Assembly (NCBI GenBank): GCA_937923405.1
Contig: CALDUY010000020.1
Span: forward strand, 72,777 to 136,776
Direction of reading: 5' to 3'
DNA: 64,000 nt
Source: an uncultured Gemmataceae bacterium
GTDB taxonomy: Bacteria > Planctomycetota > Planctomycetia > Gemmatales > Gemmataceae
The translations under genes and the position numbers were made by a program. Below the pieces are notes generated by a model. That model worked only from the letters and a program-made list of their open reading frames with translations. It did no database searches and was not told where the DNA came from. Positions 1-64,000 of this stretch are shown piece by piece. The stretch's first letter is position 1. Each line of letters begins with the position of its first letter.

Positions 1-11
1 GAGACAACGGC

Positions 12-248
12 TCAAGAATTCGGCGGTCGGTTGCACCATAGGAAGCGAGTCCAGCCTAACTTGCTGAGCCACTCCGCGGCCACGGTTCGACCAGGATACT
101 TGGCGGCGAACGTCTGAATGTCGGCATGCACCTTGTTGCCGCTAATCTCGTCGCCGTGATACTCGCGGAGTACCTCGCAGATCTCGCTGTTTTTATCGCC
201 CACCAGCAGAACAATGCGTCGTGGGGCACGCGGCGACTTTTCGCTCAT
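12..248 (-). CDS. Small conserved-looking protein of unknown function (78 aa)
   Basis: I do not recognise this 78-residue protein. The chosen ATG overlaps the stop codon of the upstream isomerase-like gene by four bases (ATGA), which points to translational coupling and is why I prefer it over a longer frame that would run further into that gene. The protein is soluble, with a basic N-terminus, a hydrophobic strand RIVLLVGDKN near residues 10-19 and a Trp-rich C-terminal half. No signal peptide or membrane segment is seen. It is the last gene of a three-gene minus-strand operon. Function cannot be assigned; the gene call rests on coupling and on its ordinary codon use. Confidence 0.6.
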   Translation of the reverse strand: MSEKSPRAPRRIVLLVGDKNSEICEVLREYHGDEISGNKVHADIQTFAAKYPGRTVAAEWLSKLGWTRFLWCNRPPNS

Positions 249-1036
249 TCCAGGTTTCCTCGCAGCAATTCCAACAGTTGGTTCCGCGCTTGGACCAGCA
301 ACTCCGGCGGCTGGGGCCATTGCTCCAGAATGGCGTTGCCGTCGAATCCACGCCTAGCCAAGCGCTGAATCAGGGCGACCAGGCCAGAGGGATCCTTGGC
401 CGACGGCCCGGTAAACAAGGGCAAGTGACTGTCCCTGTCGCCGTGATTTTCGTGTAGATGCAGATGAAGAATGGGTACCTCATTTTGGAGATAATCTAGA
501 TAGCCAATATAATCATTGTGGGTGCCCAGGTACAGGTTAGCATGACCCATGTCGAAGCACATACCGACCCCCGCGCGAGGCAACAGGGCGAACAGGTGGT
601 TGAAATCCTTCGGACCTGTCGTTGGTAGATTTTCGATGGCGAGCTTCAACCCCGAGATGCCGCACCGCTCGATCCAGGGATGCAATTCGCGAGCAAACTC
701 TTCCACCCTTCGCGGATCGGCAAAGTGGATATTAAGCAAAGAGGCTCCCAAATCGACCGCCAGACGGAGGCTATCTTCCAGGTCGCGATGGGTGCGCGAG
801 TTCAGCACATCCACCGTCACCGGAGCATGGACGGATAGGCTTAGGCCGGCATCTCTTGCTTGTCGACGAATGGTCTGACGCTGGGTAGCAGATAGATCCG
901 CCGCCACCCAGCCCGCTCCATCAGCCCGTTTGTCAGGGAACCACTCGAAGGCGTCGAAGCCCTGAGCCAGCGCAAACTCGAACGGTAAGGTGAGTGGCAC
1001 CGCCGAGAATGCACTTTGATTGCCCACGCGGATCAC
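245..1036 (-). CDS. Sugar phosphate isomerase/epimerase-like TIM-barrel protein
   Basis: This 263-residue protein belongs to the xylose isomerase-like TIM barrel (AP endonuclease family 2) superfamily, whose members bind divalent metals and act on sugars, sugar phosphates or related ketoses. The metal-ligand pattern is visible in order: Glu135 in AIENLP, FDMGHAN at 161-167, the His-rich HLHLHENHGDRDSH block at 191-204, and Glu238 in ILEQWP. There is no signal peptide, so it should be cytoplasmic. It overlaps both neighbours by four bases, upstream with the DUF5076-like gene and downstream with the 78-residue gene. The exact substrate cannot be told from sequence; hydroxypyruvate isomerase-like or inosose-type activities are both possible. 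Confidence 0.85.
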   Translation of the reverse strand: MIRVGNQSAFSAVPLTLPFEFALAQGFDAFEWFPDKRADGAGWVAADLSATQRQTIRRQARDAGLSLSVHAPVTVDVLNSRTHRDLEDSLRLAVDLGASLLNIHFADPRRVEEFARELHPWIERCGISGLKLAIENLPTTGPKDFNHLFALLPRAGVGMCFDMGHANLYLGTHNDYIGYLDYLQNEVPILHLHLHENHGDRDSHLPLFTGPSAKDPSGLVALIQRLARRGFDGNAILEQWPQPPELLVQARNQLLELLRGNLE

Positions 1037-1305
1037 GCTTGCTCCTCCGACGGAGTGGACAGGTCGTTCTCGAACGCCTGACGAATGACGCGGAGGGTGT
1101 CAGCAGGATCGCGACCCTCTTCTTGCCGCAGCCCCTCGGCGACATGGCGAGCCAAGTCCGCTAGCACCGTTCCCCATAACGCGACATCCTCGAAGACTGC
1201 TGCTCGCACGGAGCATTGCAGTTCCTCGTGAACGAGCCAGGCCCGAACCAGTTCGACAGCGTCTTCAGGCAAGTCCGTGGCTGGCTTGACAGGCGGCTCA
1301 TTCAT
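1033..1305 (-). CDS. DUF5076-like small protein
   Basis: This 90-residue acidic protein resembles the DUF5076 family, small soluble proteins of unknown function known in planctomycetes and proteobacteria. The features I match are an N-terminal Pro-rich start, an LVRAWLVHEELQCSVR block, an alternating hydrophobic WGTVLADLARHVAEGL helix and a final helix with IRQAFENDL. It is the first gene of the minus-strand operon and overlaps the isomerase-like gene by four bases. No catalytic residues or membrane segments are apparent. The family assignment is from memory of the pattern and is moderately secure; the gene call itself is firm. Confidence 0.65.
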   Translation of the reverse strand: MNEPPVKPATDLPEDAVELVRAWLVHEELQCSVRAAVFEDVALWGTVLADLARHVAEGLRQEEGRDPADTLRVIRQAFENDLSTPSEEQA

Positions 1306-1445
1306 CGGGGCATCTCCGTGGGCTTAGGGGCACTAGTCCTCACTGGGTTGCAGAACTTACCCATGTTATCGTTGATCCACGACGCGATTCAAGCCACGGC
1401 CAAGAAGTCGCTCACTGTATGTCCAGAAAGGCTTTGATCCTGAAA

Positions 1446-1475
1446 TTGTTCGAAAGTGCCGCCATTTGCTATACT
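1446..1475 (+). promoter_or_regulatory. Candidate sigma70-type promoter of prfB
   Basis: A TATACT box at 1470-1475 carries an extended TG one base upstream and is preceded by TTGTTC at 1446-1451 with an 18-base spacer. It lies about 50 bases before the prfB start, with a strong AGGAGGA ribosome binding site at 1512-1518. The -35 match is weak, so the extended -10 is the main support. Confidence 0.4.
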
Positions 1476-1527
1476 GCGAACCAACGCGAAAACAATCGTG
1501 TCCCAGCTAGTAGGAGGAGATACAAAC

Positions 1528-2638
1528 ATGAACAGCGAACTGAAGCATCGTGGCAACGAGGTCTTGAATCGGATCACGCAGCTACGAGACTCTCTTTGAC
1601 GTTCCCGCTAAGCAGCGTCAGCTGGCCGAGCTTAGCGCGCAGATGGGCGCGGCAGGCTTTTGGGACAACCCCGAGAAGGCCCAGCAGACCATCGCCGCCA
1701 CCAAACCTCTGAACAACTTTCTCAAACCGTTCAACGAGTTGGCCCAGGCCGCCGCCGATCTGGAGGCGCTGCTAGAGTTGGCCGAGGAAGATGAGTCGTT
1801 GGAGGCTGAACTGGAGCCAGCTGTAGCTCGCCTCGAACGGCAGGTGGCCGACATCGAATTCAAGGCCATGCTCGACGGCCCCCAGGATGCCAGCAACGCC
1901 TATGTGAAAATCCAGGCGGGTACCGGCGGAACCGAGGCCTGCGACTGGGCCGGCATGCTGCTCCGCATGTACACCCGCTGGGCCGAACGTCAGGGGTACA
2001 CCGTCTCGTTGGTCGACGAAGACCCCAACGAGGCAGCTGGCATTCGCAGTGCCACTCTGCATGTCGTCGGGGATTATGCCTACGGCTACCTGCAAGGGGA
2101 AACCGGCGTACATCGGCTGGTACGCATCAGCCCGTTCGACGCCAACGCACGCCGCCATACCAGCTTCGCCGCCGTCGATGTTCTACCCGAATTGGATGAT
2201 TCTATTGTCATCGAGATTAAGCCGGAAGAGTTGCGGCGCGACACCTTCCGTAGCGGGGGTCCCGGCGGTCAGCATCAGAACAAGACCGAGTCCGGCGTTC
2301 GCTATACTCACCTGCCGACTGGCATCGCCGCCGAGAGCCGCAGCGAACGCAGCCAGCACAAGAACGATGCCAACGCCTTGAAACTGCTCAAGGCGAAGCT
2401 CTATCAAATCGAGGAGCAGAAACGGCGAGCCGAGGTCGAGCGTACCTATGATGAGAAAGGCGAAGTGTCTTTCGGTCGCCAGATTCGCAACTATACGCTG
2501 CAACCATATACGCTGGTGAAAGACACACGCACCGAGGCGCAGACGGCTCAGGTCAATGCGGTACTCGATGGAGAAATCGACGAATTTCTCCAGGCTTATC
2601 TCCGTTACAAAACCGAGCAGAAGCACAAGAAAAACTAA
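1528..2638 (+). CDS. prfB: Peptide chain release factor 2 with programmed +1 frameshift
   Basis: RF2 recognises UGA and UAA stop codons and triggers peptide release on the ribosome. The gene is read in two pieces: 23 codons from ATG 1528, then an in-frame TGA at 1597-1599 in the context CTT TGA C, then the +1 frame from GAC at 1598 to the stop at 2636-2638. This gives 369 residues, close to the usual 365. The anticodon-like SPF tripeptide falls at about residues 201-203 and the catalytic GGQ at about 246-248, both at the usual RF2 positions. AGGAGGA sits nine bases before the start. The frameshift is the known RF2 autoregulation: low RF2 favours shifting at the UGA. The stimulatory Shine-Dalgarno-like hexamer normally found before CTT is poor here (CGAGAC). 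Confidence 0.97.
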
Positions 2639-2659
2639 TCCTCGTAGCGGGGGGACAGT

Positions 2660-2696
2660 CGGCGGCGCAACCTCGCGCCGCCGGTCTTGTTCTACA
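2660..2696 (+). terminator. Intrinsic-type terminator of prfB
   Basis: A perfect nine-base-pair GC stem (CGGCGGCGC 2660-2668 with GCGCCGCCG 2675-2683, six-base loop) follows the prfB stop by about 20 bases and is trailed by GTCTTGTTCT. The T tract is imperfect. Confidence 0.65.
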
Positions 2697-2701
2697 GAAC
2701 G

Positions 2702-2707
2702 TATAAT
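2702..2707 (+). promoter_or_regulatory. Candidate -10 box (TATAAT)
   Basis: A consensus TATAAT lies 34 bases before the ATG of the TIGR02996-like gene and just after the prfB terminator. No convincing -35 box is seen at 16-18 bases upstream, so this is only a -10 match. Confidence 0.3.
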
Positions 2708-2741
2708 AGTCTTCTGACAATCGCGTACCGGAGTTGCTTTC

Positions 2742-3176
2742 ATGTCCTCCATCCTCGCCGAGATGAACGACCTGTATGCCGCTTTGGAAAAGGTTCCTAC
2801 GGACGAGGTGCTATTGCTGGCCCTAGCCGATTTGTATTTGAAGAGAGGCTCACACGCGGCCGCGGAGTGTCTTCAGTGGGTGGTGATTGAGGGGAAGACT
2901 CCGTACCGTTATTTCCACAGCACGGATGGACTTCGCCATCATCACGATAGCTGGCACGACGGTTGGTACTGGTGGACGACCTCTCGAGAGCGGCGCGGTT
3001 GGGGCTATCCCAAGTCATGTGTGGTGCCCCAGCGGATCTGGAGTCGCATGACGCACACCCTGCCGTATGATCCGCTGGTGTTCAAGGAGTATCCCACGAT
3101 TCGCGCGGCTCTGGAAGCCTTGATTCAGGGTTGGCAGACTCCTCGCCGTCGCTCGCCGCGATCCGTCCCGCAGTGA
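2742..3176 (+). CDS. TIGR02996-like small protein
   Basis: This 144-residue protein starts with a helix-rich segment (ALEKVPTDEVLLLALADLYLKRG, about residues 10-32 in the source frame) that resembles the TIGR02996 domain, a short module abundant in Gemmata-type planctomycetes and usually carried by repeat-containing paralogues. The middle is rich in His, Trp and Tyr (HHHDSWHDGWYWW, 65-77) and the C-terminus is basic and Ser/Arg/Pro-rich. No signal peptide is seen. TIGR02996 proteins have no known biochemical role. The gene stands alone after the prfB terminator. The family match is moderate because the usual downstream part of the motif is degenerate. Confidence 0.6.
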   Translation: MSSILAEMNDLYAALEKVPTDEVLLLALADLYLKRGSHAAAECLQWVVIEGKTPYRYFHSTDGLRHHHDSWHDGWYWWTTSRERRGWGYPKSCVVPQRIWSRMTHTLPYDPLVFKEYPTIRAALEALIQGWQTPRRRSPRSVPQ

Positions 3177-3611
3177 CAGACGGACACGAAACGATGAGAA
3201 AAAAATGATAAAATTCTGATTGCCAGATCTTCTCGGTCTTAGTACACTTCATCTAGATAATCTACTTAGTTTTAGTGTCATTCCAGTTGACGCGTACGAC
3301 TCGCAATCGTAATTAGGTAGGTTATCGATCTAATTTCTCGACTCTAGCAAACAGATGTTCTCTGGTGATGTTCTCTCCCCGGAGACGAGTCGGGTAGGTT
3401 TTATCTCTCTCCCTGAAGTTGTGTTCAGTGTGCGTTTCCATCGTTTTGATGGTGGCGTGCCATCCGTGCCTAGCTGTGACGGGTTCTCTGTGGCACGGAA
3501 AACCTCTCGCAGGAAGTTCGTCTGCTATCTAGCAGAAGCGGTAGAGGTTATTTTGGTCTCATTTTTGTGCATTTTTCTATCCGTATCCTCTCTTGTATGA
3601 GGAGTCTGGAG
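3177..3611. other. AT-richer intergenic region without a supported gene
   Basis: This 435-base stretch between the TIGR02996-like gene and the pseudopilin gene is clearly richer in A and T than the flanking genes (for example around 3200-3350). An open frame at 3355-3600 exists but its predicted protein has no recognisable features and lacks a good ribosome binding site. The region probably contains the promoter and leader of the DUF1559 gene; I could not single out a convincing promoter. Confidence 0.5.
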
Positions 3612-4652
3612 ATGTTGCGCCATCGTAGATCCGCATTCACATTGATTGAGCTACTTGTGGTCATTGCCATTATCGCGATTCTGATCGGTCTGCTGTTGCC
3701 AGCGGTTCAGAAGGTACGCGAGGCAGCCGCCCGCATGCAGTGCAGCAACAACCTTAAACAGATTGGCTTGGCGGCACACAACTATCACAGTGCTTACGAA
3801 ATGCTGCCCCCTGGGTATCATGGACCGGTTCCGAACATTCACTATCCTGCGGCTGGTCACTTTGACTCTGGTAACCCCAAGTGGGTTGGCGTCATGGTGT
3901 ATTTGTTGCCCTATTTAGAACAGGACAACATCTACAAGCAACTGCGAACGATGAATGATTCCGCGTACCTGGGCAATTGGTGGGGAACCAATCCCGACTG
4001 GACCATGGCACACAGCCAGATTAAGACCTTCCTCTGTCCGTCAGATGACGGCACGGTTCCCTCGACGGGATCGGCCGCGCTGATCCACAGCTTCGACTCT
4101 GGACCACCCGAGGGCGCAGAAGGAGCTGTGATGTACTTCTTCTCCGGCAACACCAGACTGGGCAAATCAAACTACGCCGGCGTGGCTGGACCTGGGTTTA
4201 ACGATGGCTCCGTGGCAGCCCCCGCCGCTGGTGGGGCCAACTATCGTCCGTATACTGGCATCTATACCAACCGCTCTAGGGTGAAGGTCAATCAAATCCT
4301 CGACGGTAGCAGCAACACGCTGATGTTCGGCGAAGGACTAGGCGGAGCCGCTCCAGCCGCTCGTGATTATCAATGGACCTGGATGGGCGTTGGTACCATC
4401 CCGACCTTCCTGGGCTTGCGCCCCTGCACCAATGCGGTCACAACCGGCAGCAACGCTACCAATTGCATCTGGGCCGGCTTCAGCAGCCGACATACCGGCA
4501 TCGTTCAGTTCTGCTTCGGCGATGGTTCGGTGCGTGGCATCCGCCACGGTGGCAGTCATCAGCGCAATCTCCCTTCGCCCGCTTGGTGGGCCTTCCAATC
4601 GCTGGCCGGCATGAATGATGGCGATCTGCGTGGCACTATGTTGCTCAATTGA
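3612..4652 (+). CDS. DUF1559 prepilin-type secreted protein
   Basis: This 346-residue protein carries a type IV prepilin-like N-terminus: a short basic leader, the cleavage-type site A-FTLIELL at about residues 8-15, then a hydrophobic helix and the typical QKVREAAARMQCSNNLKQIGLA segment. The rest matches the DUF1559 (SBP_bac_10) family, including the C-terminal GDGSVRGIRHG signature. Such proteins are very numerous in planctomycetes and are thought to be exported pseudopilins, but their role is unknown. I chose ATG 3612 because GAGGAG lies about seven bases upstream and the leader length fits; upstream in-frame ATGs at 3567 and 3597 would give an over-long leader. A small lipoprotein gene follows by 28 bases, a common arrangement for this family. 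Confidence 0.9.
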   Translation: MLRHRRSAFTLIELLVVIAIIAILIGLLLPAVQKVREAAARMQCSNNLKQIGLAAHNYHSAYEMLPPGYHGPVPNIHYPAAGHFDSGNPKWVGVMVYLLPYLEQDNIYKQLRTMNDSAYLGNWWGTNPDWTMAHSQIKTFLCPSDDGTVPSTGSAALIHSFDSGPPEGAEGAVMYFFSGNTRLGKSNYAGVAGPGFNDGSVAAPAAGGANYRPYTGIYTNRSRVKVNQILDGSSNTLMFGEGLGGAAPAARDYQWTWMGVGTIPTFLGLRPCTNAVTTGSNATNCIWAGFSSRHTGIVQFCFGDGSVRGIRHGGSHQRNLPSPAWWAFQSLAGMNDGDLRGTMLLN

Positions 4653-4680
4653 TTCTTCCAAAGCACCAAGGAATTCAGCA

Positions 4681-4881
4681 ATGAAACAAATCACTGTTGG
4701 AATCTTGAGCGGACTGTTACTGTTCAGCCTGGCAGGGATCACCGGTTGTGGTAGCAATGAAAAGGCCAAGATTCCTGACAAAACGATCGACTTACCGAAG
4801 GAGGGCCCCAAAGCAGCTGGTGCTCCAGCTGGAAACCCAGACAATCCCAAGGGCAAATCCAAAGGCGACGCCGCCCAGTAG
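4681..4881 (+). CDS. Small lipoprotein paired with the DUF1559 gene
   Basis: This 66-residue protein has a hydrophobic signal peptide ending in a lipobox, ITGC, with the lipidated Cys at about residue 22. The mature part is short, hydrophilic and rich in Lys, Pro and Gly (GAPAGNPDNPKGKSKGD), so it is probably a disordered membrane-anchored tail. It lies 28 bases after the DUF1559 gene and before a strong terminator, so the two genes likely form an operon. Similar small lipoproteins often follow DUF1559 genes in planctomycetes; no function is known. Confidence 0.8.
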   Translation: MKQITVGILSGLLLFSLAGITGCGSNEKAKIPDKTIDLPKEGPKAAGAPAGNPDNPKGKSKGDAAQ

Positions 4882-4908
4882 CTCTCTCCTCTCCGAGTAA
4901 AACTCTCC

Positions 4909-4954
4909 AGGCCGATCGAGCAGACCATCCACCTGCCGATCGGCCTTCTTCATT
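4909..4954 (+). terminator. Rho-independent-type terminator
   Basis: A perfect ten-base inverted repeat, AGGCCGATCG (4909-4918) and CGATCGGCCT (4937-4946), with an 18-base loop is followed by TCTTCATT. It lies 28 bases after the lipoprotein stop and likely ends the DUF1559-lipoprotein transcript. Confidence 0.7.
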
Positions 4955-5004
4955 ACGCAGTGAAACACTGACCTCCGTTTCCGGCAGAGCCTGCCACTAG
5001 TACG

Positions 5005-5315
5005 CGTTACAACATGGTGAGCGGAGCGCAGGCGAAAGTCGCAGCCCGCACCAGGGCATCCTGGTCCATCAGGTCCTCGTTACAACATGGTGTAGCGGAG
5101 CGCAGGCGAAAGCCTGCGACTACCGATACGGATTGCCTACGGATTGCCAGGTTGTGGTCATCGAGCCAGTCAGCAACAACTGCGCGATGGCGAAAGCCTG
5201 CGACTACCGATACGGATTGGCAGCTAGCCGCAGGCGAAAGCCTGCGAAAGCCAGTTTCCGCCTGCGAACGCGCTTCCTACTTCGTTGCCGCTACACCATT
5301 TGGAGAAACGCTCTA
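5005..5315. repeat. Dispersed palindromic repeat cluster, copy A
   Basis: This intergenic block contains tandemly degraded copies of short units: GTTACAACATGGTG with AGCGGAGCGCAGGCGAAAG twice (about 5006 and 5088), GGCGAAAGCCTGCGACTACCGA twice (about 5106 and 5190) and CGCAGGCGAAAGCCTGCG (5229-5246), which is a hairpin of eight-base arms with a two-base loop. It ends in a tail, TTGCCGCTACACCATTTGGAGAAACGCTCT in outline, that recurs in copies B and C. The block lies between convergent transcription units (lipoprotein gene and tRNA/transporter). It resembles REP/BIME-type elements; no mobilising transposase is present in the window. Confidence 0.7.
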
Positions 5316-5605
5316 AAATTTACTACGAGCAATCGAGCTAGCCGACTTATACCTAAGCCACGTCTGCTACCAATAGTTAGGGCACACCGAAAAAAATCGT
5401 TGATCAGTTCCATCGCAGCGTGACCGACGAACACTTCCGGAAAGCAGTAGAAACTCTCTCCCACACACAAAACCGACGCAAAATCCGACGTTACGGGTTA
5501 CTGGACAGAACTGCAGCAAACAGAAGTCCTTGACGGAAACTCAGAATTCACAAGAGATTATGCAATCATCTGCAACTCAGTTCACCATAGCACATAGACG
5601 TACAC
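5316..5605. other. AT-richer intergenic stretch
   Basis: Between repeat copy A and the tRNA gene there is about 290 bases of AT-richer sequence with no supported gene, hairpin or repeat that I can recognise. Confidence 0.4.
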
Positions 5606-5677
5606 TGGGCCTACTTGGACTCGAACCAAGAACCAAGGGATTATGAGTCCCCTGCTCTGCCATTGAGCTATAGGCCC
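5606..5677 (-). tRNA. tRNA with CAT anticodon (probably Ile2, otherwise elongator Met)
   Basis: The minus strand folds into a complete 72-base cloverleaf: acceptor GGGCCTA/TAGGCCC, D arm GCTC...GAGC, anticodon stem GGGGA/TCCCT with loop CTCATAA (anticodon CAT), variable TGGTT, T stem CTTGG/CCAAG with loop TTCGAGT, and discriminator A. CCA is not encoded. Position 1 pairs with 72, so it is not the initiator tRNA. The GACTCATAATC anticodon arm followed by TTGGTT resembles tRNA-Ile2, whose C34 is changed to lysidine by TilS, but elongator Met cannot be excluded by eye. Confidence 0.9.
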
Positions 5678-5725
5678 GTTGGGCATTCTCATTCTACAAA
5701 AAGAGGCGCGGTTGGAGCAATTGGT

Positions 5726-7222
5726 TCAGGCGACGAGATGGACGCTTTCCCAACAGAGCCACAATCCCAGGACGACAATCAGGATGGCGCTGACAATTGG
5801 CAAAGCTCGGGTCAGCCATTGGCCACGCGGCGAGTCGAGAAAGCCGCCCGCTAGGTTTTTGCCGACCACCACGACGAAGCCCAAGGCGACCAGAACGCTG
5901 GCGAGGCCGGCACTGAAGGCCAGAACTAACGGCCAGGCTAGCTCGGGACGCTGAGCCGTCACGCACACCGCGGGAATCAAGATCGCATCCCAGCAGGGCA
6001 CGAGGCCGCCGGAGACACCCATCAGAATCACGCCCCACCAGCCCGGACGAATCGCCATCTCCTCCGCTCCGTGCGAGTGCGAGTGTCCCCCGGGTAGATG
6101 CAGATGATCGGCGCGGCCAGCCAGACGCTGCATGAACAGCCACACTCCTACGCCGGCAATCAGCAATCCGCCCACCAACCCTAGGATCGCCTGAACTGCA
6201 GCAGGCGGTGTGTTGGGAAAGAACCATGGCAAGACCAGCGCTACGATCATAATGATCCCCGTGTGCGTCAGGGTCGTTACGATCCCTAATACCAGAGCAT
6301 GCCCCAGTGTGCCGCGCTCGCCGACCAGGTACGCCGCTACCAGGGTCTTGCCGTGGCCCGGAGTCAGGGCATGGGCCGCGCCAAAACTAGCGAAGATCAA
6401 CAGCAACACCCCCAGGCCATAGCGCGTGTCGAACAACACCTCCAGCCAACCCGAACGAGTTGCCGGCACCTCGTCTGGCCCGTTCGGCTTCAGGAATCCG
6501 ATCGGCGCGGCAGTCGGCGGTTTGTCCTCCACAGCCAGCATTCGAGTACGGCCTTGGGGAGGAGGTCGGAGCGGCTGGGGATCGGGTGGAAGCGTTGGTC
6601 GCACCAGACCGGCTCGGCGTGTCGGGATGGCCTGCAGCGTCGCTCGTAGGCGACGAAGTTGCTCGCGTTCGTCCAGGGTGAGACGTTCCACGGCTTTGGT
6701 CAAAAGAGCATCGTCCGGAGCCACGACCTCGCTGACGGTCAACTCAGGGCTAGAGTCCAGGGCCAGATGGATCTGGCTGGTCAGATCGCCTTCGTAGTTG
6801 GCGTCGCGAAAAGCAAAGCGATACGGTTCGTTCGGATCGAGTTGCCAACGTCCTCGAAAGCGATAGTCGCAGCGAACATGATCCAGAACGCGAAAGGATC
6901 GCCGAACCACTTCCAACTCAATCTCACGACCGTTGAGCGTGACGGCCAGATTTCCCATCAAAGCAGAGGAGAAATAGCGTAAATAAGCCTCGTGAATGTC
7001 CTCGTCGGGCCGCCGCTCCAGATCGACCCCGTCCAGATCGCGATACATGCGGAAGCTGTCCAGCTCGACGCGATAATCGATGAAGACGCCTTCCGGAGCC
7101 AAAAGCACCACGATGGTACGATCGTGATTGTCCTTAGGAACAGGATGTTTGGCCCAGGCAGAAGAACCGGCTAGGCTGAGTAGCCCGCCAATCAGCAACA
7201 GTGCCATTCTGAGTCGAATCAT
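5726..7222 (-). CDS. NicO/HupE-type nickel/cobalt transporter with large N-terminal domain
   Basis: This 498-residue membrane protein has a signal peptide (about 1-24, ending SSAWA), then a roughly 240-residue extracytoplasmic region, then a C-terminal membrane domain of about six helices from residue 260. The membrane part shows the NicO-family signatures HALTPGHGK (284-292), LTHTG (318-322), a His-rich loop HLHLPGGHSHSH (373-384) and GGLVPCWDA (405-413). The family moves Ni(II) or Co(II) across the inner membrane, as in RcnA efflux. The gene stands alone and ends near the tRNA. The N-terminal region may be a periplasmic sensor or metal-binding domain; direction of transport cannot be told from sequence. 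Confidence 0.85.
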   Translation of the reverse strand: MIRLRMALLLIGGLLSLAGSSAWAKHPVPKDNHDRTIVVLLAPEGVFIDYRVELDSFRMYRDLDGVDLERRPDEDIHEAYLRYFSSALMGNLAVTLNGREIELEVVRRSFRVLDHVRCDYRFRGRWQLDPNEPYRFAFRDANYEGDLTSQIHLALDSSPELTVSEVVAPDDALLTKAVERLTLDEREQLRRLRATLQAIPTRRAGLVRPTLPPDPQPLRPPPQGRTRMLAVEDKPPTAAPIGFLKPNGPDEVPATRSGWLEVLFDTRYGLGVLLLIFASFGAAHALTPGHGKTLVAAYLVGERGTLGHALVLGIVTTLTHTGIIMIVALVLPWFFPNTPPAAVQAILGLVGGLLIAGVGVWLFMQRLAGRADHLHLPGGHSHSHGAEEMAIRPGWWGVILMGVSGGLVPCWDAILIPAVCVTAQRPELAWPLVLAFSAGLASVLVALGFVVVVGKNLAGGFLDSPRGQWLTRALPIVSAILIVVLGLWLCWESVHLVA

Positions 7223-7329
7223 CGCAGCCTCCGTAACATCCCCAGGGCTGCGGGGAGTGCCTGTAACCTATTTTACTGCTGATGCAGCGAAGAGACCGCC
7301 CTTGGTTCCGTCTCCTTAGGCCGACGTTT

Positions 7330-7359
7330 TTGACTTCGTCGGTTTTGTGGAGATACAAT
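7330..7359 (+). promoter_or_regulatory. Candidate sigma70-type promoter of the GT2/BshC-like operon
   Basis: TTGACT (7330-7335) and TACAAT (7354-7359) are separated by 18 bases and lie about 50 bases before the GT2 start codon. Both hexamers match the consensus at five of six positions. Confidence 0.55.
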
Positions 7360-7406
7360 GAACATGCGTTGCAAGGTGGATGAAATCTCTCTGGAGGCCG
7401 CTCTGT

Positions 7407-8168
7407 ATGCGTGTCTTGACCGCAATTCCGGTGTACAACGAAGTCCGGCATGTCGAGCGGGTACTCTCCGAGGTCAAACGTTTTAGCGAGCATATCCTGG
7501 TTGTCGATGATGGTTCGACGGATGGTACTGCCGAGGTGCTAGCCCAACAGCCGGGCATCGTCGTCTTGCAACACCCGCAGAATCGCGGCTACGGAGCTGC
7601 TCTTATCACCGCCTTCAATTATGCCCTCCGTGAGGAGGTGGACGTTCTGGTGACGATGGACTGCGACGGACAACATGAACCGGCCCGTATTCCGTTGTTG
7701 CTCGAAGCGATCGATGACGCCGACATCGTCTCAGGCAGTCGTTATTTGCGCGACTTTCGCCAGGACGATCAGGCCCCGGAAGATCGTCGCCGCATTAACC
7801 AGATCATCACCAGCGAACTGAATACTCGCTATCGGTTGAACCTGACGGATGCATTTTGCGGCTTCAAAGCCTATCGACGGGAGGCGCTGGCCCGTTTGCG
7901 GATCACTGAGACCTCGTGGGGCATGCCGTTGCAACTCTGGGTGCAGGCCGCTCGCTTGTCGCTGCGGATCCGCGAGATCGGGGTGCCCCGCCTGTATCTC
8001 GATCCAACGCGAGCATTTGGCGGCGTCCTCAACGATGCCGAGCAACGGCTGGCCTACTATCGCCAAGTGATCGCTCAGGCCGAGGTGGACTTCCTACCCT
8101 GCGATCAGGTACCGGGCATTCTCGCCGTCTGTTGCGAGGTGCTGACCAAACCGGGAGCCTATTCGTGA
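7407..8168 (+). CDS. Family 2 glycosyltransferase (DPM1-like)
   Basis: This 253-residue soluble enzyme has a GT-A fold signature: AIPVYNE at 6-12, DDGSTDGT at 34-41 and the metal-binding DCDGQ at 85-89, followed by GSRYL (110-114) and FCGFKAYRREAL (150-161). These resemble dolichyl-phosphate mannose synthase-type GT2 enzymes, which transfer a sugar from a nucleotide donor; no C-terminal membrane helices are present. I chose ATG 7407 for its GGAG box about 12 bases upstream and because IPVYNE then falls at the usual distance from the start. Its TGA overlaps the GTG start of the next gene (GTGA), so the two proteins are likely made together. The acceptor is unknown. Confidence 0.9.
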   Translation: MRVLTAIPVYNEVRHVERVLSEVKRFSEHILVVDDGSTDGTAEVLAQQPGIVVLQHPQNRGYGAALITAFNYALREEVDVLVTMDCDGQHEPARIPLLLEAIDDADIVSGSRYLRDFRQDDQAPEDRRRINQIITSELNTRYRLNLTDAFCGFKAYRREALARLRITETSWGMPLQLWVQAARLSLRIREIGVPRLYLDPTRAFGGVLNDAEQRLAYYRQVIAQAEVDFLPCDQVPGILAVCCEVLTKPGAYS

Positions 8169-9730
8169 GCCTGGTGATTCGCGCACCGAGCGAGGACGGG
8201 GCGATCTTGGCGGTGCCGGCCTGGTCTGAAGTCGGCTCGCTTATTGACGAGAATCGCGATCGGCAAAGACGTACATCTGGCCGACTGCTCGACTGCACCT
8301 TCGACGAGGTCCGCCGACTGGCTCGACGCCAGCTGATCCACTCAGCTCAGGACTACACGCAACGCCTCTGCTATTTCCGCGAAGAGACCCCGCTTCTAAT
8401 GGCGGGGCATCAACCGGAACTGTTCCATCCTGGGGTTTGGGCCAAGAACTTCGCCCTGGCGGGGTTGGCTCGTCGGCATCACGGACTGGCGGTCAACTTC
8501 CTCGTCGATAACGATGTCGTCAAGCGCACCGCCCTTTCCGTGCCGATGCGGGGCGATCCTTGGCCGGTGCCCCGATCCGTGCCGTTCGATCGTGGGACAG
8601 GAGAACTTCCCTGGGAAGAGCGGCGCTTGCTCGATCGCGGCATCTTCGACGACTTTGCCCCGACCGTGACGAACTTGTTGCGGGCCTGGGACATCGAGCC
8701 GCTCCTTCCCGCGTTTTGGCACCGTGTGAGCGACCAGTTGTCGTTCTATCACGATCGACTCGGCGAGAGCTTCGCGGCAGCGCGACGCCAGTTGGAACAG
8801 ACTTGGGGCTGCGGCAATTTGGAGCTTCCCTGGTCCACAATTTGCCAGGGAGAGGCGTTTGCTCGCTTCGCCGGAGCGTTGTTGGCCGATCTGCCGACCT
8901 TCGTCGCTGTGTACAACCAAGTGGTCCGCGACTATCGCCGCCGCCTGCGGATCCGTAGTCGCAGCCATCCCGTGCCGGATCTGGCCAGCGAGGGCGATTG
9001 GCTGGAGACGCCGTTCTGGGGCTGGCACACCGAGCAACCCCGGCGCGGTCGGCTGTTTGCTCGACTACATGGTGACCAGCTACACCTACGCACACCAGAA
9101 GGAAGCTGGGCGACGCTGCCCAGTCCGACAGCTCCCGGCGATCGGTTTTTACTAGCCTGGCAAGAGTTGGCCCAGCAAGGCTACAAACTCCGCAGCCGGG
9201 CGCTAGTGACGACGATGTTCGCCCGACTGCTTCTATGCGATCTGTTCGTGCATGGCATCGGTGGAGCCAAGTACGATGAACTCACCGACGAGATCGTGCG
9301 GCGTTACTGGCGGATTACGCCACCAGCCGTTCTCGTGGTCTCGGCGACCAAGCGGCTGCCGCTGCCCAGCTATTCGGGGACAAGGCAAGAGTGGCAACAA
9401 CTGACTCATCGGATCCGTGATCTCCATTATAACCCGCAGAGGTACGTCGCCGCGGATCCCCGAACGGCGGAGAAAGACCGTTGGATTCACTCCACGCCGA
9501 CGACGCGGAGCCAACGACGCGAACGCTTCCACCGCATTCGCGAGCTGTCGGCTCAGCTGCGGCCCGAAGTTGCCGACCAACTGGCCACGGCACAAGCTCG
9601 GCTCGATCGACTCAACCACGAACTACAAGCGAACGCTCTGGTGCAAAGCCGCGAGTTCGCCTTCTGTCTGTTTCCCGAAGCGACGCTGCGCCCCTTCTGC
9701 GAACAAGTGCTGTACCAGGCGGAACAATAA
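8165..9730 (+). CDS. Uncharacterised protein with a BshC-like pattern
   Basis: This 521-residue soluble protein starts at GTG 8165, overlapping the GT2 stop by four bases. It has no signal peptide. Two segments recall BshC, the cysteine-adding enzyme of bacillithiol synthesis: LLMAGHQPELFHPGVWAKNF (77-96), comparable to the family's GQQ.G.F.GP....YKA, followed by a hydrophobic strand and a D/E pair; and GIGGAKYDELTDEI (about 364-377), comparable to the GPGEI.Y..QL region, followed by PPAVLVVSATKRLPLP. Length also fits BshC (about 540). The likeness is judged by eye and is remote, and the usual bacillithiol partners are not in the window. The coupling to a glycosyltransferase suggests a sugar-containing small molecule as substrate, which is inference. 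Confidence 0.6.
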   Translation: MSLVIRAPSEDGAILAVPAWSEVGSLIDENRDRQRRTSGRLLDCTFDEVRRLARRQLIHSAQDYTQRLCYFREETPLLMAGHQPELFHPGVWAKNFALAGLARRHHGLAVNFLVDNDVVKRTALSVPMRGDPWPVPRSVPFDRGTGELPWEERRLLDRGIFDDFAPTVTNLLRAWDIEPLLPAFWHRVSDQLSFYHDRLGESFAAARRQLEQTWGCGNLELPWSTICQGEAFARFAGALLADLPTFVAVYNQVVRDYRRRLRIRSRSHPVPDLASEGDWLETPFWGWHTEQPRRGRLFARLHGDQLHLRTPEGSWATLPSPTAPGDRFLLAWQELAQQGYKLRSRALVTTMFARLLLCDLFVHGIGGAKYDELTDEIVRRYWRITPPAVLVVSATKRLPLPSYSGTRQEWQQLTHRIRDLHYNPQRYVAADPRTAEKDRWIHSTPTTRSQRRERFHRIRELSAQLRPEVADQLATAQARLDRLNHELQANALVQSREFAFCLFPEATLRPFCEQVLYQAEQ

Positions 9731-9747
9731 AGCAGAGATAGCTACTC

Positions 9748-9929
9748 TGAAGATCGATTTAGATTACTTCTCGAGATGATGAAACCGAGGCAAACGCGGA
9801 CTAAAGTCCGCGGCTACCATTTTCGATTAACCGGTAGTCGCAGGCTTTAGCCTGGTAGTCGCAGGCTTTAGCCTGCGAAGAGCTTCAATCCTCTTTGGCG
9901 CTACACCATCTTCTTGAAGATCGATTTAG
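9748..9929. repeat. Dispersed palindromic repeat, copy B, with 15-base direct repeats
   Basis: Between two convergent genes lie GCGGACTAAAGTCCGC (a perfect palindrome, about 9797-9812), then GGTAGTCGCAGGCTTTAGCCTG twice in tandem (from about 9831), then a tail GAAGAGCTTCAATCCTCTTTGGCGCTACACCATC in outline. The block is bounded by exact 15-base direct repeats TGAAGATCGATTTAG at 9748-9762 and 9915-9929; the second contains the stop codon of the 1320-residue protein. The tail matches those of copies A and C. Confidence 0.75.
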
Positions 9930-12900
9930 GAGGGCAACGCTGGTCGCTCCCATTCACGCAGTTGCCGTTGAACTTCTTCATGGCTGACCGCCAAGCGATG
10001 AACGCGGAAGAAGTTTTCCGCCGCCCGCGCCGTCTCCGAATGGGAAGCTTGCACGCGATGGACTTCGGCCTCTAGGCGGCGCAACCAGGCCGGGACATCC
10101 AATCCCACGCCGGTTGGTGTCGCGGTGTAGGCACGCAACTCTTCTTGCAAGCGACGAAACGCGGGGCGATCCTCCTCGCATTCGATGCGGCGAGCTTCGT
10201 TCAGACACGGTTCGATCAGGGCGCAGAGTCGATCCAGAGCCAGCGTTTTGACAAAGCGTTCGCGCAGACGATCGCTGACGGTGCTGAGGCGAACGCCGTG
10301 GACCCGCTCTAGACGAGCGAGCTGCTCCAGGTGCTGTCGGGAACGTTCGCGAGTAAACTGCACCAGCGATTCCTCCCAGCGCAAAGCGGTCGAGGCTCGC
10401 CCATGTCGTGCCAGCATCTCATGGGCCAGCACAAGCGGCTTGAACTGCCAAGCGTTGCGTTCGTATTGCGTCTTCAGCCGCAAGAAGTCGAGCAAGACAT
10501 GGAGATTCTCGCCATAGTCCGACTGTGTCGTGGTGGTGTTGTAGTCCTTGTACTCCTCATAGTTCTCGACGACGGCTTGCAAAACGATCTCCAGGCGACG
10601 AATAGCATCCTCACGGCGAAGGGGCCCGTCGAGATCGTCGATGAGTTTTGACGGATGTAGCGGATCGGTATTCTCCCGCATATAGTCCAGATAGTTGCCC
10701 ACGCCGCGATGCAGAATCCCACGCAGGTTGCCCAGGGTCATGAAGCGAGCGTGGAACAAGTCGCTACCGTACCGCTGCACAAACGCGACCAAGGCACGCC
10801 ATTCCGTCTCACTGGGAATCCCTTCGAGGACGGAGAGTTGCAAGGTACGGCTGTGTTCGATCCACAGAGCCAGAAACGGCGCAGTCAGCCGTTCAAGTAT
10901 GTCGACCAGATGGTCATCGCTAGCCTGCTCGGTGGGCCATTCGTGAGCGCTGCGCACAACGTTCTCGATTACCGCTTGATAGGCCGATTGGAAGAAGTGA
11001 TTGAACTCCGTGACGCCGCGACCGCGGGTTGGTTGTGACTGCTCCATGCCGTGAGCTAGTCGGAGCAGGTCGTAGGTTTCTCGCAGTAGCCCCAGGCGCG
11101 GCAGGTTGGCCAGCAACGCACGCAGCACCGCTTGAGCGACGCGAACGCGCAAGATTGCTCGTGGTTCGCCGCCTTCCGGCCCTTCCGAGAGCGGGGTGAA
11201 CAGCAACGGTTCGCCCTGAAACTGCTTGATGAACCCAGGCAAGGCCGATCGTGCCAGTTCGACATCCCCCGCAAACAAGGCATGTTCCAGGCGAATCAAG
11301 TCCGGTTCCCACGGCGGGGCATCAGGCCCGGTTCCCTCTTGACTCCGCTGCGAGCCGCGTAAGGCACCGATGGCTAGCGACGTATCTAACGACGTGGCAA
11401 TGGTCGTGTAGATCAGCTGCTCCTTGATAACTCGTCGCCGGTCGAACTCAACGAGGGAATCGTGATCGCCCGATGGTTCTGGCAAGGAGTAGGCATGCAA
11501 AGCGTCGAGCAGTTCAAGCAGGGCCAGTCGATTGCGTTGCGCGTTGGCCAGCCAGGGGGCGAGAGCCTCGCTCTCCCCGGTGAGAAAGCGTGCGGCCAGT
11601 TGCCACAAGCGGGCCAGCGTCGACAAAAAGCGGAGCCGATTTTCGATCCGTTCGTGCTGCTCCTCCAGGTCGAAATGATCAGTCGGGGCACCGTCGGCGA
11701 CCATGCCTTCGTCGTCGTTGGTGCTGTCGCGATAAGTAACACCCTCGTAGGCCGCCCCGAAGGGGTCTTCGTCGTCGCTGTCTTCCTCCTCATTGGTCGA
11801 AGCGGGGCGATCCAGCGTCGGAACCTCCCAGAACTCCTCAGCATTGGCTTCGAGGACGTCGAACAGGCGGCGGACGAGCAGATCGGCTCCGTTCTCGTTG
11901 CCGCCCCGTGTTAGGGTCAACATCCAGCGGAGCAGCAGATTATGGAACGAGTGGGTACCGTCTTCCAGCGGAACCACGTTGGCCTGGCTGAGCCAACTGG
12001 CCAGCAAGCCCAGCGCGGCACGATGATCGCCACGCTGCAACAAGGCTTCGACGACGAGGGCAAAGGCACGAGGAGAGCGGAAATCGTCAAGCTGATCGCG
12101 CCAGAACGCCAGGTCGGACGACACTTCGCCACGCAGTCGCCAGGCGGCCAGCGACTTGGCCACGTTCCGCGCCGAGGTCGCTGCCTCGCCGCCGTGTACG
12201 CGGCGAAGATCACTTACTTCGTAGGTAGCAAATTGATCCCACCAGCGAGCGAACTGCTTCATCCGTTCGCCGGTCGTGGCAATCAAGGCGGTGTCACCCG
12301 AAGCTGCCGCCTCACTCAGGACGCGAGAATACAGCGTAAAGGTCTGCTCGACCAAGCCGACCAGTTCGTCCAGCCGTGGATCGCGTAAGGCATCTTCGCG
12401 AGCGCTGGACAAGGGGAACAGTCCCTGAAATCCCAAGATATTCCACGGATCGGCAAACGCGCCGCAGGCGATTCCACGATGAAGCAGATCTTCAATCTCG
12501 GTGAGACGATTGGCAGCCTCGGCGAGTCGGCCCTGCTGACACTCCAACCGTCCTGCCGACAGTTGACAGAGAATCGCGCTGTGCAGCCGCACCGACACCG
12601 CCATGATTCGTCGGGCCTCGGCCTGGCTGGCGCGGGGATAGCCCATCTCAGCAAAGAGCAGCGCCAAGTAACGCTGTTGCAGCTGGATGGCACGATGGCG
12701 GGCTAGATAGGCATTCAGATGCTGCCGTGCCGCACCGAACGGCTGGCGAGTGGTCTCTCGTTCCTCGCGTAGCCGCTCCTGATGCTTGCCTGACAGTCGC
12801 TGTAGCAATTGTTCATAAAACAGATCGCGATAGCGGGCAATACGCGGCAACAGGGTGGCCAGCGTAGCTGCGGAGTCGTGTGCAGCTGGCCCCCAACCCG

Positions 12901-13888
12901 ACACCCCCGCCGCCATCAGGATCGTTCCCGCCAGTACCGCCGCCCCTTCGATCAGCCGTTCCGTCGCGTCGATCCCTGGTGCGTTGGCCACGCGCTCCAT
13001 CAAGGCATCGAGGGTGATCTTGCGAATGACGTACCGCGTGTAGAAGCCTTTGTTGTCGATCTGGTGCGGATCCCATTCACCGAAGACGTAGTTGGGTCGG
13101 CGATTCACTGGGTGGCCGTGATCGTAGGCTCGCAGATCGAGGGCTAGTTCCTCCAGCTGATCAAGCTGGAACGAGGCTTCTTGCAACAAGCTGCTATCGG
13201 TCTGGCGGAGAATCTCCAGTGCTTGGGTGATCACTTCCTGATACCGGCCATGCGCGATCCCTGCGCCGCGGAGATACAACGGCAACGGACGATGCCGTTC
13301 GTGTTCGTAGGGTTCGCCCTGCGGTCGGGTTTCTAGAATGGCCAGGGGACGATGCCCAACAAAATCGTTCAACCGCGACAACACGACGGGCACTTTGGGC
13401 GTGGTCTCGGTTTCGTTCCGCAGCTTCAGCAGGGTCTCGAACACTCGAACCAGGAAGAACGGACCGAACAACGTGCTGTCGTCCAGATGGGCCAGCAGGT
13501 CGGCATGATAAGCACGATAGGCTGGCAACACCTCGGCACAGAGAGTGAGCATCTCGCTGGCCTGACGTGCATCGCGAAAGGCGGCGCTGCCAGACGCCTG
13601 CAACTCCCCCAGGCGGACTTGTAGCCGCTGCAGCAGACTCTGCCACGGTCGTGGGTCGCCCTGACGAACCAGTTCCGCGTAGGCGTCGTTGACTTGCTTC
13701 TGCCAGCGGGGATCGGGCCGTCCGTCCGAGAAATTTAGATAGCCTAACAGTGCTTGAGTCAGTCCTGGATCCAACTGTGCGTTTTGCGCTTCCACCACTC
13801 GATCTCCCTTCTGGGGAACTAGTTCCAGGATAACGGAGCGAGCGATTTCTCGAAAGCCGGAATGCGATACCTCTGGCTTCCCCTCCAT
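9926..13888 (-). CDS. Very large uncharacterised protein (1320 aa)
   Basis: I do not recognise this 1320-residue protein. It has no signal peptide; one mildly hydrophobic stretch near residues 315-335 (AAVLAGTILMAAGVSGWG) may be a buried helix. Most of the sequence is Leu/Ala/Arg-rich and looks all-helical, compatible with an alpha-solenoid scaffold. A very acidic segment at about 695-735 contains EEEDSDDEDPFGAAYEGVTYRD in outline, flanked by another acidic run, and separates two helical halves. The start is ATG at 13888; the stop lies inside a 15-base direct repeat. It is monocistronic and convergent with the BshC-like gene. Base composition is like its neighbours. A role as scaffold or large cytoplasmic complex component is possible but unproven. 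Confidence 0.85.
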   Translation of the reverse strand: MEGKPEVSHSGFREIARSVILELVPQKGDRVVEAQNAQLDPGLTQALLGYLNFSDGRPDPRWQKQVNDAYAELVRQGDPRPWQSLLQRLQVRLGELQASGSAAFRDARQASEMLTLCAEVLPAYRAYHADLLAHLDDSTLFGPFFLVRVFETLLKLRNETETTPKVPVVLSRLNDFVGHRPLAILETRPQGEPYEHERHRPLPLYLRGAGIAHGRYQEVITQALEILRQTDSSLLQEASFQLDQLEELALDLRAYDHGHPVNRRPNYVFGEWDPHQIDNKGFYTRYVIRKITLDALMERVANAPGIDATERLIEGAAVLAGTILMAAGVSGWGPAAHDSAATLATLLPRIARYRDLFYEQLLQRLSGKHQERLREERETTRQPFGAARQHLNAYLARHRAIQLQQRYLALLFAEMGYPRASQAEARRIMAVSVRLHSAILCQLSAGRLECQQGRLAEAANRLTEIEDLLHRGIACGAFADPWNILGFQGLFPLSSAREDALRDPRLDELVGLVEQTFTLYSRVLSEAAASGDTALIATTGERMKQFARWWDQFATYEVSDLRRVHGGEAATSARNVAKSLAAWRLRGEVSSDLAFWRDQLDDFRSPRAFALVVEALLQRGDHRAALGLLASWLSQANVVPLEDGTHSFHNLLLRWMLTLTRGGNENGADLLVRRLFDVLEANAEEFWEVPTLDRPASTNEEEDSDDEDPFGAAYEGVTYRDSTNDDEGMVADGAPTDHFDLEEQHERIENRLRFLSTLARLWQLAARFLTGESEALAPWLANAQRNRLALLELLDALHAYSLPEPSGDHDSLVEFDRRRVIKEQLIYTTIATSLDTSLAIGALRGSQRSQEGTGPDAPPWEPDLIRLEHALFAGDVELARSALPGFIKQFQGEPLLFTPLSEGPEGGEPRAILRVRVAQAVLRALLANLPRLGLLRETYDLLRLAHGMEQSQPTRGRGVTEFNHFFQSAYQAVIENVVRSAHEWPTEQASDDHLVDILERLTAPFLALWIEHSRTLQLSVLEGIPSETEWRALVAFVQRYGSDLFHARFMTLGNLRGILHRGVGNYLDYMRENTDPLHPSKLIDDLDGPLRREDAIRRLEIVLQAVVENYEEYKDYNTTTTQSDYGENLHVLLDFLRLKTQYERNAWQFKPLVLAHEMLARHGRASTALRWEESLVQFTRERSRQHLEQLARLERVHGVRLSTVSDRLRERFVKTLALDRLCALIEPCLNEARRIECEEDRPAFRRLQEELRAYTATPTGVGLDVPAWLRRLEAEVHRVQASHSETARAAENFFRVHRLAVSHEEVQRQLREWERPALPS

Positions 13889-14155
13889 AATTAGACAAGA
13901 ACAAACCCTGAGCTACGCGACATGTTCTTTCCCCTCACCCCAAACTCCTCTTGCCGTAGGAAGAGGGCAACCCAAACTCACCGGCTCTCAATAGCGTAAC
14001 TCCCTCTCCTCAGGATCTTCCACAAGCGATTCGTTCCTCAACGCCTCATGAGCCATCGCTTCTCTTCTTCATTTTTCCTACCTTAAACTCTAATCCAAGC
14101 GCGTTCGTCGTTGTGGACGACGAGTGAACTTCATCATTTGTGAGGCAGAGTTATC
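13889..14155. other. Divergent intergenic region with a hairpin-type repeat remnant
   Basis: The region holds the starts of two divergent genes. From about 13927 it carries CCCCTCACCCCAAACTCCTC followed by GAAGAGGG, which resembles the pyrimidine/purine hairpin repeats at 43534-43715. No gene is supported here. Confidence 0.35.
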
Positions 14156-16693
14156 ATGTCTCGATTGGTGCTTCGCATGCGTCCGTTGTTACTGGCGCTG
14201 TGCTGTGTGGCGATGGTGTCCGTGTCCGATCTGGGCGTGTTCGCACAACCGCCCAAGGGGTTCGGCACCAAAGGCAAAGCCAAGGCCGGAGAACTCAAAA
14301 AGTACGACGAAGTCATCACCAAGGACGCGAAAACGTCGACTGGAGTGTTCCTCGTCCATCGCCTCGACGACAAGGTGTTCTTCGAGATTCCCAAAGAGGC
14401 GTTGGGCCGATTGATGCTCTGGACTATCGAAGTGGCTCGCGGTCCCGCCGGCGTCAGCTGGGGCGGTCAGTCGCTGGGCAATCGCGTCGTGCGTTGGGAA
14501 CGTCGGGGCAACAAGATCTTCCTCTGGAACGTCGCTTTCCAGAAACGAGCCGACGGCAAGGCTGTCCAGCGTGCGGTGGACTCGGCCAACATGGACACGA
14601 TCATGCTCAGCTTCAACATCGAGGCCGAGGGCAAGGATCGCTCCGCTGTCATCGACGTGACCAACATGTTCACCACCGATCTCAGTGATTTCTCTGTCAA
14701 GGGAGCGGTCTCCGGAGCGGCGGGCGTCGATGACTCGCGGAGCTACATCGAGGAAGTGAAAACCTTTCCGACCAATGTCGAGGTGCGTTCGCTGCTGACG
14801 TTCCGCGCAGGCGGCCTGGGCGGCGGCGCGACCGAGCCGACCAAGGGCAAGCGAGCCGGCGGCGGCGGGGGGCGCAGCTACACCGCGCTGTTGCACTACA
14901 GCCTCGTTCAGCTGCCCGAACAACCCATGCGTGGCCGCTTCTTCGATCCGCGCGTCGGCTATTTCACCCGCTCCTTCGAGGATTACTCGACCACCAAAGG
15001 CTGGATGGAGAAGCAACAGTTCATCGCTCGCTATCGCCTAGAGAAGAAGGATCCCAACGAGGAGATCTCCGAACCGGTCAAGCCTATTGTTTTCTACCTT
15101 AGCCGAGAGATTCCCGAGAAATGGCGCAAGTATCTCAAACAGGGCGTCGAGGATTGGCAGCCGGCCTTCGAGAAGGCTGGCTTCAAGAATGCCATTCTGT
15201 GCAAGGAGGCTCCCAGCGAACGCGAGGATCCTAACTGGGATCCCGAAGATGCCCGCTATTCGGTCATTCGCTGGGTGGCTGAGCCGACTCAAAACGCCAT
15301 GGGGCCACACGTCCATGACCCACGTTCCGGCGAGATCATCTCGGCTCACATCATTTTCTGGCACGACATCGTCAAACTCGTGCAGATGTGGTACTTCGTG
15401 CAGTGTGGCGGCAGTGATCCGCGCGTCACTCAGCTGCCCTTGCCCGACGAGATCATCGGCGAATGTCTACGCTATGTGAGCTGCCACGAAGTCGGTCACA
15501 CGCTCGGACTGCGGCACAATCATCGTGCTAGCCAAGCTTTCTCCATCGCTCAATTGCGCGATCCGGCATTCACGGCAAAGTACGGCACTGTCGCGTCGAT
15601 CATGTCCTATGGGCGGTTCAACTACGTCGCTCAGCCCGAGGACAAAGTGAAGGACTATCTACCTAAACTCGGCCCTTATGACCTGTTCGCCATCCACTGG
15701 GGCTACGCGCCGATTCCGGGAGCCAGGACCTCGGAGGACGAACGCAAGACGCTCGATGAGTGGGCCGCTCAACAGCTCAAGGATCCCTTCCTTCGCTTTG
15801 GCGGGGAAGATGGACCGGCCACGGTGGATCCCACAGTGTTGACGGAGAATATCGGCAACGACGCTATCGAAGCCACGGCCCTGGGGCTGAAGAACCTCGA
15901 TCGCGTTCTCGACAAGCTCGTGCCGGCGACCACCCACCCTGGCGAGGACTTCTCGCTGTTGCAGGATGCCTATAAAGCCGTGTTGCAGCATCGCGGGCTG
16001 TGGTTCGGCGCCGTGGCCAAGCAGATCGGCGGCGTCAAGGAGAACCGCATTCTCGGTGGACGCGAAGGGATGACTTTTGTCCGCCTTTCCGCCGAGGAGC
16101 AACGCCGGGCCGTGCAATTTCTGCTAGAGCATGCCTTCACTCCGTCAAAGAAGCTGCTCCAGCCGGAGATCATCAACCGCTTTAAATATGTCGGAGTCGC
16201 CGAGGAGGTCATGAATCAGCAGAAAACGCTGCTGCGAAGTCTCCTCAGTGGGCGGCGGTTCCGTCAGTTGCAGGATGCTGAGTTGGTGGATCGACAGAAG
16301 GTCTACACGGCAATCGCCTTCCTCAATGATGTGCAGGATGGGATCTGGAGCGAGTTACAGCAACCCGAACCCACCGTGGAAGCGTTACGGCGAGCGTTGC
16401 AGCGCGCCTACCTGGAGCATCTCAAGAGCGAGCTGAATCCGAAAGAGTCGAGCGACTCGGCTGCGTCGCCATTCCCGCGCCGTGGCGGTGACGACTCCGT
16501 CGCGACTGCCGCTAAGGATAGCGACTTCCGGGCTGTGGCTCGGGATGGCTTACGTCGATTGGCGACCAAGATTGAGATGTTGCTCAAACTGGGCAAGGAC
16601 GGCAATAGCCGCGTCACCGATCCGATGACCCGAGCGCATCTGGAAGACTGCCTCCGCGAGATCCAAGCGATTCTCAACCCTACTAAGGATTAA
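14156..16693 (+). CDS. Secreted zinc-dependent metalloprotease (DUF5117-type)
   Basis: This 845-residue protein has a signal peptide (about 1-31, ending VFAQ) and a large metallopeptidase domain. The zinc site CHEVGHTLGLRHNH begins at about residue 443, with HEVGH at 444-448 and the third ligand His downstream, and a Met-turn-like SIMSYGRFNY follows about 30 residues later. This metzincin-type layout with long N- and C-terminal extensions matches the zinc-dependent metalloproteases with DUF5117/DUF5118 regions. A Gly-rich loop lies at about 221-243. It should act outside the cytoplasm on proteins or peptides; the substrate is unknown. The gene is monocistronic and followed by a convergent gene 20 bases away. 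Confidence 0.88.
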   Translation: MSRLVLRMRPLLLALCCVAMVSVSDLGVFAQPPKGFGTKGKAKAGELKKYDEVITKDAKTSTGVFLVHRLDDKVFFEIPKEALGRLMLWTIEVARGPAGVSWGGQSLGNRVVRWERRGNKIFLWNVAFQKRADGKAVQRAVDSANMDTIMLSFNIEAEGKDRSAVIDVTNMFTTDLSDFSVKGAVSGAAGVDDSRSYIEEVKTFPTNVEVRSLLTFRAGGLGGGATEPTKGKRAGGGGGRSYTALLHYSLVQLPEQPMRGRFFDPRVGYFTRSFEDYSTTKGWMEKQQFIARYRLEKKDPNEEISEPVKPIVFYLSREIPEKWRKYLKQGVEDWQPAFEKAGFKNAILCKEAPSEREDPNWDPEDARYSVIRWVAEPTQNAMGPHVHDPRSGEIISAHIIFWHDIVKLVQMWYFVQCGGSDPRVTQLPLPDEIIGECLRYVSCHEVGHTLGLRHNHRASQAFSIAQLRDPAFTAKYGTVASIMSYGRFNYVAQPEDKVKDYLPKLGPYDLFAIHWGYAPIPGARTSEDERKTLDEWAAQQLKDPFLRFGGEDGPATVDPTVLTENIGNDAIEATALGLKNLDRVLDKLVPATTHPGEDFSLLQDAYKAVLQHRGLWFGAVAKQIGGVKENRILGGREGMTFVRLSAEEQRRAVQFLLEHAFTPSKKLLQPEIINRFKYVGVAEEVMNQQKTLLRSLLSGRRFRQLQDAELVDRQKVYTAIAFLNDVQDGIWSELQQPEPTVEALRRALQRAYLEHLKSELNPKESSDSAASPFPRRGGDDSVATAAKDSDFRAVARDGLRRLATKIEMLLKLGKDGNSRVTDPMTRAHLEDCLREIQAILNPTKD

Positions 16694-16713
16694 GCAGAGG
16701 GATTTTATCCTGA

Positions 16714-17418
16714 TTAGCTATACCCCAGCAGGAGATCGACCACCCAGCAACCGCGAACGTGGTCGATCTCTTCGCGACAGTGGTGTAATACTTCGGCATC
16801 GTTGCAGCCAGCCTCTTCCAGGGCATCGCCTAGGATGGGCAACATGCCGAATCGCTGTTCTTGATAGATGGCTCTCGCGAGTCGCTCGACGGTTCCGCCA
16901 TTCCAGCTACGCCAGCGAGGCACGTCTACAGGCTGATCGCGAAAGGCCAGTCCGAACAGACAGCGGAACAATCGCCAGTGCTCCTCGCGTTCCTGATCGG
17001 CGTCCAGGCCAAGATGTTGGTTGCGCTGGCAAGCAGCACGGCAATCCTCCAGCACGATCAAGGCGGCGACATGCGGCTCACAGGGCGGGCAGGGAAGAGC
17101 GGCGGTGTAGGCGGCATTGGCCAGGGCTGGCTCGTGCCCCGCGGCCCGAGATTCAGTGTAGGCTTCATAAGCATGTCCAGCCGCAGACAACAGTTCCGCC
17201 TCAGTCGCCTGACCGTCCGCGTAGGCTTGGACGATCTCCACGGCGCGACGGCTTCGCGGGTCCAAGAGTAGCAACCAAAGTCGCTGGATCGCCGCGCACA
17301 TCAACAGCCGAAACTTTCGTTCCGAGCCGATGCCTGCTAAAGCGGTGCGCTCCGGGTCGCGCGGCGACCCACGGGTGATCCAGCCGTGTACCTGACTCTC
17401 CGACCAGTTTGCCGACAT
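16714..17418 (-). CDS. Gemmata-type paralogue family protein of unknown function
   Basis: This soluble protein of 234 residues matches a layout I know from many Gemmataceae paralogues: an N-terminal SERKFRLLMCAAIQRLW segment, RSRRAVEIVQAYADGQATEAEL, and a C-terminal block with RFGMLPILGDALEEAGC and HVRGCWVVDLLLG. The family is often annotated next to TIGR02996 or SMI1/KNR4 proteins and has no known function. The start is uncertain: ATG 17418 gives a plausible protein but its GAGGAG box is only about two bases upstream; an in-frame TTG at 17439 is the alternative. The gene is divergent from the hydrolase gene, whose promoter region overlaps its start. Confidence 0.75.
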   Translation of the reverse strand: MSANWSESQVHGWITRGSPRDPERTALAGIGSERKFRLLMCAAIQRLWLLLLDPRSRRAVEIVQAYADGQATEAELLSAAGHAYEAYTESRAAGHEPALANAAYTAALPCPPCEPHVAALIVLEDCRAACQRNQHLGLDADQEREEHWRLFRCLFGLAFRDQPVDVPRWRSWNGGTVERLARAIYQEQRFGMLPILGDALEEAGCNDAEVLHHCREEIDHVRGCWVVDLLLGYS

Positions 17419-17471
17419 ATCTCCTCTTCGCGGATACAATCTCGAAGTTCGCTTTGTCGTGGAGGGCGAGT

Positions 17472-18314
17472 ATGTTCAAGGCGTTGAAAAAAATCAGCTA
17501 CGCGGCTCGGGTGCTGTTGTCGCGCAAGGGCGGTGACCCAGAAGTCATCGATGTGGCCGGTCGACCCACCATGCTGATGCACGGCGGCAACGGGCCTCCC
17601 CTTGTCTATCTGCACAGCACGCTGGGCGAATCGTTCCGCTGGCTGCCATTCTACGATCGTTGGGCCAAACAGTTCACCGTCTATGTGCCCTCGCATCCTG
17701 GCTTTCATCAGTCAGGCGGTTTCGAGCAGATCGACACCATCGAGGACATGGCGTTCCATTACATCGAGTTGTTCGACGCCCTGGGGCTGGATGAGGTGAT
17801 CCTGGGCGGGGTCAGCCTCGGCGGATGGATCGCTGCCGAAATTGCCGTTCGCTGGCCGGAACGGATCAAGAAACTCTGGCTCTCTGGTTCACCGGGTTTG
17901 TGGACCGACGAGGCGAGGATGCCGGACCTGTTCCGCTATCTAACGCAACCCGCGGTGATCCGTGAATTCAACTTTCACGATCCCAAAAGTGCGATTGCTG
18001 AGATGATTATCCGTGATGACGCCGACGACCAACGGCGGATGCTGGCCTATCAGGCGATGACAGTGCTGGCTCGGTTAGTGTGGGAGCGGCCCTATGACCC
18101 CAAGCTGGCGGCGCGACTGCACCGGGTGCAATGTCCGGTGCTGTTGCTCTGGGGCGAACACGATCGTTTGGTGCCGCCGGCCTTCGGTAGGGAGTATGCT
18201 CGACATCTACCTCAGGCTCAGTGGCAGACGCTGGCCAAGTGCGGGCATCTGGTGATGTTTGAAGCGGAGACCGAGTTCGTCGAGGCCGTGCAACGGTTTG
18301 CTCTAGAAAAATGA
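17472..18314 (+). CDS. Alpha/beta hydrolase
   Basis: This 280-residue cytoplasmic enzyme has the alpha/beta hydrolase fold with a visible catalytic triad: Ser115 in the nucleophile elbow GGVSLGGW (112-119), Asp231 in WGEHDRLVP, and His259 in CGHLVMFE. The oxyanion region is LVYLHST (44-50). It resembles the C-C hydrolase and esterase branch of the fold; the substrate cannot be inferred. I chose ATG 17472, which has GGAGGG five bases upstream, over an earlier in-frame ATG. A hairpin follows the stop. The gene is divergent from the paralogue-family gene and convergent with a small membrane protein gene. Confidence 0.88.
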   Translation: MFKALKKISYAARVLLSRKGGDPEVIDVAGRPTMLMHGGNGPPLVYLHSTLGESFRWLPFYDRWAKQFTVYVPSHPGFHQSGGFEQIDTIEDMAFHYIELFDALGLDEVILGGVSLGGWIAAEIAVRWPERIKKLWLSGSPGLWTDEARMPDLFRYLTQPAVIREFNFHDPKSAIAEMIIRDDADDQRRMLAYQAMTVLARLVWERPYDPKLAARLHRVQCPVLLLWGEHDRLVPPAFGREYARHLPQAQWQTLAKCGHLVMFEAETEFVEAVQRFALEK

Positions 18315-18315
18315 C

Positions 18316-18352
18316 TTCAGTCCGGCGCGACCTAGGCGCACCGGACCGAACT
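18316..18352. terminator. Bidirectional terminator-like hairpin
   Basis: CAGTCCGG (18318-18325) can pair with CCGGAC and ACTG (18341-18352 region) around an inner GCGC/GGCGC stem. It lies between the convergent hydrolase gene and the 58-residue gene and has no clear T tract. Confidence 0.4.
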
Positions 18353-18359
18353 GCACCTG

Positions 18360-18536
18360 TCAGCATTGCGAGAGACTTTCGTCGTATTCTTCTTGGTTGG
18401 CGGCGCACCAGAGCATGTAGGTGACGCGCTCCCGAAGAATTCTTTCGCGACGAGCCATCAACTGTCGGTAGTTTTGCCAAACGATATAGATCGTGGAGAC
18501 AGCGAAGGTCGCCATACTGAGGGATAATGGGTTCAT
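18360..18536 (-). CDS. Small predicted membrane protein (58 aa)
   Basis: A short frame encodes 58 residues beginning MNPLSLSMATFAVSTIYIVW. The N-terminal 20 or so residues form one membrane helix, followed by a charged helix rich in Arg and Glu (RQLMARRERILRERVTYMLW) and an acidic tail. An AAGGA box lies nine bases before the ATG, and codon use fits the neighbourhood. It is convergent with the hydrolase gene. No function is known. The gene could be missed by automatic annotation because of its length. Confidence 0.6.
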   Translation of the reverse strand: MNPLSLSMATFAVSTIYIVWQNYRQLMARRERILRERVTYMLWCAANQEEYDESLSQC

Positions 18537-18791
18537 CGGTTACCGTCCTTGTGGAGGGACCACCCCGGAGACGCCACGCGCAGCCCGTTCCGCGCGCAGC
18601 CCATCCGGCTCGCGTCCAGATCGCTCATCGATCCGGCCAGCCTCATTGCCGGCTCTAGGTAAGGGGATTACCTGGACGGGAAGTGTTCTTCTCGATGAAA
18701 CCTTAGATGCGAAAAATCATGCGGTCAACTAATCCGCGCCAGATCTATCGAGTTGTTCCCACCTGATTCGGGCCAGAGCAAAATTCATACG

Positions 18792-19724
18792 CTATTGCAC
18801 GTCTCGTTGAATCGTAACCTGTTGGCGGAACAGTGCTCCCGGTGTTTCCTCGGACAAGGGACGCACCGAGCCATCGACCCAGAGAATGTTGACCAGGCCC
18901 CGATGCAGCCCGCCGAACGGTCTTCCGGGACCGGCATAGTGTTCCACCAGCGGATCCAGTCCTCGCGCGGTGGGGAACCCGCCTGCCAGCCAGGGGCCGT
19001 TGTCCCTGCCGGTCTCCAGTACCATCATCGTCACGCTGATGCCCGCTGTCACTTCTGCTCGTCGTACTCCTAGATCATTGCCGAACAGACCGGCTCGCAG
19101 ATCGCCGCGCGGCAGTTCGATGGCGTTGATTCCGACTCCAGTCATCCCAACGTAGTGGGTGGCGTTGGACACTGGGCCGGGATGCGCCGGGCAGTGGAAC
19201 AGGCCAATCCGGGCTTGCTCGACTCGGGTGTTCGCCGGATCATCCCAGCCGCGTTGTCGGTCCAGTGATTCCGACAGCGACAGATAGGACGCCGCCACCG
19301 GGCGATCACTGGCGAGCAGCGGTAACAGATCAGCCATCCAGCTGAGTCGGCGAGGGTAGGGCAGTTCCGACGGGGTGCGCGTCGCCGGCGGAAACGTACC
19401 CTGATGGTCGCAGTATTTATTCAGAGCCAGGCCAATCTGGCGGAGATGATTGGTACACTCGGCCCGACGACTGGTCATCTGGAGCTGAATCATCAAGATG
19501 GCGAAAAGGCCGATCACCGGCAACGCCAACCCGCACAGAGCGGCGAGCAGCCCGACCTGGGTCAGCCGCGCTCCACGCTGCGCGCCATCGCTACTGTTGA
19601 TCTCGCGCAGCGTTCGCATGCCATAGACCAACGTCACGAGGCCGAGGGGGAAAAACGGCAACGAAGTCAGCCCCAGAAACAGGGTCAGCCAAGCGGCGTA
19701 GGGAATTCTCGTCGAGTGCGTCAT
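18792..19724 (-). CDS. DUF1559-like protein with an N-terminal membrane module
   Basis: This 310-residue protein has two N-terminal hydrophobic segments (about 10-38 and 54-80) like a DUF4190-type module, then a DUF1559-like region recognised by RRAECTNHLRQIGLALNKYCDHQGTFPPA (about 85-113) and a closing NILWVDGSVRPL near the C-terminus. The prepilin leader and FTLIE site normal for DUF1559 proteins are absent, so the domain is anchored in another way. I chose ATG 19724 because longer versions would run into the divergent gene starting at 19786. Function unknown; probably the DUF1559 part faces the periplasm. Confidence 0.75.
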   Translation of the reverse strand: MTHSTRIPYAAWLTLFLGLTSLPFFPLGLVTLVYGMRTLREINSSDGAQRGARLTQVGLLAALCGLALPVIGLFAILMIQLQMTSRRAECTNHLRQIGLALNKYCDHQGTFPPATRTPSELPYPRRLSWMADLLPLLASDRPVAASYLSLSESLDRQRGWDDPANTRVEQARIGLFHCPAHPGPVSNATHYVGMTGVGINAIELPRGDLRAGLFGNDLGVRRAEVTAGISVTMMVLETGRDNGPWLAGGFPTARGLDPLVEHYAGPGRPFGGLHRGLVNILWVDGSVRPLSEETPGALFRQQVTIQRDVQ

Positions 19725-19785
19725 ATCGGTTATTGTAGGGAGTCCGGCTTGATCGCCTGGAGTCGTCACGCTATCACCGCCAACC

Positions 19786-21960
19786 ATGAACGCCATACTC
19801 CCTACGACGCGACTGCGTGCCTTGCTGGTCGGTCTACTGATTCTATCGCCGGTGATCTTCTGGCACGGGCTGGTCGAACCGTTTGAGCCGCTCAAAGCCG
19901 CCCTGACTCAGTTGACGGCGCTGGCTCTCCTGGTCTTCGTCGTCCCTGGGCACTGGCAGGCATGCCGTCACTGCTTTTCTGGTCCGATCGGGCTTGCGGT
20001 GGGAGGCGGGATCCTTGCCGCTCTCTTGTCCACTGTCTTTTCACTTAGCCCGCGGCAGTCCCTTTTGGGCGAGGTCGATAGTCACGCTGGATTGGGGCAT
20101 GTGCTAGCCTTGGCCGTGGTGTTCGCCGCCGCTCGCATGGTGGGAACTCAGAGCCGCTGGTGGACCTCTGCCTCAGTTGGACTGGCGATCGCATGTGTGT
20201 ATGCCCTGGTGCAGATGCTTGGTCTGGATCCCCTGCAGTGGGCCGATCTGTCGGAGTTTCATACTTGGAATCGTCCCGCTTCGACGATGGGCCATCCGAA
20301 CTATCTCGGCGGCTATGCGGTCCTGGTTCTGCCGATGCTGCTGTTATTGTTCGTCGAAGGGAATCGTCGAACTCGAGTTGCCATCGGGCTGCTGGCGATG
20401 GTCACGCTGCTGGTCGTCGTCGCCACTCTATCTCGGGCGGCTTGGCTAGCGGCACTGACTGCCGCCATTACTCTGTGGTGCCTTTGGCCCCAGCGCCCCT
20501 CGTTGCGATGGAGCGGCGCGGTGTGCTTCGGCTTTCTGCTCATCGTCGGACTTGCCGGACTATTGCTAGGCGACCGATTCGTCGGCTCCTTGACGGAACG
20601 GCTGACGGGATTGGTAGTATCTCCAGGCCGTTGGCCGATATGGCAAGGAGCCTGGCAGGTGTTTCTCGAGCATCCCTGGCTGGGCAGCGGCCTGGACACC
20701 TTCTGTCCTGCCTTTCTTCGGGTTCGCACTCCGGCTTACTGGCAGGTCGAATGGGGGCTGGTGCCCCGTCGCGCTCACAATGAGTTCTTGCACGCGCTGG
20801 CCACACAGGGACTCGTCGGCGCGACAGCGTATCTGGCACTGGCGGCAACGCTGGCCTGGACCGTTGTTCGAGTCTGGCACGAACAACCGCAACAACGCCG
20901 ACTCGTCGCCGTGCTCGCGAGCATCCTCGTGGCGTTCTACGTTCAGAATCTGTTCGGCTTTGCGGTGGCTAGCACCTCGGCCTTGTTTGCTGTTGTCATG
21001 GGACTATTAGCATCGCTAAAGGATAAAATTCAGGTGCAAGCTCCGAGCCAGCCTGGAAAATCTCGCGTTCGTTACCGTGTTCTGCTCATCAGTTGCCTGG
21101 CTCTGCCCGTGATGTGGTTGATCGTCGCGCCGCTGGTGGCAAGTCTGCTCTCCCGTTGGGGCGACGAGGAGCCACGCTGGCACGGTCTGGCCGTTCGTTT
21201 GGCCCCGTGGCACGATCAATTTCACGCGCGACGGGCCGTGGCCGCCCTGCACCGGGCCGAGTCCGCCACGCGCCCGCAACAACGTCGCGCCGGTCTCGAC
21301 AAAGCGCGGATCGCTATCGAGTCGGCCTGTCATCTGGCACCTTATAATGCCGCTCATTGGCTCCAACTAGGGCTGATTCGACTAGAACTGGGCCGTGATG
21401 CATCGATCGAGCCCGACTCGATTCTGACGGCCTTCGAGCAAGCCGTCACGTTGGACCCGTGCAATTCCGTTGCACTCGCCGAGGCCGCTCGGGCGGCGAT
21501 CAGTTTGGGGATGTTCGACCTGGCCCAGCGTTACCTCGACCATGGGCTGCGAGTCGACTCGACGTTTGGACCGCTACAGGCCGAGCGCGGTTCGCTGTTA
21601 CTGATGCTGGCCACCCGACAGACGCCGTTTGACATGCGGCAGTTGGCCGAGGCCGAGGCCGTGCTGCGTGTCTCGCTGAAGCAGGAATGGCACGGCGATC
21701 TAGAGCGGCAGGATCGTGCGCGGCTGATGCTGGCAATGGCCCTGTTGCAAAACCACAAAATCGAAGAAGCCCTCGATTTAGCTACCGACGTGAAGCGTCG
21801 TCGTTCCGACTGGCCGACGGTGCGATGGTTCTACGCCGTCGTTCTGGAACGCCAGGGACAGTCGGACATGGCTTTGGGAGAATACCTGTCCGTACTGCGA
21901 CAATGGCCAGACAATCCGCAGGCGCTCGCCGGAGTGGCTCGCCTGACTCAGCGGAAATAA
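19786..21960 (+). CDS. O-antigen ligase/polymerase-like membrane protein with C-terminal TPR region
   Basis: This 724-residue protein has about a dozen membrane helices in residues 1-440 with the periplasmic loop signature of the Wzy_C/O-antigen ligase family (STMGHPNYLGGYAVLVLPM near 165-183, RAHNEFLHALATQGLVG near 330-346). The last 250 residues are soluble and look like tetratricopeptide repeats (AHWLQLGLIRLELGRD, NSVALAEAARAAISLGMFDLAQRYL). The family joins or polymerises lipid-linked glycans at the periplasmic face, or glycosylates pilins; this TPR-fused version may find a protein or assembly partner, which is inference. The gene is monocistronic, outside the main glycan locus, and is followed by a hairpin. 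Confidence 0.85.
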   Translation: MNAILPTTRLRALLVGLLILSPVIFWHGLVEPFEPLKAALTQLTALALLVFVVPGHWQACRHCFSGPIGLAVGGGILAALLSTVFSLSPRQSLLGEVDSHAGLGHVLALAVVFAAARMVGTQSRWWTSASVGLAIACVYALVQMLGLDPLQWADLSEFHTWNRPASTMGHPNYLGGYAVLVLPMLLLLFVEGNRRTRVAIGLLAMVTLLVVVATLSRAAWLAALTAAITLWCLWPQRPSLRWSGAVCFGFLLIVGLAGLLLGDRFVGSLTERLTGLVVSPGRWPIWQGAWQVFLEHPWLGSGLDTFCPAFLRVRTPAYWQVEWGLVPRRAHNEFLHALATQGLVGATAYLALAATLAWTVVRVWHEQPQQRRLVAVLASILVAFYVQNLFGFAVASTSALFAVVMGLLASLKDKIQVQAPSQPGKSRVRYRVLLISCLALPVMWLIVAPLVASLLSRWGDEEPRWHGLAVRLAPWHDQFHARRAVAALHRAESATRPQQRRAGLDKARIAIESACHLAPYNAAHWLQLGLIRLELGRDASIEPDSILTAFEQAVTLDPCNSVALAEAARAAISLGMFDLAQRYLDHGLRVDSTFGPLQAERGSLLLMLATRQTPFDMRQLAEAEAVLRVSLKQEWHGDLERQDRARLMLAMALLQNHKIEEALDLATDVKRRRSDWPTVRWFYAVVLERQGQSDMALGEYLSVLRQWPDNPQALAGVARLTQRK

Positions 21961-21984
21961 CATCTCCGCCCCCCCCAACGCCAC

Positions 21985-22013
21985 AAGAGGCACCCGGTCG
22001 CGGTGTGCCCCTT
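21985..22013. terminator. Terminator-like hairpin between convergent genes
   Basis: AAGAGGCACC and GGTGTGCCCCTT pair with one bulge around CGGTCGC, 25 bases after the ligase-like gene and 30 bases before the end of the convergent outer-membrane-type gene. It could serve both strands. Confidence 0.5.
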
Positions 22014-22043
22014 GCGGTGGAATCTTCCAATCCCTGAAAAGGA

Positions 22044-23306
22044 TTAGAAGATGCAGTTGAAGTAACCCATGCACTCGAAGTCGTACAGCTTCGGACCGGT
22101 GACGGGCATGGCGGCACCGAGGGTGAACCACGAACGGCTACCGATGCCAAAGTGAACACCACCCGTCAGGATGACCGTGTCGGGGAAGTAGATCAAATCG
22201 GTAGGTCCAGCGTTGCTCAGTGGGATGTTCAAGTGACCTTCGACCGTCGGAATGATCGCTCGCAAGATCGCATCGGGATCGGAATTCTGGTACAGCCGAT
22301 AGCCCACACCAACATCCGCGGTGTACAGCACGACATCACGGCTCTCGGTGGGGATGATGCAGCTGGTGAACCCGTGAGCATAGAAGTCACCGAACGGTAG
22401 GATGAAGCCGCCCCAGGGCTGGAGCAAGACACTGTTAAAGCGTGAACCGTCGTCCAAGAGGACGCTGATTCCCGTCGGAATGGCCACGGCCAGACCACCA
22501 GAGACGACAGTGCCTGTGTCGCGATCGTTGACGAAGGCGTACTTGAGGATCACGCTCAGATCGCCGAAGCCGTCCATGTTGACCGCACCAGCCCCATCTC
22601 CTTGGAGGAACGGTAGACGCATGCCGATGGAGGCGTCGCCATCCAGGAACGTCTTTTCAAAACCGATCACTCCGCGATGCAGATCCGGCCTGCCGTAGCC
22701 ATTGGTGAACAGATTGTTGTAGTAGTTGTAGGTCAGGTAAACACGATCCAACGGTCGCGGGCTTTCGTTCTCAGCAATCTTGATGCCGGAGCGGTTCACC
22801 AGAGCAACCCGTTGCCCGGTGCTAGAACGATAGTAGTAGCCGTTGCCATTTCGAGGACGAATCGCGCCAAAGCCCCCGCCGACGAGATCACCAATCATGG
22901 TGGGAGTGGACGAAGCCAGCGAGTCGCTACCGAGATCACCTCGGCTGTCGCCCATCACCGGAGCCGCTATCGCGCCATCGACTCCACCGCCAAAGCCTGG
23001 AGTGACCCCTGCACCCAGGCTCGGAGTGGTGGACGGTACAGATCCAACATTGGCTCCACCTGGAGTAGACGGCAGAGTTCCTGGAGTATACGGTCGAGTT
23101 ACGTTCGAGGGAGCCGACGGACTGGCATACGGTACGGTCGTCGGCCGTGGCGAGATGATCGTTCCTGGGGTATTGCAACCTGGCTGTCCGACCCCCACAG
23201 GAGGGGCGTAGGTTACTCCGGCACCGGAATAGCTTTGAGCCGGCAGCGTACTGACGACCCCGGTCAAGAGAAGAGCGACACTGCTCAGATAGGCACACCT
23301 GCGCAT
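22044..23306 (-). CDS. Exported outer-membrane-type protein
   Basis: This 420-residue protein starts at ATG 23306 (AAGGA seven bases upstream) with a signal peptide of about 24 residues ending LPAQS. A long Pro/Gly/Thr/Ser-rich linker covers roughly residues 25-150. The C-terminal 270 residues have alternating hydrophobic strands with aromatic girdle residues (RVYLTYNYYNNLF, GDLSVILKYAFVNDR, GVGYRLYQNSD), typical of a beta-barrel, and end in an aromatic residue (CIF). Similar proteins are common in Gemmata-type planctomycetes; some resemble the porin-like MetA/phenol pathway family. The role is unknown. It is monocistronic. Confidence 0.75.
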   Translation of the reverse strand: MRRCAYLSSVALLLTGVVSTLPAQSYSGAGVTYAPPVGVGQPGCNTPGTIISPRPTTVPYASPSAPSNVTRPYTPGTLPSTPGGANVGSVPSTTPSLGAGVTPGFGGGVDGAIAAPVMGDSRGDLGSDSLASSTPTMIGDLVGGGFGAIRPRNGNGYYYRSSTGQRVALVNRSGIKIAENESPRPLDRVYLTYNYYNNLFTNGYGRPDLHRGVIGFEKTFLDGDASIGMRLPFLQGDGAGAVNMDGFGDLSVILKYAFVNDRDTGTVVSGGLAVAIPTGISVLLDDGSRFNSVLLQPWGGFILPFGDFYAHGFTSCIIPTESRDVVLYTADVGVGYRLYQNSDPDAILRAIIPTVEGHLNIPLSNAGPTDLIYFPDTVILTGGVHFGIGSRSWFTLGAAMPVTGPKLYDFECMGYFNCIF

Positions 23307-23715
23307 GCGGAATTCCTTTCCTAGATAGGGTTGCTTGCCCGGACTCCGAACCGGTGACTGGCTCAGTGGGTCTGATTGAGTTCGTCGATTAAGTGGATCC
23401 CAGCTGAAACTCCGTTGTGGAGAGGCTGCCACGAGCCAACCCCTGAACGACGATGGTTCCGTCATCTTCAGGGCCTCACGGGTTCAGTCAATCGTTTTGA
23501 CCAGAGACCGGTTCCTTCCGCCTTCTGGCCTGTCTTTACTGATCGGCGACAATTTGTCTTATTAGGCACGATTTATCCGACTTATTGTCCGCGCGTTAAC
23601 TTACGAAATTCCTGTAGTTACAGCTGGGAAAAGGAGGAAGGATGGGTAGTCATCTGCCAGTGTTCCTCATCGAACCATCGTGAAACAGTTCGATGAGGAG
23701 TGACCAGTTGTAGGA
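23307..23715. other. Intergenic region upstream of the outer-membrane-type gene
   Basis: This 409-base stretch holds the leader of the outer-membrane-type gene on one side and the end of the DUF1080 gene on the other. Apart from the hairpin at 23664-23699 I see no gene or repeat. Confidence 0.4.
23664..23699 (-). terminator. Perfect 12-base-pair hairpin after the DUF1080 gene
   Basis: TCCTCATCGAAC (23664-23675) and GTTCGATGAGGA (23688-23699) are exact complements around a 12-base loop, 16 bases beyond the DUF1080 stop. There is no T tract, so it may act as an RNA-stabilising or factor-dependent end rather than a classical terminator. Confidence 0.5.
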
Positions 23716-24459
23716 TCAGTCCAATTCCTTGACACGAATGTTGCGATAACGGACAAATTCTTTGGTGTGATCGCCGCCACCGTGGACCTGCAAAGCGATG
23801 CTGCCTTTGTTGGGCAGGCGAACTTTAGTGTCCTTGAACTCCATAAATTTCACGCCTTTGATCCAGGTGGTGATGGTGGGCGGATTGCCCGTGATCCGCG
23901 CTCGCAGTTCGTTCCACTCGCCGTGCTTCCAGAACTCGGGCCATTTCTCCACGGCGATCGGAAGCTGGACGAAGTCATTCTTCTCAGCGATGATCTCAGT
24001 TACTCGTTTGCCGAAGCGAAAATTCCGCGAGGAGAACCCGCCGATTCCTTCCCCGTAAACCCCCATCAGGTTGCCATTGGCATGATAATCGATCATGGCC
24101 TGATACGCTTGTCCTCGGTCATTACTGCGTAAAAACAGTCCGCTGTCCGGACCGAAGTCGTTGTTCATCTCCAATGAGACCTCGAAGTTGCCGTACTCCT
24201 TCTCCGTGAGAAGAATCCCGCCGTTGCCGACGATGTCCTGACTGCCGACGATGGCTCCGTCCTCGACCATCCAACGGCCGCCGGACTTGTTATTGCTAGC
24301 TCGGCTGTGCCCCGTCTTGGCGCTGATCTTCCAACCTTTCAGCGTTTTTCCATCGAAAATAGAGACAAAGTCTTTCTCTTTCTCCGCTCGCACTGGATCA
24401 CCTGATAGGATGAACGCGGTTGCGGCAAGCAGCATCAGACACCCCGTGCCTCGAACCAT
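23716..24459 (-). CDS. Secreted DUF1080 protein (3-keto-disaccharide hydrolase family)
   Basis: This 247-residue protein has a signal peptide (about 1-25, ending PVRA) and then one DUF1080 domain, a laminin G/concanavalin-like beta-sandwich. The family hallmarks are FVSIFDGKTLKGWK (30-44), GGRWMVEDGAIVG (60-72), GNGGILLTEKEYGNFEVSLE, PDSGLFLRS and a C-terminal VRLPNKGSIALQVHGG with YRNIRVKEL. Planctomycetes carry many copies; members are proposed to cleave 3-keto-glycosides, and most are extracytoplasmic. It stands alone between the outer-membrane-type gene and the Uma2 gene. Confidence 0.9.
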   Translation of the reverse strand: MVRGTGCLMLLAATAFILSGDPVRAEKEKDFVSIFDGKTLKGWKISAKTGHSRASNNKSGGRWMVEDGAIVGSQDIVGNGGILLTEKEYGNFEVSLEMNNDFGPDSGLFLRSNDRGQAYQAMIDYHANGNLMGVYGEGIGGFSSRNFRFGKRVTEIIAEKNDFVQLPIAVEKWPEFWKHGEWNELRARITGNPPTITTWIKGVKFMEFKDTKVRLPNKGSIALQVHGGGDHTKEFVRYRNIRVKELD

Positions 24460-24525
24460 CTTGAGCCTCCTCAGATGCAGGTTGAATCGGCGACCGGAGG
24501 CAGTCTAGCAAATCCGTTGACAACG

Positions 24526-25221
24526 TCAGGACGCGGCAGCGCGGAGTTGCTCGACGAAGGCCGAATGCTCGGCACTCTCTAGTCCGCGTTGCAGCGTTTC
24601 CAGCACGGCGGCAAGATCCCCAGCCAGCAGCGCCCGCACGTCCAGCCACAATCCCGGCAACACCTCGCTGTGGTAGCAGCCTTCGAGCATGGGCAACGGC
24701 TGATAGAGGCCCTCGCGAAGCACGAACCAATCGATGGCCTGATCTTCGACCCGCCAGAGCAGATATTCAGGAACGCCATTGCGTTGGTAGACCAGTAGTT
24801 TGCGGTTGCGATCGATGGACACGCTAGAGGCGGCGATCTCGGCGATCAGTTCGGGCGCGCCTTGGAGATAGCCTTCGACCAACTGAGCACGTTGCCCGCC
24901 GTGAGCCGGATCGAGGAAGGCGACAGCGTCGGGCTGAAGCTCGTTGGTCGCGTCCAGACGCAGCGTCGCATCCGTGCCAACCCGCACTCCAGGTGTTCTC
25001 ACCCGGTAACTGTTGAGCCACCAGAGCAGATGCCCATGTGGTTCGCCGTGCTGGAGGAAGTTGACGGGAGAGGGCATGTAAACGACTCCATCGATCAACT
25101 CGGCTTTTTTGACCTCGGGCATGGCACGATAGCGACGTTCAAACTCGTCGCGGCTGAGATGATCGCCGTTGCGCAGTCGGGGAATCGTGCCGCTGTCAAC
25201 GGGTACAGTCGTCGGCGTCAT
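24526..25221 (-). CDS. Uma2 family protein (PD-(D/E)XK nuclease fold)
   Basis: This 231-residue cytoplasmic protein matches the Uma2/DUF820 family, which has a PD-(D/E)XK nuclease-like fold. The motif residues are seen in order: KKAELIDGVVYMPSP (38-52), LQPDAVAFLDP (about 96-106) with the catalytic-type Asp, and PELIAEIAASS (about 122-132) with the E-x-A form. The family is abundant in cyanobacteria and planctomycetes, often in many copies, and its DNA target and role are not established. The gene is monocistronic, with no partner that would suggest a defence or mobility system. Confidence 0.88.
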   Translation of the reverse strand: MTPTTVPVDSGTIPRLRNGDHLSRDEFERRYRAMPEVKKAELIDGVVYMPSPVNFLQHGEPHGHLLWWLNSYRVRTPGVRVGTDATLRLDATNELQPDAVAFLDPAHGGQRAQLVEGYLQGAPELIAEIAASSVSIDRNRKLLVYQRNGVPEYLLWRVEDQAIDWFVLREGLYQPLPMLEGCYHSEVLPGLWLDVRALLAGDLAAVLETLQRGLESAEHSAFVEQLRAAAS

Positions 25222-25407
25222 CGACGCTTCCTCCTTCCTCGGTCAGTCTTGGTTGCCTCACACACGAGCAGCCACTTCCATCACGGTGTTGGCCAGCGAC
25301 AGAAGCTCGAAGACCACGGTCAGGGAAATGGTGTTCTCCTCATCGCTCCTGACACGAAATGGACGAGTTCACCCTACCACAGCGAGGGAGCGAGCGACAA
25401 CGGGGAA

Positions 25408-25881
25408 TCAGTTGGCCGCGAAGGCCGCGCGCAGAGCTTCAACGCGGGCCCGGTTAACGCCCAAATCGGATCGTCCCGCGCGAGACGCAGAACGAACATG
25501 GATGAGCTTGGCCTCGCGATCGAGCAGACATTCAAGATCGTCGACGAAGCGAAAGAGCAGACTGGTACACTCAGCATGCAGATAGGAGTCGTTCACTTTG
25601 ACAATCCGGGTACGCGGCATGGCGGCGAGTACGGTTCGCAGGCGTTGCCAGGCCAGGTCGGGATCGCCTTCAAAGGAGATCGGTTGTATCGCGAAAACGC
25701 CGTCTTCTTGACTGCACACACAGTTGGGCGTGCCTGGACAGGGAGCGAGTCGACCATCATGCACCCCTAGGTTGTCGGGTCGACGTGCCGTTAGACTGAA
25801 CGCCACCATAATCAGCGCCCAGGCGACGACCGATACCAACAACACGATCAGACCGATTTTCAACATACGATGGTTCAGCAT
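25408..25881 (-). CDS. DUF1499 protein
   Basis: This 157-residue protein has an N-terminal membrane helix (about 6-27) and then a DUF1499 domain, recognised by APCPGTPNCVCSQ (about 43-55), WQRLRTVLAAMPRTRIV, YLHAECTSLLFRFVDDLEC and a C-terminal VRSASRAGRSDLGVNRARVE. DUF1499 proteins are exported or membrane-attached and of unknown function. I chose ATG 25881, which keeps the membrane helix near the start and avoids overlap with the upstream JmjC-like gene. It lies 38 bases downstream of that gene and is the last gene of the long minus-strand block. Confidence 0.8.
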   Translation of the reverse strand: MLNHRMLKIGLIVLLVSVVAWALIMVAFSLTARRPDNLGVHDGRLAPCPGTPNCVCSQEDGVFAIQPISFEGDPDLAWQRLRTVLAAMPRTRIVKVNDSYLHAECTSLLFRFVDDLECLLDREAKLIHVRSASRAGRSDLGVNRARVEALRAAFAAN

Positions 25882-25919
25882 ACTCTGATGATAGGTGAAG
25901 GTGCCGCCGACTTGGCCAC

Positions 25920-26786
25920 TCAGCGCGACCAGAAACGACGCAGGCGACGAACGACACGATAGCCGAAGTATTTCAGTTCGTCGCGCCAACCGGAGTTGCC
26001 CACAGGAGTGGGCTTCCAGCCGCGCTGCCGCAGGGCATGGTTGACGCGATAAATGATGCCACGCCGCTCGCTGACTCGCGTCTGAAAGGTGATGCTAAAC
26101 GAGATCGACACCTCGTCGCCATTCTTCACCCAGTGCGGCGCAGTCACGGGAACATGCACGCCCTCACCGGGCGTTAACTCGAACAACCGAGCCTGCTGCT
26201 GATATTCCTCCTTGAAGACCAGATTGCGATGCGCTCCGGAAAAGAAGCGTTCCAACTCCTCCTCACTAAGGATCGAACGATCCGACGGAAAAACATAGAT
26301 GAACTTGGTGCCACGAATTTGCAGCAGAAAGTTCCACTCGGGATCAATGTGATAGGGCGTGATGGAACCGGGCGAGGAGACGAAAAGGAACGCCTCGCGC
26401 AGGTCTATACGTTGGGCATCCGGATGGCCCTGTTGCTCGACCACGGCCAAACAGCGATTTAATAGATCGCCATACTCTGGATCTTGTTCGACATTCTTCA
26501 GCACCAGCCAAGAACGACATTCGGCGATGCGGCGGATGGTTTCTTGGGCCGAAAGGCCGTTGCGGGGTGTCTGAGCAGGATCCATGTTCACCGATAAATC
26601 ACCAGCGTTGTACTCGACGCGGTCTTCGGGTAGGAACTGAGCGAGTTGCAAGATGCGATCGAGTTGAAACAGAGGATGGTCGGCCAGATGATGTCGCACT
26701 CGAAACGGGCGTTGACCAAACTCCCGGGCAAACTCTGTTGGGTCAAATTCCAGCAGCGTCGTCGGCGTGGACAGGGCAGCGGTCAT
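25920..26786 (-). CDS. Cupin/JmjC-like protein
   Basis: This 288-residue protein has the layout of JmjC-like cupins, in many cases Fe(II)/2-oxoglutarate-dependent hydroxylases. The candidate iron ligands are His146 and Asp148 in ITPYHIDPEWNFLLQI and a third His at 218 in PHWVKNG, with LQIRGTKFIYVFP between them. The C-terminus is basic. Members hydroxylate protein side chains or small molecules, but here the substrate is unknown. It begins three bases after the end of the GNAT gene, so it is part of the glycan operon; a role in modifying a glycan precursor or a protein of the pathway is inference. Confidence 0.75.
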   Translation of the reverse strand: MTAALSTPTTLLEFDPTEFAREFGQRPFRVRHHLADHPLFQLDRILQLAQFLPEDRVEYNAGDLSVNMDPAQTPRNGLSAQETIRRIAECRSWLVLKNVEQDPEYGDLLNRCLAVVEQQGHPDAQRIDLREAFLFVSSPGSITPYHIDPEWNFLLQIRGTKFIYVFPSDRSILSEEELERFFSGAHRNLVFKEEYQQQARLFELTPGEGVHVPVTAPHWVKNGDEVSISFSITFQTRVSERRGIIYRVNHALRQRGWKPTPVGNSGWRDELKYFGYRVVRRLRRFWSR

Positions 26787-26789
26787 AGC

Positions 26790-28019
26790 TCAGTCTTCCT
26801 CGCGGATGAAATGTACGATTGGCGGCTTGTTGGTACGAATTTTTCGTTTCAGCCACCGGCCCAGAGGCATCAGCGACACCAGAGCATCTCCTGGACCGCG
26901 GCCAGTGGCAATCAACTGGGTTTTGATTCGTCGGCGATCGATCCACAGCCGGTTAATCATGAAATGATTAGGGATGGCACAGGAGTCCATCCACGGAACT
27001 AACCGATGTTGATGCAAATACTTGATATTGGCGATCTCTAAAAGCGAACCTGGGGAGTAGGGGGCATATTCTTCATTGAAGGCAATCTTGAAGGCAAAGC
27101 CGCCGGTGCTGGCCAGCAGGTTGCACTTCATGGCGATGGGAACGTCGTCGAGGAACAGGCCGAGCATGTGTAATCGCTTTCGTTCGTGGGCGGCGCGGAG
27201 CAACTCGCGGAAATAGGTGCAGCCCGGCGGGTCGCAGGCCAGAGCCGTTCCCTCACGGCCTTTCCAGCCTGAGGCTTCCAGTTGCAAGAACTGTTCGGTC
27301 CAGATGGCGACGTCGCCATCCGGCTCCAGCACGCGACATTCGAGGCGGCCCTTCTGGCTGAGTTGCCGTTCTTTGCGGCGGTAATCCTTGCGTCGCCGAC
27401 CCGAGATCGCCTCACTCAGATAGGTTTCTGCATCCTCGCGCGGTACGAAAATCGCCCGACAGTAAGCGTCTAGCACGAAGGCGGGACGTTGGCGTTCGTA
27501 CATGATGTCGGTGAGGGCGTGGGCAAACGAGGCATCCAGCGAGGCTTCTTCCATACGCCACAAGGGCCCGCCGAGCCGATTGGTTCGCAGCCACTCGAAA
27601 AAAGTGTTCAGCACGGCTCCAGCGTGCCCACTGCGTAACAGCGGCACAGTGAGGCAACAATACTTATGCTTCCACATCTCCACGACGGGCACGGGACAGA
27701 GCCAGTGCAGTTTACGTCGCACTAACGGAAAGAAGCCGCACAGCACCAGCTTGCGACGCTGAGCATTAACTGGCAGATAGATCAACACAAAGAAGACCTG
27801 CTCGTCGGCAGCGTAGGCACGAATGGCCGGCAGCAACGCCCACGGTTCGTAGAAGGCGTTGGCCTCGGTGGCGTGGTCGGCGAGAATGGTCCAGGCTTCA
27901 AGATGGTCGGCTAGTTCGGCTGGTTTGCGAATAATAACGATCTTGTAAGGAGATAAATTCGGAGGAGGTTCTGGACTGCCAGCGGCTGAGGTCGGAGGTG
28001 GCGCGGAGGCAGCGCTCAT
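26790..28019 (-). CDS. GNAT-family acyltransferase of the CelD/BcsL-FemAB type
   Basis: This 409-residue soluble protein has the two-lobe GNAT layout of the CelD/BcsL-like family. The recognisable segments are EANAFYEPWALLPAIRAY (about 52-69), RRRKDYRRKERQLSQKGRLECRV (about 210-232), and the second lobe with SGWKGREGTALACD, ERKRLHMLGLFLDDVPIAMKCNLLASTGGFAFKIAFNEEYAPYSPG. Members are common in polysaccharide loci and are thought to transfer acyl or aminoacyl groups onto sugars. The N-terminal 25 residues are Pro/Ala/Ser-rich and disordered. It follows the deacetylase gene by seven bases, so N-deacetylation and N-acylation may act on the same residue (inference). Confidence 0.82.
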   Translation of the reverse strand: MSAASAPPPTSAAGSPEPPPNLSPYKIVIIRKPAELADHLEAWTILADHATEANAFYEPWALLPAIRAYAADEQVFFVLIYLPVNAQRRKLVLCGFFPLVRRKLHWLCPVPVVEMWKHKYCCLTVPLLRSGHAGAVLNTFFEWLRTNRLGGPLWRMEEASLDASFAHALTDIMYERQRPAFVLDAYCRAIFVPREDAETYLSEAISGRRRKDYRRKERQLSQKGRLECRVLEPDGDVAIWTEQFLQLEASGWKGREGTALACDPPGCTYFRELLRAAHERKRLHMLGLFLDDVPIAMKCNLLASTGGFAFKIAFNEEYAPYSPGSLLEIANIKYLHQHRLVPWMDSCAIPNHFMINRLWIDRRRIKTQLIATGRGPGDALVSLMPLGRWLKRKIRTNKPPIVHFIREED

Positions 28020-28026
28020 GGGGAGC

Positions 28027-28929
28027 CTAGGTCAAGGAGTGATGTTCAGCTCTGGCGTGTTCGCCGTAGGGCCAGGGGTTACGAGCTAGTTCGTTGCTGG
28101 TGCGGCCTTTGAGGGCATACAGCCAGTTCAAGCAGCCAGCGAGGTACAGTTCCAGATGGGCCAGACTGCGAAAGTACGGCACTGCCTCCCGAGGCAGAAC
28201 ACGATTATCGAGGCCCGGCGTGACAAATCCCCCAAAGGCGGAGACGGCCCCTTCGTAGCCGGCCTCGGCGATCAGCGGAACATACTCCGGGCGAAGGTGA
28301 TGTTGCCCTCCAAACGGATAGGCGAACCAACGCACTGGCTGTCCGGTTTGATCTTCGAGAATCTGTTTGGAGCGGATCAGTTCATCCCAGGCTTGTTCGC
28401 GACTGACGATCCCCAGGTTGGCATGCGTCACAGTGTGAGAACCGATCTCGAACCCTAGGCGGACCATTTCGCGCACGTCGTTCCAGGTCAGGTTCGGCAT
28501 GGGAGGCAAGCCGCGATCCCACTCGAAGACCCGTTGGCTGTCGATGAACGAGGTGGGGAGAAAAAATGTAGCTGGCAGTCCGTGGTCGTGTAGCACTCGA
28601 CAAGCATTGAGGTTGTCGTGGTAGCTGTCGTCGAAAGTGATGGCCAAGGTGCGGGGCGGCATGGGCTCGCCAGCTCGGACGATACGGAAAATCTCGCTGA
28701 GGGGAACCACGCGGAACCGCTTGGCCAACATTGCACACATCTGACGGAAGCGAGTCGTCGAGACGGTCAGGCCATCCTCGGGAATCACGTCGGTAACGCG
28801 ATGAAACAGTAGAATAGTCATGAACCGATGCCCGAACAGACGAGCGAGGGACTCATGGGTCCACATCGCGCCGCTGTACTTGTAAGCACCGCAGAGGGCG
28901 ACTCGTACTCGTGCCTTCCATCCGGTCAT
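28027..28929 (-). CDS. Polysaccharide deacetylase (NodB homology, CE4)
   Basis: This 300-residue protein carries the CE4/NodB metal site: Asp100-Asp101 in LAITFDDSYHDN, and His165 and His169 in GSHTVTHANL, plus LLFHRVTD (40-47) and WFAYPFGG. The family removes N- or O-acetyl groups from amino-sugar polymers with a divalent metal. No clear signal peptide is seen, so it may act on a lipid-linked precursor at the cytoplasmic face, or be exported by another route. The start at 28929 lacks a strong ribosome binding site; ATGs at 28866 and 28824 are alternatives. It sits seven bases upstream of the GNAT gene. Confidence 0.88.
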   Translation of the reverse strand: MTGWKARVRVALCGAYKYSGAMWTHESLARLFGHRFMTILLFHRVTDVIPEDGLTVSTTRFRQMCAMLAKRFRVVPLSEIFRIVRAGEPMPPRTLAITFDDSYHDNLNACRVLHDHGLPATFFLPTSFIDSQRVFEWDRGLPPMPNLTWNDVREMVRLGFEIGSHTVTHANLGIVSREQAWDELIRSKQILEDQTGQPVRWFAYPFGGQHHLRPEYVPLIAEAGYEGAVSAFGGFVTPGLDNRVLPREAVPYFRSLAHLELYLAGCLNWLYALKGRTSNELARNPWPYGEHARAEHHSLT

Positions 28930-29016
28930 TGGTTCACAGTACCACTTAACTAGAAGAGCTACTCGTTGCTTCCGAATTCGTCCGAATCAACTATAGGCTA
29001 CGAAACGAGTCAGGGA

Positions 29017-30360
29017 TCAGGCTCGAACAATCCGCCCCGAGGCAGCCTCCAGGCCTCGGGTCGCGTTGCGGGTGTCGATCACCAGTGGCGCATGCTGAAC
29101 GATCATTCGCCAGTCATAGGCACTGTGATCCGTGACAATGACAACGCAATCTTGACTTGCCAGATAGTCTGGTGTCAAAGGTTCGCTGGCCATCCGCAAG
29201 TGTGGGTGATTTCTAGTGGGTGGCAAGCGCGGGATATGCGGATCGTTATAGCGAACGACCGCTCCCTTGCGCAGGAGCAGATCCATCAGCTCGAACCCGG
29301 GCGACTCACGACAATCATCGATGTCTTTTTTATAGGCCATCCCCAGCAGGGTGATCTTACTGCCGCGAATCGGCTTACCAACATTATTGAGCGCGTCGGC
29401 GATTTTCTCCAGCACGAAATACGGCATATTGGTGTTCACTTCGCCGGCCAACTCGATGAAGCGCGTCGTCAGACCGAAGCGTCGGGCCACCCAGGTGAGG
29501 TAGAACGGATCGATGGGGATGCAGTGACCGCCCAATCCCGGACCAGGATAGAACGCCTGGAAACCAAACGGTTTGGTCTTGGCCGCGTCGATGACTTCCC
29601 AGACATCGATGCCCATGCGGTCGTACAGCACCTTGAGTTCGTTGACCAGAGCAATGTTGATGGCGCGATAGGTGTTTTCGAGAATCTTGCAGGCCTCGGC
29701 GACCTCGGGAGAACTGACGCGAACCACCTGACTGATGGCCGCGCCGTAGAGGGTGGCGGCGAGGTGGAGACTGGTCGGCTCCAGCCCTCCAACCACTTTA
29801 GGGATCGTTGAAGTCGAATACTTCTCGTTGCCAGGATCTTCGCGTTCAGGACTGAAGGCCAGGAAGTAGTCGTGCCCGACTTTCAACCGTGTATCCTCAA
29901 GCACTGGCAGAACCACCTCGCGCGTCGTGCCGGGATAAGTGGTGCTTTCGAGAATCACCAGTTGCCCCGGACGGAGTGTGCGAGCAATGGCCTGCGTGGA
30001 TCGCACAACGAAGGTCAGGTCCGGCTCGCGGGAATCTGTCAGGGGAGTCGGCACGCAGATGAGAATGCAATCCGGTTCGCCGAGCCGCTCGAACTGCGTG
30101 GTCGCCGTGAATCCCTGCTGGAGCATTCGGGCGATGTCCTCGGCAGGAATGTGTTTGAGATAACTGTGTCCGGCATGAAGTTTTTCGATCTTGGTTGGAT
30201 CAATGTCGAAGCCCAGCACAGCAAAGCCAGCGGAGCTGAAGGTGCGTGCCAACGGTAACCCGACGTAGCCCAGGCCGATGATGCCGACTTTGGCCTGCCG
30301 GGATTGCAGGCGTTCGAGCAGACTGACTGCCAGGGGGGGCAACTCCAAGTTGCGTTGCAT
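29017..30360 (-). CDS. UDP-sugar dehydrogenase, WecC/WbpA type
   Basis: This 447-residue enzyme belongs to the nucleotide-sugar dehydrogenase family. The Rossmann NAD site is VGIIGLGYVGLPLA (25-38), the catalytic Cys lies in GPGLGGHCIPIDP near residue 278, and the central helix carries LENTYRAINIALVNEL. It oxidises C6 of a UDP-sugar twice to give a uronic acid. With a WecB epimerase in the same block, UDP-ManNAc to UDP-ManNAcA is a likely reaction, but UDP-GlcNAc 6-dehydrogenase activity (WbpA) is equally fitting by motif. It lies 13 bases downstream of the membrane glycosyltransferase gene. Confidence 0.9.
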   Translation of the reverse strand: MQRNLELPPLAVSLLERLQSRQAKVGIIGLGYVGLPLARTFSSAGFAVLGFDIDPTKIEKLHAGHSYLKHIPAEDIARMLQQGFTATTQFERLGEPDCILICVPTPLTDSREPDLTFVVRSTQAIARTLRPGQLVILESTTYPGTTREVVLPVLEDTRLKVGHDYFLAFSPEREDPGNEKYSTSTIPKVVGGLEPTSLHLAATLYGAAISQVVRVSSPEVAEACKILENTYRAINIALVNELKVLYDRMGIDVWEVIDAAKTKPFGFQAFYPGPGLGGHCIPIDPFYLTWVARRFGLTTRFIELAGEVNTNMPYFVLEKIADALNNVGKPIRGSKITLLGMAYKKDIDDCRESPGFELMDLLLRKGAVVRYNDPHIPRLPPTRNHPHLRMASEPLTPDYLASQDCVVIVTDHSAYDWRMIVQHAPLVIDTRNATRGLEAASGRIVRA

Positions 30361-30373
30361 GCAGGTCTCCCAA

Positions 30374-31575
30374 TCAGGAACGCCGCCAGGTCGATAGAGC
30401 CAAAGCGGGATAGAGCATCAACAGCGGGGCATTAGCATCACGAAAGCGCGGACTACCCCAGAAGATCACTGCGGTCAGCACGGTAGCCATCATGACCAGA
30501 TGAATGACGAGCCAACCAGGCGCGACGGGGCCGCGTAGACAGAGCCAACCGCCGACCAGTCCCAGCAGAAGCACGGGCACCCAGCAGACCACTCGTAGAA
30601 CAAGATACCATCTGCCGGCGTCGAAGTCCGGTAGCCAGAAGATTAATCGGGCCACTTTCAGCGGAACGGTGACGGCGGCCTCGTCTGGATGGGCGCGGAT
30701 CCACTTCAGGCCAAGCTGCCATTCCACCTGATCGCTGGCCAACTCGCTGCCGGCGGCAACGATTTCGTCGCGTCCAGGCAGTTCCACCGTGCTAAGCCAA
30801 CTGCCCCAGTAACGCCATTCGCGAACGACCCGAGGATTGTTGCCGCCATAGAACGTCGAGCCGCCATTCGTCGCCACAAAGACGAAGCGGTCGTGAACCT
30901 GATAGTTGCGATAGATCCAGGGAGCCAAGACAAGGAGGGTGCCCACGCCGAGCGCCGCCAGGTAGAGAACGCTACGCCGCCAGACACGCCGATCGACGAG
31001 CAACAGCCCCCACAGCGGAAGCAACAGGACGGCGAAGGGGCGGGTCAGCACAGCTAATCCCAGGATCGCTCCCAGAGCGAAGACAAAAAGTATGTCGTAG
31101 ATCTTGTTTGTATACAACAGCAGCATCATCCAAGCAGCAACAGCCAGCAGCGGGACAAAGAGGTTCTCGGAGTAGAACATCGTCGCGAACCACCAGTGCG
31201 GCACGAAAAAGACGCAGAGCCAGCCAGCTAAGCGTGCCCCGAGTTCGTCGAGCAACTGTCGCCCCAGCAGATAAGCCAGGGTGCAAGCCAGCCCGCCGAG
31301 GATGCAGTTGGTCAGATAGACAGCTTCGGGGCGTTCGCCGAATAGCGTGTACAGGCCGGCCAGGAAGAACGGCCAACCCGGCGCGCGAAACGAAGTAAGG
31401 CGAGAGTCGCGGTTGGTGTACCCTTCGCCTCGGGCCAGGTGCTGGGCCAGGGTGTTGAACTCGATGTCATCCGCAGAAGAGAGGCCTACGGGCATGGCGT
31501 GGACATCGCGAACCAGTAGCACGAAAACAGCACGGATGAGGAACCCCGAGAGGAACAACAACAGGGCAGTACGTC

Positions 31576-31579
<4 letters not shown>
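30374..31579 (-). CDS. Membrane glycosyltransferase of the GT39/ArnT (PMT) type
   Basis: This 401-residue integral membrane protein has about ten helices. An acidic loop after the first helix (SADDIEFNTLAQHLARGEGYT, about 33-53) is the typical catalytic loop of GT-C enzymes that use polyprenyl-phosphate sugars, followed by FRAPGWPFFLAGLY. It would transfer a sugar at the periplasmic face onto glycan, lipid or protein. The ATG at 31579 overlaps the upstream stop by four bases (ATGA); a longer frame starting at 32245 runs through the upstream gene and is rejected. Acceptor and donor are unknown. Confidence 0.85.
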
Positions 31580-32784
<1,205 letters not shown>

Positions 32785-32796
32785 AGCGCCCCCTTC

Positions 32797-33969
32797 TCAC
32801 GACGGAACGACGATTTTTGATCTATCATACAACACCTTGCTCCACGAAGTAGTCACTCGCCCTGTGATCCAGACCCAGAAGGCGACCCAAGCAGCAGTGT
32901 TGAGTACCAGAAACGAGCCAGCAGCGGAGATTAACTTACCTCCTCGTTTGGTTACTAACCCCACAACGCCCAGAAAGTATCCCACAACTTGCGCTGCCAG
33001 CGCCGCTTGGAAGAACAGCCCCTGGCCCAAAACGCTGAACAGCAGCAATCCCAACAAAGCCCAGGGCACGAGCAGACGGGACAATTTGTGCGAGAGAACC
33101 TGCAGCCAGATCGGATTACTCCACGGCAAGAGAGCCTGCGGTAGTCGGGCAGCGAGTTGGAAGTTACCCGCCAGTGTGCGAACCTTGCGACGAAACTCGT
33201 CACTCGTTCGTTCGGGAAGACGATCATAGGCAATGGCCCGGCTATCATGCACCACACGATAACCGTTCATGGCCACGCGTAACGGCCAGTAGACATCATC
33301 CAAAATCGTACCGGGCGGAATCGGCTCGAACAATTGCTGTCGGCAGGCGCTGATCGCTCCGGTAACGCTGACCTGCGACCAGACGGCACTCTCGTTGCGA
33401 CGTAGCCACTTCTCATATCGCCAGTAGAGGCTGACTCCGGACAACGTTCCCGGTTTAGCCGTCACGACCAGATCGCCAGAGACCGCGCCAATCTGTGGAT
33501 CGGTAAAATTTTCCAGCAGTCGATGCAGAGCATCTGGCGACCAGGTTTGCCGCACATCCGCGAAGACGAAATACTTCCCCGTCGCCTGCATCGCCGCGTG
33601 AGTCAGAGCCGCTGCCTTGCCAACTCGCGTTGGCAACTCCAACAAGCGAACGCGGCTCGACGTGTAGCGACGCACTATGTCAGCAGTGCCGTCCGTCGAA
33701 CCATCCGTCACAACGAGAAGCTCGCCCTCCAGATTGGTCCGCTCGAACAGATCAATAAACTCTAGCAGGCGGCGTTCGATGTTGGCCTCTTCGTTGTAGG
33801 CACAGACGAGGACGGAAACACTCCCCAGCGGCGGAGACGATTCAGGGAGAGGACTTTTGCTCCTAGCGGGACGCAGGCGAGCGAGCAAGGCGAGCAAAAA
33901 CGGATAAAGCAGATACGGATAGACGATAAGGAAGACGCAGATCCAGAAGCCGAGTTCATGCACAGACAT
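32797..33969 (-). CDS. Processive-type family 2 glycosyltransferase
   Basis: This 390-residue protein has an N-terminal membrane helix, a GT-A domain with VLVCAYNEE (53-61), TDGSTDGT (88-95) and FADVRQ (136-141), and about three C-terminal helices. This is the plan of cytoplasm-facing GT2 enzymes such as hyaluronan or poly-GlcNAc synthases. The acceptor-side segment GTILDDVYWPLRVAMNGYRVV is present; the Q/RxxRW motif reads RKVRTLAG, so processivity is uncertain. It overlaps the upstream GT4 gene by 14 bases and precedes the NodB-like gene by 12. Confidence 0.88.
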   Translation of the reverse strand: MSVHELGFWICVFLIVYPYLLYPFLLALLARLRPARSKSPLPESSPPLGSVSVLVCAYNEEANIERRLLEFIDLFERTNLEGELLVVTDGSTDGTADIVRRYTSSRVRLLELPTRVGKAAALTHAAMQATGKYFVFADVRQTWSPDALHRLLENFTDPQIGAVSGDLVVTAKPGTLSGVSLYWRYEKWLRRNESAVWSQVSVTGAISACRQQLFEPIPPGTILDDVYWPLRVAMNGYRVVHDSRAIAYDRLPERTSDEFRRKVRTLAGNFQLAARLPQALLPWSNPIWLQVLSHKLSRLLVPWALLGLLLFSVLGQGLFFQAALAAQVVGYFLGVVGLVTKRGGKLISAAGSFLVLNTAAWVAFWVWITGRVTTSWSKVLYDRSKIVVPS

Positions 33970-35092
33970 GGCCCCTCCTCTCTGCTGTCAACTGATTGAA
34001 CAGAGCGCGGTAGCGTGCCGCCTGGACAGCGAAGGTGAACTCTTCCCGGACTCGATGAGCGGCCTGTCGGCCCATCTCTCGGCGCTTCTCGTCGGTGGAT
34101 AAAGCCTGGAGAATTTTCACCGCCAGCGGATCCTCCTGAGCAGGCGGTACCAGGTAGCCGGTCACTCCTTCGAGTATCACCTCGGGAGTACCGCCCACGG
34201 CGGTAGCGACGACTGGAACAGCAGCGGCCTGCGCCTCCAGGACGGCGACAGGTAACCCTTCGGTGTGCGAGGAAAGCACAAACAGATCCAGCCCGGGCAA
34301 CAGTTTGTCCAGATCATCGCGGAAGCCGCCTAGCACGACTCGACCCTGAAGCCCATAGCCTTCGATCAACTCTTCCAGCGCGGGGCGTAGCGGACCTTCA
34401 CCAAAGAGTAGGAACCCGACATCGTTGCGTTGGCGACAGACCAAGGCGGCAGCGGTGATGAGTACATCGAAGCCTTTTTCGGGACTGAGGCGTCCTGCCG
34501 CCCCCACGATCAGGGCAGGCGGGCGCTCGAAGAAACTCTCGATGTTTTGCCGACTGTCCGGACAGGGATGCTCGAAGGCGCGGGCGTCGATGGCGTTGCG
34601 AATGACGTGCAATTTCGTTTGGGGCACTCCAGCGGCACGCAATCGACCTGCCATCGCCTCGGAGACGCAAACCACGGCATCGAGTCGACGCATCACCCAG
34701 GCATCGATGGCTTCGTAGAGTCGTACCTTGAAGGTGACACCGGTCCAGCCGTGGGCGATGGCGACCACGGGAACCCCGGCCTGGCGACCCGCACGCCAGC
34801 CGAGGATGTCCGGCTTGTACCCGCTGGTGCAGAGAAGATCGGTCTGCAGTTTTTGTAGGTGCCGTGCCACCTCGTCAATCGCTCGACCAACCCGAGGGAA
34901 GTTGGATTGTAGCTCAATGGCCTCGAACCCCTGGGCACGAGCGCGGTCGAGAAAGGGCCGTGCCAGACCGCGTTCGGCGAACGACAGAAACGTAGTGCGA
35001 CAATCCGGAGTCAAGGCCTGAGCCAACCCCAGCGCCTGCCGCTCGGGGCCGCCGAAGAACGGCGAGGCTAACAGGTGAACTAAATGCATCAT
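33956..35092 (-). CDS. Family 4 glycosyltransferase
   Basis: This 378-residue enzyme has the GT-B plan: an N-terminal GGPERQALGLAQAL (14-27) and a C-terminal nucleotide-sugar domain with GRLSPEKGFDVLI and the E-x7-E motif HTEGLPVAVLEAQAAAVPVVAT. It transfers a sugar with retention from a nucleotide donor at the cytoplasmic membrane face; donor and acceptor are unknown. Its ATG directly abuts the TAA of the upstream glycosyltransferase gene and its end overlaps the GT2 gene, so expression is probably coupled. Confidence 0.9.
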   Translation of the reverse strand: MMHLVHLLASPFFGGPERQALGLAQALTPDCRTTFLSFAERGLARPFLDRARAQGFEAIELQSNFPRVGRAIDEVARHLQKLQTDLLCTSGYKPDILGWRAGRQAGVPVVAIAHGWTGVTFKVRLYEAIDAWVMRRLDAVVCVSEAMAGRLRAAGVPQTKLHVIRNAIDARAFEHPCPDSRQNIESFFERPPALIVGAAGRLSPEKGFDVLITAAALVCRQRNDVGFLLFGEGPLRPALEELIEGYGLQGRVVLGGFRDDLDKLLPGLDLFVLSSHTEGLPVAVLEAQAAAVPVVATAVGGTPEVILEGVTGYLVPPAQEDPLAVKILQALSTDEKRREMGRQAAHRVREEFTFAVQAARYRALFNQLTAERRGHVCA

Positions 35093-36304
35093 TTACTCTC
35101 CGGCACGGACTTTTTCCCAGACGCGCTCCAGTCGCTCGGCCAATGACGACCAGTCGTAGCGTTCGGTGACACTGCGGCGACCTTGTTCAGCCTGTCGCCG
35201 GGCGGCTTTCGGTTGATTCAGACAGTGCAAGATGGCGTGGGTGAACTCTTCGGGACTGTTGGCCTGGATGTACTCCTGACCGGGACGGAGAATCAACCCT
35301 TCGGCCCCGACGCGCGAGGCGACGACCGGTAACCCAGCGGCCAGAGCCTCTAAAATTTTCAAGCGCGAACCTCCCCCGATGCGCAGCGGAACCGCCAGCA
35401 CCGCGCTGGCTTCGAGAAACGGTCGCACGTCTGGTACGTCCGCATGGAGTTCGACTCCCGGTTGCTCGGCGAGACGCTTCCGCAGTTGGTCCGACGGAGC
35501 TCGCCCTACGACCAGCAGCTTGGCCTCGGGCACCAAGGCACGAACCGCAGGGAAAATCGACTCCAGCAACAGGTCCAGTGCGTCGAGGTTGGGCCGCCAG
35601 TCCAGTGAGCCTAAATAGAGAATAGCCCGCGAATCGGGATGAGGTCGAAGGTTGGCGAAGGAGGCGACATCGACGCCGTTGTCGATCACCTCGATGTTGT
35701 TGAGGTGAAACAGTTCGCGAGCCAGGGCCGCGTCTTCGAGCGTGACGGCGACGACGTGCCGGACTGAATGAAAGGCTTCGGCCTCGAAGGTAAGAAACTT
35801 GCGCCACTGGCGGCGGATATACCATCTTTTCAGAGGGTTTTTCTCGGCTTCATGATAGCGTTGCCAGATCAGACTGTCCACGTTGGGAGCCTGTAGCACT
35901 ACGGGGATCCGCTTGTCGGGGAGGGTGTAAAGATAGCCCGACCATTCCAGCTGGATCAGGTCTACAGGATGCCTCGCGACATGCTCAGCGACGGCGGCGC
36001 GGAACCGCTCGCTGAAATGCGACGTGACCGAATAGGGGTAGCGCGAGAAGAGATTGCCCACCAGGCGAGTGTAGAACCCCAGCCCCTGTTTGCGCGGAAT
36101 CGGATCATCGAAAATTTTAGTCTCGATGCCGTGGCTGGTGAGGTACTCCGTGGCGAGGCGATTCTGTTTGGCGTCGCCGTGGTTTCGCCCCAGGTAAGTG
36201 ATCCGGTGTCGCTGCGCCAGCCGCAGCATCAGATGCAGGGTGCGTAGACGCTTGCCGGATGTGGCCGGATAAGCGACATCGCCATCGACGATGACGGCAT
36301 TCAT
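35093..36304 (-). CDS. Family 4 glycosyltransferase (exosortase-locus type)
   Basis: This 403-residue GT-B enzyme has YPATSGKRLRTLHLMLRLAQRH near the start, DNGVDVASF in the middle and the donor-site motif VLAVPLRIGGGSRLKILEALAAGLPVVAS. This subfamily, with IGGGSRLKILEAL in place of the usual SxxEGxPxxxLEAM, is typical of exopolysaccharide loci. I chose ATG 36304 because it follows the previous stop by 10 bases and the Rossmann strand then falls near the start; the longer frame to 36427 lies inside the upstream gene. Sugar specificity unknown. Confidence 0.87.
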   Translation of the reverse strand: MNAVIVDGDVAYPATSGKRLRTLHLMLRLAQRHRITYLGRNHGDAKQNRLATEYLTSHGIETKIFDDPIPRKQGLGFYTRLVGNLFSRYPYSVTSHFSERFRAAVAEHVARHPVDLIQLEWSGYLYTLPDKRIPVVLQAPNVDSLIWQRYHEAEKNPLKRWYIRRQWRKFLTFEAEAFHSVRHVVAVTLEDAALARELFHLNNIEVIDNGVDVASFANLRPHPDSRAILYLGSLDWRPNLDALDLLLESIFPAVRALVPEAKLLVVGRAPSDQLRKRLAEQPGVELHADVPDVRPFLEASAVLAVPLRIGGGSRLKILEALAAGLPVVASRVGAEGLILRPGQEYIQANSPEEFTHAILHCLNQPKAARRQAEQGRRSVTERYDWSSLAERLERVWEKVRAGE

Positions 36305-36314
36305 AACTCGGCAC

Positions 36315-37397
36315 TCAACGGGACGAACGTGCCACCTGGTGGTACAACTTCTCGTACTCGGCGACCATGCGGCGAACGTCGAACAACTCCTCAACACGAC
36401 GACGGCCAGCCATACCCATCGTGGCACATAAATCTGGCTGCGTCCACAAACGGAATAACGCCTGAGCTAATTCTTTTGGATTTTCTGCTGGGACGAGAAT
36501 TCCTGTCTGCTCTTCGGCGACAACTTCGGGATTGCCACCTACTCGGCAGGCGACGACCGGCAGTCCTCGGGCCATCGCTTCCAGCAGCGTCAGCGAAATC
36601 CCTTCGGTTCGCGACGGCAAGACAAACAGCCGCGCTCCGGCGAGTAACTCGGGGACGTGATGGATCTGGCCGAGGAAGTGAACGTGTCGCTGAATTCCTA
36701 AGCGCTGGGCCTGTTGCTCTAGACTGGCTCGGCACGGACCGTCACCGGCGATGCGCAACTGGAAGGAAACTTGCTCACGAGTGACTAGTGCCACCGCGTC
36801 GAGCAAGGTGTGCAGGCTCTTCTCTGCCGACAGCCGTGCTACAGTGACGACGTAACCGTTGCGAGTCGGCCCCTGATACGAGAAGCGCGACAGATCGATA
36901 CCGTTGTGGATGACCAGCAAGCGGTGGCGAGCGATTCCCTGGCGTGCAGCCCAGGCGGCGCTGTCGTGCGAGATGCACACGAAACGGATGTTGCACCACG
37001 AGGCAGCACGAACTAGCCAGCGTTGACGGCGCGACAGGTGCGCTCCCTGATGATGTCGGGTGTGCAGGCACGGCAGACCGGCCAGCCAAGCGGCGGGAGC
37101 GGCATGAATGTTCGGGCGGTCGTCGTGAGTGTGGATGACGTCGGCGTGAAGCTGGCGAAACAATCCGGCTAGCTGTCGCACCAACCCCGGCCGTAATCCC
37201 TGGGGAGCCTCCAGAGCGGTGACCGACCAGCCATGTGCTTGGAGTTGCTCTGCCAGCACGCCACGCGAGGTCAGCGAGACAAAGTGCAGAGCCACCCGGT
37301 CGCGGTCGGCATGTTGGGCAAACTCGACGAGCAATTTTTCCTGACCGCCCATGTCCAGACCAAGTGTCACATGCACGATCTGTAATGGGCGTTTCAT
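36315..37397 (-). CDS. Family 4 glycosyltransferase
   Basis: This 360-residue GT-B enzyme begins QIVHVTLGLDMGGQEKLLVEF (a glycine-rich acceptor loop at about 13-20) and carries ARLSAEKSLHTLLDA and the donor motif SRTEGISLTLLEAMARGLPVVA. It is predicted to add a sugar to a lipid-linked or glycan acceptor at the inner face of the membrane. It overlaps the upstream acyltransferase gene by four bases and precedes the next glycosyltransferase by ten. Confidence 0.9.
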   Translation of the reverse strand: MKRPLQIVHVTLGLDMGGQEKLLVEFAQHADRDRVALHFVSLTSRGVLAEQLQAHGWSVTALEAPQGLRPGLVRQLAGLFRQLHADVIHTHDDRPNIHAAPAAWLAGLPCLHTRHHQGAHLSRRQRWLVRAASWCNIRFVCISHDSAAWAARQGIARHRLLVIHNGIDLSRFSYQGPTRNGYVVTVARLSAEKSLHTLLDAVALVTREQVSFQLRIAGDGPCRASLEQQAQRLGIQRHVHFLGQIHHVPELLAGARLFVLPSRTEGISLTLLEAMARGLPVVACRVGGNPEVVAEEQTGILVPAENPKELAQALFRLWTQPDLCATMGMAGRRRVEELFDVRRMVAEYEKLYHQVARSSR

Positions 37398-38104
37398 GTT
37401 GGCGGACTCAGCTGCTTGACGATCCGTGCGGGATTGCCAGCCACGACGACATCAGGCGGCACGTCGCGGGTGACGACGGCTCCGGCTCCGACGATAGAAC
37501 GGTCGCCAATCGTGACGCCCTTGAGAATTGTCGCCATGTTACCGATCCACACGTCATCGCCGATCACCACCGGACGGATGCCTTCCGGCGGCGAGGGTAG
37601 TCCGGTTCGACGAGCCACGGCATCGACAGGGTGGCCGTCGTAGTCGCTGATGCGAACATCGCTGGCGATCAGACAGTGGTTGCCGATGGTCACCGACGAC
37701 GAGATGGCCAAGATGCAGGCATGCCCTAGAAACGTGTGGTGGCCGATGCTCAGCAGGGGAGTCCCTTCGCCACGATTGCCGAAGATAATCACCTGCTTGC
37801 CGCTGAGCGTGACGTGATCGCCTAGTCGAATGATCCCCGAACCGACGAGATAGGGCAGTTGCTCCATCTGGAAGCCTTCACCGATCGACTCGCAGCAGGA
37901 GCGGAAGAGGGGTTCGTACCAAAAAAAGCGGAGCAGTGAGGCCAGCAACTCACGAAGGAAAACGTGCAGGAAGTAGCAGACGCGGAAGAAGGGACGCGTG
38001 AGCCAAAATACCGGAATGTGGAAGTGTAGCACGGCTTTGACCAGCCGTTTGAGTGTGCCCCAGAACGGCCCCTCGCCGCGGCGCAGCTTGACGAGTAGGT
38101 TCAT
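37394..38104 (-). CDS. Left-handed beta-helix (hexapeptide) acyltransferase
   Basis: This 236-residue protein has a roughly 85-residue N-terminal part with a hydrophobic stretch (FWLTRPFFRVCYFLHVFLREL, split here by position 33-53) and then hexapeptide repeats of the LbH fold from about 90 on. The C-terminal signature PVVIGDDVWIGNMATILKGV with GAGAVVTRDVPPDVVVAGNPARIV is that of the CysE-LacA-NodL family, and the preceding DYDGHP carries the likely catalytic His. It would O- or N-acetylate a sugar using acetyl-CoA. It overlaps genes on both sides by four bases. Confidence 0.9.
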   Translation of the reverse strand: MNLLVKLRRGEGPFWGTLKRLVKAVLHFHIPVFWLTRPFFRVCYFLHVFLRELLASLLRFFWYEPLFRSCCESIGEGFQMEQLPYLVGSGIIRLGDHVTLSGKQVIIFGNRGEGTPLLSIGHHTFLGHACILAISSSVTIGNHCLIASDVRISDYDGHPVDAVARRTGLPSPPEGIRPVVIGDDVWIGNMATILKGVTIGDRSIVGAGAVVTRDVPPDVVVAGNPARIVKQLSPPT

Positions 38105-39321
38105 CGCGGGTTCCTCTCAGCACACAAACGGTTGAGATGCTCGGCGAGCTGACCGGCCAGTGCCTCGCGCGAGAAGCGGCGGCGCGTCTGTTCGGTGGGG
38201 GGAACGAGCGTTCCGGCGGCGACGTCGCCAACCAGTTCGACCACGGCCTGACGGATGGCGGGCACATCGTGCGGCAGGGCCAACCGATAGGGAACACCGC
38301 TCTCTTGTAACACGCTGGCCAAGTCGCCGTCGCGCTCGCCCAGAGCCAGGATCGGACGCCCTGCTCCGAAGTATTCGTATAGCTTAGCCGGCACACCGAT
38401 TTTTCGTTCGGGCGTGTCCATCAGCAAGAGAATGTCGGCCTGACACATCTCGCCCAGGGTCTGGCGATACGGCGCTTGCGGTCGGCACAGGACGCGCGAC
38501 TCAATGCCTCGCTGTCGGGCGTCGGCCATCAGGTCGGCTCCCGCTTCGTAGTCGGTTCGACCGAGAAACTCCAGACGAAACGCCGGCAGGTCGTCGGCCG
38601 GAATCGAGGCGATTGCGTCCAGCAGTGGCCGCGGATCGCGACCAACGTAGAGCTGTCCGGCGTGAAAGATACGAACCGGACCGTCGCCACGCTTTGTGGA
38701 TTCGACTACAGGAAAACTCTCTGGGTCGTAGCCGTTGGTCAAGTAGGTCATGCGAGCGGCGCTGCCCGGATAAGCGGCTTGTAGCTCCGAGCAGGCGCGC
38801 GGAGCATTGTGTAGAATCAGGTCGGCTTTGGCGATCATGCGGCGTTCCCAGAGCCACTCCCAGCGTTTCTCCAGCGGGTTCAACTGAATCAGAAACCCCG
38901 AAGTGATCCACGGGTCGCGGAAGTCGGCGATCCAGGGCAGGCGAAATTTTTTCTGCACAAACCGTCCGAGCAGATGCACCCAGTGGGGCGGCCCAGAGGT
39001 CAGCACAGCGGCAGGCCGATGGTCGCGCACCACCTCGGCGGCAGCACGTCGCGCCCCCGGTAGCCACACCGCGTAGGGGGCCAGCCAACGGATCAGCTTC
39101 GGCCAATCCGACGGATACGGCGTCGAGCGAACGAGGGTTTCCGGTGGCACTTGCTCGGCCAGTTGCGGATCACTCGGCTCCCAGGGCATTCCCGGTGGCG
39201 CGACGACGGCCACGTTCCAGTCGAACTTCGGCAGATGGCGAGCGAACCCCAACAGGCGGAACGCGCCGCTCGCCGCCGACGGCGGAAAATGGTAAGCGAT
39301 CAGCAGAACGGTGCGTTTCAT
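38101..39321 (-). CDS. Family 4 glycosyltransferase
   Basis: This 406-residue GT-B enzyme begins MKRTVLLIAYHFPPSAASG, a start typical of GT4 enzymes in planctomycete and proteobacterial glycan loci, and has IFHAGQLYVGRDPRPLLDAI and a donor domain with LYEYFGAGRPILALGERDGD, the usual E replaced by the KLYEYFGAG form. I chose ATG 39321; the longer frame to 39417 adds a low-complexity leader. It starts 26 bases after the WecB gene and overlaps the acyltransferase gene by four bases. Confidence 0.87.
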   Translation of the reverse strand: MKRTVLLIAYHFPPSAASGAFRLLGFARHLPKFDWNVAVVAPPGMPWEPSDPQLAEQVPPETLVRSTPYPSDWPKLIRWLAPYAVWLPGARRAAAEVVRDHRPAAVLTSGPPHWVHLLGRFVQKKFRLPWIADFRDPWITSGFLIQLNPLEKRWEWLWERRMIAKADLILHNAPRACSELQAAYPGSAARMTYLTNGYDPESFPVVESTKRGDGPVRIFHAGQLYVGRDPRPLLDAIASIPADDLPAFRLEFLGRTDYEAGADLMADARQRGIESRVLCRPQAPYRQTLGEMCQADILLLMDTPERKIGVPAKLYEYFGAGRPILALGERDGDLASVLQESGVPYRLALPHDVPAIRQAVVELVGDVAAGTLVPPTEQTRRRFSREALAGQLAEHLNRLCAERNPR

Positions 39322-39347
39322 GGCAGGTGTCGTGCCCTTGCGATGCC

Positions 39348-40439
39348 TTAGCTTGCCAGCGAAGAGTGGCTGGCCGTCAGGATGTCCACGATGCGCCGCG
39401 CCGCCTGGCCGTCCCACAACTCCGGCACTCGACCGACGCTCGGCGAAGTCAGCACCTGCAACCCCTCGGCGACGATGCGTTCCGGATTCAAGCCGACCAG
39501 GCGGTTCGTTCCCTGCGAACAGGTCACGGGGCGTTCGGTATTTTCTCGCAGCGTCAGGCAGGGGACGCCCAGTACAGTTGTTTCTTCCTGAATGCCGCCT
39601 GAATCGGTCAGCACCAGACGAGCGTGAGCGACAAGTTTGAGGAAGTCGAGATAGCCCAGCGGTTCGGTGAGGATCAACCCTGGCAGTCGCTCCGCGCCGA
39701 CGGCGGCCAGCGACCTTCTCGTTCGTGGATGTACCGGAAAGACGATCGGCAGTTCCCGAGCTAGCTGCTCGATGGCTCCCATCAAGCGAGAAAAAACCTC
39801 GGGATTGTCGACATTGGCCGGACGATGCAGCGTCAGCACTCCGTAGCTGCCCCGTTGGAGACCGAGCTGGTCGAGGATCGGCGACGCTTCGGCGCGATCG
39901 CGACAGGCTAGCAGGGTGTCGATCATCACATTGCCGACGAAGTGGATCTTCTCGGCGGGAATGCCTTCATGGCGGAGATTGTCGATCCCGCTTGTCTCGG
40001 TTACGAACAGCCAGTCGCTGATGGCGTCGGTCAAGAGGCGGTTGATCTCCTCGGGCATGGTACGATCGAAACTGCGTAAGCCCGCCTCGACGTGGGCGAC
40101 GCGGATGCCGAGTTTGACCGCGGTCAGGGCACAGGCCAAGGTCGAGTTTACGTCTCCTACGACCAATACCGCCTCGGGATGCTGATCGAGCAGGACCGGC
40201 TCGAAGCGTTTCATCACCTCGGCAGTCTGCACCGCATGCGAGCCGGAACCGACCTCTAGATCAATGTCCGGACGCGGGATGTTCAATTCGACGAAGAACA
40301 ATTTTGACATCTTTTCGTCGTAGTGCTGGCCGGTGTGGACCAGGTACGACGACACACCGTCTCGACGACGCAGCTCCCACATCAGTGGAGCGATCTTCAT
40401 GAAGTTCGGTCTGGCACCAGCGACAGCGACGATCTTCAA
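39348..40439 (-). CDS. wecB: UDP-N-acetylglucosamine 2-epimerase (non-hydrolysing)
   Basis: This 363-residue cytoplasmic enzyme converts UDP-GlcNAc to UDP-ManNAc. The signatures are GARPNFMKIAPLM (8-20), HTGQHYDEKMS (35-45), VVGDVNSTLACAL, HVEAGLRSFDRTMPEEINR, LTDSGGIQEETTVLGVPCLTLRENTERP and a C-terminal GTNRLVG. The length fits the family. With the nucleotide-sugar dehydrogenase at 29-30 kb it would supply UDP-ManNAcA for the glycan made by this block. It lies 111 bases downstream of the flippase gene, the largest gap in this part of the block, so an internal promoter is possible. Confidence 0.95.
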   Translation of the reverse strand: MKIVAVAGARPNFMKIAPLMWELRRRDGVSSYLVHTGQHYDEKMSKLFFVELNIPRPDIDLEVGSGSHAVQTAEVMKRFEPVLLDQHPEAVLVVGDVNSTLACALTAVKLGIRVAHVEAGLRSFDRTMPEEINRLLTDAISDWLFVTETSGIDNLRHEGIPAEKIHFVGNVMIDTLLACRDRAEASPILDQLGLQRGSYGVLTLHRPANVDNPEVFSRLMGAIEQLARELPIVFPVHPRTRRSLAAVGAERLPGLILTEPLGYLDFLKLVAHARLVLTDSGGIQEETTVLGVPCLTLRENTERPVTCSQGTNRLVGLNPERIVAEGLQVLTSPSVGRVPELWDGQAARRIVDILTASHSSLAS

Positions 40440-40550
40440 CGGTTGGCTCTCCCTTGCGATGGCGACAGTGGCTACGCTACGAGCAAATCCCCTCGACAGC
40501 CAACTCTACGTCGAAGATTGAGCCAAGCAAGTGCCAACCAGCAGAAGAAT

Positions 40551-42071
40551 TCAGGGGGCGTCTGCTCGGGGTGGGCGCAGCTCGCGGAGCAGCTTACGCA
40601 GGTCGGCGAGGATCCCGTGCCACTCGAACGCTAGCAAAAAGCCAGCGTAGCTGACGACCCCGGCGGCGATGCTGGCTCCGAGGCGGACCCAGGCTAGTTC
40701 GTCTCCGCGCAGAGCCAACCGTACAGTCCAAACGACTCCAGTCATGCACAACGAGGCCGACAGTACCGGAAATTGCGCACGCAGCAGTTGCCACGGACCG
40801 ACCCGCGTCCGAGAGCGAGTAAACCACAGCAACCCCGTGACCATGAGCGGGTAGAGTACCATCCAAGCCAGACAGACGCCAACCAGCCCCAACCATTGCC
40901 CGCCGATCCAGAAGGCGAACGGAAACAGTAGCGTGCAAAGGAAGGTGTAACGCAGGTTCAGATCCGGTCGCCCCAGGGCGTTGAGCAAGGGCGGCACCGA
41001 TTTGCTATAGATCATAATGACGCCGACCAAACTCAGCATCTGAAACGGCAGAATCGCCGGCACCCAGCGCGGACCCAGCACCAAAGTGAAGGCGTCCTCG
41101 GCGACCAAGACCATGCCGACCAGGACGGGCATGCCGAATAAGCCGAGCAGAACTGTCAGCCGCAGATACCACGCACGCAGCCGCAGCGGATCGTTTTGCA
41201 AGCGACAGAAGACCGGATAGGAGACCTGGTTGACGTTGGCAGTCAGCTTCTCGACGGGCATGGAGATGAGCTGGAACGCCAAAGCGTAGTAGCCCAACTC
41301 GATCGGCCCGAGCAGCTTGCCGACAATGGCGAAGTCACTGTTGCTGTAAACGTACCAAAGCAGGCTGCCGAGGCTGAGATGCACGCCGAAACGGATTAGC
41401 CCGAAGTCGCCGCGGCCCGGCAGGGCCAATCCGGGGAGCCAGCGAGCCGCGCGCATCAGCGTGAACACTTCCAGGATTCGCCCTAAAATCGCGCCGGCCG
41501 CCAACGCCCAGTAGCCGAACCCGTTCAGCGCCAGGGTCAACACCGTCGCCGCCTGGAGCAGCGAGGCCAAGATGTGTACCAGGGCCTGCTGACCCAGCCG
41601 TAGTTCACGATCCAGCAGAGCCATCGGTACGGTGCGAAAGGGCGTCAGCAGTACCAGCACTCCCAGCCCGCGCAGGAACGTGGTCAGCTGTTCCATGTCG
41701 AGAAAGGTCGCGGCATAGGGAGCGCCAACCCAAAGCAAGCCGTACAGCAACACCGAGAGCATGAGAGTCAGACTGAAGGCACAGTGGAGATCGCCGGTCG
41801 TCAAAGTCTCTTTTTGGACCAGGGCGCGGCCCACGCCGGCCTCGGCGAGCATGTCGGCCAGTCCGAGAAAGACCATTCCCGTAGCCATCAGGCCATAGTC
41901 GAACGGCAGCAACAGTTTCGCCACCCACAACGACACAGTCCAGCTGACGCCCTGCATCAACAGCCGTGCCAGCATCAGCATCGCGCCGCCTCGGACGGCG
42001 CGTCCAGCCAGACCGCGGCTCATAGCTCGCGTCGACTCGTCGGCGGGCAGGGCAGTTGGTTCGCTGGTCAT
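40551..42071 (-). CDS. Wzx-type lipid-linked oligosaccharide flippase
   Basis: This 506-residue integral membrane protein has about 12-14 hydrophobic helices and belongs to the MOP superfamily polysaccharide transporter group, as shown by RAVRGGAMLMLARLLMQGVSWTVSLWVAKLL (about 25-55), LLPFDYGLMATGMVFLGLADMLAEAGVGRALVQ and a late VSYPVFCRLQNDPLRLRAWY. Wzx proteins move undecaprenyl-diphosphate-linked repeat units to the periplasmic face. Its ATG overlaps the stop of the ligase/polymerase gene by four bases, the usual Wzx-Wzy pairing. Confidence 0.9.
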   Translation of the reverse strand: MTSEPTALPADESTRAMSRGLAGRAVRGGAMLMLARLLMQGVSWTVSLWVAKLLLPFDYGLMATGMVFLGLADMLAEAGVGRALVQKETLTTGDLHCAFSLTLMLSVLLYGLLWVGAPYAATFLDMEQLTTFLRGLGVLVLLTPFRTVPMALLDRELRLGQQALVHILASLLQAATVLTLALNGFGYWALAAGAILGRILEVFTLMRAARWLPGLALPGRGDFGLIRFGVHLSLGSLLWYVYSNSDFAIVGKLLGPIELGYYALAFQLISMPVEKLTANVNQVSYPVFCRLQNDPLRLRAWYLRLTVLLGLFGMPVLVGMVLVAEDAFTLVLGPRWVPAILPFQMLSLVGVIMIYSKSVPPLLNALGRPDLNLRYTFLCTLLFPFAFWIGGQWLGLVGVCLAWMVLYPLMVTGLLWFTRSRTRVGPWQLLRAQFPVLSASLCMTGVVWTVRLALRGDELAWVRLGASIAAGVVSYAGFLLAFEWHGILADLRKLLRELRPPRADAP

Positions 42072-43483
42072 CCTGGGTTGAAGGTCAAGCGAATGAAGAG
42101 ATAAAGGCCCACGAGGAACATCATACTCAGCAGGAATAACGCGGTGAGAAATTCCATGTCCAGACGCAACGGTTTGCCTTCGGGCCAGGTAGTCGCGTGT
42201 TCTTGAAACACGCTGGACAACCCCAGGACGGTGTAGGTGGTCACCAGGTTGTTCAAACTGAGCGTCATCATGCCCGTGGCATAGCAGACGACCGCGCCGG
42301 CCAGGAAGGGATGTAAATAACGATAATGCGGATCGAGAATAGTCCTCTGAATCACCTGCCGACCGACTCGGACGCTACTGGTCAGTCGATACAATCCCCA
42401 GATAGCGACAAGGACCATGCCCAGAAAGAGAAGGCCACCAGGAAGTCCGGTATCACCGAACGCCTGGACGTAGGAATTGTGGGCGACGTGGCCGGCTTCC
42501 AGGTGGAAGCAGTTGTGCCCGACGCCGAAGATCGGATTGGCTCGCAGCATCTCCAAGCCAGCGCTCCAGAGTTGGATGCGTTCCTGGCCGGTCTCCTCCG
42601 TGGATGAGATTTTGGCCATGCGACCCGCCAGCATCGCCAGCAACGCAGGCACGGCAAGTCCGCCCAGCAGCATCACCTTAACCCAACCCCAGCGCAGCAC
42701 GACGAGGAAGCCGCTACCGACCAGCAGCGCTAGCAAACCGCCACGCGACTGCGTCAGAGCGAAGCCGACCAGGAAGATGACCAGGATTGGTGTCCAGAGA
42801 ATGCGACTAAAGCCAGCGGCTTTATCCATGAACTTGCCCAGGAGCAGCAGCAACGATGTGCCGATCATCACGCAAATATCGTTGGGATCGTTGAAGATGC
42901 CTGGACCGTACATGCGGTTCTCGTCGATGAAGTGCCGATGGGCCAGCTTCGAGTGATCGACGAGACGAGGCAACTGGATGATCTTAACAAAGTCAAGGAT
43001 CGACAACACCGTAGTGATCGCCGCAAAGATCAGAAGACAGCTAATAAAGATCTTCATTCGCTTTGGCGTAGTGACCAGCGACACCAGGAGGAAGTAGTAA
43101 AGAACGATTTTGAAGTAGTTGAACGCCTCCTCGGCTCCATCGGCGGCCTTGGAATGGGCCAGGTGTGACAGAAAAATGACTGGTAGTAAGAGCAGCACGA
43201 ACAGATCGATCGGCTGACGTTCTAGTCGAACGGGAGAAAGTCGGCTCAAGACAGCAAAGCCAGAGACTAACACGGTTCCCAGGAGCAGATAACGATAGAT
43301 CTCGACTCCCTGAAGAGCGGGAATCACGTCGGCGGGTCGGACGAAGAGAGCGGCGTTGACCAGCAGAAAGAGGAAGAAGCCGAAGCCACTGCCCGAGTCG
43401 TCACGACGCAAGCCGCCAGGGCGAGCGGCTCGCCCTCCCTGGGGAGATCGCCACGGCAAACGCGGGGTGGAACTGGAGGGCAT
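42068..43483 (-). CDS. Wzy/O-antigen ligase family membrane protein
   Basis: This 471-residue membrane protein has about ten to twelve helices and a periplasmic loop with PIFGVGHNCFHLEAGHVAHNSYVQAFGDTGLPGG (about residues 313-346), the Wzy_C/WaaL signature containing HNSYVQ. Members polymerise repeat units or ligate them to an acceptor. It is the first gene of the glycan block, coupled to the flippase by a four-base overlap, so polymerase is the likelier role (inference). The N-terminal 30 residues are basic and low-complexity. Hairpin repeats lie just upstream. Confidence 0.87.
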   Translation of the reverse strand: MPSSSTPRLPWRSPQGGRAARPGGLRRDDSGSGFGFFLFLLVNAALFVRPADVIPALQGVEIYRYLLLGTVLVSGFAVLSRLSPVRLERQPIDLFVLLLLPVIFLSHLAHSKAADGAEEAFNYFKIVLYYFLLVSLVTTPKRMKIFISCLLIFAAITTVLSILDFVKIIQLPRLVDHSKLAHRHFIDENRMYGPGIFNDPNDICVMIGTSLLLLLGKFMDKAAGFSRILWTPILVIFLVGFALTQSRGGLLALLVGSGFLVVLRWGWVKVMLLGGLAVPALLAMLAGRMAKISSTEETGQERIQLWSAGLEMLRANPIFGVGHNCFHLEAGHVAHNSYVQAFGDTGLPGGLLFLGMVLVAIWGLYRLTSSVRVGRQVIQRTILDPHYRYLHPFLAGAVVCYATGMMTLSLNNLVTTYTVLGLSSVFQEHATTWPEGKPLRLDMEFLTALFLLSMMFLVGLYLFIRLTFNPG

Positions 43484-43533
43484 GCTTGACGGTCTCTGGC
43501 TGAGTTCGGTTCCTGCGACTGACCACTGTTTCT

Positions 43534-43715
43534 TCTCCGCCTCTCTTTTGTGGAGGAGAGGCTTCCACTCTTTCTCCCTCTCCTTTGTGGAGGAGGGGCT
43601 TCCACAGGTGTACCTGGAGAAGCTAGAACTGGACTAGCCATCTTTCTCCCTCTCCTTTGTGGAGAAGGGGCTTCCACTGTTTTCCCCTCTCCCTTGTGGG
43701 GAGAGGGGGTGGGGG
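43534..43715. repeat. Four hairpin repeats with about 37-base spacing
   Basis: Four copies of CTCTCCTTTGTGGAGGAGGGGCTTCCAC-like units are centred on TTGTGG at about 43548, 43585, 43657 and 43694. The spacing is 37, 72 and 37 bases, so one slot of the array is replaced by other sequence. Each copy forms a pyrimidine/purine hairpin around TTTGT. The last (CCCCTCTCCC 43684-43693 with GGGAGAGGGG) has a perfect ten-base-pair stem and could end the DUF3500 transcript. Confidence 0.7.
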
Positions 43716-43722
43716 TGAGGAG

Positions 43723-44751
43723 TTAGCCTAGCTGGCTAGAGATATTGACGTAGGTATGAACATGCGGCAAGACTCGGTAATTCCATACGAAGCCCGGCCC
43801 TTCCAGTCGCCAGAAGTGCCACGGTTCCTTGTCGTCTATCGCTCCATCGGGATAGAAGGCGAACTTGATCTTCTCCAGGCCGCCGTTGGCCTTGACGATG
43901 CTCATAACTTCGTCCACATCTTCCTGACGATACGGCGACAGTACCGAACGCATCACCTGCTCAGCCAGGGCACGCTGGTCGGAAGACAACTCGGCGTAGG
44001 GCAGCCCAGGCCGCTCGCTGTCCTTGGCACGGAAGCGAATCGAGCCTTCCATCTCGCCGGGATTGCCGCGCTTCACCGTCGCCGCCACGCGCTGCTTCTC
44101 GTCCAAGGCTTTGTAGAGTTTGACGACCTCACGAGTCTGGTAATTGAAGACGTTAGACCGGCTGTAGCCATGCGGACTGTGGCCGTAGTAGATCGGACCG
44201 CCGAACGCCGCCCCGACTTCGCTGTCCCCGTCGCAACGGATGGTCAGATGATGGCCCGAGAAGACGAAGGCAAACTTCTCGCCCGGAGTCGGATCGCCAA
44301 AGATCAGCGCCCCGCACTTGCCGAACGACTGAGAAGCGTCCCATTTGCCCATACGGCTGATCTGCCAATAGCCGTCGTCGCCGGAACACATCGACTTGAC
44401 AATCCGTTCGATGAGTTCTTGTTGTGCCTTCGTATAGACATCTTGAATGTAGATTTTCTCGATGGCTTCGTTGAACATGCCCTGGCGGAGAGGCCGTTTG
44501 CCTTTGCCGGCTCCGTAGTCATAGGGTTTGACCGCGCGTTGCTTTTGGGCTTGGGAGAGGGAGGCGTGTAGCTCGCGGACAAGATCCTCGGCGGGCCGGG
44601 GCTTGCGAATCGCGGGAGCGGCAGCCTGGGCAGTGAACGCCAACGCAGCGGCTCCTCCAGCGGCGAGCAGGAATTCGCGACGAGCTAGCGGTTGCGGGAA
44701 ATCAAACGCTTCGTCGCATTCCGGACAATACGGACTGACCTTTTCCGACAT
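43723..44751 (-). CDS. Tat-exported DUF3500 protein with N-terminal CxxC
   Basis: This 342-residue protein starts at ATG 44751, which has GAGGAG eight bases upstream. Residues 1-20 hold a short CPEC motif (Cys9, Cys12), followed by a twin-arginine signal LARREFLLAAGGAAALAF and Ala-rich cleavage region. The mature part matches DUF3500: MFNEAIEKIYIQ, FAFVFSGHHLTIRCDGDSE, GPIYYGHSP, and a C-terminal KIKFAFYPDGAIDDKEPWHFWRLEGPGFVWNYRV. The family is exported and of unknown function; the conserved His and Trp-rich segments suggest a ligand-binding or catalytic pocket. It is monocistronic and divergent from the PPC-domain gene. Confidence 0.85.
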   Translation of the reverse strand: MSEKVSPYCPECDEAFDFPQPLARREFLLAAGGAAALAFTAQAAAPAIRKPRPAEDLVRELHASLSQAQKQRAVKPYDYGAGKGKRPLRQGMFNEAIEKIYIQDVYTKAQQELIERIVKSMCSGDDGYWQISRMGKWDASQSFGKCGALIFGDPTPGEKFAFVFSGHHLTIRCDGDSEVGAAFGGPIYYGHSPHGYSRSNVFNYQTREVVKLYKALDEKQRVAATVKRGNPGEMEGSIRFRAKDSERPGLPYAELSSDQRALAEQVMRSVLSPYRQEDVDEVMSIVKANGGLEKIKFAFYPDGAIDDKEPWHFWRLEGPGFVWNYRVLPHVHTYVNISSQLG

Positions 44752-45019
44752 GGCAGGGTCTCCTCGTGACCAGCTTCCAGGCGACGCGGCAACCGGGGAG
44801 GCGGTCTCGCCGGTCTTGTTACTGGTCATGATGACGCACCGGGGTCCACTTCGCAAGGAGAATACCTGCGTTCCTTTTGCTTGACCCGATCACGGCACCC
44901 CGCTACGATGCATGTCAACATGAGGGCGATCCGTGCCTACGGTCCCACCCTGCCCTCGCTTGCTTGCCTACCGAACTCTCACAACGCCCGTTGTGTTTGC
45001 TAGCCGGGAGATACCCGCC

Positions 45020-47650
45020 ATGACTACTCCGAACCGCTTGCGCGGCTGTCGCGCCCTGGCCCTACTGGCGCTGCTCGGCGGAATGACCTCTTTGACCTGG
45101 GCGCAGCGGAATCCTTCGGGGATGCCCCATCCGCGACTGTATCAGTTCTCCGTGGCCGGGGCCAAGGCCGGTTCCACTGTGCAACTCACCTGCTATGGCC
45201 GCCATCTGGACGAACCGGAGAAGCTGAGCTTTAGTCACCCCGGCATTCGTGCCGAACTCGTCGAGGCTCCCGTTACTCCGATGCCCGATGGCAAAGGAAA
45301 AGGCAAAGGCAAACAAACCCCATCCGAAGCGGATGTCGTCATTTACAAAGTGACTGTTCCCCCGGAGGTGCCTGTTGGGTTTTATGATGTACGGTTCGTC
45401 GGTAAATACGGCGTGAGCAATCCGCGCGTCTTCGTTGTGGGCGACCTCGCGGAAGTCAGCGAGAAAGAGCCGAACAACGATGTCGATCAGGCACAGAAAG
45501 TCGAACTGAACTCGACCATCAACGGAACCATCAATACTCCCACTGACGTGGATTACTACAGTGTCCACGTGAAGAAAGGGCAGCGGGTGGTCGTCGCCTG
45601 TCTGACCTCCTCGATCGATAGCCGCTTGCAGCCACAACTCGAAGTTTACGATAAAAACGATCGACAAGTTGCCCTAAACCGGGGTTACTCTGACCATGAC
45701 GCTGTGACTGACTTTGTTGCCGCTGAAGACGGCGACTATCTCGTGCGGGTCTATCACTTCACGCACATGATCAATCAGGTTCCCGGCGGCCTGCCCAATG
45801 GAGCTTCGGATCATTTCTATCGATTAACTCTCACAACTGCGCCGTGGATCGACACGGTCTCTCCCAAGGTGATCGAACCCGGTAAGACGACGACTGTGAC
45901 GCTGTATGGGCGCAATCTCCCCGGCGGCAAAGTCGACCCCAACGCCAGGTGCGATGATAGCATCTTGGAGACAGCGACGCTCTCCGTCACCGGGCCCGCC
46001 GACGGCAAAGGCCAGTTGCGCTTCTCGGGTACGATTCCGCCAGCCTCGGCCTGGCTCGATGGCTTCGAACTGCGTGTCAAGAATGGCACGGGGGCGTCGA
46101 ACCCGGTGTTGCTCGGTCTCGCCACTGCTCCGGTGATTTTGGAGAACGACAGCAACGATACGCCAGAATCGGCCCAGCAAGTCGCCCTGCCCTGCGAACT
46201 CGCCGGTCGCGTGGACAAACGCCGCGATCGCGATTGGTACAGTTTCTCGGCCAAGAAGGGCGAAGTCTGGAACATCGAAGTTTTCTCACAGCGACTAGGC
46301 GCGCCGACCTACATGATGTTCCTGCTGCGAGGCAACGCGGGCAAGACCGAGATCTTCGAGAGTCCCTTAAACGAGAATTTGAATCTGTATGAGGCGAAAT
46401 TCTACACTCGCAGTGAAGATCCTCCTCCGTATCGCTTCGTCGTGCCAGCCGACGGCGTGTATCACCTGCTGGTCGTCAGCCGCATCGGCGACACCCACTT
46501 CGGGCCAAGGCATCAGTATGTCGTGCGAATCACTCGCGACGAGCCGGATTTTCGCTTGATTGCCATTCCCGCAGCGGACGAATCGCCCGAAGCCGGTCAG
46601 CTCGGCCAAGGCGGACAAGAAGCTTTCACGGTGCTGATTCAGCGAAGCGAGAGCTTCACCGGCGACGTAGAACTATTCGTCGAGGGCTTGCCCCAGGGCT
46701 TGAGTTGTCCGCCACAGATCCTTAATGGGAATGTTCGCAAGACCACGTTGGTGGTGTCGGCGGCTGCCGACGCGCCCGTCTGGACTGGCGAGATCCGCAT
46801 CCGTGGCAAAGCGACAATCCAGGGGCAACCCGTGGTCCGCGAGGCCCGTCCGGGCGGCATCATCTGGCCGAGTCAGCCGCAGCAGGAGATCCCCACCCTC
46901 AGCCGACTGGAACGCGGCACTTGGCTGGCGGTGCGTTCCAAAGCTCCCTTCACGCTCAAGCCGACCATCGACAAAACCGAGATCCTCCAGGGCGACAAGG
47001 CTACAGTCAAGGTGCAAGTCAATCGAGTAATTCCCGATCTGAAAAGTCCGCTTCAGATTGTCTTGATGCAGTCGCAAAACCGTCAGGGGTCGGAACTGCC
47101 TCAGAATCTGCGGCTAAATAACAACCAACCGATCACCATCAACCCCGATCAGAAAGAGGGAACTCTCGCTGTCACCGTGGGCAACGACGTGCCGCCCGGC
47201 ACCTACAACGTGGTGCTGCGCGGCCAGACGCAGATGCCCTTCGCCAAGAATCCCATGGCACAGAATCGGCCCAATGTCAACGTCGTGCAGCCGTCCGAGC
47301 CGTTGGCCATCACCATCCTGCCGCGAAGTCTGGCCCAGCTGACGCTTTCCACGAACGCGACCAATCTGAAGCTCGGCGGACAAAGCGAGGTGGTGGTTCG
47401 TGTCCAGCGACGCTTCAACTACGACGGACCGTTTCAAGTGAAACTCGAACTGCCCAAGGAGGCCAACGGCGTTAGCGTTGAAGAGGTAACGATCCCCGCG
47501 GGGCAGAATGAGGCGAAACTGATTCTTCGCGCTAGCAACGAGGCCAAGCCGGGCGCGCTGAATAATCTGGTCGTCCGAGCGACGGCGCTGTTCAACGGCA
47601 AATCGCCGATTCAGCATGAAGCCAAACTTAACGTCAACGTGGTCAAGTAA
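45020..47650 (+). CDS. Secreted PPC-domain protein
   Basis: This 876-residue protein starts at ATG 45020 with a signal peptide of about 28 residues ending TWAQR. Several beta-sandwich modules follow. Two have the bacterial pre-peptidase C-terminal (PPC) pattern: EVSEKEPNNDVDQAQKVEL...NGTINTPTDVDYYSVHVKKGQRVVV (about 150-195) and NDSNDTPESAQQVALPCELAGRVDKRRDRDWYSFSAKKGE (about 380-420). Ig-like segments cover the rest, and a Lys/Gly-rich linker lies near 90-105. No protease domain is present. Planctomycetes have many such proteins in operons with cytochrome-type proteins. It is followed after 20 bases by the cytochrome-WD40 gene, so the two are likely co-expressed. Confidence 0.85.
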   Translation: MTTPNRLRGCRALALLALLGGMTSLTWAQRNPSGMPHPRLYQFSVAGAKAGSTVQLTCYGRHLDEPEKLSFSHPGIRAELVEAPVTPMPDGKGKGKGKQTPSEADVVIYKVTVPPEVPVGFYDVRFVGKYGVSNPRVFVVGDLAEVSEKEPNNDVDQAQKVELNSTINGTINTPTDVDYYSVHVKKGQRVVVACLTSSIDSRLQPQLEVYDKNDRQVALNRGYSDHDAVTDFVAAEDGDYLVRVYHFTHMINQVPGGLPNGASDHFYRLTLTTAPWIDTVSPKVIEPGKTTTVTLYGRNLPGGKVDPNARCDDSILETATLSVTGPADGKGQLRFSGTIPPASAWLDGFELRVKNGTGASNPVLLGLATAPVILENDSNDTPESAQQVALPCELAGRVDKRRDRDWYSFSAKKGEVWNIEVFSQRLGAPTYMMFLLRGNAGKTEIFESPLNENLNLYEAKFYTRSEDPPPYRFVVPADGVYHLLVVSRIGDTHFGPRHQYVVRITRDEPDFRLIAIPAADESPEAGQLGQGGQEAFTVLIQRSESFTGDVELFVEGLPQGLSCPPQILNGNVRKTTLVVSAAADAPVWTGEIRIRGKATIQGQPVVREARPGGIIWPSQPQQEIPTLSRLERGTWLAVRSKAPFTLKPTIDKTEILQGDKATVKVQVNRVIPDLKSPLQIVLMQSQNRQGSELPQNLRLNNNQPITINPDQKEGTLAVTVGNDVPPGTYNVVLRGQTQMPFAKNPMAQNRPNVNVVQPSEPLAITILPRSLAQLTLSTNATNLKLGGQSEVVVRVQRRFNYDGPFQVKLELPKEANGVSVEEVTIPAGQNEAKLILRASNEAKPGALNNLVVRATALFNGKSPIQHEAKLNVNVVK

Positions 47651-47670
47651 CCCCTTCGAGGATATTGCTC

Positions 47671-49140
47671 GTGCCTGCTACGATTTCCACTTGCTCGATA
47701 AATTGCTGGTCTCGCTGGTTGCTGGCCACCGCCCTGCTGGTTTGGCCTGGGATGATGTATGCACAAGATAAAAGGTCGGAAAAGGAGCAAATTATTCAGC
47801 CGGCTCCACTCGATCCCAAGACCCCGATCAGCTACGAAAAGGATGTCGAGCCGATCCTGGTTAATAAGTGCAACTTTTGCCACTCCGGCAACGTCAAGCG
47901 CGGCAAGCTCGATCTGTCTTCCTACGAAGCGCTGATGCGCGGCGGAGATCGAGGCAAGGCGGTGATTCCAGGCAAGTCGGCAGACAGTCTGCTCATTCAG
48001 TTGTCCGCCAAACTGGTGCAGCCGTACATGCCGCCCAAGAAGGAAGAGCCACTCTCCCCCAAGGAACTGGCGATTCTCAAACTGTGGATCGATCAGGGAG
48101 CCAAACCGCCAACCGGAGCGCGGCCCCTGGCCAAGGTGGCGCTGAAAGCTCCCAGCGTAACTCCTGTGCTTGGTGTGGCCATCAGCCCGGAGAAGTCGAT
48201 CGTCGTCGCCTCGCGCGGCAATCAGTTGCACGTCTTCGACGTCAAGACTGGCAAGTATCTGCGCTCCTTCAACGATGAGCAAGGAACCCATCTGCCAGGT
48301 GCGGCTCACGTCTCGCTGGTCGAGTCGCTGGCCTTCAGTCCCGATGGTAAACTGCTCGCTTCGGGCAGTTATCAGGAGGTCAAACTGTGGGAGGCCGCGT
48401 CCGGCAAACTGCTAGCGACGACGACAGGGTTCGGCGAGCGCGTCGTCTGTCTGGCCTTTTCACCGGATGGCAAATGGCTGGCCGCCGGCGGCGGAGCGCC
48501 GACTCAGGAAGGCGAGTTGAAGTTGCTCGAAGTCCCCAGCGGCAAGGGGGTGCGCGACCTCAAAGATAATATCCACAGCGACACGGTGTTCGGCGTGGCC
48601 TTCAGTCCCGATAGCAAGTTGGTCGTCTCCTGCGGCGCAGACAAGTTCGTCAAAACCTTCGAGGTGGAATCGGGCAAGTTCCAGAAAGCGTTCGAGGGAC
48701 ACACGCATCATGTCATGGGTGTGGGTTTCACTGGTGATGGCAAGCTGATCGCCAGCGGTGGGGCCGATCAGGCCGTCAAAATTTGGGACTACGAAAAGGG
48801 GGAGCAGGTGCGGACGATCAACGCGCACGGCAAGCCGCTCTCGGCACTGGTCATTGTCGGTAAGACGAGCAACCTGGCCACCTGTGCTGGCGATCAGCAG
48901 GTGCGGCTGTGGAACGCTTCCAACGGCGGCAATATCCGCAACTTCACTGCCGGCAACGATTATCTGTTGTCGCTAAGCGTCAGTCCTGACGGCACCCTGG
49001 TCGCCGCTGGCGGACAGGAAGGAGTGGTTCGCCTGTACAACGGCACTAACGGCGCACTGCTACACACGCTGGCCCCACCTGGTACCGACAAGCCGAACAC
49101 GCCGGAGAAGCAGCGTCGCCCCCGCCGCAATAAGGATTAG
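47671..49140 (+). CDS. Planctomycete cytochrome-type domain fused to WD40 repeats
   Basis: This 489-residue protein starts at GTG 47671 (GAGGA eight bases upstream; an in-frame TTG at 47665 is too close to the box). A signal peptide of about 31 residues precedes a PSCyt1-like domain with one heme-binding CNFCH (67-71) and the typical MPPKKEEPLSPKELAILKLWIDQGAKPP. The C-terminal 330 residues contain about seven WD40 blades, seen as repeats of FSPDGKLLASGS...VKLWE. The protein should be periplasmic or surface-located and may bind heme; its partner is probably the PPC protein upstream. Function is unknown. Confidence 0.88.
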   Translation: MPATISTCSINCWSRWLLATALLVWPGMMYAQDKRSEKEQIIQPAPLDPKTPISYEKDVEPILVNKCNFCHSGNVKRGKLDLSSYEALMRGGDRGKAVIPGKSADSLLIQLSAKLVQPYMPPKKEEPLSPKELAILKLWIDQGAKPPTGARPLAKVALKAPSVTPVLGVAISPEKSIVVASRGNQLHVFDVKTGKYLRSFNDEQGTHLPGAAHVSLVESLAFSPDGKLLASGSYQEVKLWEAASGKLLATTTGFGERVVCLAFSPDGKWLAAGGGAPTQEGELKLLEVPSGKGVRDLKDNIHSDTVFGVAFSPDSKLVVSCGADKFVKTFEVESGKFQKAFEGHTHHVMGVGFTGDGKLIASGGADQAVKIWDYEKGEQVRTINAHGKPLSALVIVGKTSNLATCAGDQQVRLWNASNGGNIRNFTAGNDYLLSLSVSPDGTLVAAGGQEGVVRLYNGTNGALLHTLAPPGTDKPNTPEKQRRPRRNKD

Positions 49141-49505
49141 AGCGATCCTCAAAGTAGTGCAAAGGTGGCGAGGGATGAAGCGCATTCGCCGGCTAATCAG
49201 ATTGCACGAATTCTTGCGGTTAAGGAGTTCTGCAGTTGAGGGCGTTGGCTCGTGGTTTTCTCCTCTCGCCCCGAGAGCGCGAAGGCGATCGCGAAGTTCC
49301 GGTGCCGACTACCTCAGCGACGACGCGCCGCTCGATGACTTCTGGGAGCAAGGTCAGGCAAACGCCACCGGACAGCGACGCTACCGTCGCCCTTCCTGAC
49401 TCCAAATCATGTTGTACCCCTCCTGTATCTCTCAGCTCGAGGAAGGCACTCGATTCAGCAGTTCTGTCGCTCGTCGGGGAATCAGCAAGTACCTTGCCTC
49501 GGCCG
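49141..49505. other. Intergenic region without a supported gene
   Basis: This 365-base stretch between the convergent cytochrome-WD40 and trmL genes contains several mutually overlapping open frames with Arg/Ser-rich translations that look random. I see no clear hairpin or repeat. Confidence 0.4.
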
Positions 49506-49961
49506 TTACCAGTCACAGACCTGACGGAGTGCCTCGTACAGAACGATGCCGACGGCGGTGGCTAGGTTCAGACTGCGTACTTTGCCGCTGGGTTGTGGAA
49601 TGGTTAGCACTCGTCCGGCATGTCGAGCCAGCACCTCTGGCGGCAGGCCGCGCGATTCACTGCCGAACAGCAACGCATCGCCGGGTTGATAGATCTGACG
49701 AGTGTACGGCGTGTTGGCATGAGCGCTGAGACAGAACAACCGGTTTACGTCGATGGTTGTCTCGAACTCGGCGAGCGTGTCGTGACGAACCAGCTTCACG
49801 TCGCGCCAGTAGTCGAGGCCAGCTCGTCGTAAGGTGCGATCGTCGAGATGGAAGCCGAGGCGACCGACCAAGTGCAGCGTGGCTCCAGTGGCGACGCAGA
49901 GTCGGCCAATATTTCCGGTATTTGCCGGTATTTCCGGCTCATAGAGGACAAGGTGAAACAT
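49506..49961 (-). CDS. trmL: tRNA (cytidine(34)-2'-O)-methyltransferase
   Basis: This 151-residue SPOUT methyltransferase matches TrmL, which methylates the 2'-O of the wobble nucleotide in certain tRNA-Leu species using S-adenosylmethionine. The trefoil-knot motifs are LYEPEIPANTGNIGRLC (5-21), LFGSESRGLPPEVL and the C-terminal IPQPSGKVRSLNLATAVGIVLYEALRQ. I chose ATG 49961, which has AGGA about 12 bases upstream and gives the usual TrmL N-terminus, over 49982. The gene is divergent from ftsK. Confidence 0.92.
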   Translation of the reverse strand: MFHLVLYEPEIPANTGNIGRLCVATGATLHLVGRLGFHLDDRTLRRAGLDYWRDVKLVRHDTLAEFETTIDVNRLFCLSAHANTPYTRQIYQPGDALLFGSESRGLPPEVLARHAGRVLTIPQPSGKVRSLNLATAVGIVLYEALRQVCDW

Positions 49962-50051
49962 TGGCCGCGTGATTCCTCTCAAGGGCGATCAGAATTCCGT
50001 CGAAGCAACGAGGTGGCAAGCTCTGGCCCCTGACGCAACGGAGACGGCACC

Positions 50052-52334
50052 ATGACACGAGAGCGAGCCTGGCGGTTGGATCTGGCAGCGTTCGTGCTGT
50101 TGGTGGCGGGATTGCTAGTGGCCGCCGCCCTTTTCAGCTACAATACCGATGCGGTTTATCCGCCAACTCCTCCTAAAAACCTGCTCGGCGAACCGGGCGA
50201 GTGGCTGGCCCGCGAGTTCGTCGGCACGCTCGGCGTGGCGGTCCACGTCTGGCTCGTGGCTTGGTTCGTTTTCGTCCTGTTGTTGTACTTACGACGGCGC
50301 TGGTGGCCGTGGACTCGTCGGCTGATCGGCTGGTTGCTGCTGATCCCCCTGTCGGCGGTGCTGGCACATCGCTATGGACAGGGTATGCCTGGCACAGCGT
50401 TGGCTGGTCCCGGCGGTCTCCTCGGGGCCGTACTGGATCAAGTCCTTGACGAAGTGGTTCCGGCCTTGTTGCAACTGCCGTTGTTGCTCGCGCTAGTTGT
50501 CTTCTGTGCCCTGCTCACGCTGGACTGGTTTTTCGTCGGGCTGCGGCGCTGCTGGCCGACCTTCCGTTCATGTTCCGAAGCGGTGGAACGGACACCGGCG
50601 GTCGCCCTCGAACCCATGACGGACTTGCCCGAGTCTGCCCCGAAAGTGGAGATCAGCCCTACTCCACCTACTCCACCTTCGGATGGGGTGCAGATCAAGA
50701 ACGGCATCCCGATCAAGCATCATGGCATGACCACGCTGCCCGAACTGCCGCTGTCGCCCGACGAGCCACATCTGGAAGAGCGAACCGCGAGCCTCTCCAA
50801 CGGCCTGCACTCCGAACGCCAACGGTTCGCCGGCTTCGAACTACCGCCGTTGCAACTACTCGAAGATCCACGCCCGTTTGCTCAGGAAGCCCACGAGCAG
50901 CACCTTCGCGATACGGCGGCGCTTTTGGAGAAGACCTTCCTCGACTTCGGCTTGACCGTCAAGGTGTCGGGTATCAGCACTGGACCAGTCGTGACTATGT
51001 ACGAGGTGATGCTGGAAACCGGGTTGCGAGTCAACAAGGTGACGAGCCTGGCCGACGACCTGGCCTTGCACCTGAAGGTACCTAGTGTTCGCATGGTTGC
51101 GCCGCTGCCGGGCAAGAACGCCATCGGCATCGAGATTCCCAATGAATTCCGCGCCGACGTTCGGCTCAAGGAAGTGATCCACGCTTCCGGACCGCGTATT
51201 GCTCGGTCGCGCATCCCGCTGTTTCTGGGCAAGGACGCCGAGGGCCGACCCTTGGTCTGCGACTTAGCCGACATGCCGCACCTGCTGATTGCCGGCACCA
51301 CGGGGACAGGCAAATCGGTGTGTCTCAACGCCATCATTCTCAGCCTGCTGATGACTCGTCGGCCCGACGAAGTGCGGATGATTATGATGGACCCGAAACG
51401 CGGCGTGGAGATGGAATGCTTCAGCAAGGTGCCGCATCTGATGTGTCCTATCGTCGACGACATGAAGAAAGCCGAGGCGGTGCTAGCCTGGGCTGTCGAC
51501 AAGATGGAGGAACGCTACGACTTGCTCCGCCGAGTGCGGGTGCGGAACATCGCTGGCTATAACGAACTGTCGCCGGAGGAAATTGTTCGTCGCGCTCAGC
51601 CGATCGACGACGACGAACGCCGACGCATTCCCGAGCATATGAGCTACATCGTCATCGTCATCGACGAGATGTCCGATCTGATGATGCAGTTCAAAAAGGA
51701 AGTCGAGGGCTACATCGTGCGGCTGGCGCAGAAGTCGCGAGCCGCGGGAATTCATCTCGTGCTGGCGACGCAGAAACCGACCGTCGACGTCATCACTGGA
51801 TTGATTAAGTCGAACCTGCCGTCACGCATCTGTTTCAAGGTGGCGGCCAAGTCGGACAGTCGCGTCGTGCTGGATCAGATGGGCGCGGACAAACTACTAG
51901 GCAAGGGCGACCTGCTGTTTCTGCCACCAGGCACCAGTGATCTGATCCGCGCTCAGGGAACCTACGCCAGCGATGCCGAGATTTCCCGCGTGGCAGAGTA
52001 TCTGGAATCGGACCCGTGCTACGAGACCGAGTTGTTGCAATTAAAGACTAAGGAAGTCCGCGAAGCCGACGAAGAAGGAGGCACGCTGGAGGAACGGCTC
52101 AAGTCGCGTGACAAACTCTACGAGCAGGCGGTCGAGGTGGTCATCCGCGAAGGACGTGGCTCCGTCTCGCTACTACAACGAGTCCTGGGAATCGGCTACG
52201 GTCGAGCAGCTCGGCTGATCGACTTCATGGCCCAGGACGGCATCGTTGGGGCCTACAACGGTTCCAACGCTCGGGAGGTGCTGTACTCTCCCGAGCAATG
52301 GACACAATTGCGATCGGGAAATTCGGAGGAGTAA
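50052..52334 (+). CDS. ftsK: DNA translocase FtsK/SpoIIIE
   Basis: This 760-residue protein couples chromosome segregation to cell division by pumping DNA. Four N-terminal membrane helices lie in about residues 8-170, followed by a short Pro/Thr linker (much shorter than in E. coli FtsK). The motor contains Walker A GTTGTGKS at 415-422 and Walker B VIDEMSD near 537-542, with LATQKPTVDVITGLIKSNLPSRICFKV after it. The C-terminal gamma winged helix (RGSVSLLQRVLGIGYGRAARLIDFMAQDGIVG, near 695-726) recognises polar DNA sequences. It stands alone with a repeat block behind it. Confidence 0.96.
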   Translation: MTRERAWRLDLAAFVLLVAGLLVAAALFSYNTDAVYPPTPPKNLLGEPGEWLAREFVGTLGVAVHVWLVAWFVFVLLLYLRRRWWPWTRRLIGWLLLIPLSAVLAHRYGQGMPGTALAGPGGLLGAVLDQVLDEVVPALLQLPLLLALVVFCALLTLDWFFVGLRRCWPTFRSCSEAVERTPAVALEPMTDLPESAPKVEISPTPPTPPSDGVQIKNGIPIKHHGMTTLPELPLSPDEPHLEERTASLSNGLHSERQRFAGFELPPLQLLEDPRPFAQEAHEQHLRDTAALLEKTFLDFGLTVKVSGISTGPVVTMYEVMLETGLRVNKVTSLADDLALHLKVPSVRMVAPLPGKNAIGIEIPNEFRADVRLKEVIHASGPRIARSRIPLFLGKDAEGRPLVCDLADMPHLLIAGTTGTGKSVCLNAIILSLLMTRRPDEVRMIMMDPKRGVEMECFSKVPHLMCPIVDDMKKAEAVLAWAVDKMEERYDLLRRVRVRNIAGYNELSPEEIVRRAQPIDDDERRRIPEHMSYIVIVIDEMSDLMMQFKKEVEGYIVRLAQKSRAAGIHLVLATQKPTVDVITGLIKSNLPSRICFKVAAKSDSRVVLDQMGADKLLGKGDLLFLPPGTSDLIRAQGTYASDAEISRVAEYLESDPCYETELLQLKTKEVREADEEGGTLEERLKSRDKLYEQAVEVVIREGRGSVSLLQRVLGIGYGRAARLIDFMAQDGIVGAYNGSNAREVLYSPEQWTQLRSGNSEE

Positions 52335-52362
52335 GATAGGGGCCTCGGCGACCCTAGAGGGC

Positions 52363-52558
52363 TTTGCGAAATGGGGTAGCCGAGCGCGGATTAAAGTCCT
52401 TTGCGAAATGGGGTAGCCGCAGGCTTTAGCCTGGGTAAGAGCTTCATCGCGCGGACTAAAGTGCGCGGCTACCGGCAGGCTTTCCCCCTGGTAGCCGCAG
52501 GCTTTAGCCTGCGTAAGAGCTTCATCTTCCTTGCCGCTACAACATCTTGAAAAGCGCT
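52363..52558. repeat. Dispersed palindromic repeat cluster, copy C
   Basis: Between the convergent ftsK and the 186-residue gene lies a block with a 21-base direct repeat CTTTGCGAAATGGGGTAGCC at 52363 and 52400 (37 bases apart), CGCAGGCTTTAGCCTG twice, GCGCGGACTAAAGTGCGCGGCTAC, GTAAGAGCTTCATC twice, and the tail TTGCCGCTACAACATCTTGA that also closes copies A and B. The palindrome CGCAGGCTTTAGCCTGCG is perfect. Confidence 0.75.
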
Positions 52559-53119
52559 CTAGCGGGGCAGTTGGGGAAGGTCCAGCGGCGTTTCAGCCTG
52601 AACAAAGGGATTGAAGATCTCGAAACTCTCCAGACGCCATTCGCCGTCCGACTCTTTCACAAAGCGAGCGCGAACCGGATAGCCGACGTTCGTGCCGACT
52701 AAGTTGCCCGAGGGTTTGGCGCGGAAGCGGACTACCCCCGAGTTGTCTGGTACGTTGACGCTCCAGATGACCAGCTCGGTCACCCCGCCACTACGCATCA
52801 CCCCTTCGACGTAGCCGCGGAAACGGCCTTTGTTCCTTCCTTGGAACTGAAACCGATCGGAAATGTGCGCGAAGATACGTTCGGCGTCGCGTGCCTTCAC
52901 CGCTTGTGCCATCTCCTGGAGTTTCCGAGTAATCTGCTCACGAGCGGTTTCGACGAAGCGATCGAGCAAAAAGTAGCTCAGGGTCAGCAGTCCTAGGAGG
53001 CCGACGCCGAGCAACCAGCCGCGCTTGCGATCGCGTGTCCACATTCCCACTAGTAGCAGAGCCGCTCCGATCAGGATCAAGTAGACGGTCGGTCGGCCTT
53101 CAAACAACCAGTCAAACAT
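52559..53119 (-). CDS. Membrane-anchored protein with a SnoaL/NTF2-like C-terminus
   Basis: This 186-residue protein begins with two membrane helices (about 10-27 and 32-50), followed by a basic amphipathic helix (REQITRKLQEMAQAVKARDAERIFAHISDRF) and a cone-shaped beta-rich domain ending WRLESFEIFNPF. The latter resembles the SnoaL/NTF2-like fold by layout only. I chose ATG 53119, five bases after the upstream gene. It is third in the eno operon. Function unknown; the fold call is tentative. Confidence 0.7.
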   Translation of the reverse strand: MFDWLFEGRPTVYLILIGAALLLVGMWTRDRKRGWLLGVGLLGLLTLSYFLLDRFVETAREQITRKLQEMAQAVKARDAERIFAHISDRFQFQGRNKGRFRGYVEGVMRSGGVTELVIWSVNVPDNSGVVRFRAKPSGNLVGTNVGYPVRARFVKESDGEWRLESFEIFNPFVQAETPLDLPQLPR

Positions 53120-53123
53120 CGCG

Positions 53124-53414
53124 TCAGGCTCCAGCCATGCTCCCCGAACGCGGTCGAGGCGGCGGCGGTTTGGCTTCGAGAGCGGTTCGGCGACTGGGGC
53201 GGAAGAACACGCACGCCGAGACGAGCAACCCCGCTGCGCTGGCCCAGCAGGTGCGTCGCAATACTGCATCGCGAGCGAAGACGGCAAGGATGCGGTTTTG
53301 ACTGGGCTGCTCGCCATCGTCCAGCAGCGGAGCCAAACCTACTAAGGCCACGAGGAGGCCGGCCGTCAAGCAGCCCAGCACGAACAGCAGTCGACCGACC
53401 CAGCCTCGTTCCAT
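53124..53414 (-). CDS. Small two-helix membrane protein
   Basis: This 96-residue protein has two membrane helices (about 5-27 and 55-75) and a basic, Pro-rich C-terminal tail. ATG 53414 lies five bases after the eno stop, and the gene ends five bases before the next start, so it belongs to the eno operon. I recognise no family. Base composition is like its neighbours. Confidence 0.65.
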   Translation of the reverse strand: MERGWVGRLLFVLGCLTAGLLVALVGLAPLLDDGEQPSQNRILAVFARDAVLRRTCWASAAGLLVSACVFFRPSRRTALEAKPPPPRPRSGSMAGA

Positions 53415-53419
53415 GATGC

Positions 53420-54775
<1,356 letters not shown>

Positions 54776-54838
54776 TTACGAAGTTGTTCTAGCGACCAAA
54801 TCGCCAGCCGTCCGGAGATCGGCTCTAGTGGAAGCAAG

Positions 54839-54948
54839 CAGGCCGCGGAAACCGATCTCTGGGTGGGGGGGATCTTGGGGGGAGGAGCGGTCAGAGGATC
54901 GGGAACACGTCCGCGTCCTGCGGAGCGTTTCCCTGTTTCCGCGGCCTG
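54839..54948. ncRNA. Candidate structured element: three-way junction with G-quadruplex motif
   Basis: An outer stem of 14 exact base pairs (CAGGCCGCGGAAAC 54839-54852 with GTTTCCGCGGCCTG 54935-54948) encloses two further hairpins: CGATCTCTG (54853-54861) with CAGAGGATCG (54892-54901), and GGGAAC (54901-54906) with GTTTCCC (54927-54933) around a TCCGC/GCGGA stem. The loop of the first inner hairpin holds four G tracts (GGGTGGGGGGG at 54861-54871 and GGGGGG at 54877-54882). The element lies about 100-200 bases upstream of eno on the opposite strand and 200 bases before the zinc-ribbon gene. It could be an eno leader (C-rich on that strand), an independent RNA or a DNA-level structure. No known RNA family was recognised. 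Confidence 0.4.
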
Positions 54949-55084
54949 GCGGGGGAGTCGCTTCTCTGGATGCTTCTCGAGACACAGCTAATATCGGCGA
55001 GAGCGGCAATCGGCTTGAGTCAAGAAGAATGGGAAAACCAAAAAAATATAGACGCACGACTTGAGGAATTCTAACTGCAGGTCG

Positions 55085-55113
55085 TTGTAATCTGTTCAGC
55101 GGGGAGCTATGAT
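55085..55113 (+). promoter_or_regulatory. Candidate sigma70-type promoter of the zinc-ribbon gene
   Basis: TTGTAA (55085-55090) and TATGAT (55108-55113) have a 17-base spacer and lie 45 bases before the start codon. The -10 box matches five of six consensus bases, the -35 four of six. Confidence 0.55.
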
Positions 55114-55157
55114 ACGGCATCCTGTCTCTCTCTCCAACTCGCCACGGAGGCACACCC

Positions 55158-55376
55158 ATGTTGACCGATTATGCCGTTCACTGCCCGTATCCGGAGTGTG
55201 GCTGGCGGGGCAGTCTGTTCCCGCTGGGCAGTCGCGAGGACTGGCGGCCGGCCATGCCAACTCGCCGTGAAATCACCTTCCACTGTCCCGCCTGCGGTCG
55301 GGACTGGCAGGCCCGCATCGTTGGCGACGATGCCATCAACCTACCTCTGACCGCGACCGTTGCCTCGGAAGTGTGA
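55158..55376 (+). CDS. Small zinc-ribbon protein
   Basis: This 72-residue cytoplasmic protein has four Cys arranged as CPYPEC (Cys9, Cys14) and CPAC (Cys43, Cys46), a zinc-ribbon pattern with an unusual C-x4-C first knuckle. The region between is Trp/Arg-rich. GGAGG lies seven bases before the ATG. It stands alone between two intergenic regions. Small ribbon proteins of this kind are common in planctomycetes; DNA, RNA or protein binding is possible but not shown. Confidence 0.75.
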   Translation: MLTDYAVHCPYPECGWRGSLFPLGSREDWRPAMPTRREITFHCPACGRDWQARIVGDDAINLPLTATVASEV

Positions 55377-55444
55377 CGGTTGCTCCGCTAAGCCACGGTT
55401 TGGCGCGAGCGGAATGGCATGCGGAGCAGAACGCGTTGAAATCC

Positions 55445-55520
55445 CGGTAGCCGCAGCCTTCAGCCTGCGCTGGTAGCCGCAGGCTTGAGCCTGTGGCTAC
55501 CTACCAGCAGCGGAGTTCTG
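55445..55520. repeat. Dispersed palindromic repeat, copy D (short)
   Basis: Two adjoining diverged copies of GGTAGCCGCAGGCTTGAGCCTG are present (about 55447 and 55471), the second ending GTGGCTACC, which pairs with the leading GGTAGCC. The tail found in copies A-C is missing. Unlike the other copies it lies between two co-directional genes. Confidence 0.6.
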
Positions 55521-55602
55521 CTTGGTGAGCGGCTTCCGCTATCGGTACGAACGGCGACCTCGTACAATAGTCTCGTTCATCATTGAGCTACGAGGAGACG
55601 CC

Positions 55603-56358
55603 GTGTCGATCGTCGTTGAGGATTACCATAAAAACTACGGATCGACCGTGGCGGTCGCCGGAGTCAGCTTCCGAGTCGAAGGGGGCGAGATCCTCGGCTT
55701 ACTCGGCCCCAACGGCGCGGGCAAAACCACTACATTACGAGCGTTGGCCGGTATCCTGACGCCGACCCGCGGACGCTTGTTGCTCGATGGCCACGACATC
55801 GTTCGGGAGCCGATCCAGGCTAAGTCCAAGCTAGCCTACGTTCCCGACGATCCCCAATTATTCGATCGACTGACCGTTTGGGAACACTTTCGCTTCATCG
55901 CCGCCGCCTATCGTTTGACGGATTGGACCTCACGCGCTGAGGCGTTGTTGGTCCGGTTGGAACTGACCGAGAAACGCGATGCCCCAGCAAGCGATCTGTC
56001 GCGCGGCATGCGGCAAAAACTGGCGCTGGGGTGTGGCTGGCTGCACGCGCCGCGAGCGGTATTGCTCGACGAGCCGTTCACCGGACCGGATCCGCGTGGC
56101 ATCCGCACCATGAAAGAGTTGATCCGTGAGCATGCGGCTTGGGGCGCGGCCATCATAGTCTCGTCCCATCTATTATCGCTCTTTGAAGATCTTATTACGA
56201 GTGTACTTATCATGCATCGTGGCCAGGTGCTACGACACGCCCGACTCGAAGAACTACGCGCGGAACTAGCTGCTGAGGGCCGGCATGAATCCCTGGAGGC
56301 GATGTTCTTCCGACTGACCGAGTCGCCGCCTTCCTCCGCGCCGGGAGTGGTCGAATGA
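55603..56358 (+). CDS. ABC transporter ATP-binding protein
   Basis: This 251-residue ATPase has Walker A GPNGAGKTT (about 41-49), a Q-loop-like region, the signature DLSRGMRQKLALG in place of LSGGQ, Walker B AVLLDEPFTGPDP and a switch-like SSHLLSLFED. It is of the ABC-2 exporter type that drives a separate permease. I chose GTG 55603, which has GAGGAG about six bases upstream and gives the normal N-terminus; the frame is open further upstream. It overlaps the permease gene by four bases. The substrate is unknown. Asp in TGPDP replaces the more usual L(N/D)P. Confidence 0.92.
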   Translation: MSIVVEDYHKNYGSTVAVAGVSFRVEGGEILGLLGPNGAGKTTTLRALAGILTPTRGRLLLDGHDIVREPIQAKSKLAYVPDDPQLFDRLTVWEHFRFIAAAYRLTDWTSRAEALLVRLELTEKRDAPASDLSRGMRQKLALGCGWLHAPRAVLLDEPFTGPDPRGIRTMKELIREHAAWGAAIIVSSHLLSLFEDLITSVLIMHRGQVLRHARLEELRAELAAEGRHESLEAMFFRLTESPPSSAPGVVE

Positions 56359-57974
56359 ACCGAGCGTTGTGGCTGTTGCTGTGGCTGCAACTCGTCGGCT
56401 GGCTGCGCTATCTGGGCCGGAGCCTAGCGACGATACGTGGCCTGTTGCTGGCGCTGGTCGGAGTAGCGGTGTTCTTTCCCTGGTTGCTGGCGGTCATCTT
56501 CGGCGGCAGTGCCGCAGGCGGCATTTCGCCTGAGAACATGCGGAAGTTTGGCCCGGCCCTACTCGTCGCCTACTGTGTTATGAACGTGCTGATCTCCAGC
56601 CACGAACGAGCCATTTATTTCACCCCTGCCGAGGTGCAATTTCTTTTCACCGGCCCTTTTGGCCGCCGCCAAGTGCTGTTGTACAAGCTGTTGCTGACTC
56701 TGCTGGTGAGTGTGCCGGCCACGGTCATTATGGCGGCGGTGGTGCGGGTGCGGCACGGCTGGCCACTAGCGATGTTGCTGGGGTTGCTGCTGGTGTCGAT
56801 CTTCATGCAACTGTTCACCATCGCTCTGGGGCTGGTCGCCAATGCGGTCGGCGAGCAAATCTACGGTCGGGGCCGCAAGGTAGCTTTTCTGGCGTTGCTC
56901 GTTCTGGCCACGCTGCTGGTGCTGCAAGCAGGACCGACGCAGGTCAACTGGTCGAGACTCGGCACGGAGTTGCTCGATACGCCGCTGTATCGCGTCGTCA
57001 GCTGGCCGTTGCTCTCGTTCTTTCAGGTGATGGTCGCCACCGATTTGAACTCGATGGTCGGACCGTTGCTTGTGGCTGCTTCCGTGCTGTTAGGGCTTTT
57101 GGGGGTGATCTTTCTGTTGGACGCGCACTATCTCGAAGCCGCCGCTGCGGCCAGCGCCCGCACTTATGCCAAGCTCCAGCGGTTTCGCGGGCGGGCCGTC
57201 ACTGTCGAGGAGGCGATTCGTCCGACACCAGCTCGGGGCAACCTGCCCATGCCACCGTTTCTGGGAGGAATCGGCCCGATCTTCTGGCGACAACTGACCT
57301 CGGCGATGCGCGGTCTGGGACGCTTGTTCTGGGTGCTGCTCATCGTTATGACGGTCGTCGCCGTGGCGATGTCCGGCAGCAACCTCGGACGCGATACCAT
57401 CCTGTTCCCGACTCTGGTCGGCTTGGCGGTATGGCTGACGATCTTTCTCACCGCGATCGTCCCCTATGATTTTCGCGGCGACATCGACCGCATGGCGGTG
57501 CTTAAAACTTTGCCGATCCGTTCCTGGTGCCTCGCCCTGGGACAGCTGCTTACGCCAACGCTCATTTTGACCCTGATCCTCTGGTTGCTCTTGGGAGCAG
57601 CCTGTCTCGTCGCTCCGGTCGAGGAATGGCTGGTGTTGGCGGTGGCGGCCTTTGCTCCGCCGTTTGCTTTTCTGATAATCGCGATAGAGAATCTCTTGTT
57701 TTTATTCTTTCCAGTAAGGTTGATGGCAGCGACTCCTGGCGACTTCCAAGCACTGGGCCGCAATGTCCTGCTCGGCATGGGCAAGCTGGTCGGGCTGGGT
57801 CTGACGGGTACAGTGGCAGCGCTGATCGGTGTGGTAGTTTACTTGCTGACACAACAGGTCGGCTTGGCCCTCGCTGCTGCCTGGGCTGTGGTTGCGCTGG
57901 CCGGGCTAGCTCTGGTGCCGTTGATCGGCCTGGCCTTCACCTGGTTCGACGTGGGCCGCGATGTCCCCGCCTGA
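56355..57974 (+). CDS. ABC exporter permease
   Basis: This 539-residue membrane protein has about twelve to fourteen hydrophobic helices and resembles the putative ABC exporter permeases found with single ATPases in planctomycetes and firmicutes. Recognisable parts are AIYFTPAEVQFLFTGPFGRRQVLLYKLL (about 93-120) and a second half with GPIFWRQLTSAMRGLGRLFWV and PIRSWCLALGQLLTPTLIL. It starts inside the end of the ATPase gene (four-base overlap), so the two are made together. Exported compound unknown. Confidence 0.85.
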   Translation: MNRALWLLLWLQLVGWLRYLGRSLATIRGLLLALVGVAVFFPWLLAVIFGGSAAGGISPENMRKFGPALLVAYCVMNVLISSHERAIYFTPAEVQFLFTGPFGRRQVLLYKLLLTLLVSVPATVIMAAVVRVRHGWPLAMLLGLLLVSIFMQLFTIALGLVANAVGEQIYGRGRKVAFLALLVLATLLVLQAGPTQVNWSRLGTELLDTPLYRVVSWPLLSFFQVMVATDLNSMVGPLLVAASVLLGLLGVIFLLDAHYLEAAAAASARTYAKLQRFRGRAVTVEEAIRPTPARGNLPMPPFLGGIGPIFWRQLTSAMRGLGRLFWVLLIVMTVVAVAMSGSNLGRDTILFPTLVGLAVWLTIFLTAIVPYDFRGDIDRMAVLKTLPIRSWCLALGQLLTPTLILTLILWLLLGAACLVAPVEEWLVLAVAAFAPPFAFLIIAIENLLFLFFPVRLMAATPGDFQALGRNVLLGMGKLVGLGLTGTVAALIGVVVYLLTQQVGLALAAAWAVVALAGLALVPLIGLAFTWFDVGRDVPA

Positions 57975-58184
57975 GACCTACCTGCCTGGTTCCGCCTCAA
58001 GCGGCTTGGGGCGTAATCCGCGCCGTCCTGCTTACGGAGTTCCAGCGGAGATCATTTGCTCGTGAGTGGCTTGGCTCAGCGGCTTCTTTTACACCACGTT
58101 CACTGCGGAGTTCAAAGGGGGAGAGGAATAATATTTTACTATACCAGATCTTGTAAAGAGTAAAAAGAGGGGCAAGAGTAGCCG

Positions 58185-58226
58185 TTGTCTCTCGTTCGAT
58201 GAAGCGAGAAGACACCGAAGAGACAA
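58185..58226 (-). terminator. Terminator-like hairpin of the CDF operon
   Basis: TTGTCTCT (58185-58192) and AGAGACAA (58219-58226) are exact complements directly after the CDF stop codon, with an inner TCTCG/CGAGA stem; a T-rich stretch lies about 20 bases further on the minus strand. Confidence 0.5.
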
Positions 58227-59174
58227 TCACGGCGTGCGCATCGGTTCTTCGCCGCGTTCCAGGCGTTGCTGTTGCTCGATGGGAAGTAGCGCGCTATCTT
58301 GCCAGGCGCTGCACGACTCGATCGGCTCGATATGGACGGTCACTTCCAGCCCCGGCATCGCTGCCATCAGGGCGTCAGTAATGTGATGACTCAGTTCGTG
58401 TGCTTGTTTGACACTAAACCGCCCCGGCACCAAGAGATGAAAGTCGGCGAAACGGCGCGTACCCGCCTGTCGAGTTCGCAGAGCGTGATAGTCCATGTCG
58501 GCACCAAGTTGGCTTCGAATGATCTCGCGAATCGTGCTCAACTCGTCGGCGGGAAGAGCGTGATCCATCAGGCCGTTGAACGACCGTCGCATCAGATCAA
58601 TCGCCGTCCAAAGAATGTTTGCCGCGATCAACAGGGCGATGAGGGGATCGAGAACCATCCATCCCGTCAGGGCGACCAATCCCAGCCCGGCCAGCACCGC
58701 GACACTGGTCCAGACGTCCGTTAGCAGATGTTTGCCATCTGCTTCCAAGACGATCGAGCCGTACTGCTTGCCGACACGCAACAGCACCAGGGCGACTGCC
58801 CCATTGATGGCAGCGGCGACCACGGAAATAGTTAGACCAAGACCAAGATCTTCGACGGGGCGAGGATGAATCAGTCGATCGATGGCCGCCCAGGCGATGC
58901 CGCCCGCCGCCACTAGGATCAGGCCGCCCTCGAAGCCGCTGGAGAAGAACTCGATTTTCTCGTGGCCGTAGGTGTGCGAGGCGTCGATCGGACGCGAGGC
59001 GTACCATAGCGACCAGAAGGCGGTCAGCGCCGCGGCTAGGTTGATGAGCGATTCCAAGGCGTCGGAGAGCAATCCAACGGAGCCGGTGATCCAGTAGGCC
59101 GTGCCCTTCAGGCCGACGGTCAGGATGGCGGCGGCGATCGACAGTACCACCGGGTAGCGGGGCGTGCGGTTCAT
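58227..59174 (-). CDS. Cation diffusion facilitator (CDF) transporter
   Basis: This 315-residue protein has six membrane helices in residues 1-205 and a C-terminal cytoplasmic metal-binding domain. Helix 2 has LLSDALESLINLAAA (34-48) and helix 5 has GKHLLTDVWTSVAVL with the H-x3-D metal site; the first site reads E-x3-N rather than D/H-x3-D. SHTYGHEKIEFFSSG follows helix 2, as usual. CDF proteins export Zn(II), Mn(II) or Fe(II) in exchange for protons. It overlaps the DUF1501 gene by four bases, an unusual operon partner. Confidence 0.92.
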   Translation of the reverse strand: MNRTPRYPVVLSIAAAILTVGLKGTAYWITGSVGLLSDALESLINLAAALTAFWSLWYASRPIDASHTYGHEKIEFFSSGFEGGLILVAAGGIAWAAIDRLIHPRPVEDLGLGLTISVVAAAINGAVALVLLRVGKQYGSIVLEADGKHLLTDVWTSVAVLAGLGLVALTGWMVLDPLIALLIAANILWTAIDLMRRSFNGLMDHALPADELSTIREIIRSQLGADMDYHALRTRQAGTRRFADFHLLVPGRFSVKQAHELSHHITDALMAAMPGLEVTVHIEPIESCSAWQDSALLPIEQQQRLERGEEPMRTP

Positions 59175-60589
59175 GCCAGGATCTCATGAACAACCCGACC
59201 GTGAACGTCGGTCAGGCGGAAGTCACGACCCTGGAAGCGATAGGTCAGTCGCTCATGATCGAAGCCGAGCAGATGCAACAGCGTCGCCTGCAGGTCGTGA
59301 ACGTGCATCTTATTCTCGACCGCGTAAAAGCCAAGCTCGTCGGAAGCCCCGTAAGTAATTCCTGGTTTGATGCCGCCGCCCACTAAAAACATCGAGTAAC
59401 TGTGCGGGTGATGATCGCGGCCTAGAGTCTTGCTCTGGGCGGTGCGTCCCTCGCGGAACGGAGTGCGTCCAAACTCGCCGGTCCAGACGACTAGCGTCGA
59501 GTCCAGCAATCCACGAGATTTGAGATCGCGAATGAGGGCGGTGACAGCGCGATCCATAGGCTGACAGCGCTTGCGTAGCCCCACGTCGATGTCTTCGGCG
59601 GGGTTGGTGCCGTGGAAGTCCCAACCCCAGTCAAACAGCTGGACGAAGCGAACGCCTTGCTCGACAAGTCGGCGAGCCAACAAGCAGTTGTTGGCGAAGC
59701 TGGCCGCGCCCGGGTGGGCCCCGTAGCTCTCCAGCACTTGCAGCGGCTCCCGGGAAATGTCCATGACCTCGGGGACGGCAATTTGCATGCGGAAGGCCAT
59801 CTCGTACTGGGCGAGGCGCGTTCGCGTCTCGGGATGCAGCGTACCTTCCATCTGGTTGAGGTCGCGTAGGGCATCGAGGCTGAGCCGGCGCATCTCGCGG
59901 TCCATACCTTGTGGATTGGAGACGTACAGCACGGGGTCGCCACCGGATCGGCACTGCACCCCTTGGAAGACGCCAGGCAGAAAGCCGTTGCCCCAAGCGC
60001 TCTTGCCGGCGGAGGGTAGCACGCCGCCGGAGACCAACACAATGAAGCCGGGCAGGTTGCGGCTCTCGCTGCCTAGGCCATAGGTCACCCACGAACCAAA
60101 ACTCGGTCGTCCAGGACGCGGAGCGCCGGTGTAGAGCAACAGTTCCGCCGGGGCATGGTTGAACTGTTCGGTCCACATCCCCTTGAGGAAGCACAACTCG
60201 TCCGCGAGGGAGGCGATGCCCGGCAAAGCATCGGACACCCATGCTCCCGACTGACCGCGCTGCCGGAATTTTTGCGGCGTACCCAGCAGGTTCGGCACTC
60301 CCGAAGTGAAGGCGAATCGCTTGCCCTGGATGAACGATTCGGGAATCGGCTGACCGGTGCGTTTGACCAGTTCGGGCTTGTAGTCGAGCAAATCCAGATG
60401 CGGCGGCGCGCCGGAGAGGTGCAAGACGATGACCGCCTTGGCCCGAGCGGGTAACGGCGGTCGCCGTGGGGTCAACGGATTGTCACGCGGATCGTCGGCT
60501 TCGGCTAGCAGCGAGGCCAGGGCCAAGCCGCCCAGCCCCAAGGCTCCGTCGCGAAGAAAAGTTCGGCGAGTGCGTTCCAGTAGCGTCAT
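59171..60589 (-). CDS. Tat-exported DUF1501 protein
   Basis: This 472-residue protein begins with a twin-arginine signal RRTFLRDGALGLGGLALASLL (about 7-27), then the DUF1501 domain of the alkaline phosphatase/sulfatase superfamily: AKAVIVLHLSGAPPHLDLLDYKPEL, LWTGEFGRTPF near residue 385, GRDHHPHSYSMFLVGGGIKPG, and a C-terminal DLQATLLHLLGFDHERLTYRFQGRDFRLTDVHG. Planctomycetes carry many such genes directly after a PSCyt1/DUF1549/DUF1553 gene, as here (four-base gap). The enzymatic function is unproven. Confidence 0.92.
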   Translation of the reverse strand: MTLLERTRRTFLRDGALGLGGLALASLLAEADDPRDNPLTPRRPPLPARAKAVIVLHLSGAPPHLDLLDYKPELVKRTGQPIPESFIQGKRFAFTSGVPNLLGTPQKFRQRGQSGAWVSDALPGIASLADELCFLKGMWTEQFNHAPAELLLYTGAPRPGRPSFGSWVTYGLGSESRNLPGFIVLVSGGVLPSAGKSAWGNGFLPGVFQGVQCRSGGDPVLYVSNPQGMDREMRRLSLDALRDLNQMEGTLHPETRTRLAQYEMAFRMQIAVPEVMDISREPLQVLESYGAHPGAASFANNCLLARRLVEQGVRFVQLFDWGWDFHGTNPAEDIDVGLRKRCQPMDRAVTALIRDLKSRGLLDSTLVVWTGEFGRTPFREGRTAQSKTLGRDHHPHSYSMFLVGGGIKPGITYGASDELGFYAVENKMHVHDLQATLLHLLGFDHERLTYRFQGRDFRLTDVHGRVVHEILA

Positions 60590-60593
60590 CGGG

Positions 60594-62942
60594 TCACCGT
60601 CTAGCAATGGTTTCGTCGAGATTCAGGATCGTGTTGCTCACAATAGTCCAGGCCGCTAGTTCGACGGCGTCCATCCCAGCGGGGATCGGACCAAGCGGCT
60701 GCGTGGCGATCGATTCGGCGTGGGCAGGTTGGCTGGCGAACCGCTGGCGGGCCGCCTCGTACAGTTGCTCCAATCGCTTGGCCTCGGCTTCAGTCGGCGA
60801 GCGGGTCAGGCACAGCCGCAGCGCGAAGTCCAACCGCTGTCGAGTCGTTGGGCCGCCCTCGGCAACGATACGTCGAGCCAGCCCCTGTGCCGCCTCGAAG
60901 AACACCGGATCGTTGAGGGTGACCAACGCCTGAAGTGGGGTGTTGGTGCGCAGTCGGCGAATGTTGCAAAACGTCCTTTCCGGAGCGTCAAAGGTGGTGA
61001 ATGAGGGGTAGGGAGCATTGCGGCGAACGCGGGTATACAGACCGCGACGGAGGCGATCCTCGCCGGGACTCGCGGTCCAATCCGTAGTCGAGCCGAACGC
61101 TGCCGCCAGGGCGAACAGCGGACGGGGGGGCTGCACCGGTGGCCCAAACATTTTGCGACTTAGCAGACCGCTAATGGCTAGAGCTTGATCACGAACCATC
61201 TCGGCAGAAAGGCGTACCCGTGGCCCACGAGCCAGCAGGCGATTGTTCGGGTCGAGTTGGGCCAACTCGTCGCTCACCTGCGAATTCTGCCGATACGTCG
61301 CCGAGGTGACTAACAACCGCAGCATCCGCTTGGTATTCCAACCGGAACGCTGGTACTCCAGTGCCAGCCAATCGAGTAACTCCGGATGGCTGGGCAGGTC
61401 GCCTTGTGTGCCGAAATCCTCGCTGGTCTCGACGAGGCCGACGCCGAACAGTTCTTCCCACAGACGATTCACGGCTACTCGTGCGGTCAACGGATTTTTT
61501 GGATCGACAATCCACCGAGCCAAGGTCAGGCGATTGATCGGTCCAGCCGGCGCAACGTGGGTCAGCGCTGCCGGCAAACCAGGCGTCACCTGCTCCCCCT
61601 TGTTCTCGAATTCGCCGCGAACGTGAATGTGGGTGGAGCGCGGTTTGGACAACTCTTTCAGGATCGGCGTGGTCGCCTCGATTGGTTTGAGCTTTCTTTG
61701 CAAGGCGGCAATCTCACGATCGAGCTTCTCTCGCACGCTCAGAGGAGCGGCCGATAGCTTGCCGCGCTCCTGGAGCTTGCGGAGCAACTCGACATCGAGT
61801 TCGGCGAAGCGTTGTTCCTGGCGCGGCAGTGGCACCCGAAGGGTTGGCGCGTCGTCGAGACGGTTGGCATCTTCACAGTTATTGAAGATCGCGTATATCT
61901 GATAATACTCTTTCTGTGAGAACGGATCGTACTTGTGCGAGTGGCACTGAGCACAAGCGAAAGTTGAGGCCAGCCACACCGCCATCGTGGTGTTGACGCG
62001 ATCAACGATGGCGGCGGAGCGAAACTCCTCGGGGTTGGTGCCGCCTTCGGTGTTGGTCATAGTGTTGCGATGGAAGCCGGTAGCGATGAGTTGCTCGCGT
62101 GTTGGATTAGGCAGAAGATCGCCAGCTAACTGTTCGAGGGTGAACTGGTCGTAGGGCAGGTTGGCGTTGAGAGCACGAATAACCCAGTCGCGCCAAGGCC
62201 AGATACTGCGATCGGGATCATTGGCGTACCCCTGCGAGTCGGCATAGCGAGCTAGATCCAGCCACGGCACCGCCCAGCGTTCCCCGAAGGCCGGCGAGGC
62301 TAGCAGGCGATCAACCAAGCGTTCATAAGCGTCCGGCGAGGGGTCGTTGAGGAAACGTTCCGCTTCGTGCAGAGTCGGCGGCAGGCCGGTCAGATCGAGC
62401 GAAACCCGCCGCAACAGGGTGGCTCGATCGGCTTCAGCAGCAGGCTTCAACCGCGCTTGTTCCAGTCGCGCGAGGATGAAGACATCGATCGGCGAGCGTG
62501 TCCAGGCAAGTTGTTGAACCTGGGGCAATGGTGCGGGCCTGGGAGGAACGTAGGCCCAGTGTTGGGCGTACTCCGCGCCTTGCTCGATCCAGCGGGTTAG
62601 CAACTCGATGTCACGGTCGCTGAGCGGCTTATTCACTTTGGGCGGCGGCATCACTTCGGTGGCTTCGTGGGTGCGAACGCGAGCCAACAGTTCGCTCTTG
62701 TCTGGCGCTCCGGGCACGATAGCTGGCCGCTTGGAGCGTCCGCCGACCAACGCTGCCTCGCGCTGATCCAGGCGCAGTCGGCCTTTGCGTGTCTGTTCGT
62801 CGGGACCGTGGCACTGCAAGCAGCGGTCGGCGAGCAGGGGGCGGATGTCGCGGGTGAAATCGACCTTTCGGGGTTTGACGTCGGCTAGGGCCGGGCTGGT
62901 CAGCGTAACCCCGACTAGCAGTAGCAGCGAGCATCTCAACAT
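60594..62942 (-). CDS. PSCyt1-DUF1549-DUF1553 cytochrome-type protein
   Basis: This 782-residue secreted protein has a signal peptide (about 1-20, ending PALA), a PSCyt1 cytochrome-type domain with the heme motif CLQCH (41-45) and EVMPPPKVNKPLSDRDIELLTRWIEQGAEY, a DUF1549 (PSCyt2) domain with SPIDVFILARLEQARLKPA and DLARYADSQGYANDP, and a DUF1553 (PSD1) domain with NPLTARVAVNRLWEELFGVGLVETSEDFG. This triple-domain plan is a planctomycete hallmark, thought to act in periplasmic or surface redox steps, perhaps in polysaccharide breakdown. It is the first gene of the operon with DUF1501 and CDF. Confidence 0.93.
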   Translation of the reverse strand: MLRCSLLLLVGVTLTSPALADVKPRKVDFTRDIRPLLADRCLQCHGPDEQTRKGRLRLDQREAALVGGRSKRPAIVPGAPDKSELLARVRTHEATEVMPPPKVNKPLSDRDIELLTRWIEQGAEYAQHWAYVPPRPAPLPQVQQLAWTRSPIDVFILARLEQARLKPAAEADRATLLRRVSLDLTGLPPTLHEAERFLNDPSPDAYERLVDRLLASPAFGERWAVPWLDLARYADSQGYANDPDRSIWPWRDWVIRALNANLPYDQFTLEQLAGDLLPNPTREQLIATGFHRNTMTNTEGGTNPEEFRSAAIVDRVNTTMAVWLASTFACAQCHSHKYDPFSQKEYYQIYAIFNNCEDANRLDDAPTLRVPLPRQEQRFAELDVELLRKLQERGKLSAAPLSVREKLDREIAALQRKLKPIEATTPILKELSKPRSTHIHVRGEFENKGEQVTPGLPAALTHVAPAGPINRLTLARWIVDPKNPLTARVAVNRLWEELFGVGLVETSEDFGTQGDLPSHPELLDWLALEYQRSGWNTKRMLRLLVTSATYRQNSQVSDELAQLDPNNRLLARGPRVRLSAEMVRDQALAISGLLSRKMFGPPVQPPRPLFALAAAFGSTTDWTASPGEDRLRRGLYTRVRRNAPYPSFTTFDAPERTFCNIRRLRTNTPLQALVTLNDPVFFEAAQGLARRIVAEGGPTTRQRLDFALRLCLTRSPTEAEAKRLEQLYEAARQRFASQPAHAESIATQPLGPIPAGMDAVELAAWTIVSNTILNLDETIARR

Positions 62943-63134
62943 TGGTGCGACCCTTGATGCGATCGAAGGCGGCAGGCAAGGTAGGTTACATTATTCAAGC
63001 AGATTAGACGGTCCGAGGATAGGGAAATCTGCTCCGTTTCGCGTTGATCCAGGAGGCGCTCCAGAGGTATAACCAACCTCGGCTCGTCGGCAAGACGTCG
63101 ACAGGCTTTTCCCCTCGGGCACGGAGGCACGAAC

Positions 63135-64000
63135 ATGCGAACTGGACTGTTGGCCTTCGCCTTGGTGGTCACGGCGGCCTCGCTGACTTGGTCGTTGATC
63201 CGCGGTCAGGAACAGACGTCGGAGGCCCCTCCGGCCACACCGATGCCGACCATCGAGACTCCGGCCAAAGCGGATCCGGCAACAAACACGCCGCGCGATT
63301 GGTCACGGCTGAACCAGCTCCAACGCCAGATGCTCTTATCGGCCCAGAGCGGAGCGGACTGGCTATTCCGCATGCACGGTGTCAAGGGACGGTTTCTGCC
63401 TGGCTATATTCCCGCTCTGAAACAACCCATGGAAAACGACAGCTTCGCGCGACAAGCAGGAGCGGCGGCGGCGCTGGCTCGGGCGGCTCGGCTCCTCGGC
63501 GAAGAACGCTACGCCGTCCGAGCAACTCAGGCGATTCTGGCCTTGCTCGAAGACACCACACCGGATCCGACCGATAGTCTGTCGCGCCATCCCTCGTTGC
63601 CGCCCATCGCCGTCAATCGACTCAGTGCGGCAGGGCAACTAGCCTTGGCCATCTACGAGCTACCGGCTCCGCAGAAAGACCTCCTCGACCGCGCCGACGA
63701 GTTGACTCGGTACATTGCTCGACAGGCCCAGGCCGACGGCACCTTGCGGTATCAGGAATCCAACAAACCAGACGAGGGAATGAACCACCATCCGGGCGTG
63801 GCCCTGGCGGCGTTGACCCGCACACGGCGCGGTCCATTGCCGACTTGGAAGCTCGATATTGTCCGCAAAGCAATCAAACCATATCGGGCCTGGTGGAGTG
63901 AGCAGCGCTCCCTGGAGTTTGTGCCGATGCAGACGGCGGCCTATGCCGAAGCCTATCTCCTCTGTCGCGATCAGCAACTGGCTGATTTTGTCTTCGAGAT
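63135..64000 (+). CDS. Secreted protein with alpha/alpha-toroid-like helices (partial, cut by window edge)
   Basis: An open frame from ATG 63135 runs off the right edge with at least 288 residues and no stop. A signal peptide (about 1-25, MRTGLLAFALVVTAASLTWS at the start) is followed by a Pro/Thr-rich linker (about 26-55) and helical pairs such as SFARQAGAAAALARAARLLGEERYAVRATQAILALLED and a repeat of this type further on, which look like an alpha/alpha barrel as in six-hairpin glycosidases or polysaccharide lyases. GGAGG lies before the start. It is divergent from the DUF1549 gene. The fold call is tentative. Confidence 0.75.
   Translation, partial: MRTGLLAFALVVTAASLTWSLIRGQEQTSEAPPATPMPTIETPAKADPATNTPRDWSRLNQLQRQMLLSAQSGADWLFRMHGVKGRFLPGYIPALKQPMENDSFARQAGAAAALARAARLLGEERYAVRATQAILALLEDTTPDPTDSLSRHPSLPPIAVNRLSAAGQLALAIYELPAPQKDLLDRADELTRYIARQAQADGTLRYQESNKPDEGMNHHPGVALAALTRTRRGPLPTWKLDIVRKAIKPYRAWWSEQRSLEFVPMQTAAYAEAYLLCRDQQLADFVFE

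Follow-up and report, generated by a model that had tools for sequence, protein, structure and literature searches.

The GT2 glycosyltransferase gene and the BshC-like gene described here, together with a separate BshB1 gene, appear to form a three-enzyme pathway not described before. We consider it rather likely that GT2 catalyses the first and the BshC-like protein the last step of a three-step route parallel to bacillithiol synthesis. Its product is probably an aminoacyl-glucosamine conjugate, most probably cysteinyl. Coupling of the two genes, the BshC-like fold, the identity and co-occurrence of the deacetylase and the lack of BshA and BshC above cut-off were each observed computationally. 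We found no published description of a GT2/BshB1/BshC-like pathway in the literature searched, which covered only a minority of subscription papers and bioRxiv preprints.

The gene pair and its conservation

Features of the pair are listed in Table 1 by their position in the window, the whole stretch of 64,000 nucleotides that was analysed. An earlier note on this DNA had described the two genes as sharing a GTGA overlap and one promoter. The overlap was confirmed in the sequence; the single promoter is unproven, as only one sigma-70-like match precedes the pair and 0.8 are expected by chance. A shared promoter is plausible.

Table 1. Positions of the gene pair and its conserved motifs in the window.
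Feature	Position	Strand	Evidence	Remark
GT2 glycosyltransferase gene, 253 aa	7407..8168	+	Pfam PF00535, AlphaFold, Foldseek	Proposed first step, replacing BshA
BshC-like ligase gene, 521 aa, GTG start	8165..9730	+	AlphaFold, Foldseek, hhalign	Proposed last step
GTGA start/stop overlap between GT2 and BshC-like genes	8165..8168	+	Sequence	
DCDGQH motif in GT2, residues 85-90	7659..7676	+	Alignment of 68 GT2 homologues	
Motif 1, GHQPELFHPGVWAKN, BshC-like residues 81-95	8405..8449	+	Family alignment, hhalign	Counterpart of BshC TGQQ
DND, BshC-like residues 115-117	8507..8515	+	Family alignment, hhalign	Counterpart of BshC DHD
Motif 2, DLFVHGIGGAKYDELTD, BshC-like residues 359-375	9239..9289	+	Family alignment, hhalign	Counterpart of BshC GGPxEIAY region
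Weak sigma-70-like promoter match 5' of the pair	7330..7359	+	Promoter scan	Not above chance

The survey of pair conservation that the note had proposed bore out the arrangement. In 92 of the 99 loci with enough upstream sequence, the gene directly upstream of the BshC-like gene was a co-oriented GT2, a few genomes being counted twice (e.g. L002/L033 and L004/L046). Such coupling is far more frequent than chance would give. In about one third of the GT2/BshC-like loci the two genes could overlap by 1-4 bases. Cultured carriers include Zavarzinella formosa DSM 19928 (L039) and Alienimonas chondri (L061). The arrangement was found in Planctomycetia, Coriobacteriia and FCPU426 and in all 16 divergent planctomycete loci (L097-L112), whilst GT2 was not adjacent to the BshC-like gene in L113-L115 and L046. 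Downstream GNAT, signal-peptidase and other genes were considered as pathway members and rejected as lineage-local.

A NicO-type nickel/cobalt transporter gene (window 5726-7222, minus strand) is divergent from the pair. Just downstream, and convergent with it, lies a gene for a 1320-aa protein without Pfam matches (window 9926-13888, minus strand). A GTAGTCGCAGGCTTTAGCCTG element also recurs in the window, frequently as two copies close together, at 5103-5207, 9834-9875, 52413-52511 and 55447-55493, with eight matches against 0.02 expected. It is possibly a REP-like element.

Fold and profile evidence for the two enzymes

The earlier note had singled out the segments GHQPELFHPG and GIGGAKYDEL for their likeness to conserved regions of BshC. 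They lie at residues 81-90 and 364-373 of the 521-residue protein, as it had placed them, and both fall within the best-conserved parts of the family (homologues from 66 loci). Residues G81, H82, Q83, H88, G90, V91, W92, K94, H363, G364, G366, G367 and Y370 are invariant in 66 family sequences. The protein had no Pfam or NCBIfam family match, and neither single-sequence nor HMMER profile searches of Pfam, NCBIfam and PDB matched it to BshC. PF10079 was above the Pfam gathering cut-off in neither the window protein nor any of 66 family members, and likewise gave no match in 10 further members.

Profile-profile comparison by hhalign, using about 98 family members and 14 planctomycete BshC proteins, matched the two families over 312 columns (probability 88.5, P 2.7e-6). 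The best P among 30 column-shuffled and 30 block-shuffled controls was 1.9e-3, and a reversed profile and two unrelated profiles gave no match. In the alignment, GHQ falls on GQQ, DND on DHD and GIGGAKY on the GGPxEIAY region of BshC, the same correspondence that the note had drawn for its two segments. To our knowledge, the catalytic residues of BshC itself are poorly known. The note's suggested profile check against BshC thus came out in its favour by profile-profile alignment, whilst the sequence profiles of Pfam and NCBIfam give no BshC placement.

Structure prediction, also suggested as a check, pointed the same way. The AlphaFold model of the BshC-like protein, built with 66 relatives, had a pLDDT of 96.5 and a pTM of 0.92, and its best Foldseek match among 350,542 PDB chains was Bacillus subtilis BshC (4wbd; E 3.6e-11, probability 1.00, 543 columns). 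A class I lysyl-tRNA synthetase came second. The global TM-score against 4wbd was only 0.41, indicating that the domain arrangement or detail differs. Modelled fold and profile-profile match together support the protein as a remote BshC relative.

GT2 matches Pfam PF00535 (E 1.3e-28) and is a soluble, DPMS/ArnC-like catalytic domain. In an alignment of 68 homologues, D85, D87, Q89 and H90 are invariant and form a DxD-type motif, and R112, R127, Y197, R202, F204, R214 and Y218 are also invariant. Its AlphaFold model (pLDDT 93.4) matched ArnC (2.5e-14), DPMS (2.1e-12) and glucosyl-3-phosphoglycerate synthase (2.8e-10) in Foldseek, with soluble mannosyl-3-phosphoglycerate synthases also among the fold matches after ArnC and DPMS. 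GT2 thus shares its catalytic domain with the GT-A-fold enzymes DPMS, ArnC, PpgS and glucosyl-3-phosphoglycerate synthase, but differs from them in having no membrane domain, in its own set of invariant residues and in its tie to a BshC-like gene.

The deacetylase and the distribution of the proposed pathway's genes

A PIG-L gene stands between the GT2 and BshC-like genes in five Coriobacteriia loci. The deacetylase of locus L081, the only one scored in place, reached 193.1 bits with the BshB1 model TIGR04001 against a cut-off of 182.5, giving the gene order GT-BshB-BshC in Coriobacteriia. Whole-genome searches of seven Coriobacteriia and FCPU426 genomes placed BshB1 over this cut-off in four and below it in three; the below-cut-off matches in G393 (the genome of L071) and G395 are broken between frames. 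The window's genome encodes four PIG-L proteins, of which G000:C2 (L118) matches BshB1 at 197.6 bits, again over the cut-off. A second one of the four, the GEPTP-type paralogue G000:C5 (L119; L150 6127-7020), has a long branch and scores 161.1 bits, below the cut-off. It is perhaps a conjugate amidase or a duplicate.

In a BshB tree of 62 sequences, a branch supported at 100/99 set apart all 22 sequences from genomes with the pair. The GEPTPxG loop, followed by N78 R79, was present in every one of these 22 sampled deacetylases and absent from all 40 deacetylases of BshC genomes, which have other loops instead (e.g. GEMGTRG) with D78. Both clades keep the HPDD metal and base motif and the distal HPDH. 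Residue roles were taken from PMC4101496, in which docking of Bacillus BshB puts Arg53 at the substrate and has Arg109 touching GlcNAc-Mal. The Arg53 counterpart is an arginine in both clades. The Arg109 position is Ala in 22/22 pair-genome deacetylases. Because it is also not Arg in most canonical planctomycete BshB, a changed aglycone for the pair-genome enzymes is no more than suggested by these sequences.

A survey of 392 planctomycete genomes showed how these genes are distributed. Of these genomes, at least 105 encode the new ligase, 103 found by sequence and two by profile among eight re-examined genomes. Another 178 genomes had canonical BshC over its cut-off, with no genome shared between the two sets. 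BshA (TIGR03999) was over cut-off in none of the 105 pair genomes, among them the genome of the window itself, compared with 158 of the 178 BshC genomes (counted by eye), and in none of the seven Coriobacteriia and FCPU426 genomes. BshB1 at E<1e-40 was found in about 100 of the 105 pair genomes against none of the 109 with neither ligase (also by eye). One genome, G356, had a strong BshB1 and no apparent ligase; a profile search then revealed the new ligase. The ligases occupied 18 (new) and 47 (canonical) families with no overlap, and Fisher values for these contrasts overstate independence because the ligase sets divide by whole family. Another new-ligase genome (G362) gave a sub-threshold PF10079 match (E 6e-4), the only weak one among the genomes with the pair, whilst hmmscan of its ligase showed no PF10079 match.

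YpdA-like proteins at E<1e-60 occurred in 13/105 pair genomes, 21/178 BshC genomes and 0/109 genomes with neither ligase. The window's genome has no strong YpdA-like protein (best E 5.1e-11). In the pair-bearing genome G057, the gene for a YpdA-like disulfide reductase below the YpdA cut-off and the BshB1 gene are about 1.9 kb apart, separated by a C92 peptidase-like gene (L148 4847-8448). We rejected YpdA as a universal marker of the new pathway as it is too rare.

Proposed pathway and alternatives

In the pathway we propose, GT2 would move GlcNAc from a nucleotide sugar onto a small acceptor X. A BshB1-type zinc deacetylase, whose gene would be the one found elsewhere in the genome in planctomycetes and between the pair genes in Coriobacteriia, would take off the acetyl group to give GlcN-X. 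The BshC-like protein would then aminoacylate the nitrogen of the glucosamine, most likely with cysteine, yielding a low-molecular-weight Cys-GlcN-X-type thiol. The aglycone X may be other than malate. We infer the sugar, X, the cysteine and a redox role, and likewise that the product would be a thiol. That Planctomycetia, many other Planctomycetota and some Coriobacteriia and FCPU426 have such a new thiol, with X not malate, replacing bacillithiol, has in our view about an even chance of being correct.

Synthesis of bacillithiol, a protective thiol, begins with BshA, a GT4 enzyme, proceeds through the PIG-L deacetylase BshB and ends with BshC, which adds cysteine. The proposed pathway shares this order of glycosyltransferase, deacetylase and ligase, a BshB1 over the NCBIfam cut-off and a final ligase that has the BshC fold together with both of the regions conserved in BshC. 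It differs in that its first enzyme is a GT2, its ligase is missed by PF10079, its deacetylases have their own GEPTPxG clade, and the new ligase and BshA/BshC over cut-off are mutually exclusive in the sampled genomes. GT2 might also be an inverting enzyme, unlike BshA (bacillithiol being the alpha glycoside), but retaining enzymes occur among relatives of its fold. With neither BshA nor PF10079 over cut-off, the pathway is not canonical bacillithiol synthesis, though it seems to operate along similar lines. The earlier note had proposed a planctomycete analogue of that pathway with a different first enzyme. The analogy itself is upheld by fold, hhalign, the BshB1 found and BshA and BshC not being above cut-off; its confinement to planctomycetes is not. 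Mycothiol synthesis, by MshA (GT4), MshB (PIG-L), the CysRS-like MshC and MshD, shows the same sugar-thiol logic, with a PIG-L deacetylase and, as its last-step ligase, a relative of class I aminoacyl-tRNA synthetases. However, the BshB1 model gives the L081 deacetylase 193 bits and MshB 45 bits, the ligase here is BshC-like rather than CysRS-like, and an acetyltransferase was not identified.

The complementary distribution of the pair and canonical BshA and BshC would also fit ordinary bacillithiol, with GT2 as a non-homologous BshA replacement making GlcNAc-malate and the BshC-like protein as a diverged BshC. Several partner deacetylases, the window genome's own included, are over the BshB1 equivalog cut-off. 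We nevertheless consider it unlikely: the deacetylases fall in a clade of their own, with the GEPTPxG loop and an invariant Ala at the Arg109 position (where canonical planctomycete BshB does not conserve Arg either), and the ligase is too distant for the Pfam BshC model. A different product would follow if GT2 made polyprenyl-phosphate GlcNAc that was then deacetylated and aminoacylated, giving a lipid-linked sugar for envelope modification and no soluble thiol. The GT2 acceptor could be a lipid because its nearest structures are polyprenyl-phosphate glycosyltransferases; ArnC, DPMS and PpgS are its closest structures and profiles, and the invariant R112 and R127 lie in a region whose arginines bind the acceptor phosphate in DPMS. 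Such a lipid route is improbable, given that the GT2 model contains no membrane segment, that no membrane partner gene occurs in the widely conserved neighbourhood of the pair, that known BshB1 deacetylases use small soluble conjugates, and that soluble glucosyl- and mannosyl-3-phosphoglycerate synthases give comparable fold matches.

The amino acid is a further point of doubt. Cysteine selection is not readable from sequence, and the conserved regions differ from those of BshC (GHQ against GQQ, HGIGGAKY against GGPxEIAY), so the ligase might add a non-cysteine residue to make an aminoacyl-glucosamine cofactor or chelator that is not a thiol. A thiol is favoured instead by the way the new ligase and canonical BshC strictly alternate and by the association with BshB1 and YpdA-like proteins, and we find a non-cysteine product the hardest of these readings to credit.

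The pathway of GT2, BshB1 and the BshC-like ligase would provide, for much of Planctomycetota and for lineages beyond it, specific genes and a kind of product that can be tested. It suggests that there may be a second version of the BshA-BshB-BshC plan, which starts with an enzyme of its own and ends with a ligase very distant from BshC, and hence that BshC-like ligases may be commoner than present models detect. Planctomycetes were among the lineages without documented or predicted low-molecular-weight thiols in the survey of complete genomes by Hiras et al. 2018. Canonical bshABC genes, unpredicted by that survey, are common in other planctomycete families.
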